Positions 1-44,099 of a stretch of 44,099 nt of DNA are shown here, in pieces. Source of the stretch: Aminivibrio pyruvatiphilus (GTDB lineage: Bacteria > Synergistota > Synergistia > Synergistales > Aminobacteriaceae); contig NZ_SORI01000008.1 of assembly GCF_004366815.1 (NCBI RefSeq), positions 88,132 to 132,230 of the forward strand, read 5' to 3'. The position numbers were made by a program, and so were the translations under genes. The notes beneath the pieces were generated by a model that saw nothing but the letters and a program-made list of their open reading frames with translations, was not told the DNA's origin and did not search any database. Position 1 is the stretch's first letter. Every line of letters starts with the position of its first letter.

Positions 1-32
1 CACCAGGACACATTCGCCTCCCTGCCGAAGCT

Positions 33-61
33 ATGATAAGCCATCCCATATAAGGCGTCAA
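33..61 (-). promoter_or_regulatory. sigma70-like promoter reading out of the window
   Basis: Read on the minus strand there is TTGACG (61-56), a 17-base spacer and TATCAT (38-33). Five of six bases match the -35 consensus and five of six the -10 consensus, at ideal spacing. It would drive a gene to the left of the window, which cannot be seen. No coding region lies between it and the left edge. The call is by inspection only. Confidence 0.5.
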
Positions 62-367
62 CCGCATTCGGGAAATTTTCCCCGTTGTCTGACAAAAGCG
101 AAAAAACCCTCCGGGGGACGTTAGTCCAGTGCGGTTGGAAAAACAACCCGCTGGATCAAATGTCAGCCACCCACGAAAGAATTTCACCGAGTCACGGAGA
201 AAGAGAGAACAGATGAGAACGGATGAGATCGGAAGAGCTCCGAGCTCCTTTCGTCCTCTCTCCTGATGTCCAGGGGCTGCCTTTCAGCACCGGCGGTTTT
301 GCCTTCCTTTGTCCCAAGGGGTAGGATATCCGGGTGAAAGTTCTCAATGAATCAAATATTCTGATGA
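62..367. other. non-coding stretch, no gene recognised
   Basis: All six frames are broken by stops and no RNA gene fold was recognised. Positions 182-202 hold a 'ttcaccgagtcacggagaaag' type string, resembling degenerate repeats scattered in many bacterial genomes. Positions 226-238 happen to equal the 13-base prefix shared by common sequencing adapters (see findings). A short ccctccggggg stretch next to six A residues (108-123) could be a weak terminator for leftward transcription, but its stem is only 3-4 bp. Confidence 0.4.
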
Positions 368-481
368 ATGGGGATGAAGCAGGTGGCCCAGCAGGCTCAG
401 AAAATGAATATGACGGCAGTGATTCTTGTTCTTATCGTAGCCGCAATCGGAATCTACATGTTTGTCTCCACCATGAAATAA
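368..481 (+). CDS. 37-residue single-pass membrane peptide, unknown function
   Basis: This is one of only two plus-strand genes that can be supported. The frame from ATG at 368 gives a 37-residue peptide: a short polar N-terminus rich in Q, K and M (MGMKQVAQQAQKMNM), one hydrophobic helix (about residues 15-34, TAVILVLIVAAIGIYMF) and a basic tail ending in MK. A strong hairpin with a T-run starts 17 bases after the stop, as expected for a real small transcript. ATG codons at 374 and 404 are alternative starts; no good ribosome-binding site is visible for any of them, which is the main weakness. The amphipathic N-terminus plus one helix resembles small membrane regulators or toxin-like peptides in general form only. 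No function is claimed. Confidence 0.45.
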   Translation: MGMKQVAQQAQKMNMTAVILVLIVAAIGIYMFVSTMK

Positions 482-497
482 GAGAACCCCTCTGAAA

Positions 498-529
498 ACA
501 GGGGCCCCGTTCCGGGGCCCCTGTTTTTA
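498..529 (+). terminator. strong hairpin terminator, probably bidirectional
   Basis: A GC-rich stem (ACAGGGGCCCCG paired with CGGGGCCCCTGT around a three-base loop, 498-522... the arms being nearly perfect) is followed by TTTTT on the plus strand. It lies between the plus-strand small peptide and the converging minus-strand LmeA-like gene. The stop codon of that gene sits inside the T-tract, so the same stem is transcribed from both sides. Confidence 0.85.
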
Positions 530-1210
530 TTTTGCGGAAAACCAGACCATATCATGTCCCACCCGGACCTCGGTCACCTTGGGAGAGGCAAAAAAATCAC
601 TGAATGACAGGACCGGAGCCGCTTTCGCCACGGCCCGTCCCACGTCGGAGGCGGAGATGAAGGGATTGTCGTTGGTCGAATCGTCGAACCTGATCAGGGC
701 CGTCCCGGCTCCGTCAATGACATACTGTCCTGTAAGGCGGATAAGGGCATTCATTCTGAAGGTACCCTTTCTCCTGTACGCACCGAACACCATCACCTTC
801 CCGTCCTTCAGTTCCAGTTCGGAAACGGCGTAGTGGGGCATTTTTTGCTGCAGCCGGGCGAGGAAGTCCTTTTTCAGGATACTCCCCGAGAGACGGCTTT
901 CCCTGTATGAAAGGATCCGTATTCCGTCCCCCGAGCGGGTGAAGAGAACGTCCGGCAACACCAGCAGCAGGCGGTCGTAGACCACTCCGCCGATGTCCGC
1001 CCTTTCAAGACAAACGGTCAGGGCTGGAACGGCGCCCCTCCGCAGTTCCTCCTCCGTGGCTGAAATTACCGGAAGAACCGACTCCGCCTGTATCCTCTCC
1101 GAAAAATACCGGGCGAAGAGCGCCTCCTCCACAGCGGAGCCTGCCGCAGGGCCGGCCAGAAATACCGCAAGAAGAACAGGAACGGAAAACAGAAAACATC
1201 TTCGGCACAT
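527..1210 (-). CDS. secreted LmeA/DUF2993-like protein
   Basis: The 227-residue product starts with a clear signal peptide (CRRCFLFSVPVLLAVFLAG, cleavage probably after AAG or GSA). It is followed by an all-beta-looking domain with short alternating hydrophobic strands and the phrases GKVMVFGAYRRKGTFRM and TALIRFDDSTNDNPFIS. This pattern resembles the DUF2993/LmeA family of lipid-binding envelope proteins, but the match is by eye and only moderate. ATG at 1210 is preferred because GGTGAGG lies about 8 bases upstream; GTG at 1219 is the alternative. It is the last gene of the leftward unit after the M23 peptidase and NUDIX genes, and ends in a terminator. An envelope role fits the signal peptide and the peptidase neighbour. 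Confidence 0.6.
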   Translation of the reverse strand: MCRRCFLFSVPVLLAVFLAGPAAGSAVEEALFARYFSERIQAESVLPVISATEEELRRGAVPALTVCLERADIGGVVYDRLLLVLPDVLFTRSGDGIRILSYRESRLSGSILKKDFLARLQQKMPHYAVSELELKDGKVMVFGAYRRKGTFRMNALIRLTGQYVIDGAGTALIRFDDSTNDNPFISASDVGRAVAKAAPVLSFSDFFASPKVTEVRVGHDMVWFSAK

Positions 1211-1252
1211 CGTCCTCACCTCACCGGAAGAGTGAACTGACCGCGGACAGAT

Positions 1253-1720
1253 TCAGGCATTCTCGAAGGAGGATGAGCGGATCCCCTGTTCGTCCGATAG
1301 AATCTTCGCCTCGAAAAGCGGGGCGGTTTCATCGAGAATTTTCGGGGCAAGAAGGGTGTAGAAGGGGTTGATCCCCTTGAGGGACAGACTCTCCCCCGCA
1401 GGATGCCAGAAAGGCACGCCCTCGCCGCTTTCCCGGAGTTCCCCTTCAAAATCCCTGGAGGAGAAATAATAGCCCGTGGCCTCGGCCTCTCCGGAGAGAA
1501 TGTGGGCGATACCACGGAGCCGGAGCGACCGGAGACGATAGCCTGTTTCCTCCTCTATCTCCCGGATGCAGGCCTCCCGGGCTGTTTCCCCCCGCTCCTT
1601 CTTTCCCCCCGGGACGGTCACGGTGCCGTTCCACGGAGCAGTCATCCTCCTGTAGAGAAGAACCCCCTTTTCTCCGAGAAGAAAGCAGAAAACGATGGGG
1701 AGGGGCGAGCATCCCGGCAT
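1253..1720 (-). CDS. NUDIX hydrolase
   Basis: The 155-residue protein has a complete Nudix box at residues 39-61 (G-x5-E-x7-REI-x-EE-x-GY, seen as GKKERGE then REIEEETGY). This is the metal-binding helix that hydrolyses nucleoside diphosphates linked to another group. The preceding strand PWNGTVTVPGG is typical of MutT-like members. The substrate cannot be read from the sequence: an oxidised nucleotide, dinucleotide or sugar nucleotide are all possible. It starts 4 bases after the M23 peptidase stop and is probably cotranscribed with it. Confidence 0.85.
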   Translation of the reverse strand: MPGCSPLPIVFCFLLGEKGVLLYRRMTAPWNGTVTVPGGKKERGETAREACIREIEEETGYRLRSLRLRGIAHILSGEAEATGYYFSSRDFEGELRESGEGVPFWHPAGESLSLKGINPFYTLLAPKILDETAPLFEAKILSDEQGIRSSSFENA

Positions 1721-1724
1721 GGCT

Positions 1725-2669
1725 CTATTTCCCCCCCGTAATGCTCACACCCCGGCTGACCGTTTTTTCGAGCATTCCCGCGATAGTGCCCTCGAACAGG
1801 GGCTCGGGGTTTACCATCTGTCCCGAGAGGCTGAGGCCGAAGTGCAGATGGGGGCCCGTGGAACGCCCCGTCATGCCGCTTTTTGCGATGACGGCGCCCC
1901 TGTTCACCCGGTCGCCTTCCTTTACGGCAATGGAATCAAGGTGGAAGTAATGGGAAATCGCTCCCCCTCCGGAATCGACATAGACGCTCTTTCCCGCGTA
2001 GTAATGGTCGCCGGTGAGAATAACCCTCCCGGGGAGGGCCGCCCGGACAGGCGTTCCCGTAGCGGCGCGGAAGTCCATTCCCCCGTGGGGGCTTCTGGGC
2101 TTTTTGTTCAGTATCCGCCGCCTCCCGTAGGGACTTGTCACGATACCGTCCACCGGCCTGGCAAGGGGAAGCCCCCATTCCCTGGACAGGGTTATCGTGG
2201 AAAGGGCTTTGCCGACGGCTTTTCGTTCCTCGGCAATCCGGGCCAGGACATTTGCCGGGGGCGTCACCATGCTCTCCGGAAGGGTCAGATGATCCTCCTG
2301 GTATTTCACCGGAGTCACCCGGATGGAACAGGAGACCTGGCGGCGGGTTCCGTTGGACTGGAGCGTGATCTTCATCACGTGGGACCCCGTCTTCACCTTG
2401 CCGGTCTGTGTTCCGAACAGGCCGAGGGCAATGTAATGGTTATTCCATACGGCCACATCGAGGGGTACGCTCCGGCCCTGCCATTCCACGGACACTCCCG
2501 TGAGGGGGGGGGAAGAGGTCACCCGTATCACGAAGGGGTTTCCCGCCCCCACCGATGAAGGATACTGTACATTTGCCCGGGCCATGGCTTCACCCGGAAC
2601 AAGAAACACAAGCAGGGCAAGAAGAATCCCCGCAGCCGAACGCACTCTAGCGGATAGTCCCAAGAACAA
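1725..2669 (-). CDS. secreted M23 (LytM) metallopeptidase
   Basis: The 314-residue protein has an N-terminal signal peptide (residues about 1-30, ending GEAMA). Next comes a beta-rich region (about 35-120) and a C-terminal LytM domain (about 170-295). The zinc motif is complete: HGGMD (H195, D199) and HLH (H274, H276), with the family FHLD segment around H243. Such enzymes cut peptidoglycan cross-bridges or act as envelope cell-division activators. Because all zinc ligands are present it is likely an active endopeptidase rather than a degenerate EnvC/NlpD-type activator. Its start overlaps the end of the pyrimidine-nucleoside phosphorylase gene by 23 bases. Confidence 0.9.
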   Translation of the reverse strand: MFLGLSARVRSAAGILLALLVFLVPGEAMARANVQYPSSVGAGNPFVIRVTSSPPLTGVSVEWQGRSVPLDVAVWNNHYIALGLFGTQTGKVKTGSHVMKITLQSNGTRRQVSCSIRVTPVKYQEDHLTLPESMVTPPANVLARIAEERKAVGKALSTITLSREWGLPLARPVDGIVTSPYGRRRILNKKPRSPHGGMDFRAATGTPVRAALPGRVILTGDHYYAGKSVYVDSGGGAISHYFHLDSIAVKEGDRVNRGAVIAKSGMTGRSTGPHLHFGLSLSGQMVNPEPLFEGTIAGMLEKTVSRGVSITGGK

Positions 2670-3972
2670 AACTCCTTTTCTTTTCCTCTCCCTGCCGGGG
2701 AGAGTTCAGTGTAGTCTCCTCCACGGAAAACGCCTTCTCGAAGAACGGAAGGGACTCTTTCAGTTTATCTTTGCTGCCGTACCGGATTTCAAGCAGGGCA
2801 TCCTCTGCCGATACCGCAGTCCCTGTTTTGACCAGCATTCGGGCTCCCACGGAAAGGTCGATGGGCTCCCCGAGGGACATGCGCCCTCCTCCGAGCCTCT
2901 TCACCCCTTCGCCCACGGCCCGGGCGTCGATCCTGGCGACAACGCCGGATCCTTTCGCCCGGACGAAGGCCTTTTCCGGCGCAATGGACAGAACCGCTTC
3001 GGGGTCGCCGCATACGCGCCCGTCGCCTCCCTGGGCCTCTACGAGAACCTTCATCTTTTCAAGGGCGCTCCCGTCGTCCAGCTTTTCCGATGCCATGGCG
3101 CACCCCTCTTCGAAAGAAATCCCCTTTCCGAGGGACACCATAGCCCCAGCCAGGGAAACGGCCACTTCGCGCACATCGGCAGGACCTCCGCCGCCGAGCA
3201 CCCGAACTGCTTCGAGTACCTCCACGGCGTTGCCCACCCATTCGCCCAGGGGCTGGTCCATGTCGGTGATCAGCGCCATGGCTTTTTTTCCCAGGTTTTT
3301 CGAGAGGGACACCAGGGCCTCCGCCAGGCTTTCAGCGCTGCCGTAATCTTCCATGAAGGCGCCGCTGCCGCACTTCACGTCGAAAACAAAGGCGTCCGCC
3401 CCGCCGGCGATCTTTTTGCTCACGATGCTGCTGCAGATCAGGGGCAGGGAGGGGACCGTGGCGGTGACATCCCGGAGGGAATAGAACTTTCCCTCCGCGG
3501 GAGCCAGGTCGGCGGAATGGCCCGAAATGGCGCAGCCTATCTCCTTCACCTGCCGGAGGAACTCCTCCGAGGGAAGGTGGGTCCGGAAACCCGGAATGGC
3601 CTCCAGCTTGTCCACCGTTCCGCCCGTAAATCCGAGCCCGGGGCCGGAGAGCTTGGCCACCGAAAGACCGCAGGCCGCCGCCAGGGGCACCAGCAGCAGG
3701 GTGATCTTGTCACCCACCCCGCCGGTGCTGTGCTTGTCCACCAGGAAAAGGTCGCCGCCGAAGGAGAGCACTTCCCCCGACCGGGCGAGGGCCAGGGTGA
3801 ACTCCCTCAGTTCCTCGTCGGTGAGCCCGTTGTAGTAGACCGCCATGAGCCAGGCGGCAGCCTGGTAGTCGGGAACCTCTCCCGAGGCGAAGGCCGTCAC
3901 GAACCGCCGGATCTCCTCTGCCTGATGAACGCCGCCGTCCCTCTTCCGCTCGATGAACCCCAGCATGTCCAT
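2647..3972 (-). CDS. pdp: pyrimidine-nucleoside phosphorylase
   Basis: The 441-residue protein splits thymidine/uridine-type nucleosides with phosphate into base and (deoxy)ribose 1-phosphate. Diagnostic segments are DKHSTGGVGDKITLLLVPL (phosphate-binding loop), KLSGPGLGFTGGTVDKLE and FDVKCGSGAFM, with the usual order of an alpha domain, an alpha/beta domain and a C-terminal beta domain. Length matches the family (430-440). The chosen start ATG at 3972 follows the stop of the purine nucleoside phosphorylase by one base and has a GGGGAG site about 10 bases upstream; an ATG six codons further upstream lacks such a site. Adjacent purine and pyrimidine phosphorylases make a compact nucleoside catabolism/salvage pair. 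Thymidine phosphorylase (deoA) is the close alternative name. Confidence 0.92.
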   Translation of the reverse strand: MDMLGFIERKRDGGVHQAEEIRRFVTAFASGEVPDYQAAAWLMAVYYNGLTDEELREFTLALARSGEVLSFGGDLFLVDKHSTGGVGDKITLLLVPLAAACGLSVAKLSGPGLGFTGGTVDKLEAIPGFRTHLPSEEFLRQVKEIGCAISGHSADLAPAEGKFYSLRDVTATVPSLPLICSSIVSKKIAGGADAFVFDVKCGSGAFMEDYGSAESLAEALVSLSKNLGKKAMALITDMDQPLGEWVGNAVEVLEAVRVLGGGGPADVREVAVSLAGAMVSLGKGISFEEGCAMASEKLDDGSALEKMKVLVEAQGGDGRVCGDPEAVLSIAPEKAFVRAKGSGVVARIDARAVGEGVKRLGGGRMSLGEPIDLSVGARMLVKTGTAVSAEDALLEIRYGSKDKLKESLPFFEKAFSVEETTLNSPRQGEEKKRSFVLGTIR

Positions 3973-3973
3973 G

Positions 3974-4789
3974 CTATTCCATCTCCCCAAAAAAACGTGT
4001 CAGAAGGCGGATCAGCCTGCCCGAAGCCTTGGCCATCTCCTCGAGCACCTCTTTGCCTGTCAGGGTGTTTTCCGTCATCCCCGCACCGTGGTTGGCCACG
4101 CAGGAAATGCCGCACACCCTCATGCCCATGGCGTTTGCCGTGATGACCTCGGGAACGGTGGACATGCCCACCACCGTCGCCCCCAGCAGACGGGCCATGC
4201 GAATTTCCGCGGGTGTCTCGAAGGACGGGCCGGAAAAGGCCATGTACACCCCTCTCCGGACGAGAATGCCTTCCTTTTCCGCCGCCCGCTCCGCCGCCTC
4301 GATCAGCTTCCTGTCGTAGGCGCGGGTCATGTCGGGAAACCTCGGGTTCCACTCCGGCGTGTCGGGACCCCTCAGGGGGTTCGCTCCCATCCAGTTGATG
4401 TGGTCGTACAGAAGAACCACGTCGCCCGGGGAGAGGGCATGGTCCACGGCTCCCACGGCGTTGGTGGCGACATAGGTCTTCACGCCCAGGGACGCGAAGA
4501 CCCGCACGGGGAAGACCACGTCCTCCATGGAATACCCCTCGTAATAATGAACCCGTCCCTGCATGACCGCAACGTATTTCTGCGCAATTTTGCCAAAGAC
4601 AAGCCTTCCTGCGTGCCCCGGGGCCGTGGACGCCGGCCAGCCGGGGATATCCCCGTAAGGTATCACGGTCCTGTCTTCAAGGGCATCGGCGAAGGCACCG
4701 AGGCCCGAACCGAGGACCACCGCAGCCTCCGGTATTCCCGCCGAACGGGAACGGACATAGTCAAGGGCTTTCTGGACCCTGTTCTGCAT
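3974..4789 (-). CDS. punA: purine nucleoside phosphorylase (trimeric, 6-oxopurine type)
   Basis: The 271-residue protein has the full PNP/MTAP family signature: VVLGSGLGAFAD near the N-terminus, H59 in the APGHAG loop, MQGRVHYYEGY, SGPSFETPAE and GMSTVPEV. The Asn in the late segment CVANHGAGM corresponds to the residue that selects 6-oxopurines (inosine, guanosine) in mammalian-type PNP, so adenosine is probably a poor substrate (family knowledge, not tested). A GAGGAGG site lies 7 bases before the ATG. It is 33 bases downstream of the recombinase gene and nearly abuts the pyrimidine phosphorylase. Confidence 0.92.
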   Translation of the reverse strand: MQNRVQKALDYVRSRSAGIPEAAVVLGSGLGAFADALEDRTVIPYGDIPGWPASTAPGHAGRLVFGKIAQKYVAVMQGRVHYYEGYSMEDVVFPVRVFASLGVKTYVATNAVGAVDHALSPGDVVLLYDHINWMGANPLRGPDTPEWNPRFPDMTRAYDRKLIEAAERAAEKEGILVRRGVYMAFSGPSFETPAEIRMARLLGATVVGMSTVPEVITANAMGMRVCGISCVANHGAGMTENTLTGKEVLEEMAKASGRLIRLLTRFFGEME

Positions 4790-4822
4790 CTTTATTCCTC
4801 CTCTCGAAAAAAGGGAAGGGGC

Positions 4823-5716
4823 TTATGCCCTGGGATGGGCCTTATCATAAACGTCCCGCAGCTCGAGGTCAAAGTGCAGGTACTTCTCCGTGGTGGCTAT
4901 GGACGAATGGCCGAGAAGCTCCTGCAGGCTCCTCTGGTCCATCCCCCTCCGCAGGAGGTGGGAGGCGAAGCTGTGGCGCAGCACATGGGGATGGAGCCGT
5001 GATGCCGGAATGCCGGCTTTCGCTCCCCTCTTGCGGAGCGTTCTCCAGATGTCTTCCCTTTTCATGGGATTGCCGCTTCGGGTCAGGAAAAGAACATCGG
5101 ACGGGGCCTTCAGAAGAAGGGGCCTGCCCTTTTCAAGATAGAAAGCCACCCGTTCGCTCACCTGACCCAGAAAGGGAATCGCCCGCTCCTTTTCTCCCTT
5201 GCCGAAAGCCCGGAGCACCTTCGCCTGGAAATCCACGTCCCCCAGCCTGAGGCCGCATAGCTCCCCCGCCCTGAGGCCACAGCCGTAGGCCGTCTCGAAA
5301 AGGGCCCGGTCTCTCAGTTCGAGAGGCCCTGCTCCTTCGCAGGCCTGGAAGAGACGGTCCACCTCCCCTTCGCTGAGGATACGGGGCAGTCCTTCCTTTC
5401 GTCCCGGAAGCGAAGGAAGGCGCACATCACCGCCTCCTTCGCCCTCCTGTTCGAGGTAGCGCATCCAGGTCCTCAGAGCGGCGATGATCCGCTGCTTCGT
5501 CGCCGGGCTTTTCTCGCCCCTGGACAGGTGCCGCTGGAACAGAGACAACGTTTCCTGCTCCGGAGGAAGAGGCGGCGCTCCCGCCCCGGCGCAGAAGCTG
5601 CCCCACTCCCGGAGGTCCCGGCGGTAGGCCGCTGTGGTATTGGGGCTCAGGCCCCGCTCGAGAAGAAGATAGGAGAGGAAATTTTCCACTGAAGCATCAA
5701 AGTCATATAATCTCAT
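4823..5716 (-). CDS. xerD: tyrosine recombinase XerC/XerD family
   Basis: The 297-residue protein has an N-terminal SAM-like core-binding domain (about 1-95) and a C-terminal catalytic domain. All six catalytic residues can be placed: R149 (CGLRAGEL), K173 (FGKGEK), H244 and R247 (HPHVLRHSF), H270 (LLGHSS) and the nucleophile Y279 (TTEKYLHF). Length is that of chromosomal XerC/D proteins (about 298), so the likely role is dimer resolution at dif during division rather than phage integration. No dif site was recognised nearby. It starts the leftward unit just after the terminator of the preceding operon. The XerC versus XerD assignment is not certain. Confidence 0.9.
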   Translation of the reverse strand: MRLYDFDASVENFLSYLLLERGLSPNTTAAYRRDLREWGSFCAGAGAPPLPPEQETLSLFQRHLSRGEKSPATKQRIIAALRTWMRYLEQEGEGGGDVRLPSLPGRKEGLPRILSEGEVDRLFQACEGAGPLELRDRALFETAYGCGLRAGELCGLRLGDVDFQAKVLRAFGKGEKERAIPFLGQVSERVAFYLEKGRPLLLKAPSDVLFLTRSGNPMKREDIWRTLRKRGAKAGIPASRLHPHVLRHSFASHLLRRGMDQRSLQELLGHSSIATTEKYLHFDLELRDVYDKAHPRA

Positions 5717-5735
5717 AATAGTTACTCATGATACC

Positions 5736-5770
5736 ATAAAAAATCCGGGACCGGAGGTTTCCGGTCCCGG
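5736..5770 (-). terminator. rho-independent terminator after nudF
   Basis: On the minus strand an 11-bp stem (CCGGGACCGGA / TCCGGTCCCGG, loop AACC) is followed by ATTTTTTAT. It lies 7 bases past the end of the ADP-ribose pyrophosphatase gene and closes the def-to-nudF unit. The xer gene begins about 20 bases beyond it. Confidence 0.9.
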
Positions 5771-5776
5771 AGCTGG

Positions 5777-6316
5777 TCAGTTTTTTTCCTGAAAGGCGAG
5801 ATACCAGGTCAGGGCGGCGAAAGTTTTTCCGTCAACGATCTTCCCTTCCTCCAGCAGCGTCCGGATCTCTCCGGGAGGCACAGGATGAAGGTGAATAAAT
5901 TCATCGTCGTCCGCCTGAAGCTTCGACGGACGAAGGTCCGTGGCGAGGTACAGGATGAGCATCTCCGTACAGAAGCCCGGAGAGTTGTACATCCGGCCGA
6001 TCTCCCGCAGCGTTCCCGGGAAGTAGCCGATCTCCTCCTGAAGCTCCCGCTCGGCACACCGGTCAAAGTCTTCGCCCGGTTCCACAAGGCCTGCGGGAAT
6101 CTCGAGGATCTCGTCGCCGATGGCGTACCGGTACTGCCGGATGAGATAGACCGTGCCGTCGGCTTCCACGGGAAGAACAGCCACGGCGGGGGAATGCTCC
6201 ACCACCTCCCGGACGGTCTTCCGTCCTCCCGGGATCTCTACCTTGTCTATCCGGAGGTTCAGGATGCTGCCCCGGTAGGCGAGAGTTTTCGAGATTGTCT
6301 TTTCCCTGGTATCCAT
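5777..6316 (-). CDS. nudF: ADP-ribose pyrophosphatase-type NUDIX hydrolase
   Basis: The 179-residue protein carries a complete Nudix box at residues 76-98 (GLVEPGE ... REL-x-EEIGY), preceded by the ADPRase-typical LIRQYRYA and EIPAG strands and followed by YNSPGFCTE. These are hallmarks of the group that hydrolyses ADP-ribose to AMP and ribose 5-phosphate. It begins 13 bases after the stop of the oxidoreductase gamma subunit without an obvious ribosome-binding site, so translational coupling is possible. It is the last gene of its operon. Its link to the oxidoreductase may be only housekeeping. Confidence 0.88.
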   Translation of the reverse strand: MDTREKTISKTLAYRGSILNLRIDKVEIPGGRKTVREVVEHSPAVAVLPVEADGTVYLIRQYRYAIGDEILEIPAGLVEPGEDFDRCAERELQEEIGYFPGTLREIGRMYNSPGFCTEMLILYLATDLRPSKLQADDDEFIHLHPVPPGEIRTLLEEGKIVDGKTFAALTWYLAFQEKN

Positions 6317-6329
6317 GAAGAAGCCGGAA

Positions 6330-6890
6330 TTATTTGGAAAGGGCTGCCCTTGCCGCCGCTTTCCCCTTCTCGTAGGCTTCGAGGTTCATGGGAAGGAACT
6401 TGGGCTTCTTCTTGCCGAGCTTTTCCTTGATGGTCTCCACGCAGACGTCGTTGTTCACTATCCCGCTGGATTCCACCACGGCGCCCAGGATGACGATGTT
6501 GGTGATCTTGTCGCTTCCGAGCTCGAAGGCCATGGAGGAGGCGGGCAGGCCGACGGAGGAAATGTCCGTCCTCGAACCGTTGTACTGCACGAGGTCGCTG
6601 TTGTACACCAGGACGCCGCCGGGCTTCACCCTGTCAAGGAACTTGGAGAGGGAAGGCTGGTTCATGATCACCAGGACGTCGGCCTTGTCCACCACGGGAG
6701 AGCCAATTTCGTCGTCGGAGAGGACCACGCCGCAGTTGGCCGTGCCGCCCCGCATCTCAGGACCGTAGGAAGGGATCCATGTCACGTGCCGTCCCTCCTC
6801 GATGCCGGTATAGGCAACGAGCTGGCCGAGAACCATGACGCCCTGGCCGCCGAACCCCGCCGCGAGAAGTGTTTTATAGAAGGCAGACAT
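6330..6890 (-). CDS. 2-oxoacid:ferredoxin oxidoreductase, gamma subunit
   Basis: The 186-residue protein matches the gamma domain of pyruvate/2-oxoacid ferredoxin oxidoreductases: AGFGGQGVMVLGQL near the N-terminus, WIPSYGPEMRGGTANC, the N-Q-P-S segment VIMNQPSLSKF and NIVILGAV. In the complex it helps bind coenzyme A and closes the active site for oxidative decarboxylation of a 2-oxoacid to acyl-CoA, passing electrons to ferredoxin. The gene order is delta-alpha-beta-gamma on one strand with short gaps. A GGGGGAG site precedes the ATG. Which 2-oxoacid is used (2-oxoglutarate, branched-chain or other) cannot be decided from the sequence alone. Confidence 0.9.
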   Translation of the reverse strand: MSAFYKTLLAAGFGGQGVMVLGQLVAYTGIEEGRHVTWIPSYGPEMRGGTANCGVVLSDDEIGSPVVDKADVLVIMNQPSLSKFLDRVKPGGVLVYNSDLVQYNGSRTDISSVGLPASSMAFELGSDKITNIVILGAVVESSGIVNNDVCVETIKEKLGKKKPKFLPMNLEAYEKGKAAARAALSK

Positions 6891-6908
6891 TGTTGTTCTC
6901 CCCCTTTC

Positions 6909-7655
6909 CTAGTCGAAATCCTTGAAGACGCCAAGGGGATAGTAGGGCATCATGGAGCTGATGAGCCAGTCAAAGGCCTCGACGGGGCGCATTCCCCAGT
7001 TCGTGGGGCAGGAGGAGAGCACTTCCACGAGGGAGAAACCCTTTCCTTCCACCTGGTTCTGGAAGGCCTTCTTGATGGCCTGCTTCGCCTTGAGCGTGTA
7101 TTTCGGCTGGGCGACGGTCACCCTGGTGATGAACCCCGGCGCGGGGAGGGTGGCCAGCATCTCGCTCACCCTGAGGGGATAGCCGTTCACCTTGGCGTCC
7201 CGTCCCAGGGGGCAGGTGGTGGCCTTCTGGCCGATAAGGGTGGTGGGGGCCATCTGCCCACCGGTCATGCCGTAGATGGCGTTGTTGATGAAGATCACGG
7301 TGATGTTCTGGCCGCGGTTCGCCGCGTGAACGATCTCCGCCATGCCGATGGAGGCAAGGTCGCCGTCGCCCTGGTAGGTGTAGACGATCTTGTCGGGGCG
7401 GACGGTCTTCAGTCCCGTGGCCACTGCGGGGGCCCTTCCGTGGGGGGCTTCGCAGTAGTCGGTGTCCATGTAGTCGTAGATCATGGCGGCGCAGCCCACG
7501 GGGGCCACTCCGATGGTGTCGTTCTGTATGCCGAGTTCGTCGATTGCCTCGCAGACGAGCCTGTGGGCGATGCCGTGCCCGCAGCCCGGACAGTAGTGGC
7601 TGCTCACGTTCGGCATCCAGCTCTTCGGCCGTTCGTACACTTTCACTTCACTCAT
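6909..7655 (-). CDS. 2-oxoacid:ferredoxin oxidoreductase, beta (TPP) subunit
   Basis: The 248-residue subunit binds thiamine diphosphate and the catalytic iron-sulfur cluster. It shows HYCPGCGHGIAHRL (cluster cysteines and substrate pocket), the Mg-TPP motif YQGDGDLASIGMAE ending in the NNAIYGMTGGQMAPTT segment, and the PLGRD loop of KorB/VorA-type enzymes. ATG at 7655 follows a GGGAGGGA site by about 7 bases; an upstream in-frame start would overlap the alpha gene and lacks a site. There is no fused C-terminal ferredoxin, which agrees with a separate delta subunit gene upstream. Confidence 0.92.
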   Translation of the reverse strand: MSEVKVYERPKSWMPNVSSHYCPGCGHGIAHRLVCEAIDELGIQNDTIGVAPVGCAAMIYDYMDTDYCEAPHGRAPAVATGLKTVRPDKIVYTYQGDGDLASIGMAEIVHAANRGQNITVIFINNAIYGMTGGQMAPTTLIGQKATTCPLGRDAKVNGYPLRVSEMLATLPAPGFITRVTVAQPKYTLKAKQAIKKAFQNQVEGKGFSLVEVLSSCPTNWGMRPVEAFDWLISSMMPYYPLGVFKDFD

Positions 7656-7671
7656 GATTTTTCCCTCCCTC

Positions 7672-8733
7672 TTACAGGGCAAGAATGCGCCTGCACTCGT
7701 CCTCGATTTCCTTCACGGAGGGGGCGAATCCGCCCGTGCGGCCGTAGAAGGAGACCGGATACCGGCACCCGGTGGCGACCTTCACGTCATCCACCATCTG
7801 CCCTGCGTTCATTTCCGCCACGAGAATGTTCTTCACGGTGGAAGGAATGGTCTTGAAGGTTTCGTAGGGGTAGGGCCACAGGGTGACGGGCCGGATCATG
7901 CCGACCTTGAGGCCTTCCGCCCGCAGGTTGTTCACCGCGGAGCGGGAGATCCTGGCCGTGGTGCCGTAGGCTGCGATGAGCAGCTCAGCGTCTTCCATGC
8001 AGTAGCACTCGCACCGCTGCTCGGCGGCCTTCATGGCCGAGAACTTCTTCTGGAGCTTGCGGTTGTGCTCCTCGAGGGGTTCGGGAGCCAGGAACAGGCT
8101 GTGAAGGTGGCTGCGCTTGCCGCCCCGCTCTTCCATGAAACCGAGGGCCCATGATGCATCGGCGGGCTGGTCCTTCGTGGGGCTGGGCTTGATCTCCACC
8201 GCTTCCATCATCTGGCCCATGAATCCGTCCGCCGCCACCATGACGGGGTTCCGGTATTTCTGGGCAAGGTCGAAGGCGAGCTGGGTGAGGTCGACGCACT
8301 CCTGCAGGGTGCTGGGAGCGAGGACGATAAGATTGTAGTCTCCGTTGCCGCCTCCCTTGGTCGCCTGGAGATAGTCGGCCTGGCCGGGAAGAATGCCGCC
8401 GAGCCCGGGGCCGGCCCGCATGACGTTCACGATGACTGCGGGGATCTCGCATCCGGCGATGTAGGAAATGCCTTCGGACATAAGGGAGATTCCGGGGCTC
8501 GAGGAGGAGGTCATGACCCGGTATCCCGTGGCGCCTCCGCCGAGAACCATGTTGATGGAGGCCACTTCGCTTTCGGCCTGTACATAGACGCCTCCCACCT
8601 CGGGAAGATGGGCTGACATATATTCGGGAATCTCATTCTGGGGAGTGATGGGATACCCGAAGAAATACTTGCAGCCTGCCTGTATGGCGGCTTCCGCTAT
8701 GGCTTCCGTTCCTTTCATCAATACGCGTCCCAT
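7672..8733 (-). CDS. 2-oxoacid:ferredoxin oxidoreductase, alpha subunit (VorB/KorA type)
   Basis: The 353-residue alpha subunit has the family opening KGTEAIAEAAIQAGCKYFFG with YPITPQNEI (2-oxoacid pocket), then EVASINMVLGGGATGYRVMT and SSSPGISLMSEGISY. This N-terminal pattern is the VorB/KorA one rather than the single-chain pyruvate enzyme. The start at 8733 is set by GGAGGTG about 9 bases upstream; the extra upstream codons overlap the ferredoxin gene. With the adjacent subunits it would convert a deaminated amino acid (branched-chain oxoacid or 2-oxoglutarate) to an acyl-CoA, reducing ferredoxin in the cytoplasm. Confidence 0.92.
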   Translation of the reverse strand: MGRVLMKGTEAIAEAAIQAGCKYFFGYPITPQNEIPEYMSAHLPEVGGVYVQAESEVASINMVLGGGATGYRVMTSSSSPGISLMSEGISYIAGCEIPAVIVNVMRAGPGLGGILPGQADYLQATKGGGNGDYNLIVLAPSTLQECVDLTQLAFDLAQKYRNPVMVAADGFMGQMMEAVEIKPSPTKDQPADASWALGFMEERGGKRSHLHSLFLAPEPLEEHNRKLQKKFSAMKAAEQRCECYCMEDAELLIAAYGTTARISRSAVNNLRAEGLKVGMIRPVTLWPYPYETFKTIPSTVKNILVAEMNAGQMVDDVKVATGCRYPVSFYGRTGGFAPSVKEIEDECRRILAL

Positions 8734-8761
8734 GTCGTTTTTCACCTCCGAAAAGCCAGGA

Positions 8762-8977
8762 TTATTCCTGGATTTTGAACACTTCAATGGCGGCGTCGGG
8801 ACACGTCACGGCACACATGGCACACCCGATACACCCCTCCTTGAACTGCTCCACGGGCCGGTAGCCCTTCGCGTTGGTCTTCTCCGAAATGCGGAGGACC
8901 TTCATCGGACAGGCAGCCACACACAGTCCGCAACTCTTGCAATACTGCTCGAGAACTTCGATGCGTCCTTTCGCCAT
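8762..8977 (-). CDS. 2x[4Fe-4S] ferredoxin, delta subunit of the oxidoreductase
   Basis: The 71-residue protein carries two clusters of the form C-x2-C-x2-C-x3-CP: CKSCGLCVAACP and CIGCAMCAVTCP. It would accept electrons from the TPP subunit and pass them to soluble ferredoxin. ATG at 8977 lies 10 bases after GGAAGGGG. A TTG eight codons upstream is possible but poorer. It is the first of four consecutive oxidoreductase genes and lies about 45 bases downstream of the P-loop ATPase gene. Confidence 0.92.
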   Translation of the reverse strand: MAKGRIEVLEQYCKSCGLCVAACPMKVLRISEKTNAKGYRPVEQFKEGCIGCAMCAVTCPDAAIEVFKIQE

Positions 8978-9022
8978 TGCCTTAGCACCCCTTCCAGACA
9001 AAAATGAAATACCACGTGCTCT

Positions 9023-9811
9023 TTACTCGGCCGCTGCCCCGCTGGACCACATTGCCCCTTCTTCCCAGGGAAGCATCATGTACCTGGAAAGGGGCCAGAG
9101 GGGAACGGAAAACGTGCGTGATTTCAGAAGCTCCGCCGCTTGTTTTCTCAGATCCGGGTGCACCCCGGCGTAGAGAACGGGCAGCCCGAGCTTCTCCCCG
9201 GCGGCGCACACGGTTTCGAGTCCCCGGACGCAGTCTTCCGCCGATGTCTCGTCCATGAGATGGGAATTGCTCACCAGGGCTCCCACGGACAGGCCGCAGA
9301 TGCCCTCCATCTTCCGGAGCATTTTTTCGATGCCCTCCACCGTTGACGTCTGGGGCCTGAAGGCGTTCACCACGAGGATGAGCAGGTATCCGGCCTTCTT
9401 TATGTCGGGCTCGAACTGCTTCAGCGCAAGGGCCCCTTCCGCGTCTCCGCCGATATCGAGCAGCAATCTGCCGTCGTCCTCGGCGAGGGCGCGGGTGACC
9501 ACCGGGGAGACCACGGACATATCGGACCACCGGGCGTTCTCCGGGGTGGTGATTATCCGGAATCCCTTGCGTTCAAGCTTTTCGGTAACCTGGCGTATGC
9601 AGAAATAGGGGTTGATGATGTCGATGTCGGCTATGGTGACTTTTTCTCCCAGACCGGAAAAGCCCAGGGCGAGATTGAGTACCCATTCCGTTTTTCCGGA
9701 ACCGAGAGCCCCTGTGACGGCCACCACTTTCGGCCAGCCCGGGGCGGGGAAATTCTGTGACGGGTATCGGGTTATGAGATCGGACAGGACGCTAATGTCG
9801 GGTTCGGTCAA
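9023..9811 (-). CDS. P-loop ATPase of unknown role, MinD/ParA-like
   Basis: The 262-residue protein has a Walker A GALGSGKTEW, a switch-like DIDIINPYF and a Walker B LLLDIGGD, so it is a nucleotide-binding protein of the SIMIBI/ParA-like class. The Walker A lacks the second signature lysine of true MinD/ParA. The start is inferred to be TTG at 9811: AAAGGAG lies 10 bases upstream and TTGA overlaps the stop of fmt. The 'ATG' 14 codons further upstream would overlap fmt by 46 bases. It sits between fmt and the four oxidoreductase genes, about 45 bases before the ferredoxin. A maturation or regulatory role for the iron-sulfur enzyme is only a guess from position. Confidence 0.75.
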   Translation of the reverse strand: MTEPDISVLSDLITRYPSQNFPAPGWPKVVAVTGALGSGKTEWVLNLALGFSGLGEKVTIADIDIINPYFCIRQVTEKLERKGFRIITTPENARWSDMSVVSPVVTRALAEDDGRLLLDIGGDAEGALALKQFEPDIKKAGYLLILVVNAFRPQTSTVEGIEKMLRKMEGICGLSVGALVSNSHLMDETSAEDCVRGLETVCAAGEKLGLPVLYAGVHPDLRKQAAELLKSRTFSVPLWPLSRYMMLPWEEGAMWSSGAAAE

Positions 9812-10761
9812 TGAAGAAAATCTCCTTTCTTCAGGCGCAGCCCCCTGGCCCATTCGGCGCCGTCGAGCCTCCGTTTTCCCTCGGGCTGGACGGTTAGAAG
9901 AACGACCGCGCCTTCGGCGGTTCCCACGACGGGAAATCCTTCGTCGAAACCGAGAACCTCTCCGGGAGCGCCCGACAGGGAGCCCGGCTTTGCGCTCCAG
10001 ATCTTCAGCCGTTTGGATCCTGTGACGAGAAAGGCGCCCGGAGCGGGGTTGAGAGCCCTCACTGCGCTGACTATCCGCGCGGCCGGCGCGTTCCAGGAAA
10101 CTTCAGCCTCGTTGTTGCTAATTTTCAGTGCATAGGTTGCTGATTCGGAATTTTGCTCTTTAAACGAACAAGTCCCTTCAATGAAGCATTTTACACCCAA
10201 CAGAAAAAGTTTGCTACCTTTTTCCGCAAGGATGTCCAAAAGTTCACCGGCCGTTTCTGTTTCTCCGGTGAAATGCTCTTCCTGGAGGAGTATGGGGCCC
10301 GCATCCATCTGCTCGACGAGGCGGAAAAGAGTCACGCCGGTCACGGGGTCGCCGTTCAGCAGGGACCGCTGCACCGGAGCGGCTCCCCGGTAGAGCGGCA
10401 GAAGTGACGGGTGAATGTTGAGACACCCGCAGGCGGGGGCTGAAAGGAAGGGTTCCGGGATCTTCTGCCCGAAGTCCACCACCAGGATCGCCAGTGGAGT
10501 TGTTTCCCTGAGGGCGGAGAGAAGAAATTCGTCTTTTCCCACACTTCCGGAGCGGTGAGGTGTGATGCCGAGTTCCATACAGACTTCTTCCACCGGGGAG
10601 GCGAGATTCTTCATCCCCCTGCCTCCCACGGAGGGCGGGGACGTCACCACCAGGTCGAAGGTCATCTCCCGGGAGAGGAGAGAAAGACAGCGGGAAGCAA
10701 ACCGTCCTGCGCCGAAAAACCACAGGACCGGCCGGGTTTCACCGGAAAGGGGGGCAGTCAT
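9808..10761 (-). CDS. fmt: methionyl-tRNA formyltransferase
   Basis: The 317-residue enzyme formylates initiator Met-tRNA with 10-formyl-THF. Diagnostic segments are VVDFGQKIPEPFL, the catalytic NIHPSLLPLYRGAAPVQ (Asn, His), and GVTLFRLVEQMDAGPIL with the catalytic Asp, followed by a C-terminal OB-like tRNA-binding domain. Its ATG overlaps the peptide deformylase stop as ATGA, so the two are translationally coupled. Deformylase and formyltransferase form the usual pair that adds and removes the N-formyl group. Confidence 0.95.
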   Translation of the reverse strand: MTAPLSGETRPVLWFFGAGRFASRCLSLLSREMTFDLVVTSPPSVGGRGMKNLASPVEEVCMELGITPHRSGSVGKDEFLLSALRETTPLAILVVDFGQKIPEPFLSAPACGCLNIHPSLLPLYRGAAPVQRSLLNGDPVTGVTLFRLVEQMDAGPILLQEEHFTGETETAGELLDILAEKGSKLFLLGVKCFIEGTCSFKEQNSESATYALKISNNEAEVSWNAPAARIVSAVRALNPAPGAFLVTGSKRLKIWSAKPGSLSGAPGEVLGFDEGFPVVGTAEGAVVLLTVQPEGKRRLDGAEWARGLRLKKGDFLH

Positions 10762-11261
10762 ACCCTCTCCGCCTCCCGCTCCGCCCGGAGGAGCTTTTTT
10801 TTCGCCATGTTTCGCTTCAGGGGAGAAAAACGGTCGATAAGCAGCCTGCCTTCGAGGTGGTCCATCTCGTGGAGGAATGCCCTGGCAAGAAAGCCCTCCA
10901 CTGCAGTCTGCCTTTCAGTGCCGTTCATGTCGAAGTGGCGCACCACAGCCTTCAGGGGGCGCTTCACGTTCCCGAAGATCCCCGGAAAGCTGAGACATCC
11001 TTCCTCTCCGTCCTGCTCCCCTTCGGAACTGACCAGGACGGGGTTGGCCAGGACATGAAGCTCACCCTGGTAAAACACCACGGCAAGCCTGAGGGGCACG
11101 CCCGCCTGGGGTGCGGCGAGCCCCACACCGTCATGCTGGTGCATGAGCCGTACGAGGTCCGCCACTAGATCCTTGAATCCGTCGCCGAAATCGGTGACGG
11201 GTTGTGTTTCTTTTCTGAGAACGGGGTCGGGGTATACCCGAAGATACAGAGAATCCATCAT
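10758..11261 (-). CDS. def: peptide deformylase
   Basis: The 167-residue protein has all three deformylase motifs: GVGLAAPQAG, EEGCLSFPG and HEMDHLEG, with Cys and two His as metal ligands and Glu as base. It removes formyl from nascent proteins. It is the first gene after the terminator of the preceding operon. A TACAAT hexamer on the minus strand at 11285-11280 is a possible -10, but no good -35 is visible. The start could be either of two consecutive ATG codons (11261 or 11258). Confidence 0.95.
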   Translation of the reverse strand: MMDSLYLRVYPDPVLRKETQPVTDFGDGFKDLVADLVRLMHQHDGVGLAAPQAGVPLRLAVVFYQGELHVLANPVLVSSEGEQDGEEGCLSFPGIFGNVKRPLKAVVRHFDMNGTERQTAVEGFLARAFLHEMDHLEGRLLIDRFSPLKRNMAKKKLLRAEREAERV

Positions 11262-11298
11262 CTCGCCGCACTTTCATTCATTGTATTTTGAAAAGAAA

Positions 11299-11328
11299 GA
11301 AGGGGCGCCTTTGCGGGCGACCCCTTCC
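11299..11328 (-). terminator. rho-independent terminator after the S1 gene
   Basis: On the minus strand GAAGGGGTCGCCC and GGCGCCCCTTC pair around a GCAAA-type loop and are followed by a T-rich run (TTCTTTCTTTTC). It starts 9 bases after the S1 stop and closes the long alaS-to-S1 operon. It is not a repeat of the GTCATCC family. Confidence 0.85.
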
Positions 11329-11336
11329 ACCGTTTT

Positions 11337-12860
11337 TTACTCTTCCTGCATGGAGTTCCTGAGCAGCTCTCCGATGGTGACGCTGGCCTCCCCGTCGTTC
11401 ATAACCGGTTTCGGCTGGTTGTCGTGCTCCCGGCGGTCCTGCCTGCCCTTTTTCCGGTCTTCGTCCCTCGGCTTGCGCTGGGCGGGTTCCTCCAGGGCGC
11501 TGATGCTGAGGCGCATCCTCCTGTCGGCAGGGTTGATCTCGATGATCCTGGCCACCACTTCCTGCCCCTCGGACAGCACGTCCTGGGGCTTCTCCACCCG
11601 CTTCGTGCTGAGCTGGGAGATGTGGATGAGCCCTTCCACGCCTTCCTCAACCTCGACAAAGGCGCCGAAGTCGGCGAGCCGGACAACCTTGACGGTCAGG
11701 TCCTGGTCCTTGCTGTACCTGGAGAGAACATCGTTCCAGGGGTCATTGAGCTGCTTGTAGCCAAGGCTCATGCGTTTTTTCTCCATGTCCACGTCAAGAA
11801 CCACCACGTCCACTTCCTGGCCCTTCCGCAGCACGTCCCGGGGATGCTTGATCCTGGTCCAGCTCAGGTCGCCGATGTGGATGAGGCCCTCGATGCCGGG
11901 CTCCACTTCCACGAAGGCGCCGAAGTCGGTAACATTGGTGACGACGCCCCTGGCCTTGTCCTGGGGCTTCCAGCGCTCGGCGGCGCTCATCCAGGGATCG
12001 TGCTTCGTCTGTTTCATGCTCAGGGAAAGCCTGTTGGCCTCGCGGTCGATGCCGATGACCTTCACCTTCACGGGGTCGCCCTTCTTGAACATTTCCTTGG
12101 GCTTGATGTTCCTCTTCCAGGAGAGCTCGCTCATGTGGACGAGCCCGTCGAGGGGGCCCACGTTCACGAACACGCCGAAGGAGGTGATGCTGCTCACTTC
12201 GCCGTCGAGAACCGTTCCTTCCTGGACGTCGGTGTAGAATTTCTCCCGCTCCTCCACCAGGGACTCCTCAACGATGAGCCTGCGGGAGAAGACAAGGCGG
12301 TGCTTCTTCTTGTCCTTTTCCATCAATTTAGCTTCGAAGACTTCGCCCACGAATTTCCCCGGATTCACACCCCGGCCTTCCTCGGCGAGATGGGAAATGG
12401 GCACGAAGCCCTCCAGGCCGCAGCACTCCACCATGAGCCCGCCCTTGACCTTGCGCAGGCCCGTGACGGAAACCACTTCGTTCTGGGCGAGTTTATTTTC
12501 AAGTTCAATCCAGCGCCGGTCGAACTCGCACCGCCACCGGCTGACAAGAAGCTGGGCCTCTTCGCCGTGGCGGATGCTGACCACCTGGATCTGTATTTTG
12601 TCTCCCGGGGCCGGTTCTTCCGAATCTTCCACGAGAACCTTGTGAGACCATTCCTTCGCGGGCAGGAACCCTTCGCACTTGTAGCCCACGTCCACGAGCC
12701 AACCGCCGTCCACGGCGTTCACGACCGTTCCGGTGACCACCTTGCCCCGGTGAAGCTCTTCAACTTCGCCGTACTGCTCCAGAATGCTCTCCATGCTTTC
12801 CATTTCCGTTGTTTCGCCGGACTCGCCGTGGAGTCCTTCAATCATCATTTCTTCCGTCAT
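11337..12860 (-). CDS. rpsA: ribosomal protein S1-like, five S1 domains
   Basis: The 507-residue protein contains five recognisable S1 RNA-binding folds, starting about residues 38, 120, 215, 300 and 385, with the typical FGVFVNVG, FGAFVEVEPG and FGAFVEVEEG cores and DGLVHMSEL/EGLIHI loops. The first two repeats are more diverged, as in ribosome-anchoring repeats of other S1 proteins. The C-terminal ~50 residues are charged and low in complexity. Six repeats are usual in proteobacteria and four in many Firmicutes. It overlaps ispH by about 23 bases; ispH next to or fused with S1 is common in Firmicutes. It likely helps mRNA binding to the 30S subunit. Confidence 0.92.
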   Translation of the reverse strand: MTEEMMIEGLHGESGETTEMESMESILEQYGEVEELHRGKVVTGTVVNAVDGGWLVDVGYKCEGFLPAKEWSHKVLVEDSEEPAPGDKIQIQVVSIRHGEEAQLLVSRWRCEFDRRWIELENKLAQNEVVSVTGLRKVKGGLMVECCGLEGFVPISHLAEEGRGVNPGKFVGEVFEAKLMEKDKKKHRLVFSRRLIVEESLVEEREKFYTDVQEGTVLDGEVSSITSFGVFVNVGPLDGLVHMSELSWKRNIKPKEMFKKGDPVKVKVIGIDREANRLSLSMKQTKHDPWMSAAERWKPQDKARGVVTNVTDFGAFVEVEPGIEGLIHIGDLSWTRIKHPRDVLRKGQEVDVVVLDVDMEKKRMSLGYKQLNDPWNDVLSRYSKDQDLTVKVVRLADFGAFVEVEEGVEGLIHISQLSTKRVEKPQDVLSEGQEVVARIIEINPADRRMRLSISALEEPAQRKPRDEDRKKGRQDRREHDNQPKPVMNDGEASVTIGELLRNSMQEE

Positions 12861-13761
12861 AACCTTCCATCCCCCTTGACACCTGCGATGTCTCTATTGC
12901 GATTTTCAGTTCTTCTATTAGCCAGTCCGGAGTACTCGCACCGGCCGCAATTCCTATTCGTGCCTTTCCGGCGAACCACCTCCCGTCGAGTTCTCCCGCG
13001 TGCTCTATCCAGAGGACGTCGCACCCGCGGGAACGGGCTATTTCCACGAGCTTCGCCGTATTGGCGCTGTTCCTGCCTCCCACGACGATCAGGCCGTCCA
13101 CGGTGCCGGTGATCTTTCTCACCGCGTCCTGGCGGCGGGTCGTGGCGCCGCAGATGGTGTTGAAAACCCGAAGCTCACTGGCCTTCCGGGCGAGGATATC
13201 CGCCGCCGCGCCGAAGAACTCCGTTTTTTGCGTCGTCTGTGATATTACCCCCAACTTGTCCTTTTTGCCAACCCCCTGCACTTCGGAAAGTGAGGACGCC
13301 ACGGACACATCACCCGAAGCGCATCCCACGATGGCCTGCACCTCCGGATGATCGGGATCGCCGAGGACGAGAAGATAATATCCTTCCCCGGAGAGGAGGG
13401 CGGCCTTCTCCTGGGCGTTTTTCACAAAAGGGCACGTGGCGTCGGTGACCCGGTTTCCGCATCGCTCCTGGAGCTTTTTCTTCACCCCGGGAGGAACGCC
13501 GTGGGCCCGGATGAACACCCTGGCCCCTTCGGGCACCTCCTCGATGCTCTCGGTCACCACGAGTCCCTTTCTGCACAGCCGCTCGACTTCCTGGGGATTG
13601 TGGATGGGCATGCCGATGGAGTAGACTTTCCCGTTCCCCTCTCCCGCGGAGACGCACTCGTCGATGCAGTGCTCCAGACTCTCGATGGCCCGTTTCACCC
13701 CGAAGCAGAACCCCGTGGGAGAAGCGATCTCAACGATGATTTTCCCCTGTTCCCTTTCCAA
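12838..13761 (-). CDS. ispH: 4-hydroxy-3-methylbut-2-enyl diphosphate reductase
   Basis: The 307-residue iron-sulfur enzyme catalyses the last step of the MEP isoprenoid pathway, making IPP and DMAPP. The three cluster cysteines are present (C19 in GFCFGVKRAI, C110 in DATCPFV, C204 in TICGATTRRQ), as are H54, H87, H138 and E140 of the substrate pocket. The start is TTG at 13761, overlapping miaA by 32 bases, with AAGGAGGT about 12 bases upstream, a slightly long spacing. DMAPP made here is the substrate of the neighbouring MiaA. Confidence 0.95.
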   Translation of the reverse strand: MEREQGKIIVEIASPTGFCFGVKRAIESLEHCIDECVSAGEGNGKVYSIGMPIHNPQEVERLCRKGLVVTESIEEVPEGARVFIRAHGVPPGVKKKLQERCGNRVTDATCPFVKNAQEKAALLSGEGYYLLVLGDPDHPEVQAIVGCASGDVSVASSLSEVQGVGKKDKLGVISQTTQKTEFFGAAADILARKASELRVFNTICGATTRRQDAVRKITGTVDGLIVVGGRNSANTAKLVEIARSRGCDVLWIEHAGELDGRWFAGKARIGIAAGASTPDWLIEELKIAIETSQVSRGMEGYDGRNDD

Positions 13762-14707
13762 GATGCGCCCGGACCTCCTTTTCTATCCGCTCAGACAAGT
13801 CCGGCATGGGGCTATCCGTAGTATCATACCATACTATGGGCGAAAATTTGCTGAACCATGTCATCTGCCGCCGGGAAAAGGCCTTCGTCTGGCTGATGTC
13901 CCGGTCCGCGGCCTCCTCCAGGGTACACCGGCCCCGGAAATAGTCCACGATATCCTTGTAGCCGAAGCCCTGCATGGAGGGAAAGCGCTCGTCATAGCCC
14001 CTCTCGAGAAGCCACTCCACTTCCTCCACGAAGCCGCCGGCGAACTGCTCCCCCACCCTTTTTTCTATGGACTCGAACAGCAGTTTCCTGTCCCGGTTCA
14101 GGCCGATGTAGAGCACGTCAAACTCGCCCCTGCCGGGCATCTTTTCCGTCTTCCGGAACCACTCCGATGCAGGCATATTGGTAAGGGTGCTTATCTCCAG
14201 CGCCCGGACCACCCTGCGGACATCGTTGACATGAAGCCTTTCCGCCGTCTCCGGATCCGCGAGGGCCAGCCTGTGGTGGAGGGCCCTGTTTCCTTCCCTT
14301 TCCGCGAACTCCTCGAACTCCCGGCGGAGCCCCTCGTCCTTCGGGGCGCTGTCGGACAGAAGGCCGCTGAAAAGGGCCTCGTAATAGAACGGTGTCCCGC
14401 CCACGAACAGGGGGATCCTCCCCCTGGCGGTAATCCGCCGAACCGCGTCCCGGCTGCGGGCCACGAAATCGGCGGCGGAGAACACCTCGTCCGGGTCAAC
14501 CACGTCGATCATGTGGTGGGTGATTTTTTTCCGGATCTCCGGCGAAATCTTGTCCGCCCCTACGTCGAGGAAGCGGTACACCTGCCGGGAGTCCACGGAG
14601 ATGATCTCCGCCCCCAGCCGTTCGGCCAGAAGCAGGCTGAGAGCCGTTTTACCCACTGCCGTGGGGCCGACTATGGCCGCCGCGGGAAAGGGTTTTCGTT
14701 CATTCAT
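13730..14707 (-). CDS. miaA: tRNA dimethylallyltransferase
   Basis: The 325-residue enzyme transfers a dimethylallyl group to A37 of tRNAs reading UNN codons. It has the P-loop AAIVGPTAVGKTALS, the substrate loop VDSRQVYRFLDVGADK and VGGTPFYYEALFSG, then the family helical insertion and tRNA-binding region ending QTKAFSRRQMTWF. It starts 6 bases after mutL and is followed by ispH, whose product supplies DMAPP. mutL-miaA adjacency is widespread in bacteria. Confidence 0.95.
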   Translation of the reverse strand: MNERKPFPAAAIVGPTAVGKTALSLLLAERLGAEIISVDSRQVYRFLDVGADKISPEIRKKITHHMIDVVDPDEVFSAADFVARSRDAVRRITARGRIPLFVGGTPFYYEALFSGLLSDSAPKDEGLRREFEEFAEREGNRALHHRLALADPETAERLHVNDVRRVVRALEISTLTNMPASEWFRKTEKMPGRGEFDVLYIGLNRDRKLLFESIEKRVGEQFAGGFVEEVEWLLERGYDERFPSMQGFGYKDIVDYFRGRCTLEEAADRDISQTKAFSRRQMTWFSKFSPIVWYDTTDSPMPDLSERIEKEVRAHLGKGTGENHR

Positions 14708-14713
14708 GGTCGT

Positions 14714-16471
14714 CTATTCCCTTCCGAAATATGATTCCAGTTTTTTCGCCGTGAGGGAGAGCACCGTGGGACGCCCGTGGGGGCAGTTCCATGGAGACTC
14801 GCATTCGAGGAGGTTCCTCCACAGCGCGAGGGCCTCCGATGCCGTAAGCCGGTCCCCCAGCTTCACCGACAGGCCGCAGGCGATGGTGGCCAGTTTTTTC
14901 CACAGGATCTCCTCCAGGGCAGCCTCCCGGTCCTCCGTCCACTCAAGCAGCACGGAGCGCAGAAGGCGCAGGGGGTCCTCCGCCATGCCGCCGGGCAGGG
15001 ACGGGTAGGCGGTCAGGGAAATCTGCCCGTCCTGTTCGCCGAAGGCAAAGCCGACGGCCTCCAGCCCGTCCCGGTGTTCCCGCACCGACACGGACAGGGA
15101 GGGTGCCACGGGCAGCGCGAGGGCGCACTTCTGCACCGTCACCGACCCCGCCGACAGCCTTCCGGCCCGCTCGTAGCCGATCCGCTCGTGGGCGGCGTGG
15201 GGGTCCATCACGGCAAGCCCCTCCTCCGTCTCGAACACCAGGTACCCCGAGGCGACCTGGCCGAGAAAGCGGAAATGTTTTCCCTGCTCTTCCGGCACAA
15301 AAGGAGTTTCATCCAGGGCGGCCCCTGTGCCGGCGGGCAGCTCCGAGGCCACCCGGGCGAAAAGATTTCCACCTTCGGGAGAAGAACCTTCATCCCGGAA
15401 AGACCATCCCCCGCTCCTTCCCGCACCGCCCCCGGAAGTGCCTGAAAAAGAGCGGTCCCGGTCAGGAGAATGAGAAGGAGAAAAGGAGGGGACCGCGGCC
15501 CCGGGAAGAGAGGGAACCCTGCCGGAAAGCTTGAGGACCGCCTGCTGGATGGTGTCGAACACCTCGCCGGGGTATCTGAACCGCACCTCCGCCTTGGTGG
15601 GGTGGATATTGGCGTCAAGCAGCTCCGGGTCGAGGGAGAAGAGAAACACCCAGTTCCCGGGACAGGCCCTGCACAGGGACCCCGCGGCGCTCCGTATCAG
15701 CGGGTCGGACACCGCCCTGCCGTTGACGAAGGAGGTGACGAGGCTCCTGGTCTTGCCCGGAAAGGGGGCCCACCAGCACTCCAGGCTGAGGTGGGACGCA
15801 CCTGTCTCACAGCGGCGAAGCTCACCGGCGTCTCCCCAGAGATCCCTGAGCAGCCGCTCCCGGTCGCCGTCGCCGGAGGAGGAAAAACCCGCCTTCCCGT
15901 CACGGCTCTCTGAAAAGGCCACCGACGGGTACGCCACGGCGAAATCCCGCAGAAGGGACGACACCCTCCGTTCCTCCGAAGCCGCCGACTTCAGGAACTT
16001 CCTTCGGGCCGGAAGGGTGTAGAAAAGATCCTCCACGGAGAGCCGGGTGCCCCTGCGGCATGAAACGGGGGTATGCATCACCTGCCGCCCCCCCTCGATG
16101 CGGAGGAGGCCTCCCGTCTCGTCTCCCTCCCGCCGGGAGCGGACTTCGAACCTGCTCACAGCGGAAATGCTGGCCAGGGCCTCTCCCCGAAAGCCCAGGG
16201 TCCGGATGCGCTCCAGCTCCTCCACGGTGCGGATCTTGCTGGTGGCGTGCCGGGCCGCCGCGAGGGGAAGCTCGTCAAAGGCGATTCCTTCGCCGTTGTC
16301 CTCCACCACGATGCGGACCTTCCCCCCCTCATAGAGGGAGACCTTCACCTCCGTGGCGCCGGCGTCGAGGGAGTTCTCCACCGCCTCCTTGACCACGGAC
16401 GCGGGACGCTCCACCACCTCCCCCGCCGCAATGCGGGAGAAAACATCCTCAGGAAGAAGCGTGATTTTCAG
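14714..16471 (-). CDS. mutL: DNA mismatch repair protein MutL, probable CTG start
   Basis: The 585-residue protein has the GHL ATPase N-terminus ([30 protein letters not shown]) and a C-terminal endonuclease-type dimerisation domain with D-P-H-A-x2-E-x4-E and CPHGRP. The conserved N-terminus ([15 protein letters not shown]) continues upstream of every ATG, GTG or TTG that could start it. The frame is closed by a stop about 30 bases further on. CTG at 16471 lies 7 bases after GGGAGGTG and would give [20 protein letters not shown]; the first three residues are plausible for MutL. It overlaps mutS by 23 bases. Endonuclease motifs fit a methyl-independent repair system, since no mutH is seen. Confidence 0.95.
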
Positions 16472-19037
16472 GACGAAGCACCTCCCTGCTCTTCTCGCTC
16501 AGCTTGTACAGCAGCTCCAGGGCCCGGAAGGGCGTCAGGCCGTCGGGCTCGATGGCCGCCAGTTCCTCCACAATGCCGTGCCGCTCCGCCTCGAACAGGT
16601 CCATCTGCCGGGCTCCGGTGAACTCCCGCTTCTTCTTCGGGAAATTCCCCGTCCGCTCTTCCCTCTCGAACCGCTGCAGAAGATCGAAGGCCCTCCGGAG
16701 CACGGGACGGGGCAGACCGGCCAACCGGGCCACCTCGATGCCGTAGGACCGGTCGGCGCTCCCCTTCACCACCTGGTGGAGGAAGAAGATGCCCCCTTCG
16801 CTCTCCTTCACCGCCATGCTCAGGTTCTCCATGCAGGGGAACCGCTCCTCGAGGCAGGTAAGTTCGTGGTAGTGGGTGGCGAAGAGCACCTTCGGCGAGG
16901 CGCCGCACCCGTCGGCCAGGTATTCCAGCACGGCCCAGGCGATACTCATGCCGTCGTAGGTGGAGGTTCCCCGCCCCACCTCGTCCAGGATCACCAGGCT
17001 CCGGTCCGTCACGTTGTGGAGGATGTTGGCCGTCTCCACCATCTCCACCATGAAGGTGCTGCTGCCCCTGGCGAGGTCGTCCCGGGCCCCTATGCGGGTG
17101 AAGATCCGGTCGCACAGCCCGATCTCCGCAGCCTCCGCCGGGACGAAGCTCCCCATCTGGGCCAGGATCACCAGCAGTGCGGCGCTCCGCAGGTAAGTGG
17201 ACTTTCCCGCCATGTTCGGCCCCGTGATCAGGGCGATCCGCTTCCCGTCCCCTTCCAGTTTGAGGGAATTGGGAACGAAGGGCGAGTCGGTGAGCACATC
17301 CTCCACCACGGGGTGGCGGCCGTTCTTCACCATGAGGCCGAACCCGGAGTTCACCACGGGCCGGACATACCCCTTCTCCCGGGCCGTCTCCGCCAGGGAG
17401 GCCAGCACGTCCAGGACAGCGAGGGCCTCACCAAGGGCCTGAAGGTCCTCCACCCGGTCCAGGGTTTCCCCGGCGAGCCGGTCGTAGAGCTCCCCCTCCC
17501 TCCGGGAAATTTCCGCGGTGGCGGACTCCATCCTCTCCTCGAAGACCTTCATCTCCTCCGTGATGAACCGCTCGGCGTTCACCAGGGTCTGTTTCCGGAT
17601 GAAGAAATCCGGCACCGAGCCCAGGGAGCCCTTGCTCACCTCGAGATAGTAGCCGAAGACCTTGTTGTACCCCGCCCGGATCTTGGAGATGCCCGTATCG
17701 GTCCGGATTTTCTCAAGGTAGGCGTCCATCCAGGCCGACGCACCGGAGCCGGCATCCCGCCATTCGTCCAGCTCCCGGTCGTAGCCCGGGCGGATGATGC
17801 CGCCGTTTGCCCGCATCCTGGGAAGATCCTCCTCAAGGGCGGAGCACAGTTCCGCCGCGAGGCCCGAAAAATCGGGAAGGCCGGAGGTCCACTCCTCCAG
17901 GGGACCTGTGCACAGGGGAAGAAGGGAGGGCAGCAGCCGCAGGGTGTCCCGGACGGCCCCCAGATCCCGGGGGGTACCGGTGCCCATGCTCAGCCGCGAT
18001 GTGGCCCGCTCCACGTCCCGGCACTCCGACAGCAGGTCCCTCAGGCGCCGCCGCTCTCCCGAGCAGGCAAGGAGATATTCCACGCCGTCCTGCCGTTTTC
18101 TCACCGCCGCCTCGTCCAGCAGGGGCCGGAGAATCCACTCCCGGAGGGTCCGCCGCCCCATGGGCGACCGGCACCGGTTCAGGGTGCCCCACAGGGAGGG
18201 ACCGCCTTCGTCAAGCAGTTCCAGGTTCCGCTGGGTGGTCACGTCCAGGTGGAGATACTCCCTCGGCCTCAGGGGGTAGATCCGCCGCACGTGGTTCACC
18301 GCGCCGAACTGGGTCTCGGAGAAATACTTCAGGGCCGCCGCGGCGCACCCCGCAGAGGGGCTGTTGTCCTCCACGCCGAAGGAAGCCAGGGAGGCCACGC
18401 CCCACTGGTCCGCCAACCACCGGGTGCCGGACACGGGGCTGAAGAATTCCTCGGGGCGGGAGATGGGGAAAAACCCGGAGAGCATGGGAAGAGTGCCGGA
18501 GACGCAGAAATTCGCCGGAAAGAGAAGTTCGCCGGGGGCGAAGGAGGCCACCAGGGACGCCGCCTCGCCTGGGGGGAAGATCCCCGCCTCCAGGCGCCCC
18601 GTCTCCGCCGAGAGCAGGGCTGCGGCAATATCCTTGCCCGCCCGGGCCACGGCCGCCAGCCGTCCGCCCGTTCCCGCGTCCTCGGGCACGAAGGTCCCCG
18701 GGGTGACGATGCGGACCACCTGCCGGTCCACCAGCGTCTTTCCGTCCGGCTCCCCGATCTGCTCGCAGATGGCCACCTTGCACCCCGCCCGGACAAGCCG
18801 CCCGAGGTAGGCGTTCACCGCGTGCCACGGCACCCCCGCCATGGGGATGCTCTTCGACGGGTCCCTGGCGGTCAGGGTGATGTCCAGGATCTCCGAGGCC
18901 TTCCGGGCGTCGTCGAAGAACATCTCGTAAAAGTCGCCCATGCGGAAGAAGAGGATGCAGTCGGGGTAGAGGGCTTTCCATTCGGTGTACTGGGAGAGCA
19001 TGGGGGTCATCTTCACCCCCGGGGGGAGCTGGGTCAT
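16449..19037 (-). CDS. mutS: DNA mismatch repair protein MutS
   Basis: The 862-residue protein recognises mismatches. The mismatch-reading Phe-x-Glu is present at residues 36-38 (GDFYEMFF). It is followed by connector, lever and clamp domains, and a C-terminal ABC-type ATPase with Walker [12 protein letters not shown] (about 606-616), FMVEMVET and Walker B/signature [13 protein letters not shown]. Length and order match MutS1. ATG at 19037 overlaps the ruvX stop as ATGA, with GGAGG 7 bases upstream. A five-codon upstream start exists but is less likely. Confidence 0.97.
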
Positions 19038-19456
19038 GAAACGCCTCCGCACCGGCGGTCGAGCCAGCTCTGGAGAATGAGGGCCGCAGCCACCTTGTCC
19101 ACCTTTCCCTTCCGGTTTTTGCGGGACACATCCCCTTCCAGGAGGGCCTGCTGGGCAATGGACGTGGAGAAGCGCTCATCGTGGAGCACCACCTTCAGGT
19201 CAGGGTACCTGTTCCCGAGCATGGCAGCGCACTCCTCTATCCTCAGGGCCTCCGGCCCCCGGGTCCCGTTGGTCCTGATGGGGATGCCGAGCAGCAGCAT
19301 TTCGGGGTCGTACTGGGCCACCAGGGCGTCCAGTTCCTCGAGCCATGCTCCTTCCGCAGGCAGAACGGCGATCCCCTGGGCGAACATCCCCAGGGGATCG
19401 CTGACCGCCACGCCGATTCTCACTGTTCCGATATCGAGGGCAAGAATTCGTCTCAT
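19034..19456 (-). CDS. ruvX: YqgF/RuvX family Holliday-junction resolvase-like nuclease
   Basis: The 140-residue RNase H-fold protein has [46 protein letters not shown] and [16 protein letters not shown], all hallmarks of YqgF. It is essential in several bacteria for 16S pre-rRNA 5'-end maturation and possibly junction resolution. Its ATG shares one base with the alaS stop (TGATG), which fixes the start at 19456. Its place between alaS and mutS is found in other genomes too. Confidence 0.93.
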
Positions 19457-22104
19457 CAGCTTCGGATCTGTCCCTCCACCCATCCCTGGAAGGCTTCGAA
19501 CACCTTCGGCAGGGCCGCCGGGTCCTTTCCTCCGCCCTGGGCGAGGTTCGGCCGTCCGCCGCCGCCGCCGCCGAGCATTTTCGACGCCTCCCTGACGATC
19601 TTCCCGGCGGACACACCCTTTTCCACCGCCATGTCGTCCGCCATGGAGACAACCTGCACGTTGTCGCCGTCCACCGACGCAAGAAGGATCACGAGGGCAT
19701 CTTCCCTCTTCCCGTTCTTCAGCCTGTCGCCTATCTCCCGGAGCGCATCGGCGCCGACGGCCCCGAAGCTGCCGTACACACCCTGAACTCCCTCGGGGAG
19801 GGCGAACCAGTGAAGGGATTCCTGCAGTCCCGCGCTCAGGGCATTCATCTTCTCCTCGTCGCGCTTTCTCCTCAGGACCTTCACCTCGGCCTGGAGCTGC
19901 TCCACCTTCTCGAGCACGGCGTTTTCGTCCACCGCGAGCATGGCGCCGAGGTCATTCACGTGCCGCCACAGCTTCTGGAAGAGCCTGACGGCCACCAGTC
20001 CCGTGACGGCGGTTATCCTGCGCGTCCCGGAGCCGATGCCCTCCTCGCGGAGGATCTTGAAGCACCCGATCTCTCCCGTGGACGCCACGTGAAGGCCGCC
20101 GCAGAGCTCCGCCGAAAAGTCCGGAATCCTGACCACCCGCACCACGTCGCCGTACTTTTCCTCGAAGAGCGCCTTCGCCCCCATCTCCCGGGCATGCTCC
20201 ATGTCGCTCTCTTCCACCGTAAGGTCCGAATTTTCCAGGATGCGGGCGTTCACTTCCATTTCGACGGCAATAAGCTGCTCTCTGGTCATGGCCTCGAAGT
20301 GGGTGAAGTCGAACCGCAGGCTGCTCTCCCCCACAAGGGAGCCCGACTGCCGCACATGGCCGCCCAGCACGCGGCCCAGGGCCTCGTGAAGCAGGTGCGT
20401 GGCCGTGTGGTTTCTCCTGACGGCGCGCCGCCGTTCGTCGTTCACGCACGACCGCACCGGGTCGCCCACCGCCAGGCTTCCGGAGAGAACCTTCACCTTG
20501 TGGACCACAAGCCCCCTGCAGCGGATCACCGTATCGGTCACTTCGGCCTTGCCGCCCGCAGATGAGAGCACTCCGGTGTCGCCCACCTGTCCGCCCTTCT
20601 CGCCGTAGAAGGCCGTGGAGTCGAGGATGATCTCCCCCTCCATCCCTTCCTCCAGGGAATCCGCTTCCTCTCCGTCCACGATGATGGCGGCCACGGAGTT
20701 CTCCGATTCAGCCATCGCGTACCCCGTGAAAGGCGTATCCCCGAGGCGTTCGTTCAGCTCGCTGTACACGTCGCCCGCCAGGGCGCTCCGCTTCTGCTTG
20801 CTCGAAGCCCGGGCGCGCTCCCGCTGGGCCGTCATCTCCCGGTCGAAGCCCGCCCTGTCCACGGTAAAGCCGTTCTCGTCGGCGATCTCCATGGTCAGCT
20901 CCAGGGGGAAACCGTAGGTATCGTAGAGCACAAAGGCCACGTCGCCGGGAAGCTCGGTCCGTCCGGCGCCCCTCAGCCTGGCGACTTCGCCGTCAAGGAG
21001 TTCCGTTCCCTGCTCGAGGGTCCGGCCGAAGCGCTTCTCCTCCACGTCGATGATCTGCTCCACGGTCAGGCGGTTGTCGATGAGTTCCCGGTAGGGGTCC
21101 CCCATCAGGCCGATCACGTCGGGAAGGAAATCGAGCAGGAAGGGACGGTCCACGCCGAGAAGGCGGCCGAACCTGGCGGCCCGCCGCAGCAGCCTCCGGA
21201 GCACGTAGCCCCTGCCGTCGTTGGAGGGCAGGATGCCGTCGGCGATCATGAAGGCCACCGAGCGGACATGGTCAGCGATCACCCGAACCGCAAGGTCGGT
21301 CTTCGGGCTGTAGCCGTAGTGGATGCCGCCCATGGCGCAGGCCCGCTCGATCATGGGCATGAACAGGTCCGTCTCGAAGTCGGTCCGCACCCGCTGGACG
21401 ATGGACGTCAGCCGCTCGAGCCCCATGCCGGTGTCGATGTTCTTCTTCGGCAGGGGTACCAGGGTTCCGTCCTTCTGAAGGTCAAACTGGGTGAACACGT
21501 GGTTCCAGATCTCCAGGTACCGGTCGCAGTCGCACCCCACGGCGCACTCCGGCCTGCCGCATGAAAACTCCGGCCCCTGGTCGTACATGATCTCCGAACA
21601 GGGACCGCAGGGGCCCTGGTTCCCCATGAACCAGAAATTGTCGTCCTTCCCGAAACGGAAGATGCGCTGGTCGGGAATGCCCACGAGCTTGTGCCAGGTG
21701 TCGTAGGCCTCATCGTCGTCCTCGTAGATGGTCACCGACATGCGGTCCGGCTCGAGGCCGATCACTTCGGTAAGGAACTCCCATCCCCAGGTGATGGACT
21801 CCTTCTTGAAATAGTCCCCCCAGGCGAAATTCCCCAGCATCTCGAAAAAGGTGTGGTGCCGGGCCGTGCGGCCCACGTTGTCGATGTCGTTGGTCCTGAC
21901 GCACTTCTGGGAGGTCACCGCCCGGGGCGCCTCGGGCTTCTGGATGCCGAGGTAGTAGGGCTTGAAGGGCACCATTCCCGCAATGGTGAACAGCAGGGAA
22001 GGATCGTCGGGAATGAGCGAAAAGCTCGGGAAATGTTTGCTCCCCTTGGACACCCAGAAATCAATGAATAGCGAACGTATTTCCTTGCCTGATCTCCACT
22101 GCAT
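19456..22104 (-). CDS. alaS: alanyl-tRNA synthetase
   Basis: The 882-residue class II synthetase shows the catalytic core (FTIAGMVPFKPYYLG, QKCVRTNDIDNVG, HHTFFEMLGNFAWGDYFK), the editing domain with HTATHLLHEAL and CGGLHVASTGEIG, and the C-terminal C-Ala region with GGGGGGRPN. Length matches bacterial AlaRS. An AGGGAGG site lies just before the ATG. It heads the seven-gene operon. Only about 37 bases separate its start from the first repeat unit, so its promoter must lie in or beyond the repeat array. No T-box leader was recognised. Confidence 0.97.
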   Translation of the reverse strand: MQWRSGKEIRSLFIDFWVSKGSKHFPSFSLIPDDPSLLFTIAGMVPFKPYYLGIQKPEAPRAVTSQKCVRTNDIDNVGRTARHHTFFEMLGNFAWGDYFKKESITWGWEFLTEVIGLEPDRMSVTIYEDDDEAYDTWHKLVGIPDQRIFRFGKDDNFWFMGNQGPCGPCSEIMYDQGPEFSCGRPECAVGCDCDRYLEIWNHVFTQFDLQKDGTLVPLPKKNIDTGMGLERLTSIVQRVRTDFETDLFMPMIERACAMGGIHYGYSPKTDLAVRVIADHVRSVAFMIADGILPSNDGRGYVLRRLLRRAARFGRLLGVDRPFLLDFLPDVIGLMGDPYRELIDNRLTVEQIIDVEEKRFGRTLEQGTELLDGEVARLRGAGRTELPGDVAFVLYDTYGFPLELTMEIADENGFTVDRAGFDREMTAQRERARASSKQKRSALAGDVYSELNERLGDTPFTGYAMAESENSVAAIIVDGEEADSLEEGMEGEIILDSTAFYGEKGGQVGDTGVLSSAGGKAEVTDTVIRCRGLVVHKVKVLSGSLAVGDPVRSCVNDERRRAVRRNHTATHLLHEALGRVLGGHVRQSGSLVGESSLRFDFTHFEAMTREQLIAVEMEVNARILENSDLTVEESDMEHAREMGAKALFEEKYGDVVRVVRIPDFSAELCGGLHVASTGEIGCFKILREEGIGSGTRRITAVTGLVAVRLFQKLWRHVNDLGAMLAVDENAVLEKVEQLQAEVKVLRRKRDEEKMNALSAGLQESLHWFALPEGVQGVYGSFGAVGADALREIGDRLKNGKREDALVILLASVDGDNVQVVSMADDMAVEKGVSAGKIVREASKMLGGGGGGRPNLAQGGGKDPAALPKVFEAFQGWVEGQIRS

Positions 22105-22141
22105 GAATATTCTTCCTCCCTGATTGCTGTCTATGGCCAGT

Positions 22142-23120
22142 TTGTCATCCTGAGGCCGGCTCTTTGGCCGAAGGATCTCGCTTTTTTGTCATCCTGAGGC
22201 CGGCTCTTTGGCCGAAGGATCTCGCCTTTTTGTCATCCTGAGGCCGGCTCTTTGGCCGAGGGATTAAGCCTTTCTGTCATCCTGAGGCCGGCTCTTTGGC
22301 CGAGGGATTAAGCCTTTCTGTCATCCTGAGGCCGGCTCTTTGGCCGAAGGATCTCGCCTTTTTGTCATCCTGAGGCCGGCCCTTTGGCCGAGGGATTAAG
22401 CCTTTCTGTCATCCTGAGGCCGGCCCTTTGGCCGAAGGATCTCGGGGTTGGGTCTGAAGGCCCTAAGACCAGATCCTTCCCCTCCGGGGACGCGATCGCT
22501 CCGCTCAGGATGACACCCTCTCTGTCATCCTGAGGCCGGCCCTTTGGCCGAAGGATCTCGGGGTTGATTCTGAATGAAGTCAAATACGAGATCCTTCACT
22601 TCGTTCAGGATGACAAATCTTCTGTCATCCTGAGGCCGGCTCTTTGGCCGAAGGATCTCGGGGTTGATTCTGAATGAAGTCAAATACGAGATCCTTCACT
22701 TCGTTCAGGATGACAAATCTTCTGTCATCCTGAGGCCGGCCCTTTGGCCGAAGGATCTCGGGGTTGATTCTGAATGAAGTCAAATACGAGATCCTCCCCC
22801 TCCGGGGACGCGATCGCTCCGCTCAGGATGACACCCTCTCTGTCATCCTGAGGCCGGCCCTTTGGCCGAAGGATCTCGCCTTTTTGTCATCCTGAGGCCG
22901 GCCCTTTGGCCGAAGGATCTCGCCTCTCTGTCATCCTGAGGCCGGCCCTTTGGCCGAAGGATCTCGCCTTTTTGTCATCCTGAGGCCGGCTCTTTGGCCG
23001 AAGGATCTCGGGTTGATTCTGAATGAAGTCAAATACGAGATCCTCCCCCTCCGGGGACGCGATCGCTCCGCTCAGGATGACACCCCAGGCTCCTCGGGCT
23101 TCGCCCTTCGGAATGACAAG
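22142..23120. repeat. repeat block 1: 14 GTCATCC units in 44- and 100-bp periods
   Basis: Fourteen left arms begin TGTCATCCTGAGGCCGG. They start at 22142, 22186, 22230, 22274, 22318, 22362 and 22406 (exactly 44 bp apart), then 22522, 22622 and 22722 (exactly 100 bp apart), then 22840, 22884, 22928 and 22972 (44 bp again). Each short unit is an imperfect hairpin (ATCCTgaGGCC ... GGCCgaAGGAT). Long units end in the opposite arm CTCAGGATGACA or TTCAGGATGACA, giving larger palindromes, some containing CGCGATCGCTCCG. Two tail types alternate: AAGGATCTCG and AGGGATTAAG. It fills the whole gap between mtaD and alaS. A degraded last piece (TTCGGAATGACA) ends near 23120. Confidence 0.95.
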
Positions 23121-23134
23121 CTACTACAACACCC

Positions 23135-24415
23135 CTACCCCTTCAGCAGATTATCGCGCATTTCCCTCGCCTTGGCGAGGATTTTCTCCGCGTCCGCACC
23201 CGGAAACCTCCCGTCCCGGTACAGCCATTTCCCGGCGACCATGGTTCCCGTCACATCGGCGGAGCTTCCGGCATACACGAAGAACTGGGCTGCGTTTTCC
23301 CCGTCGATCCCCACGTACTCCGGCCTGTCCAGGTCCACCATCACGAAGTCGGCGGCCCAGCCTTCCCGGATCATCCCCTTCTTTTCAAACCCCAGGGCTT
23401 CCGCCCCCTCGAAGGTGGCCATTCGCAGCACATCCCTGGCGGGAACGGCGGTGGGGTCCTTCGCGATCCCCTTATGGACAAGCGCCGCGGACCGCATCTC
23501 CCCCCACACGTCGAGGCGGTTGTTGCTGGCCGCGCCGTCGGTGCCAAGGGCAATTTTCCTTGTCTTTTCCATCATGCCCGGCAGGTTCATCATGCCGCTG
23601 CCCAGCTTCTGGTTGCTCTTCGGGTTATGGGCGACGGTCATCCGGGAGAAATCCACCTCGTTCAGGACGGCGGGGTCGAGCCACACGCAGTGGGCCAGCA
23701 CCGCCTGCTGGACCTCCGGCAGGCCCGCCTCCCTGAGATATTCCGCCGGGGTCATTTTCATCTCGTCTTTCAGGTAGCCGGTCTCCCACTCCGCCTCCAG
23801 GAAATGGAAGTGGATCCCCAGGTTCCGGTCCTTCGCCGCCGCCACGATCTCCTTCAAAAAGGGCAGAGGCACCGTGTAGGGAGCGTGGGGGGCGAGCTGC
23901 ACCGTGACGAACTCCTCCCTGCCCTTCCAGGTCTCGGCAAGCAGTAGGCCTTCATCCAGCTTCACCTTCTCCGGTCCCACGATGCCCCGGCTGACGGCGC
24001 ACTTCATGCCCATCTCCAGGGACGCCTCCACCACTGAATCCATGAAAAAATACATGTCGCCGAAGGCCGTTATGCCGTTCGCCGCCATCTCGAGCAGGGC
24101 GAGCATGGTGCCCCAATAGACGTGCTCACTTCTGAGCTTCGCCTCGGCGGGCCAGATTTTCTCCTTCAGCCACTCCATGAGAGGAGCCTCTTCGCCGATC
24201 CCCCGCAGCAGGCTCATGGCCGCATGGGTATGGGCATTCACAAAGCCAGGAAGAAGGGCGGACTTCCCTCCGCCGTCCACTGTTTCCGCAGCGGGGGGAT
24301 TCCAGTCCGGCGCCCCGATGGAAACGATCCGGCCGCCCTCCACCATCACCGAACCGTACCGGGCCGACTCCATTCCGCCGTCACAGAGCAGAAAGTTTTT
24401 CAGCAGAAGGGCCAT
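23135..24415 (-). CDS. mtaD: 5'-methylthioadenosine / S-adenosylhomocysteine deaminase
   Basis: The 426-residue amidohydrolase has the metal motif H-x-H (H62, H64 in NAHTHAAMSLLRG), LAPHAPYTVP, HFHFLEAEWE, LAHCVWLD and the catalytic Asp in GTDGAASNN. This combination is that of the MtaD/SAH deaminase subfamily, which turns MTA and SAH into methylthioinosine and S-inosylhomocysteine. The 5'-deoxyadenosine deaminase of methanogens is a close relative, so exact substrate preference is not settled. It follows the adenosylhomocysteinase gene with one base between (TGAcATG), and is the last gene of the unit before repeat block 1. Confidence 0.9.
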   Translation of the reverse strand: MALLLKNFLLCDGGMESARYGSVMVEGGRIVSIGAPDWNPPAAETVDGGGKSALLPGFVNAHTHAAMSLLRGIGEEAPLMEWLKEKIWPAEAKLRSEHVYWGTMLALLEMAANGITAFGDMYFFMDSVVEASLEMGMKCAVSRGIVGPEKVKLDEGLLLAETWKGREEFVTVQLAPHAPYTVPLPFLKEIVAAAKDRNLGIHFHFLEAEWETGYLKDEMKMTPAEYLREAGLPEVQQAVLAHCVWLDPAVLNEVDFSRMTVAHNPKSNQKLGSGMMNLPGMMEKTRKIALGTDGAASNNRLDVWGEMRSAALVHKGIAKDPTAVPARDVLRMATFEGAEALGFEKKGMIREGWAADFVMVDLDRPEYVGIDGENAAQFFVYAGSSADVTGTMVAGKWLYRDGRFPGADAEKILAKAREMRDNLLKG

Positions 24416-24416
24416 G

Positions 24417-25658
24417 TCATTCCACCCAGCTCTTCATATACTCTTCCTGTTCGGGGCTCATCCTGTCCAGCCGGATGTTCAGCGAGGCGAGCTTCGCCTC
24501 CATGACCGCCCTGTCGATGGCCTCCGGCACGTCATAGAGCCCCGGTTTCAGGGTGTTCTTCGCCAAAAAGACGGCGGACTCGAGCTGCAGGGCGAAACTC
24601 AGGTCCATGATCTCGATGGGGTGGCCGTCAGCGCAGGCCAGATTCACCAGCCGTCCCTCGCCGAGAAGGTGGATGCGCCTGCCGTCCTTCAGGGTGTAGG
24701 TCTCCACGCCGGGGCGGGCCTCCTCCACCGAGGACGAAAGGTCGAGGAGGTCGGGCTTGCAGATCTCCACGTCGAAGTGCCCCGCGTTGCCGAGGAGCAC
24801 CCCGTCCTTCATCTTTTCGAAATGCTCCCGCCGGATGACCCTCGTGTTTCCCGTGAGGGTCAGGAAGATGTCCCCCCGGGACGCGGCGTCGTCCATGGAG
24901 GCCACTTCATAGCCGTCCATGAGAGCCTCGAAGGCGCGGTGGGGGTCGATCTCCGTCACGATCACCCTGGCGCCCATAGCGGAGGCCCGCATGGCCACTC
25001 CCCTGCCGCACCAGCCGTACCCGGCGATCACCACGTTCTTTCCCGCCACCAGCATGTTCGTGGTGCGGAGGATGCCGTCCATCACCGACTGTCCCGTGCC
25101 GTACCGGTTGTCGAAGAGGTACTTGCTGTGGGCGTCGTTCACCGAAATCATGGGGAAGGCCAGCACACCCTCATTGGCCATGGACTTCAGACGCTTCACC
25201 CCGGAGGTGGTCTCCTCGGAGCCGCCCCGGATCCCCGGCAGCAGATCCCGCATCTCGCTGTGCACCATGGCAACCAGATCCGCCCCGTCGTCCACAATGA
25301 TGTTCGGCTTCACGGACAGGGCGGAACGCACGTTCTCGAAATATTCCTCCGTGGTCATGCCGTGTCGGCTGAAGACGGACACGCCGTTCTCCACCAGGGC
25401 GGCGCAGATGTCGTCCTGGGTGGAAAGGGGGTTGCTCCCGGCGGCGGTCACCTTCGCGCCCAGATCCTTCAGAAGGATCAGCAGGCAGGCCGTCTTCGCC
25501 TCCAGGTGAAGGCACGCGGAGATCACCGTTCCCGCGAGGGGCTGCTCCTTCCGGTATTTCTCCTCCAGCAGCCGCAGAACGGGCATATACTGCTTCGCCC
25601 ACCGTATTTTCTTTTCACCGGAAGGGGCAAGGCCCCGGTCCGCGATCTTGTAGTCCAT
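24417..25658 (-). CDS. ahcY: adenosylhomocysteinase family protein (short form)
   Basis: The 413-residue protein has the hydrolase core with ACLHLEAKTA, GSNPLSTQDDICAAL, the NAD-binding AGYGWCGRGVAMRA and the catalytic segment NRYGTGQSVMDGI, plus the C-terminal GHPIEIMDLSFALQ. It hydrolyses SAH, or in some relatives SIH, to homocysteine and a nucleoside. It lacks the ~40-residue insert and longer tail of proteobacterial and eukaryotic enzymes (usually about 430-480), thus resembling archaeal and Thermotoga forms. ATG at 25658 has AAGGAGG 9 bases upstream and lies 4 bases after the mtnA stop. The 21-codon upstream extension is out of context. Adjacency to the deaminase raises the SIH option. 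Confidence 0.92.
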   Translation of the reverse strand: MDYKIADRGLAPSGEKKIRWAKQYMPVLRLLEEKYRKEQPLAGTVISACLHLEAKTACLLILLKDLGAKVTAAGSNPLSTQDDICAALVENGVSVFSRHGMTTEEYFENVRSALSVKPNIIVDDGADLVAMVHSEMRDLLPGIRGGSEETTSGVKRLKSMANEGVLAFPMISVNDAHSKYLFDNRYGTGQSVMDGILRTTNMLVAGKNVVIAGYGWCGRGVAMRASAMGARVIVTEIDPHRAFEALMDGYEVASMDDAASRGDIFLTLTGNTRVIRREHFEKMKDGVLLGNAGHFDVEICKPDLLDLSSSVEEARPGVETYTLKDGRRIHLLGEGRLVNLACADGHPIEIMDLSFALQLESAVFLAKNTLKPGLYDVPEAIDRAVMEAKLASLNIRLDRMSPEQEEYMKSWVE

Positions 25659-25662
25659 GACT

Positions 25663-26676
25663 TTAGTCCTCCTTGGGGAAAAGAGCCGATATGGCCGGGC
25701 CGTAGGGCGGCCGAAGCACACCCTTTTCGGTAATGACGGCGGATATGAGGTCGCCGTCCGTCACGTCGAAGGCCGGGTTCCACACGGTATAGTCGTCGGG
25801 GAGCATGCCGCCTCCCGGAAGGCGCTTCACTTCCTCGGCCTTCCGCTCCTCGATGGGGATCTCCCGTCCCGAGGGGAGGCCAGGGTCTATGGTGGTCAGC
25901 GGCGCCGCCACGTAAAAGGGGATGCCGTGATGACGGGCGAGCACCGCCAGGGGATAGGTACCGATCTTGTTGGCCGTATCGCCGTTTCCGGCGATTCGAT
26001 CGGCGCCGACGATTACGGCGTCGATTCCGCCCTTCTTCATCAGGCTTCCGGCCATATTGTCGCAGATGAGGGTCACGTCGAAACCGTCCTCGAGAAGCTC
26101 CCATACCGTGAGGCGGGCTCCCTGCAGCACGGGGCGGGTCTCGCAGGAAAAGACCTTTACGTCCTTCCCCGCCTCCCGGGCGGAGCGGATGACCCCCAGG
26201 GCCGTTCCATGGCCCCCCGTGGCCAGTGCCCCGGCATTGCAGTGGGTGATCACAGTGCATGCCGGCGGAAGCAGTTCGGCCCCGGCCCTGCCCATGGCCC
26301 GGTTGCATTCCAGGTCGTCGGCGAGGATCATCCCCGCTTCGGCGAGGAGATTCTCGAAAAGGCCGTCGTCGGGAAGGGAGGCCATGGTTTCCTCCATCCG
26401 GCGGAGAGCCCAGAAGAGGTTCACCGCCGTGGGGCGGGTCCGTACAAGGCGCATGGACGCGTCCAGGGCCGCCGTCCGCCCGTCCCTGGACGCCATGGCG
26501 ACGCCGAAGGCGGCGGCTATGCCGATGGCAGGCGCGCCCCGGACGGCGAGGGTCTCAATGGCCACGGCCACGTCGTCGGCGGTGGTGCATTCGAGGAACA
26601 TCACCGCACCGGGAAGCACCCGCTGGTCGAGAATATAAAGCCGGTTGTTTTTCCAGTACAAAACCGGAGGAACCAT
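25663..26676 (-). CDS. mtnA: S-methyl-5-thioribose-1-phosphate isomerase
   Basis: The 337-residue protein is an MtnA-type isomerase of the eIF2B-like superfamily. It converts methylthioribose 1-phosphate to methylthioribulose 1-phosphate in methionine salvage. It has VRGAPAIGIAAAFG, THCNAGALATGGHGTALG with the active-site Cys candidate in CETRP, ICDNMAGSLMKKGGID and GADRIAGNGDTANKIGTY with the catalytic Asp. An AAGGAGG site precedes the ATG. It is the first gene of its unit, directly after repeat block 2, so its promoter should lie in that block. No downstream salvage enzymes are present here. Confidence 0.93.
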   Translation of the reverse strand: MVPPVLYWKNNRLYILDQRVLPGAVMFLECTTADDVAVAIETLAVRGAPAIGIAAAFGVAMASRDGRTAALDASMRLVRTRPTAVNLFWALRRMEETMASLPDDGLFENLLAEAGMILADDLECNRAMGRAGAELLPPACTVITHCNAGALATGGHGTALGVIRSAREAGKDVKVFSCETRPVLQGARLTVWELLEDGFDVTLICDNMAGSLMKKGGIDAVIVGADRIAGNGDTANKIGTYPLAVLARHHGIPFYVAAPLTTIDPGLPSGREIPIEERKAEEVKRLPGGGMLPDDYTVWNPAFDVTDGDLISAVITEKGVLRPPYGPAISALFPKED

Positions 26677-26710
26677 GAGAAACCTCCTTGTGAAAGCTGA
26701 TTGTCTTTGT

Positions 26711-27483
26711 TTGTCATCCTGAGGAGCGTTATTTATCTGTCAACCTGAGGAGCGCAGCGACGAAGGATCTCGGGTTGAAGACTGTCAAGAATCAAGAGCA
26801 GATCCTTCGCTCCGCTCAGGATGACAAGCAAAACCTGGAGCTCTCAACTGCGAGATCCTTCCCCTCCGGGGACGCGATCACTTCGTTCAGGATGACAAGC
26901 ATGGATCCCGCTTCGCTCGGGATGGCACCCTCTTTGTCATCCTGAGGAGCGCAGCGACGAAGGATCTCGGGTTGAGGACTGTCAAGAATCAAGAGCAGAT
27001 CCTTCCCCTCCGGGGACGCGATCGCTTCGCTCGGGATGGCAAGCATGGATCCCGCTTCGCTCGGGATGGCACCCGCTTTGTCATCCTGAGGAGCGCAGCG
27101 ACGAAGGATCTCGGGTTGAGGACTGTCAAGAATCAAGAGCAGATCCTTCCCCTCCGGGGACGCGATCACTTCGCTCAGGATGACAACCATGGATCCCGCT
27201 TCGCTCGGGATGGCACCCTCTTTGTCATCCTGAGGCCGGTTTTTGGCCGAAGGATCTCGGGGTGAGGCTCCTCCAGAAACAAGAGCAGATCCTTCCCCTC
27301 CGGGGACGCGATCACTTCGTTCAGGATGACAAGCATGGATCCCGCTTCGCTCGGGATGGCACCCGCTTTGTCATCCTGAGGAGCGCAGCGACGAAGGATC
27401 TCGGCTTGAGGACTGTCAAGAATCAAGAACAGATCCTTCCCCTCCGGGGATGCTGTGCGATCGCTCCGCTCGGGATGACAAAA
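26711..27483. repeat. repeat block 2: GTCATCC palindromic units, about 145-bp tandem
   Basis: Units beginning TTGTCATCCTGAGGAGCGCAGCGACGAAGGATC style sequence and ending in CGCTCAGGATGACA or CGGGATGGCA recur with starts near 26711, 26739 (diverged), 26933, 27078, 27221 and 27367. The last four are spaced 144-146 bp. Inside are alternating arms: AAGGATCTCGGG..., GAGCAGATCCTTCCCCTCCG and GGGGACGCGATC. One unit (27221) has the GGCCGG... GGCC variant typical of block 1. The block spans the gap between xseA and mtnA. Apparent open frames in it are formed by the repeats and are not genes. Confidence 0.92.
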
Positions 27484-27506
27484 CCCTTCGCTCAGAAGGG
27501 CACCGG

Positions 27507-28730
27507 TTACGCTCCCCGCTGCCTTCGCAAAGACACCCCCGACACTATCGCAGCGGCGTCGCCGTCGGCGAACCGCAGGTTTACCCCGTCGCCTTCCGAG
27601 AGCATTCCGGCGGAGGTCACGGGTACTCCGTCCTTTTCGCAGAGGCTGTACCCCCGGTCGAAGACCTTCAGGGGCGAGAGGCTGTTCATGGACGCACCGA
27701 GAGCGGCGATCCGTTCCCCGGCAGCAGCCACGGCCCTTGCTCCCGCAGCCCCGAGCCTGGAGGCGAACAACTCAGCGCCGGAAACCCGGAGGGCGATTTC
27801 CCGTTCCGCCACGGTCCTTCCCCTGTCCTGAAAGGAGGCCAGGTCCTTTTCAAAGGACCGGACTTCCCTGTCCATGGCCGACCGGAGAAGGCGGTGCTTC
27901 TGGGCGAGGGAGACAAGAATATCAGCCGAGTCGGGAAAAACCCGCTCCGCCGCTGCCGACGGGGTCGCCGCCCGGACGTCCGCCGCCCTGTCGCTCAGGG
28001 TCTCGTCGATTTCGTGCCCCACGCCGGATACCACAGGAAGGGGACAGTTCCGGACCGCCCGGACCACCCGCTCGTCGTCGAAGGGAGTGAGGTCGTCCCT
28101 GCTGCCTCCGCCCCGAACCAGGAGGACGCACTCGGCCCCTTCAACCCTTCCGGCATTCGCGAGGGCCGAGCAGATCTCCCCGGGCGCCTCGTACCCCTGC
28201 ACCTGGGCCGGAACCACCACCAGGGCGCAGGAAGGCATCCGCTTTCCCGCCACCGCAATCACGTCCCGGAGGGCGGCCCCCGTGCGGGAGGTCACCACGG
28301 CGACCTTTTCGGGAAATAGCGGCAAAGGACGCTTGAGCCGCACGTCGAAAAGCCCTTCTGCTTCCAGCCGCTGTTCAAGTTCGAGCCGGGCCCGTTCCGC
28401 GGCTCCCTGCCCGAGAGGCATCAGGCGGCGGACGATGAGCTGGTAGGCTCCCCGGGGGGGATACAATGAAACGGCCCCTTCGGCAAGGACTTCGTCGCCG
28501 TTTCGGGGCCATTGGGGAACATAGGGGAGATAATTCCGGAAGAGAGCGCAGGAAATACGGCTCTCCCCGCCCATGAGCGTAAAGTAGACGTGGCCGCTGG
28601 TATGCTTCTTCAGCTCCGCCAGTTCCCCCTTCACGACCACCGACTGCAGGACGGGGTCCTGAAGCAGAAGGGACGAAATGCGGAACGTCAGTTCGTCAAC
28701 TGTCAGCTGGTGGAGTTTCCGTTCCGTCAT
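27507..28730 (-). CDS. xseA: exodeoxyribonuclease VII large subunit
   Basis: The 407-residue protein has an N-terminal OB-fold (VVVKGELAELKKHTSGHVYF), the catalytic region (VTSRTGAALRDVIAVAGKR, VRGGGSRDDLTPFDDE and GVGHEIDETLSDRAADVRAATPSAAAE) and a C-terminal coiled coil. It degrades single-stranded DNA with the small subunit XseB. ATG at 28730 has AGGAG about 8 bases upstream and lies inside the 3' end of nusB (35-base overlap). The usual downstream xseB is missing; the gene is followed by repeat block 2. Confidence 0.93.
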   Translation of the reverse strand: MTERKLHQLTVDELTFRISSLLLQDPVLQSVVVKGELAELKKHTSGHVYFTLMGGESRISCALFRNYLPYVPQWPRNGDEVLAEGAVSLYPPRGAYQLIVRRLMPLGQGAAERARLELEQRLEAEGLFDVRLKRPLPLFPEKVAVVTSRTGAALRDVIAVAGKRMPSCALVVVPAQVQGYEAPGEICSALANAGRVEGAECVLLVRGGGSRDDLTPFDDERVVRAVRNCPLPVVSGVGHEIDETLSDRAADVRAATPSAAAERVFPDSADILVSLAQKHRLLRSAMDREVRSFEKDLASFQDRGRTVAEREIALRVSGAELFASRLGAAGARAVAAAGERIAALGASMNSLSPLKVFDRGYSLCEKDGVPVTSAGMLSEGDGVNLRFADGDAAAIVSGVSLRRQRGA

Positions 28731-29196
28731 GGGGCAGCTCCTGTTCCTTCGCTTCCGATCCTCCGTCCGTGCCTTCGGGATACAGAGCCCGGACAATGCG
28801 GCCCAGCACGCCGTTGACGAATTTTCCGGACTCCTCGGCACCGAAGGTCTTGGCGAGCTCCACGGCCTCCGAGATCGCCACAGGAATGGGGATCATGTTC
28901 GACATGACCGACTCGAAAATGGCCATCCTGAGAGCCGCCCTGTCCACCGCCAGCATCCGTTCGGGCCGCCAGCCCGTGACGTGTTCCCGGATGAGATCGT
29001 CGATCTCCCTCCGCCGTTCCCACGCGCCGCATGTCAAAATTCGGGCATATTCCTGAATCTCCGGGTCATCCTCCGCGGGAAAAAGCTCCAGCGCCTGTTC
29101 CGGGGTCTGGCCCCTGCGCAGATCCAGCGAATACAACAGCTGAAGCGCCATCTCCCGGGAACGATGACGCTTCTGCGGCAAAAACGTGCGAATCAA
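28696..29196 (-). CDS. nusB: transcription antitermination factor NusB
   Basis: The 166-residue all-helical protein has the NusB pattern HRSREMALQLLYSLDLR, the central region and VPVAISEAVELAKTFG... FVNGVLGRIVR. It helps antitermination on rRNA operons and binds boxA RNA with S10. The start is inferred as TTG at 29196: GGGAGG lies 7 bases upstream, and an alternative TTG six codons earlier overlaps the upstream gene without a site. The C-terminal tail after LYPEG is acidic and variable. It follows the unknown membrane protein with a 4-base gap. Confidence 0.92.
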   Translation of the reverse strand: MIRTFLPQKRHRSREMALQLLYSLDLRRGQTPEQALELFPAEDDPEIQEYARILTCGAWERRREIDDLIREHVTGWRPERMLAVDRAALRMAIFESVMSNMIPIPVAISEAVELAKTFGAEESGKFVNGVLGRIVRALYPEGTDGGSEAKEQELPHDGTETPPADS

Positions 29197-29200
29197 TCCA

Positions 29201-29683
29201 TTACCTCCCAGCAATGCCCTTCAGTTTCTCCAGAATCCGCTCGCCTTTCTCGGACATAAGAAAAACGGTGCCAAAATAAAAAACCGCCCCCCAGAAAAGG
29301 GTCCAGAAGAAGGGCCGAAAACCTACCATGAACAGCACGGCGATCGCCGCGCCGAGCAGAGCCCATGCCAGGGGCTTCCTGGCGAGGGCGGACAGTTCTG
29401 CCACCGGATCGAAGGGAGTTTTCTCCACCTCGACCCATGATATCCTCACGGAGAAACCCAGTTTCTCCAGCTCTCTGCGAATCCTCCCCTCGGCCGTTTC
29501 CATGCCGGGAGGGGTCTGCCCCTTGGGGTAGGAGAGCATGACATAAAGACAATCCTCGCCTGCGGGAAGGGAAACGAGATCACAGTTGAAAGGCTTCGTC
29601 AGGTATCGCCTGACGAACTGCCGCATCCCCGCCGCAGAGACCGACACGCCGCCGAGGGTATTCCGCTTCCAGAATAAGTACAT
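29201..29683 (-). CDS. unknown two-helix membrane protein between asp23 and nusB
   Basis: The 160-residue product has a soluble N-terminal half (about 1-95) containing FNCDLVSLPAGEDCLYVMLSY, then two hydrophobic segments (about 100-120 and 122-145: LAWALLGAAIAVLFMVGF and FFWTLFWGAVFYFGTVFLM) and a short basic tail. It is thus a bitopic hairpin protein with a cytoplasmic or periplasmic head. No family was recognised. The place next to asp23 is where Firmicutes carry the membrane anchor AmaP, so a similar anchor role is possible, but there is no visible sequence match. The ATG at 29683 follows GGGGTGG by five bases; GTG codons 2-3 upstream are alternatives. Confidence 0.65.
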   Translation of the reverse strand: MYLFWKRNTLGGVSVSAAGMRQFVRRYLTKPFNCDLVSLPAGEDCLYVMLSYPKGQTPPGMETAEGRIRRELEKLGFSVRISWVEVEKTPFDPVAELSALARKPLAWALLGAAIAVLFMVGFRPFFWTLFWGAVFYFGTVFLMSEKGERILEKLKGIAGR

Positions 29684-29725
29684 ATCCACCACCCCTATAA
29701 GGAGAAGGGCCGGTCATACATAAAG

Positions 29726-29739
29726 GAGGGCCGGCCCTC
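29726..29739 (-). terminator. palindrome between asp23 and the membrane protein
   Basis: The perfect palindrome GAGGGCCGGCCCTC lies in the intergenic space, followed on the minus strand by CTTTATG. It could be a weak terminator or attenuator lowering expression of the downstream membrane protein, nusB and xseA. The T-run is short, so this is a low-confidence call. Confidence 0.3.
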
Positions 29740-29752
29740 TCAAGGTCCTTCG

Positions 29753-30388
29753 CTAAAGCTGTTCCACCTCGGGCGGAATCGGTTTCTCGACTTTTTCGGC
29801 TTTTCCCGGCTTTTCCGGCTTCACGGCCGTTTCGGTCTCCTCTTCGTCCTCAGCATCGACAAAGGGTTCCGACACACTCACGGGAGGCTCGTACGCCGCG
29901 GGCTTCTCTTCTTCGGGCGCAGGCTCGGGGGCAGGCGCCGGAATGGGCTTGTCCTGGAAGTAAATACCCTGGACGTTAATGTTCACGGCCTTGACATCAT
30001 AGCCGGTAAACTGCTCAAGGGTCTTCTTGATTGCTTCCTGCACATCCCACGCGGCGTCAGGAATGCGAAGACCGTATTTCACCAGCAAATAGACGTCCAC
30101 GGTCACCACGGGGGGGAACTTGTCCTCCACGGAAACGCGGATACCGTCGCTGGCCTTTCTGCCGATGCCGAGCTTTGAGGCTATTCCGGGGCTCGCCGGC
30201 TGCACGCCGGGAATTGTTGTAAGGGTCTTCTTGGCCAGCTCCATGATCACTTCTTCGCTGATATGGATGCTGCCGTTCACAGAAGAAATCTCGTCGGGAC
30301 CTCCCTGTTCAGCCATCTCGCTCAGTCCGCCTTCCGGCCGTCCGATTTCGTCCATTTCCGGTTCCTGCGATTTGTACATCTCACTCAT
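29753..30388 (-). CDS. Asp23/Gls24 family envelope stress protein
   Basis: The 211-residue protein has an Asp23 domain (about 35-140: GSIHISEEVIMELAKKTLTT..., VTVDVYLLVKYGLRIPDAAWDVQEAIKKT, VNINVQGIYF) and a Pro/Glu/Lys-rich low-complexity C-terminus (EPAPEEEKPAAYEPP... KPEKPGKAEKVEKP). Asp23 proteins coat the membrane through an anchor in Staphylococcus; that anchor is not evident here, but the next gene encodes a membrane protein. GGGAGG lies 7 bases before the ATG. Presence in an apparently diderm genome is notable. Confidence 0.9.
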   Translation of the reverse strand: MSEMYKSQEPEMDEIGRPEGGLSEMAEQGGPDEISSVNGSIHISEEVIMELAKKTLTTIPGVQPASPGIASKLGIGRKASDGIRVSVEDKFPPVVTVDVYLLVKYGLRIPDAAWDVQEAIKKTLEQFTGYDVKAVNINVQGIYFQDKPIPAPAPEPAPEEEKPAAYEPPVSVSEPFVDAEDEEETETAVKPEKPGKAEKVEKPIPPEVEQL

Positions 30389-30421
30389 TGCGAGACCTCC
30401 CTTCCTGAATTGCGTGGTGAT

Positions 30422-30871
30422 TTACCGGTTCTGCTGCGGGAATTCCTTTCCGCAGCCTGGGCACTGAAGGGCTTCGTCCTCTTCGTACTCCTCGGGCTGG
30501 TAATAGAAGATATATCCGCAGGACGGGCACGTCACCGAAAGATAGCTCTCGTCGAAAGTATCCTCGTCTTCGTCTTCGTCCTCATCCTCGTCATCCTCGT
30601 CCTCTTCGTCGCCGTAGACCTCTCCGCTGCACTCCGCGAAGGCTCTTTCCAGCGCGTCGAGGTCCTCGTCGAGAAGGGCGCAGTCATCCGCCAGGTCCTC
30701 GTAAAGATCTCTCTGCTCCTCGATCAGCACGCCCTGTTCGGCGACTTCCTGGGAAAGCGCGTCGAGAGCATCCACCAAGCCGGCGAAAATCTTGTTCTGC
30801 CCCTCATCCTTCACAGGACCCAAACCGTCAAGCAGCCCCTTGAGATAGGCTATTTTCTCCCGTGCGCTCAT
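30422..30871 (-). CDS. CD1247-family protein with acidic run and zinc ribbon
   Basis: The 149-residue protein begins with the helical CD1247-type domain (AREKIAYLKGLLDGLG), then coiled-coil-like helices. Next comes a run of about 20 Asp/Glu residues (encoded by GTC/CTC-type triplets on the plus strand at about 30,560-30,612) and a C-terminal zinc ribbon with CPSCGY ... CPGCGK. The function is unknown. It is conserved beside EF-P in Firmicutes. The acidic linker is encoded by tandem triplets prone to length change. ATG at 30871 is preferred because GGGAGG is 8 bases away, versus 2 from the upstream ATG. Confidence 0.85.
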   Translation of the reverse strand: MSAREKIAYLKGLLDGLGPVKDEGQNKIFAGLVDALDALSQEVAEQGVLIEEQRDLYEDLADDCALLDEDLDALERAFAECSGEVYGDEEDEDDEDEDEDEDEDTFDESYLSVTCPSCGYIFYYQPEEYEEDEALQCPGCGKEFPQQNR

Positions 30872-30895
30872 CTTCATTACCTCCCTTTGTCCGTC

Positions 30896-31468
30896 TTATT
30901 TTTTTGCCCGCTCGAGATACTGACCTGTGCGGGTGTCGACGATAATTGTATCATCCACGTTGATGAAGAGAGGAACGGTGATGGTGATGCCCGTTTCGAG
31001 CTTTGCAGGCTTGCCGCTGCTCGAGACGGTATCGCCCTTGAAGCCGGGAGGAGTGTCGATCACCTTCATCTCCACGCTCTTGGGAATCTCGATCCCCATG
31101 ATCTTTCCCTCGAAGAACTCGATCTGGACCTCCATGTTCTCCACAAGATAGTCCGCCACCGTACCCAGGACTTCCCTGGTGATGGGGAGCTCGTCATAGG
31201 TGGAAAGATCCATGAAGATGTAGTCGTCGCCGCTCATGTAGCTGAACTGGGCGGGTTTCTCGTCGAAAATGATCCGTTCGAACCGTTCGCCGGACCGGAA
31301 GGAGTTCTCGATGATAGAGCCGGACTCGAGGTTTTTCATCTTCGTCCGGACGGTGGCCCCGCCGCGCCCCATCTTGTGGTGCTGAAAATCGATAACTTCC
31401 CAGATGCCTTCCTGCCAGCGGATCTTCATCCCCGTGTAGAAATCCGAGGTATCCACAACCTGCGCCAT
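30896..31468 (-). CDS. efp: elongation factor P with arginine in the loop
   Basis: The 190-residue protein is EF-P, which rescues ribosomes stalled at polyproline. The three domains are visible, ending VDTRTGQYLERAKK; the second OB domains contain PPGFKGDTVSSSGKPAKLETG. The tip loop of domain I reads FQHHKMGRGGATV, so the residue equivalent to modified Lys34 of E. coli is Arg (R35), as in Thermus and in EarP-rhamnosylated types. Start ATG at 31468 has GGGAGG 9 bases upstream. It is the first gene of its unit. Confidence 0.95.
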   Translation of the reverse strand: MAQVVDTSDFYTGMKIRWQEGIWEVIDFQHHKMGRGGATVRTKMKNLESGSIIENSFRSGERFERIIFDEKPAQFSYMSGDDYIFMDLSTYDELPITREVLGTVADYLVENMEVQIEFFEGKIMGIEIPKSVEMKVIDTPPGFKGDTVSSSGKPAKLETGITITVPLFINVDDTIIVDTRTGQYLERAKK

Positions 31469-31555
31469 AACACCCAACCTCCCACAATGTACAGCAAATT
31501 AAAGTAAAATCAAGGGGTATTCCGCCGGGGGCGAACCGACCCCAAAACCTTTCAC

Positions 31556-31584
31556 ATTATACAGGCAACTTGGTTCCTGCGCTA
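31556..31584 (-). promoter_or_regulatory. putative promoter of the efp unit (-10 TATAAT)
   Basis: On the minus strand TATAAT (31561-31556) lies 88 bases before the efp start. The -35 region, expected near 31580, does not match TTGACA well. It lies just outside repeat block 3. Confidence 0.35.
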
Positions 31585-31602
31585 CGGAAGGCTTTTGTTT
31601 GG

Positions 31603-32290
31603 GCTGTCATCCCGAGCGGAGCCCTGTTGTCATTCCGAGCGGAGCGATCGCGCAAGTTTGCCCTTTGCCTGTCATCCTGACGGCGTGCTTTTCCGCCGGA
31701 AGGATCTGCTCTTGATTCTAAAGCTCCTCAACCCCGAATCAACCCCGAGATCCTTCGTCGCAAAACCCGCTCCTCAGGATGACAAACAAGGGCAAGCCCG
31801 AGATTCCTCCCCTCCGGGGACGCGATCGTCGCATAAACCTCGATTTTGCTGTCATCCTGAGCGGAGCGATCGCGCAAGTTTGCCCTTTGCCTGTCATCCT
31901 GACGGCGTGCTTTTCCGCCGGAAGGATCTGCTCTTGATTCTAAAGCTCCTCAACCCCGAATCAACCCCGAGATCCTTCGTCGCAAAACCCGCTCCTCAGG
32001 ATGACAACGATTGTTTCACCCTGAGCAGAGGAATCTTGTTTTGGTGTCATCCTGAGCGGAGCGATCGCGTCCCCGGAGGGGAAGGATCTGCTCTTGACTC
32101 TCAACAGCCTCAACCCCGAGATCCTTCGTCGCAAAACCCGCTCCTCAGGATGACAGCGATTATTTCACCCTGAGCAGAGCGAGGAATCTTGTTTTGCTGT
32201 CATCCTGAGCGGAGCGAAGGATCTCGCTTTTGAGAAAACCCAGAACCAAGAACAGATCCTTCGTCGCAAAACCCGCTCCTCAGGATGACA
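31603..32290. repeat. repeat block 3: GTCATCC palindromic units with a 149-bp exact direct repeat
   Basis: The region between pilQ and efp is filled with arms of the same family: GTCATCCTGAGCGGAGCGATCGCG, GACGGCGTGC...GGAAGGATCTG, GAGATCCTTCGTCGCAAAACC and CTCCTCAGGATGACA. Positions 31637-31785 and 31859-32007 are identical over about 149 bases, separated by a 222-bp offset. Further partial copies follow to 32290. Some arms read 'cattccgagcgga', a diverged form. Confidence 0.92.
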
Positions 32291-32307
32291 GAACAAAAGG
32301 CAACCAT

Positions 32308-32345
32308 CAAAAAAACACGCCCTCCGGAGGAACCCGGAGGGCGCA
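32308..32345 (-). terminator. rho-independent terminator after pilQ
   Basis: On the minus strand GCCCTCCGG pairs with CCGGAGGGC around GTTCCT, followed by GTGTTTTTTTG. It starts about 15 bases after the pilQ stop, inside the end of repeat block 3's flank. Confidence 0.9.
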
Positions 32346-32357
32346 GTGTGCACCAGC

Positions 32358-34100
32358 CTATTTCAGAACGAGCTTCTCCACCGTGGTGTCAGGGATCTCA
32401 AGGATGTAGGGAATGACGATCATGGCCACTTCCGTCTTGTCCCTGGTTTCCGACTTGTACTTGAACAGCTCTCCCAGGAGGGGAATGTCGCTCAGCAGGG
32501 GAACCCTGTGCCTTTCGATCTTCTCCTGGTCCTTGTACAGACCGCCCACCACGAAGGGCTCGCCGTCACGGACACGGATATTGGTGGTGACTTCCCGGTT
32601 CGTGGTCTGGGGGAACTGTTCGCCCGCCTGGCCCCGGTAGGTGCCGATAATCTCGCCCGTCTCGATCTTCAGTTCGATGGAAACCATCTTGTCGCGGCCG
32701 ACTACGGGAGTGAACTCCAGGATGGGGCCCACTTCCTTCTCGCTCCAGGTGGGGTTGCCCGCCTCGTCGCGCTCGGAAATGTAGGGGTAGTTCTCCACCA
32801 GCTTGATGACCGCCTTCTTGCCGTCGATGGTGATGATGGACGGGTCGGCAAGCACCTTGCCCTTGTTCTTGGTCACCAGGGCCCGCAGACCGAAATCGAG
32901 CAGCTTGGTCAGGTTGCCCGAGGCGATGTTCTTCAGGCCGTCGCCGGTGATGGGCGCCAGGGGCGCCGGGCGGTTGTCTCCCGTCTTCGGGTTGTAGTTG
33001 GCGGGCTGGTCGGCATAGACGTAGCCCGTTCCGGCTCCGGCGGAGCTGTAGTTGAACCACCACTGGTTGTACACCGCGTCGATGATGGTCTCCAGCTCTT
33101 CCTTGCCGCTGTCGGTCACCTCGATGATCCTGGCCTGCAACATGACCTGCCTGCCCGGATGGTCAACCTGCTGCAGCACCCTTTCCACCTCGAGGAACTG
33201 CTCCGGCCTGCCGGAAACGTAGAGAGTCCGCAGCCGTTCGTCGATAACCACCTTGCTGACTCCGGCGAGGCCCTGCACCAGGCCGCCCACGGACTTCATG
33301 TCAGCGTAGGCGATGCGGTACTGCCTGGTGGACTCCTTGCCGGTGGTCCGCCCGATGCTGTCGGGCGTACCGACGATGATGGTCTTTCCCATGATGGCGT
33401 AGCTCATGCCGTACATCCGCATCATGTACCCCATGGCCTCGTTCAGGGGCACGCCCTTCAGGGTCATGGTTACCAGCGTGTTGGGCACCGAGGGATCCGC
33501 CACGATGTTCATGTTGGCGTAGGCCCCCAGCATCCGGAAGACGTCCCGGAGCTCCACGTCCCGAAGGTCGAGGGTTACCGGAACGGTCTGAGTGAAGGGG
33601 TCTCCCGCCACGGGCGCCGCAGGGGCCTGGGGCTTCAGAAGATCAGCCTGGATGTTCTCCCGCTCCACGAACCCCGAGGTGCTGAGGCGCAGCACATACC
33701 TGTTCGAGGGGGCCTTCCCCTCCATGCCCTTCAGCGACATGGGGGAACTCACCCGCATCTTGAAGACCACGTTCTCCCCGCTCTGGTCCGCCCGGACAAG
33801 ACCCACAAGGGGAAGTCCGAAATCCCGTTCCCACTTCACGGCGGGCAGATAGGCCCCGGCAAGGGTGAAAGTGACCATGTCCGTGCCAAGGGTATCCACC
33901 TCGGGAAGAGGAAGAGACGTTCCCTTCAGCTCGACGATGATGCTGTCGGAACCGAGCTGGCGGACCATGAGCCCGCCCACGGGAGGCAGATGGGCATAGG
34001 AGGGCTTTTCTTCGGCCAGTGCAGGAAAATCAGCCGAAAATGCCCCGAAACCGACCAGTGCGAACACCAAAAGGATGAATATCTTCGACAACGTTCTCAT
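32358..34100 (-). CDS. pilQ: type IV pilus secretin
   Basis: The 580-residue outer-membrane secretin forms the pore for the pilus. It has a signal peptide (FILLVFALVGFGAFSA), an N-terminal AMIN-like beta domain (about 35-150), N0/N1-type modules (LRDVELRDVFRMLGAYANMNI... DERLRTLYVSGRPEQFLEVERVLQQVD) and a C-terminal secretin barrel with KGKVLADPSI and VPLLSDIPLLGELFKYK. It is the last gene of pilMNOPQ, 17 bases after the PilP-like gene, followed by a terminator. A secretin requires an outer membrane, so the cell is diderm. Confidence 0.93.
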   Translation of the reverse strand: MRTLSKIFILLVFALVGFGAFSADFPALAEEKPSYAHLPPVGGLMVRQLGSDSIIVELKGTSLPLPEVDTLGTDMVTFTLAGAYLPAVKWERDFGLPLVGLVRADQSGENVVFKMRVSSPMSLKGMEGKAPSNRYVLRLSTSGFVERENIQADLLKPQAPAAPVAGDPFTQTVPVTLDLRDVELRDVFRMLGAYANMNIVADPSVPNTLVTMTLKGVPLNEAMGYMMRMYGMSYAIMGKTIIVGTPDSIGRTTGKESTRQYRIAYADMKSVGGLVQGLAGVSKVVIDERLRTLYVSGRPEQFLEVERVLQQVDHPGRQVMLQARIIEVTDSGKEELETIIDAVYNQWWFNYSSAGAGTGYVYADQPANYNPKTGDNRPAPLAPITGDGLKNIASGNLTKLLDFGLRALVTKNKGKVLADPSIITIDGKKAVIKLVENYPYISERDEAGNPTWSEKEVGPILEFTPVVGRDKMVSIELKIETGEIIGTYRGQAGEQFPQTTNREVTTNIRVRDGEPFVVGGLYKDQEKIERHRVPLLSDIPLLGELFKYKSETRDKTEVAMIVIPYILEIPDTTVEKLVLK

Positions 34101-34116
34101 AGTATAAAATCCCCCT

Positions 34117-34740
34117 CTAGAGTCCCGGAGCGAGGTCCAGATTCTTTCCGGACCAGTTGACCGTCACCTTGTCCGGCCCTATCCGGACGACCTTCCCCTC
34201 GCCGTTGCTGAAGGAGTATCCGCTTCGTACAATGATCCCCGTGCCCACTCCCTCGATATCCATGATGGCCATGGACTGCTTGCCCGCGACCATGATTGCC
34301 CGGACGAACATGATGGGCGGAATCTTCTCCCGCACGTAGGTGGGTATGACCTGGTCCTCGCCGCCCACCGTCACCGAACCCTCGCCGACCGCCTGGGAGG
34401 CTACCGTCACCTTCATGGTGGGGATGAAGGGCTGCCGTGAAGCCTCGATAACCGCGCTCGCAAGGGTAAGGCTCCGGGTGCGGGTATCCACCGCGGTCCT
34501 GAAATCGCCGATCACCTTGTCCAGCCGCTGGGCGTCTTTTTCCGACTGGCTCTCGATGGGCGGGATGGTGATGGGCTCCTCATGGTTCAGTTCAATATAC
34601 TGGCGGAACATATACCCCGACCAGCCGCATCCCGCAAGGAGCAACAGCACCGCTATGGTCCTCAGAATGCGGTATCCGCCTTCCCCGGCCACGAGCCTGG
34701 AGGTGAATCCTTCGCTGCGGAGTTCGTCAACCACGGCCAT
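34117..34740 (-). CDS. pilP: PilP-like inner-membrane pilus protein
   Basis: The 207-residue protein has a short cytoplasmic N-terminus, one hydrophobic segment (about 25-45, TIAVLLLLAGCGWSGYMF), a linker and a small beta-domain at the C-terminus (SMAIMDIEGVGTGIIVRSG... EGKVVRIGPDKVTVNW), resembling the PilP domain that contacts the secretin. LAGC looks like a lipobox but is 25+ residues from the N-terminus, so a transmembrane anchor is more likely than a lipoprotein. The assignment is mostly from position between pilO and pilQ. The start is ATG at 34740, 1 base past the pilO stop region. Confidence 0.75.
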   Translation of the reverse strand: MAVVDELRSEGFTSRLVAGEGGYRILRTIAVLLLLAGCGWSGYMFRQYIELNHEEPITIPPIESQSEKDAQRLDKVIGDFRTAVDTRTRSLTLASAVIEASRQPFIPTMKVTVASQAVGEGSVTVGGEDQVIPTYVREKIPPIMFVRAIMVAGKQSMAIMDIEGVGTGIIVRSGYSFSNGEGKVVRIGPDKVTVNWSGKNLDLAPGL

Positions 34741-34743
34741 CAC

Positions 34744-35244
34744 CTACTTCTTCAGGACGGACTGGATGACCGCGACGCCCTTCGCGTTCTCCCCGTCCAC
34801 GGAGTTCATGGCAACGGACGCCACGCGCACCGCCACCTTCAGGTTCCGCCAGTCCGCAAGGGTTCTGACGAAAGAGTAATAGGGACCCTCGAAATCGATC
34901 TGCACGCCGCTTCTGCCCGCAGGAGTGTTCGCCGGCTTCACCACGTTGCTCCTGACGCCGTTCTTGGTCAGCTCCTGCTGTACCCATGCGTAGAAATCGA
35001 CCTCGTTCTCAGGAATGCCGAGCTGGTATTTCTCAAGCTGGGCGATGGCCCTCTTGTAGACGTCGATCTGCTTCATCTGCTCCCGCGCCTGCTGGTCCAG
35101 TTTCATGCTCCGGGTCTTGAGTTCGCGAATCTCGGTCTTCAGGCCCTTCATTTCGTTGATGTAAAAATACTGTCCGTAGGCGAGACCGCCCACGATGAGA
35201 AGAAAAATAAGAAAAAACAGTCCGTCCTTCTTTGCCGAGTTCAC
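34744..35244 (-). CDS. pilO: PilO-like pilus assembly protein
   Basis: The 166-residue protein has a short cytoplasmic N-terminus, one transmembrane helix (LFFLIFLLIVGGLAYG, about 10-28), a coiled coil (about 35-75) and a small ferredoxin-like domain. It forms the inner-membrane alignment complex with PilM, PilN and PilP. The start is GTG at 35244: AAGGAGGGGG lies just upstream and GTGA overlaps the pilN stop. An upstream start would extend far into pilN. Confidence 0.8.
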   Translation of the reverse strand: MNSAKKDGLFFLIFLLIVGGLAYGQYFYINEMKGLKTEIRELKTRSMKLDQQAREQMKQIDVYKRAIAQLEKYQLGIPENEVDFYAWVQQELTKNGVRSNVVKPANTPAGRSGVQIDFEGPYYSFVRTLADWRNLKVAVRVASVAMNSVDGENAKGVAVIQSVLKK

Positions 35245-35834
35245 CGGATTCCCCCTCCTTCCCCGGGAGTTCTTGCCGAAATGCCGGCGAGATCCCTGAG
35301 CATGCACGAAAGGGTGAAATCAACCATGGATTCCTGGTTTTTGACCACCCTGGTGGTCACCGGGAAATCAACCGTGGCCACCACGCCCGCGTCCAGAAGC
35401 CCCTTGGCGAACTCCACCACATCGTTCTCAACGTAGGCGTTGCCCTTGATGGTGGCCTTCCCCGGGACCACCGTCACGGAGGAAATCCACACCCCCAGGG
35501 GGAGGGACGTCTCGATGGAGTTCAGGAACTCCAGGGCCGGAAGCTCTTCCTGCAGCAGCTTCAGGGCCGAAACATACACCGCCTCCACGCCGGCGAGCCG
35601 CTTGATCTCGTTGGACATCTTCAGGTTCTGCGCCTGCTGAATGGCCACCTGGTCGTTCAGCATGGCCACCTGGGCGCCCATTCCGCTCACCTTCAGGAAG
35701 GCAAGGCCGAAGGTCACTCCCCCAACCAGGACAAAGGCAAGGAAAAGCGACACCAGCAGAACCCTCGCGGCATTCACCTTTCTTCTGCGGGCCTCCACCA
35801 GTGAGCGGGGCCGCAGGTCCAGTTTCACCTTCAT
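35241..35834 (-). CDS. pilN: PilN-like pilus assembly protein
   Basis: The 197-residue protein begins MKVKLDLRPRSLVEARRRKV, with the KLDLRPRSLV-type N-terminal peptide that docks onto PilM. It has one transmembrane helix (ARVLLVSLFLAFVLVGGVTF), a coiled coil and a C-terminal domain (SLPLGVWISSVTVVPGKATIKG). ATG at 35834 overlaps the pilM stop (ATGA), and the stop overlaps pilO (GTGA), so the three are translationally coupled. Confidence 0.85.
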   Translation of the reverse strand: MKVKLDLRPRSLVEARRRKVNAARVLLVSLFLAFVLVGGVTFGLAFLKVSGMGAQVAMLNDQVAIQQAQNLKMSNEIKRLAGVEAVYVSALKLLQEELPALEFLNSIETSLPLGVWISSVTVVPGKATIKGNAYVENDVVEFAKGLLDAGVVATVDFPVTTRVVKNQESMVDFTLSCMLRDLAGISARTPGEGGGIR

Positions 35835-36775
35835 AGTAAATCCCTCACCGCCAATCCGATGGCCGCTTCCCAACCGCTGTTGCCGTCGTCGGGTTCCGCA
35901 ATGCCCCAGGTCTCCCACACGTTCATCTTCAGCGTCTTCAGCCCCGTTGCAGCCTCGAGAGCCTCCTGCAGCCTGCTGTCCTTCCCGTATCCACCTCCAA
36001 GCATAAGCAGATCGACCACCAGTTCGCGATACTGGTTCTTGACGAAGGTAAGGGTATTGCCTATCTCCCGGACGAGGGGCCCATAATCCCGCTCCCCCTC
36101 CCCTACGGTGGGGATGTCGATGAGGGACGTCCTGTACAGGATGCCGTTGTCCTTGTAGCCCAGCACGAGCTGGGTAACTTCCTTCTCGGCGAAGATGGAA
36201 AGGTACCCCTCGGCGTAGGCCGATACAGGCCCGAGGCCTGCCCTGAACATGGCCACATTCAGGGGTTCGATGCCCGCCAGGGTCATACCCGCCGAAGAAG
36301 CCACTCTCATCAGGGACTCCACCGTCCGGAGCCTGCACGCCGCCACCAGGACCGACATCTTGCCGCCTTCGAGGTTCACCGGGTTGTCCACCCGGGCGAT
36401 ATCAACGGCCGCGTCCGAGAACGCGTAGGGGAAGAACTTCTCGAAGTCCCACTTCAGCGCCTCTTTGGCGTCCTCCATCTCCATCGCGGGCATCTCGATG
36501 ACCCTGATCAGGATATCCCTGGAAGGTACTCCCAATGTGACAGGGGCTTTGAAGCCTCCGCCAAGGCTGCCGCCCAGGTTCTCGAAGGCGGGAAGCAGAG
36601 CTCCCACGTCGGAGAGGGAATCCTTCCGTATGGCCGTGCCGCCGGTGGCCGTCTGGACCTTGCGGCGCATCTTCAGCCCCGAAAGATCGCCGTCCAGTTC
36701 CACGTACCGCAGGTAATCTTCGTGTAAAGCAAGCGCCGCCCTGTTCTGCGATTTGAAGAATGCCGAAGCGCCCAT
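35831..36775 (-). CDS. pilM: PilM-like actin-fold pilus protein
   Basis: The 314-residue cytoplasmic protein has the ASKHA fold segments: LALHEDYLRYVELDGD, LGVPSRDILIRVIEMPAME, IEPLNVAMFRAG, LSIFAEKEVTQLVLGYKDNGI and VVDLLMLGGGYGKDSRL. It forms a platform binding the PilN peptide. It is shorter than proteobacterial PilM (~350) but complete. It follows a promoter-like AT-rich gap and starts the pilMNOPQ unit. Confidence 0.9.
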   Translation of the reverse strand: MGASAFFKSQNRAALALHEDYLRYVELDGDLSGLKMRRKVQTATGGTAIRKDSLSDVGALLPAFENLGGSLGGGFKAPVTLGVPSRDILIRVIEMPAMEMEDAKEALKWDFEKFFPYAFSDAAVDIARVDNPVNLEGGKMSVLVAACRLRTVESLMRVASSAGMTLAGIEPLNVAMFRAGLGPVSAYAEGYLSIFAEKEVTQLVLGYKDNGILYRTSLIDIPTVGEGERDYGPLVREIGNTLTFVKNQYRELVVDLLMLGGGYGKDSRLQEALEAATGLKTLKMNVWETWGIAEPDDGNSGWEAAIGLAVRDLL

Positions 36776-36822
36776 GTCGCGACTTCCTCCCCGCCTGTAT
36801 GGATGAAATTCAATGTAACTGC

Positions 36823-36851
36823 ATTATACGCTTTTATTGTAAAAACTGTAT
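36823..36851 (-). promoter_or_regulatory. putative promoter of pilMNOPQ (-10 TATAAT)
   Basis: On the minus strand TATAAT (36828-36823) lies 48 bases upstream of pilM. A TTTACA-like element lies too close (9 bases) and the position for a standard -35 reads ATACAG, which is weak. The ~115-base gap is clearly AT-rich compared with its surroundings. Confidence 0.4.
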
Positions 36852-36890
36852 AGTTTATCTCAGCAAATCAAAAAGGAATTTTGGAACAAA

Positions 36891-37205
36891 TCAGAACGAA
36901 GATGCTTTCACCTGGAGAAGCTTTTTGTTCTCAAAAAGAAGAGTCACACCGGCATGGTGGTATTTTCTGAAAAAGGCAACAGGTTCCAACTCTTCTGTGT
37001 TTTCCTCCAGAAAGACAGTCTGTCCGGGTATCCAGAAAAATTTCCGTTCGCCCGATCCTGTTGCTATCACAAGTTCCGGTGGAGTTCTTTCTAATTTTTT
37101 CAGGAAACCAGAAACATCTTCCCGAATTTGCTGCTCAGCACAGCAAGGAACAGCGAATAGAAGAATCATTGAAACCAACGCAGCCGCTAGTATAAATTTT
37201 CTCAT
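36891..37205 (-). CDS. small secreted protein coupled to pilY1
   Basis: The 104-residue protein has a signal peptide (FILAAALVSMILLFAVPCCA, residues about 4-23) and an ~80-residue mature part with ERKFFWIPGQTVFLEENTE and HHAGVTLLFENKKLLQVK, which looks beta-rich. No family was recognised. Its ATG overlaps the pilY1 stop as ATGA, so it is translated with the tip protein and is likely exported to the periplasm or surface. A PilY1 partner or pilus assembly accessory is an inference from position. Confidence 0.7.
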   Translation of the reverse strand: MRKFILAAALVSMILLFAVPCCAEQQIREDVSGFLKKLERTPPELVIATGSGERKFFWIPGQTVFLEENTEELEPVAFFRKYHHAGVTLLFENKKLLQVKASSF

Positions 37206-40200
37206 GGTTTCCAGTCCCTCCAGTACGCAGGCTCAGTTTTGGTCGAACTACCACCGGAATCATCAGTCATAATGTTCTCTGGCACATCAAAGACGAGAAG
37301 ATTTCCGCTGAGACTTATGTTTCCGGTAAATCCGCCAAGAGCGGTCTGCGGATTCGAAGCGTTTGAAAACGCCGTTACTCCAACGTAGACTTTCCCGCCC
37401 GTCACTGTAATTCCGCTGATCCTTGTAGCATCCAGCGTAACGTTTTTCTTCCAGGAAGTAATCTCGTCCCCTGTGTAGGTTACAAAACCGCCTAACCCTG
37501 TATCCGCTTTCATAATGTAAAAATTGCTTTTTCCGACAAGACAAGGATCCGTATTTGCCGTATAGGTTGCAAAGAAAATATACCCTCTGAACAATACAGG
37601 AGGTGTAGAAACAATTTCTCCGGTCCCTAAGGGCAAACGCCATCCGTTTGTAGAAACCGCGACAGAATCGTTGTATTGATCACCCGAGATATTTTCCAGC
37701 GGGGGAAGATTCGCCAATGTAAAGGCGGAATCCCCGGCAAGGCTCCTGTTCATGGCGAACACATAGCACTTTCCTTCCTTTTCCCCGAAGAGGAAATCGG
37801 GGTCTCCCGTACCCCAGAAAAGCCACTTTCTGTTTTTGATCATGCCGACTTCAAGGGCGTAGGGGATAGTAAACAAGTCGTCCACTGCAGCACCGTCTCC
37901 CGGGGTAAAAACTTTCGCAAGGTTCCACTCCGTTGAATCGTATGAACTCAAGTCTCCCTCGAATATGGCGCCGACGTCATCTCCCAGATAGTATTTCCGT
38001 ATCCTCATGGGCCGCGGCCCGGCTTCGACTGCAAGGGGAGCCACCACAGAACCGAGGTCATTATGGACAATTTCCTTCACCAGTGATCCATCCTTCATAT
38101 CCAGGACAATCACTGATTTCCCGCCCTCGTCATTTTCGAGAAGCGGACTGTTCTTCGCACCGCCTCCAAAAAGGGCTACCCATTTCGTATCTATTCCTGA
38201 AAGGCTTTCAAGGTCAACGGTTCCGATAAACGGAGTGCTTACTGTCAGGCGAAGCTTCCCCGGAACAGAGGAGGACGAAGAATCAACTGAACTGAGAGTC
38301 GAGGATGCTGTCCCCGTCCCTCCGATCCATCTCATGAAGGTACTGTTTTCCGTTCGCAGTATCCCTTCTCCGTTCCCGCCGCTGTAGTAGCAATTATTTT
38401 CCAGTGCCCAGAGGAACTCGGGTTTTGCGGGATCCGTAATGTCAAGGGTATAGAGTCCTGCCCCCGCTCGGCCCAGGCCGCCGAGAAGTACCGTTTTATA
38501 ACTGCCGTCCAACAGGATGTCTTCGGCTACGAGAGGACCGTCCAGCAGATATTTGGGTGCTGATTCCTTGACTTCACGCAGCTTATCGTCACTGCCCAGC
38601 TTGGTCCCGATCAGCCTCGGGAAATTTAAAACATTCGGAGGGATGAAAGCCCATTCCTCGTTCCCGTTGGCGGAATTGAAGGCATGTACCATGCCGTCGT
38701 TGGCATGCATATACACGACACGAGGCCTGATTTTTACCGTGGAATCCTCTGCGAATACACGGTACAGCGGGTCGGTTATCAGGCTTTGCGGAGCACCGAC
38801 CTCCACAAGGCCTACATGATACGGATCCCCCAGTTTCCAGCGCTGATCTCCGTCTGTTTCATCCCATTCATCGGATCCCAGAACCCATCTTATGAATTTC
38901 TTTATTGCAGTATCAGTTATCGAAAGATCCCCGGCAAAAAAGGGTTTCAAAGCAGACGAGTTGACGTCGGAAAAGGCCTTCAGGTTGGTCACAATTTTGC
39001 CTGCCGATCCGGTACCCCAATCCGCTGTATAGATATTTCGGTTGTTGTATCCTTTCGACGCGAGAATAGCACCGGCATCTCTTGCACCCTCAACTCCCCA
39101 GTTCGTATCAGGAGTCACAACATCACCGGAAATAACGTAACTGGAAAGAAATCCCATCCATTGCTGCACAATTTTTGGCTTGAATCCTGCAGAATAAACT
39201 TTTCCGGCTCCCCCGAGCGTCTTCGGAGGGTTGACCAGCGGTGCGCTGCCCGTGGCGGCGATGTCCTGGATAGTCTGGAATATAGTTTTAAAGGCTTCCA
39301 TCAGTTCAGCCATGTTCTGCGGGAAGAACGCCGTCGCGCTGCCGTTCAACAAACCGTCGTCACCGTAGTCGGCCATATTGTTCAAGGTCGATGCAAGCGT
39401 CGTTTGCGTTGATGGATTGATCATTCCAATGACCATGGTTTTTACAGGCCTGGCATTCTCCACCCCAAGGTTGGCATTATAAAGCGTTCTTGTTGCGAGG
39501 GCCGTATTGGCGTAACTCTCATAACTGTCTTCACCGTCGGTAAGGACTATAAGCCAGTTATCCTGGCACCATTCAGTAATTGTGGGAGTAGCGCCCCGCA
39601 CTTTAAAGAAATCAAGGGCGCAATCGACGGCAGAAGTTGAATTGACAATTGAAGCGACCAGGGGAGTACCGCCGTCAGCCCTGAATTCAGGATTTGAGGA
39701 GGATTCTGACCCGTCGAACCATTCCCTTATCTTTGCAAGATGCTCAGGTGATTTTGTAGTGGAGGCAAATCCCTCGTGCAGCCTCGCCCTCCTCGTACCA
39801 TCTGACTTCCAGGTAATCCTTTGAGATGTTCTGCCGTCATAAGGGGTCCAGTTATACCAGTCCGCCCCGCTTCCTGACGAATAGTAATCCTGGTAATACG
39901 CGGATAGAGCAAGACGCAGGTCGCCTACCAAAGTCTGATCTCCAAGTATGCGATAGAGTACGTTTTTCAGCGTGTACATCCGACTGTCGTTCGGGTATTT
40001 ATAGGTATAGCCATTATAATTATAGGTCTCGGTATGGCCGGGGACACGGATGATTTCCAGTCCCTGGGATGAATAAGGTGAATTATTAGGCCTGTCGACT
40101 ATGTAGCGGTAATTTGGACCGAGTGAAGGGACCTGCTCCTGATCCCGAACATCAGAAAATCCCCCTCCTGAAGAGGGTCTTCTTTGAAGAATCCACCGGT

Positions 40201-40759
40201 CGTTAGCAGTACCTGACGGATTGTACCATCGCCATTGATAAGAACTGGGAACAGTCGGGGGAACTTCGTTTTCCCTTACTTTGCCCCATTCATTAGGTAT
40301 CCATCTCTCGGCCGTTTTGGTTTCAATTTTGTATGAGAAAACACCAGTATAGCTGTCATCTGTATCCGGAATCTGGTCGGTCGGGATTTCCCGCAGCAGA
40401 GGATGATAATTGAAATCAACTGACGGGTCATTGTTACCCGAGGTTGTCTGTCCCGGATTTGAGTCTCTACCATAATATCGTCTGTTTGCGCCGTTAAGGT
40501 AGTATGGATTAGTTCCGTCGCCATAAGTGGAACTGTCATTGTCCATAAAGAACGTCATGGACCCGCTCGTGTCGATGAGCAACAGGACATTCGGCTCCAC
40601 GATCTGGGAAAAACCTGCCGGAGGATTCTTCGGGGCCGAAAAAACATTTGTCTGGGGTTCAAATGCGATACTTGCGGGAGCAATCAAGAACGTAATCAGC
40701 CCCGCTAAAAAGATCATGTACTGTAAAACAGTCGCTCTATTTTTCCTCAGATTCTTCAT
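37202..40759 (-). CDS. pilY1: PilY1-like pilus tip protein with VWA domain
   Basis: The 1185-residue protein has a signal peptide (about 1-33). Next comes a von Willebrand A-type domain with MIDAS DxSxS (D63, S65, S67 in LIDTSGSM). The C-terminal half (about 650-1150) is a PilY1-type beta-propeller: VYMHANDGMVHAFNSANG with WAFIPPNV, and GLYTLDITDPAKPEFLWALE. These proteins sit on the pilus tip as adhesins and prime assembly. ATG at 40759 has GGAGGTGA 6 bases upstream. The coding sequence is visibly more AT-rich than the neighbouring operons. It overlaps the small secreted protein. Confidence 0.88.
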   Translation of the reverse strand: MKNLRKNRATVLQYMIFLAGLITFLIAPASIAFEPQTNVFSAPKNPPAGFSQIVEPNVLLLIDTSGSMTFFMDNDSSTYGDGTNPYYLNGANRRYYGRDSNPGQTTSGNNDPSVDFNYHPLLREIPTDQIPDTDDSYTGVFSYKIETKTAERWIPNEWGKVRENEVPPTVPSSYQWRWYNPSGTANDRWILQRRPSSGGGFSDVRDQEQVPSLGPNYRYIVDRPNNSPYSSQGLEIIRVPGHTETYNYNGYTYKYPNDSRMYTLKNVLYRILGDQTLVGDLRLALSAYYQDYYSSGSGADWYNWTPYDGRTSQRITWKSDGTRRARLHEGFASTTKSPEHLAKIREWFDGSESSSNPEFRADGGTPLVASIVNSTSAVDCALDFFKVRGATPTITEWCQDNWLIVLTDGEDSYESYANTALATRTLYNANLGVENARPVKTMVIGMINPSTQTTLASTLNNMADYGDDGLLNGSATAFFPQNMAELMEAFKTIFQTIQDIAATGSAPLVNPPKTLGGAGKVYSAGFKPKIVQQWMGFLSSYVISGDVVTPDTNWGVEGARDAGAILASKGYNNRNIYTADWGTGSAGKIVTNLKAFSDVNSSALKPFFAGDLSITDTAIKKFIRWVLGSDEWDETDGDQRWKLGDPYHVGLVEVGAPQSLITDPLYRVFAEDSTVKIRPRVVYMHANDGMVHAFNSANGNEEWAFIPPNVLNFPRLIGTKLGSDDKLREVKESAPKYLLDGPLVAEDILLDGSYKTVLLGGLGRAGAGLYTLDITDPAKPEFLWALENNCYYSGGNGEGILRTENSTFMRWIGGTGTASSTLSSVDSSSSSVPGKLRLTVSTPFIGTVDLESLSGIDTKWVALFGGGAKNSPLLENDEGGKSVIVLDMKDGSLVKEIVHNDLGSVVAPLAVEAGPRPMRIRKYYLGDDVGAIFEGDLSSYDSTEWNLAKVFTPGDGAAVDDLFTIPYALEVGMIKNRKWLFWGTGDPDFLFGEKEGKCYVFAMNRSLAGDSAFTLANLPPLENISGDQYNDSVAVSTNGWRLPLGTGEIVSTPPVLFRGYIFFATYTANTDPCLVGKSNFYIMKADTGLGGFVTYTGDEITSWKKNVTLDATRISGITVTGGKVYVGVTAFSNASNPQTALGGFTGNISLSGNLLVFDVPENIMTDDSGGSSTKTEPAYWRDWKP

Positions 40760-40790
40760 GAAGCTCACCTCCGGCTTCCTGGGTTTCACA

Positions 40791-41429
40791 TTATTTTGGT
40801 TGAACGAATATGGCCTGTTCAACGGTTTTCGACATTTCGTCCTTTTCGCCTTTATTTACAATAGCTTCCGAACGGACAAGATATGCCTTCAGTATTTTTG
40901 ATTCCGGAGACCCGGAACCGGGGTTTCCTTCCGCGGCGTTGGAACTGGCATAGGACTGCCCCGCCTTGAGGCTGCCCCCTTCCCTCGCCCTGTACATCCT
41001 CGGAGGTATTCCCGGCTGAAATGTCAGCGCTTCTCCGAAGTCATATGCCAGGTCGTAAATACGCACATTGACCTCGGCATCATCAAGAGAAAAAGAAATT
41101 GTAGGGTTCGGTACAGAACCGCCATCCAATACAAGGAGTTCCTTAAATGACTCTGAAGCGGTTACCGCGTTGATTGCTCCCGGTGCAGACAAAGACGGTA
41201 TATCATCAGAAGCAATCCTTTGGTAGAGCCATGCCTTTCCCCTCTCGAGCCCGGCAAGGGCCGCATTGAGGCGGAACTCATCATCAGTCTTCATCTTGGT
41301 AGTGGTCATCATGTTTTCGATGAAGACAAAAGACACAGCGACCATCGCCCCTGCTACGAGCAGAACTATAAGGGTCAGCGGAAGAGCCATGGCAGCTCTC
41401 TTTTTCTCACTTCTCCCGGCGCTCTTCAA
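40791..41429 (-). CDS. pilX: PilX-like minor pilus protein
   Basis: The 212-residue protein has a basic N-terminus (KSAGRSEKKRA), a hydrophobic helix (AMALPLTLIVLLVAGAMVAVSFVFI) and a mostly beta/loop body. This resembles PilX-type proteins, which lack the classical G|F-T-L-x-E prepilin site. The TTG start at 41429 overlaps the pilW stop (TTGA) with GGAGG 8 bases upstream. Its position between pilW and pilY1 supports the name. Confidence 0.75.
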   Translation of the reverse strand: MKSAGRSEKKRAAMALPLTLIVLLVAGAMVAVSFVFIENMMTTTKMKTDDEFRLNAALAGLERGKAWLYQRIASDDIPSLSAPGAINAVTASESFKELLVLDGGSVPNPTISFSLDDAEVNVRIYDLAYDFGEALTFQPGIPPRMYRAREGGSLKAGQSYASSNAAEGNPGSGSPESKILKAYLVRSEAIVNKGEKDEMSKTVEQAIFVQPK

Positions 41430-42331
41430 TTTCGTATCCTCCAGCTTCTGGTTACAGTTGCGTACCTATATCGCCTGTTCGTAGGCTGTGGTGCCTCTGC
41501 CGGCCATCCCTCAATCGAACTTTGCAATTCCGAGGCATGTACAGTATCGCCGCGAGCAAGAACAGTAACCTGGAGCACCCTGTTTCCGTCACGGTTGAAA
41601 ACGCACCACAGACCTTCGACGCCCTCCACAGCGGATTGACTGCCTGAACCGTCGGAACGTTCAATGTACATGTTTCCGCTGCTGACTTTTATCTTGACCG
41701 CCTTCAGGTAATGGGCTTCTTCAAAGGCGTTTATCTTCTGACTTTTATTGGATGCCACAGATAATACTTTTCCGTCTCCCGGGTCGACGGCAGAAACATA
41801 AAGAGGAGAAATTCCTGCGGGAAAAACGATCCAACTTTTCGTAGTATCGTTCCTGTTGGCTTCTACTTTTAAAACACCGGTCAGCTCGATCTGCTGTGCG
41901 GTGGAGTCTGCTTCATAATCCTGCTCGATCCCGAAGCCGGAAGGTTCTCCGTACACAAGCCAGAGAGCCGTTCCCTCCGTCGTGTCATCGGGTACAACGA
42001 CATCCCCCGATGCAAGCTGTACCGGACCGGAAAATTTCTTGTTCGGGGATGCATTATCAAGAATAAACAAGGGTGGGTTAGCCGAAAAACCGTTCTGAAA
42101 GTCCGTTTTCCCCGCCGGAAGCCCCAGAGCAGCTCCTGAAACAAAGGGCTGAATGGAAGCAAGAGCGATATGGCCTCGCTGTTTTGCTTCCATGACGTCC
42201 TGGTGGAACTGATAGCTCTCGAACACAGAGAAAAAGAGGGTCATGACGGCACCCATGACCACACCGAGTATCAATATGGAGACGAGTATTTCTACCAGCG
42301 TAAAACCTCTGCGTTTTCTTTCCCTGGTCAT
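41426..42331 (-). CDS. pilW: PilW-like minor pseudopilin
   Basis: The 301-residue protein has a 9-residue leader and a canonical prepilin site: RKRRG|FTLVEILVSILILGVV, with Glu at +5. The body has few recognisable features (PilW domain likely). It is cleaved and methylated by the prepilin peptidase, which is not in the window. It lies 7 bases after pilV and overlaps pilX by 4 bases. Confidence 0.85.
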   Translation of the reverse strand: MTRERKRRGFTLVEILVSILILGVVMGAVMTLFFSVFESYQFHQDVMEAKQRGHIALASIQPFVSGAALGLPAGKTDFQNGFSANPPLFILDNASPNKKFSGPVQLASGDVVVPDDTTEGTALWLVYGEPSGFGIEQDYEADSTAQQIELTGVLKVEANRNDTTKSWIVFPAGISPLYVSAVDPGDGKVLSVASNKSQKINAFEEAHYLKAVKIKVSSGNMYIERSDGSGSQSAVEGVEGLWCVFNRDGNRVLQVTVLARGDTVHASELQSSIEGWPAEAPQPTNRRYRYATVTRSWRIRN

Positions 42332-42338
42332 CTCTTCG

Positions 42339-42737
42339 TTACTCCTTGTATTGAATAGCGGTTAAATAAGACTCTTCGCTCATGTCGCGCTGAAGAGTAA
42401 CCGTTGACGGCTGCGTTATTCCTCCCCAGGACACCTGGACGATACCATTTCCTCTGGCAAGGGAACGGTCAAAAGAAACGGTGTACATTCCTACCGTGTC
42501 AGTGCTGGTTATATCCGCCGACTGAGGTTTAAGGGCTTCGAGGGCGTCCAGGCGTTCATAGGCCAGTACGAGGGCCTGTTCTTTCTGTACTGTCTGCAGG
42601 GCCAGCTTTGAGGACATAATTGGCACCAACGCCATAGCGAGGAGCGCTATGGCGAGGATAAGAAGGGCTATAATGCTCTCCGCAAGGGCAAAGGCCTTTC
42701 TCTTTTGTCGAACGAAAGCCTTCGGTTTCTTTCTCAC
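42339..42737 (-). CDS. pilV: PilV-like minor pseudopilin with noncanonical cleavage site
   Basis: The 132-residue protein starts at GTG 42737, with AAGGGAG about 7 bases upstream. It has a 15-residue basic leader ending KRKA and a helix FALAESIIALLILAIALLAMA, with Glu at +5. The residue before the cleavage point is Ala instead of the usual Gly. The 3' half is a short beta-region. Name and minor-pilin role follow from the helix and neighbours. TTG codons 21-23 further upstream are alternatives. Confidence 0.8.
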   Translation of the reverse strand: MRKKPKAFVRQKRKAFALAESIIALLILAIALLAMALVPIMSSKLALQTVQKEQALVLAYERLDALEALKPQSADITSTDTVGMYTVSFDRSLARGNGIVQVSWGGITQPSTVTLQRDMSEESYLTAIQYKE

Positions 42738-42879
42738 TGCGCTCTCCCTTCTTTCATCCCCGGAACTGGGACTGTGTGTCTCATGATTCTCTAACCCCAA
42801 AAGCAAGTTTCCTAAAAAACCGTGATTCCCTGGAGAGGGTCAGGATCAGCTTTGGGTTCTGGAGTTCTCAATTACCTTT
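42738..42879. other. short non-coding leader before pilV
   Basis: This 142-base stretch has no supported gene. On the minus strand a TTGCTT-like element is seen, but no convincing -10. It lies between repeat block 4 and pilV, so any promoter would be here or in the repeat. Confidence 0.3.
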
Positions 42880-43072
42880 TGTGTCATCCTGAGGCCGGGA
42901 CCATGTCGAAAGGATCTCACCCTTAGGACAACCAAGAACTAAAAACGAGGTCCTTCGCTGTGCTCAGGACGACAACTCCTCAAAACCAGATTCCCCCCTA
43001 CGGGGATGCTCCCTCCGCTTCGCTTGGGTGCTGCGCGATCGCGATCAGGCTTCGCCTTTCGGAATGACAGGG
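42880..43072. repeat. repeat block 4: diverged GTCATCC palindromic unit
   Basis: One diverged unit begins TGTCATCCTGAGGCCGGGACC, carries AAAGGATCTCACCC, then AACGAGGTCCTTCGCTGTGCTCAGGACGACA as the opposite arm. A further degraded portion with GCGCGATCGCGATC and TTTCGGAATGACA ends near 43072. It separates the pilin from pilV. Confidence 0.8.
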
Positions 43073-43080
43073 CAATGTAT

Positions 43081-43653
43081 TTACTTTACCCTCATGCCCA
43101 CGATCATATCAGTGACGACGAAAGGACGATCAGTTCCTCCAGTAAAAAAGGAGCTTGGGTCAGAGCCTCCCAAAAGGGCCGTGCTCTCTGCCATATCCGC
43201 CAGCTTCTTTTTGCACCCCTCGGTAGCCATCATGGGAATGCCGCCTCCGGGGGGAAGTGTGTAGAGCATCCTCAGGACATACCATTTGAATTCAAAGGTC
43301 GGTATGGATCCACCCCCGCCGCCGCCGGACATGTCGGGAAAAATGTAGAGGAAGTCCCGTGTCTCGTCCACAGGTCGATCCATGAATTTTTCAAGGTGCT
43401 TGATAGCATTCACACCAATGAGGGGAGTGAGATCCCTCTTCGGGTTGTCGGCGTCGAACATAAGAGCCGCCGCCTTCATAGTCCGAAGGTCGTTGATGAT
43501 CACCGTGGCGTCGGCACTGTCCTGGCCTCTTTGCCGCACAAGGAGCATCGCCCCTGCGAGAATGCCGATGATGATAATGACGATGAGAAGTTCCACAAGG
43601 GTAAAGCCCGAACGTTTTGAACAATGTAATCCCCTGCCCCACGCAGTATTCAT
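43081..43653 (-). CDS. type IV pilin-like protein (prepilin)
   Basis: The 190-residue protein has a 16-residue leader (ending SKRSG) and the classical site G|FTLVELLIVIIIIGILAGAM, with Glu at +5. The mature domain has the Gly-rich stretch SGGGGGGSIP and a C-terminal region with one Cys (TEGCKKKLADMAE). It may be a major pilin or a GspG-like pseudopilin. AGGGGG lies about 11 bases before ATG. It has a truncated paralogue directly upstream. Confidence 0.88.
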   Translation of the reverse strand: MNTAWGRGLHCSKRSGFTLVELLIVIIIIGILAGAMLLVRQRGQDSADATVIINDLRTMKAAALMFDADNPKRDLTPLIGVNAIKHLEKFMDRPVDETRDFLYIFPDMSGGGGGGSIPTFEFKWYVLRMLYTLPPGGGIPMMATEGCKKKLADMAESTALLGGSDPSSFFTGGTDRPFVVTDMIVGMRVK

Positions 43654-43687
43654 TGAGCTGATTCCCCCTCTTTCCCTGTGGAAATGC

Positions 43688-43705
43688 GGGGGCCCGAAGG
43701 CCCCC
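43688..43705 (-). terminator. hairpin between the two pilin genes
   Basis: GGGGGCC and GGCCCCC pair around a short loop (CGAA on the plus strand, TTCG on the minus). Only a short T-run (GCATTT) follows on the minus strand. It may be an attenuator or mRNA-stabilising hairpin rather than a full terminator. Confidence 0.45.
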
Positions 43706-43717
43706 GGTTAAACATAT

Positions 43718-43950
43718 TTAGCGTGCTCTCATGAAAACCTTCGCGTCACTGTCAGCATATTTTGTTACATAATCCGGCCCAACTAAACCATTTGCTTCTG
43801 CAGAATCAGAAAGCTTTGTTTTAATTCCGGTAGATACGTCAGCGCTCGTTTCATAACCCATAAACCAGTTGTCTCCACTTTCTGCGGTCTCATATCCTGG
43901 CTGTCCAGAAATGCTTCTATCCATATATTTATCGAGGCTAGTTATACTAG
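43718..43950 (-). pseudogene. 3' remnant of a second pilin cut by an IS element
   Basis: The open frame runs from the IS edge with ...SITSLDKYMDRSISGQPGY and then about 60 more residues to the stop at 43718 (ending VFMRAR). The phrase LDKYMDRSI aligns with LEKFMDRPV of the neighbouring pilin, and the ends VFMRAR and VGMRVK match, so it is a paralogue. The N-terminal prepilin signal and most of the protein are missing. The ATG at 43924 is internal and is not a genuine start. The remaining 5' part may lie on the other side of the IS outside the window. Confidence 0.75.
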
Positions 43951-44099
43951 GAGCCTGTCGGACTTAGGCCACATCGGATAAAATAGACTCATCCCGACCA
44001 AAGGCGGCGAAAGAGCATGGTGACCAGATTCCAGACAGTAGACAGAGCGACTCCGTACATACTCCCCCAGTCCATTGAGGACTGGCTTCCCGAAGACCA
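43951..44099 (+). mobile_element. left end of an IS1182-like insertion sequence (partial)
   Basis: The sequence changes at about 43951 to GAGCCTGTCGGACTTAGGCC, a terminal motif common in this IS class, 66 bases before the transposase ATG. The other end is beyond the window. The base string CTAG directly left of it may be part of the target. The insertion interrupts the second pilin gene. Confidence 0.7.
44017..44099 (+). CDS. IS1182-family transposase, N-terminal fragment
   Basis: Twenty-seven codons are visible before the window ends. They read MVTRFQTVDRATPYILP then QSIEDWLPED, matching the start typical of IS1182-family DDE transposases (a Phe-rich start, a D-x-x-x-P-x-L-x-P segment and the DWLPED motif). 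The catalytic domain lies outside. The start has GGCGGCGAAAG shortly upstream. Confidence 0.75.
   Translation, partial: MVTRFQTVDRATPYILPQSIEDWLPED

Follow-up and report, generated by a model that had tools for sequence, protein, structure and literature searches.

The closest described relatives of the locus examined here are REP palindromes, a kind of short repeat already known from bacteria. Those of the CGTC superfamily occur without a dedicated transposase (PMC3733652), and Synergistota is not among the phyla listed for that superfamily (Di Nocera et al. 2013, PMC3733652). In P. fluorescens SBW25, REPs and REPINs have been described that form tandem arrays with even spacing (PMC3116915). 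Our literature search on Synergistetes returned no paper on REPs there, judged by title and abstract, and a search for the exact head sequence gave only chance occurrences, apparently primers. We analysed a 44,099-nt stretch of DNA (the window), in which the array upstream of alaS is a cluster of such REP palindromes.

The array lies between alaS (19456–22104, minus strand; PF01411) and an amidohydrolase gene (23135–24415, minus strand; identified by PF01979 and synteny). Fourteen unit starts (the T of TGTC) fall within 22143–22973, spaced in steps of 44, then 100, then again 44 bp. The first block consists of seven head-to-tail REPs of the long type (22143–22450, plus strand), with TGTCATCCTGAG starts at 22143, 22187, 22231, 22275, 22319, 22363, and 22407. 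The last of these starts also opens a 116-bp inverted-pair unit (22407–22522, plus strand), in which a long-type REP on the plus strand is paired with a short-type REP on the minus strand (head at 22514). Two 100-bp BIME/REPIN-like units follow (22523–22722, plus strand), each made of a long REP on the plus strand and a short REP with CGAAGTG on the minus strand (heads at 22614 and 22714); the 100-bp steps run through starts at 22523, 22623, and 22723. The third of these starts belongs to a 118-bp inverted-pair unit (22723–22840, plus strand; minus-strand head at 22832), which, like the 116-bp unit, links two blocks. Four more head-to-tail long-type REPs with a 44-bp period come next (22841–23010, plus strand; starts at 22841, 22885, 22929, and 22973). 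Inverted short REPs on the minus strand are thus found within every 100-, 116-, and 118-bp unit, and two more stand at the right edge (23011–23120, minus strand), where an inverted REP (head at 23081) closes the array beside a decayed one (head at 23117) that is 15–16 bp past the amidohydrolase stop codon.

The 44/100/44-bp periodicity claimed in the preliminary description is borne out by these starts and by TRF, which returned periods of 44 bp (6.9 copies), 132 bp (three units, 2.3 copies), 100 bp (2.9 copies), and 44 bp (3.9 copies). An 11-mer is present in fourteen exact copies within 1 kb, compared with about 0.0005 expected by chance. The same description overlooked the short palindromes in inverted orientation, which turn the 100-, 116-, and 118-bp units into BIME/REPIN-like pairs. 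It also had two tail types mixed along the array; both are present, but the mixing is limited to the first seven units, with AGGGATTAAG in units 3, 4, and 6 and AAGGATCTCG in the remaining eleven units.

Folding agrees with the hairpin proposed for each 44-bp unit. Every 44-mer forms ATCCT-GA-GGCC...GGCC-GA-AGGAT, in which a tandem GA/GA separates the 5-bp outer stem from an inner stem of GGCC; the AGGGATTAAG tail, as read from its letters, preserves the stem via a G-T pair. A 100-bp unit folds into one long hairpin (z = −6.8). Across the family the frame is TGTC-N5-GA-(variable stem-loop)-GA-N5'-CT, and its stem is kept by compensatory changes. Complementary 5-nt arms were found at 264 sites, compared with a mean of 127 and a maximum of 141 for shuffled arms; the test fixed nothing but the GA steps and the TGTC tag, and because shuffling keeps the dominant arm type, this control is conservative. 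The six major outer-stem types are ATCCT/AGGAT (165), ATCCC/GGGAT (32), ATTCT/AGAAT (20), GTCCT/AGGAC (19), ATTCC/GGAAT (9), and GTCCC/GGGAC (6). The tandem GA is nearly invariant, directly following TGTCATCCT in 200 of 202 cases and preceding AGGATCT in 142 of about 158, and the family has more than 100 different inner sequences. Taken by themselves, the four bases of the inner stem gave weak covariation (six arm types, with fifty-three of 5000 shuffles as good), so it is the outer stem that carries the argument for compensation.

A DNA search of the window's own genome (G000) identified the family at more than 150 places, with REP clusters on many contigs. The strict pattern GTCATCCTGAG-N4..30-AGGATCT has at least 125 copies in this genome, 84 in its sister species G001, and 157 in its sister species G002, while G003 has two and G004 none; reversed-pattern controls gave zero. 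A slightly wider pattern was found in 11 of 188 Synergistota genomes, with at most seven copies outside the three sister species (0–7 in the other 185). As counts are high in these three species only, the family's expansion belongs to a single small clade within a Synergistaceae genus. It is not private to this genus, since the exact 27-bp core TGTCATCCTGAGCGAAGCGAAGGATCT also occurs in thirteen IMG/VR viral contigs (L058–L070, GC 47–69 per cent), several of which have an inverted partner nearby. An Rfam scan gave nothing above gathering scores, and its MIR2933 and SAH-riboswitch matches were sub-threshold. With hairpins of 26–37 bp and compensatory stem types, the units agree with REPs as imperfect palindromes of 20–40 bp with conserved structure, and they share the high copy number (at least 125 strict copies) and dispersal (many contigs) of REPs. 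Intergenic position was seen for two clusters, the alaS array and one at 26739–27480, each between Pfam-identified genes; mechanical ORFs run through the arrays.

Gene order on the minus strand is IF-2B-like protein, SAH hydrolase, amidohydrolase, alaS, mutS. The amidohydrolase–alaS gap is 1030 bp here and 33 bp in the nearest array-free relative (L018, the G004 locus). Other array-free relatives have gaps of roughly 28–47 bp (L021, L024) or about 130 bp (L019, L025), and in these relatives the two genes are codirectional and in the same order, which is ancestral. The short gap and kept order place the array inside an ancestral operon, and the earlier view that it fills a gap between two operons is not supported. 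The alaS ATG at 22104 is 38 bp from the array edge (about 37 bp had been claimed), and this whole interval is the alaS leader (22105–22142, minus strand), with the ribosome-binding site GGGAGGA and a sequence kept in the G001 locus (L017).

It had also been argued that the alaS promoter must sit in or behind the array. We found no sigma-70-like promoter match inside it, so a promoter there is not indicated; one weak sigma-70 match overlaps the alaS start and another falls where the amidohydrolase gene ends. There is likewise no intrinsic-terminator-like site in the alaS direction inside the array, and no T-box or other alaS leader RNA was found. With neither promoter-like nor terminator-like sites in the array, read-through is the simplest inference, and alaS is probably transcribed through the array from upstream. 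The array as the alaS promoter was dropped as a candidate, given that neither the orientation nor the content of the units is conserved.

About fifty-nine clusters were sampled, in regions picked for having REPs (so that totals are not genome-wide frequencies), with a unit parser that tolerated mismatches and counted some overlapping heads a second time. In these clusters the usual arrangement is an alternation of orientation between long-loop and short-loop REPs at a spacing of 30–80 bp, and neighbouring pairs comprise sixty-seven with tags outside, fifty-five with tags inside, and forty-five in the same direction. Clusters are homogenised locally. Identical long inner sequences make up 23 per cent of within-cluster pairs and 0.6 per cent of those between clusters (about 36 times commoner within), and without the alaS array the values are 20 per cent and 0.65 per cent. 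Exact internal matches in the alaS array are offset by 44, 88, 132, 100, and 200 bp, and clusters elsewhere, both in the window and in the rest of the genome, have periods of their own (144, 104, 122, 240, and 365 bp). Cluster-specific loops, internal offsets, and individual periods are the pattern expected from repeated local duplication, and local tandem duplication is likely the amplifier of REP clusters. The suggestion of amplification by unequal exchange or slippage was supported by the offset matches, by the cluster-specific loops, and by a complete rearrangement between sister species (see below). The regularity had been called unexpected for an ordinary REP cluster, a view not supported here: REPs are present in forty-three of the fifty-two TRF rows from the sampled regions, and evenly spaced tandem REP/REPIN arrays are known in SBW25 (PMC3116915).

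The second array of the family in the window (26739–27480) has a 144-bp period and 4.1 copies, lies between the IF-2B-like gene and xseA, and is present in G001 and G002 with different content. A third REP cluster (31671–32290) strictly alternates in orientation, and its loop GAGCGGGTTTTGCGAC is common to the orthologous place in G001. Elsewhere in the genome (L056, G000:C20 21825–22099), a 153-bp exact overlapping tandem repeat lies in a same-direction REP cluster with the loop CGAATGCG.

The amidohydrolase–alaS gap holds REP clusters in all three sister species, over about 430 bp in G001 and about 970 bp in G002. Flanking genes share 93–97 per cent DNA identity with the window's genome in G001 and 90–95 per cent in G002. 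No orthologous unit order is left at this gap among the three species, and the GGCC-type REP is oppositely oriented in G002. The next two clusters of the window show similar turnover, and the third is better conserved with G001. The turnover of cluster content is fast enough that the layout seen here is found in neither sister species.

We consider it very probable that the array is a TGTC-tagged REP cluster of ancestral inverted pairs in which a 44-bp unit was locally multiplied, lying inside an operon and read through into alaS. Dispersed inverted pairs, each a long-loop REP facing a short-loop REP over 100–118 bp and foldable into one hairpin, would have been present at the amidohydrolase–alaS junction before the three species split. 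In this lineage, one pair would have lost its short arm to give the 44-bp unit, and unequal exchange or replication slippage at repeats prone to form hairpins would then have multiplied this unit head to tail. Transcription of alaS would pass through the cluster and translation would start from its own leader, with a presumably near-neutral effect on alaS. Local duplication does not account for REP dispersal between sites, which counts against this explanation.

A possible but doubtful alternative is a functional RNA within the operon, whose hairpins would stabilise the SAHH–amidohydrolase message or uncouple it from alaS, with array length tuning the ratio. REPs within 15 nt of E. coli stop codons have been proposed to act on translation and mRNA (PMC12306157), and the array sits between codirectional genes, beginning 15 bp past a stop codon and ending 38 bp short of alaS. 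Its whole minus strand folds at z = −9.0 (twenty shuffles), and a REP cluster is retained at the junction in all three sister species. However, there is no conservation of the type, order, or orientation of units (the GGCC REP of G002 is reversed), and G001 has an array of only about 430 bp, while array-free relatives work with a 33-bp gap.

It is improbable that the units arose through individual insertions by a mobilising enzyme, either a RAYT or another transposase. Dispersal to dozens of sites needs some copying, and GTAG REPs have RAYTs (PMC3733652), but neither Y1_Tnp (PF01797) nor the TnpB C-terminal domain was found in any of the five genus genomes, and control searches were positive (for Y1_Tnp in E. 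coli and others). The exact 44-bp head-to-tail order and the cluster-specific variants fit duplication rather than repeated insertion.

An assembly artefact, with repeats collapsed or falsely joined, is very improbable even though the draft comprises sixty-two contigs, contains N gaps, and has REP sequence close to the ends of contigs C4 (one REP) and C41 (clusters), as the array's longest exact repeat is 99 bp, its units carry distinguishing variants, REP clusters occupy the same gap in independent assemblies of two sister species, and collapse, if any, would mean a longer true array. A longest exact repeat of 99 bp makes the array resolvable by ordinary reads. Its copy number is not certain, given a short-read-like scaffold and an N gap just before the window, and the true array may be longer if longer perfect stretches were collapsed. 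Window positions 1–97 (G000:C8 88132–88228) share an exact repeat of up to 139 bp with G000:C8 79400–79538 and 87894–88032. This repeat, which lies beside an N gap, resembles part of a tRNA-Sec (selC) gene with its flank and is possibly a mobile-element integration site or a scaffolding duplicate.

The locus demonstrates that growth of a REP array is possible within an operon, in front of an essential gene. Three closely related genomes with different REP arrays in the same gaps are a good case for how REPs without a dedicated transposase multiply. A broader reading, which we hold to be rather unlikely, is that this family without IS200/IS605-type enzymes expanded in one small clade mainly by recombination. 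Its clusters would then behave like fast-evolving satellites inside operons, and even between sister species they would alter the RNA structure and the spacing in front of an essential gene.

Compared with known systems, the array resembles enterobacterial BIMEs, which have regularly spaced REPs of alternating orientation (PMC2817692). Alternation is seen here in the 100/116/118-bp part and in most other clusters, though not in the 44-bp parts; the sequences are unrelated, and the array has no consensus IHF site. With the REPINs and ordered arrays of SBW25 (PMC3116915) it shares inverted REP doublets that fold into one hairpin and evenly spaced tandem arrays that include flanking sequence, so the regularity of tandem REP arrays is not new. 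The SBW25 REPs are of the GTAG type, with RAYT genes and unrelated sequence, whereas the tag here is TGTC and Y1_Tnp is absent. Likeness to the CGTC superfamily (PMC3733652) extends to short palindromes, inverted pairs, and the tag, of which TGTC is an allowed variant (TGTC in 234 and CGTC in 5 of 248 units, with one head mismatch allowed). The stem starts with AT in most types (ATxxx, with GTCCT and GTCCC in the minority), and the five genus genomes lack Y1_Tnp and TnpB domains. The superfamily's stem of 8–9 bp and loop of 4–5 nt differ from the 5 bp, internal tandem GA/GA, and 2–5 bp found here with loops of 3–8 nt, those of the long type exceeding 4–5 nt. Its 3-nt unpaired tail is mostly CCA, where ours is CTC or CTG, and clusters and head-to-tail neighbours, common here, are rare or negligible there. 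As tag, stem start, and missing transposase fit but loop size and tail do not, we regard this as a CGTC-like REP family rather than a proven member of the superfamily, which extends TGTC/CGTC-like REPs to a phylum absent from the 2013 survey's list.
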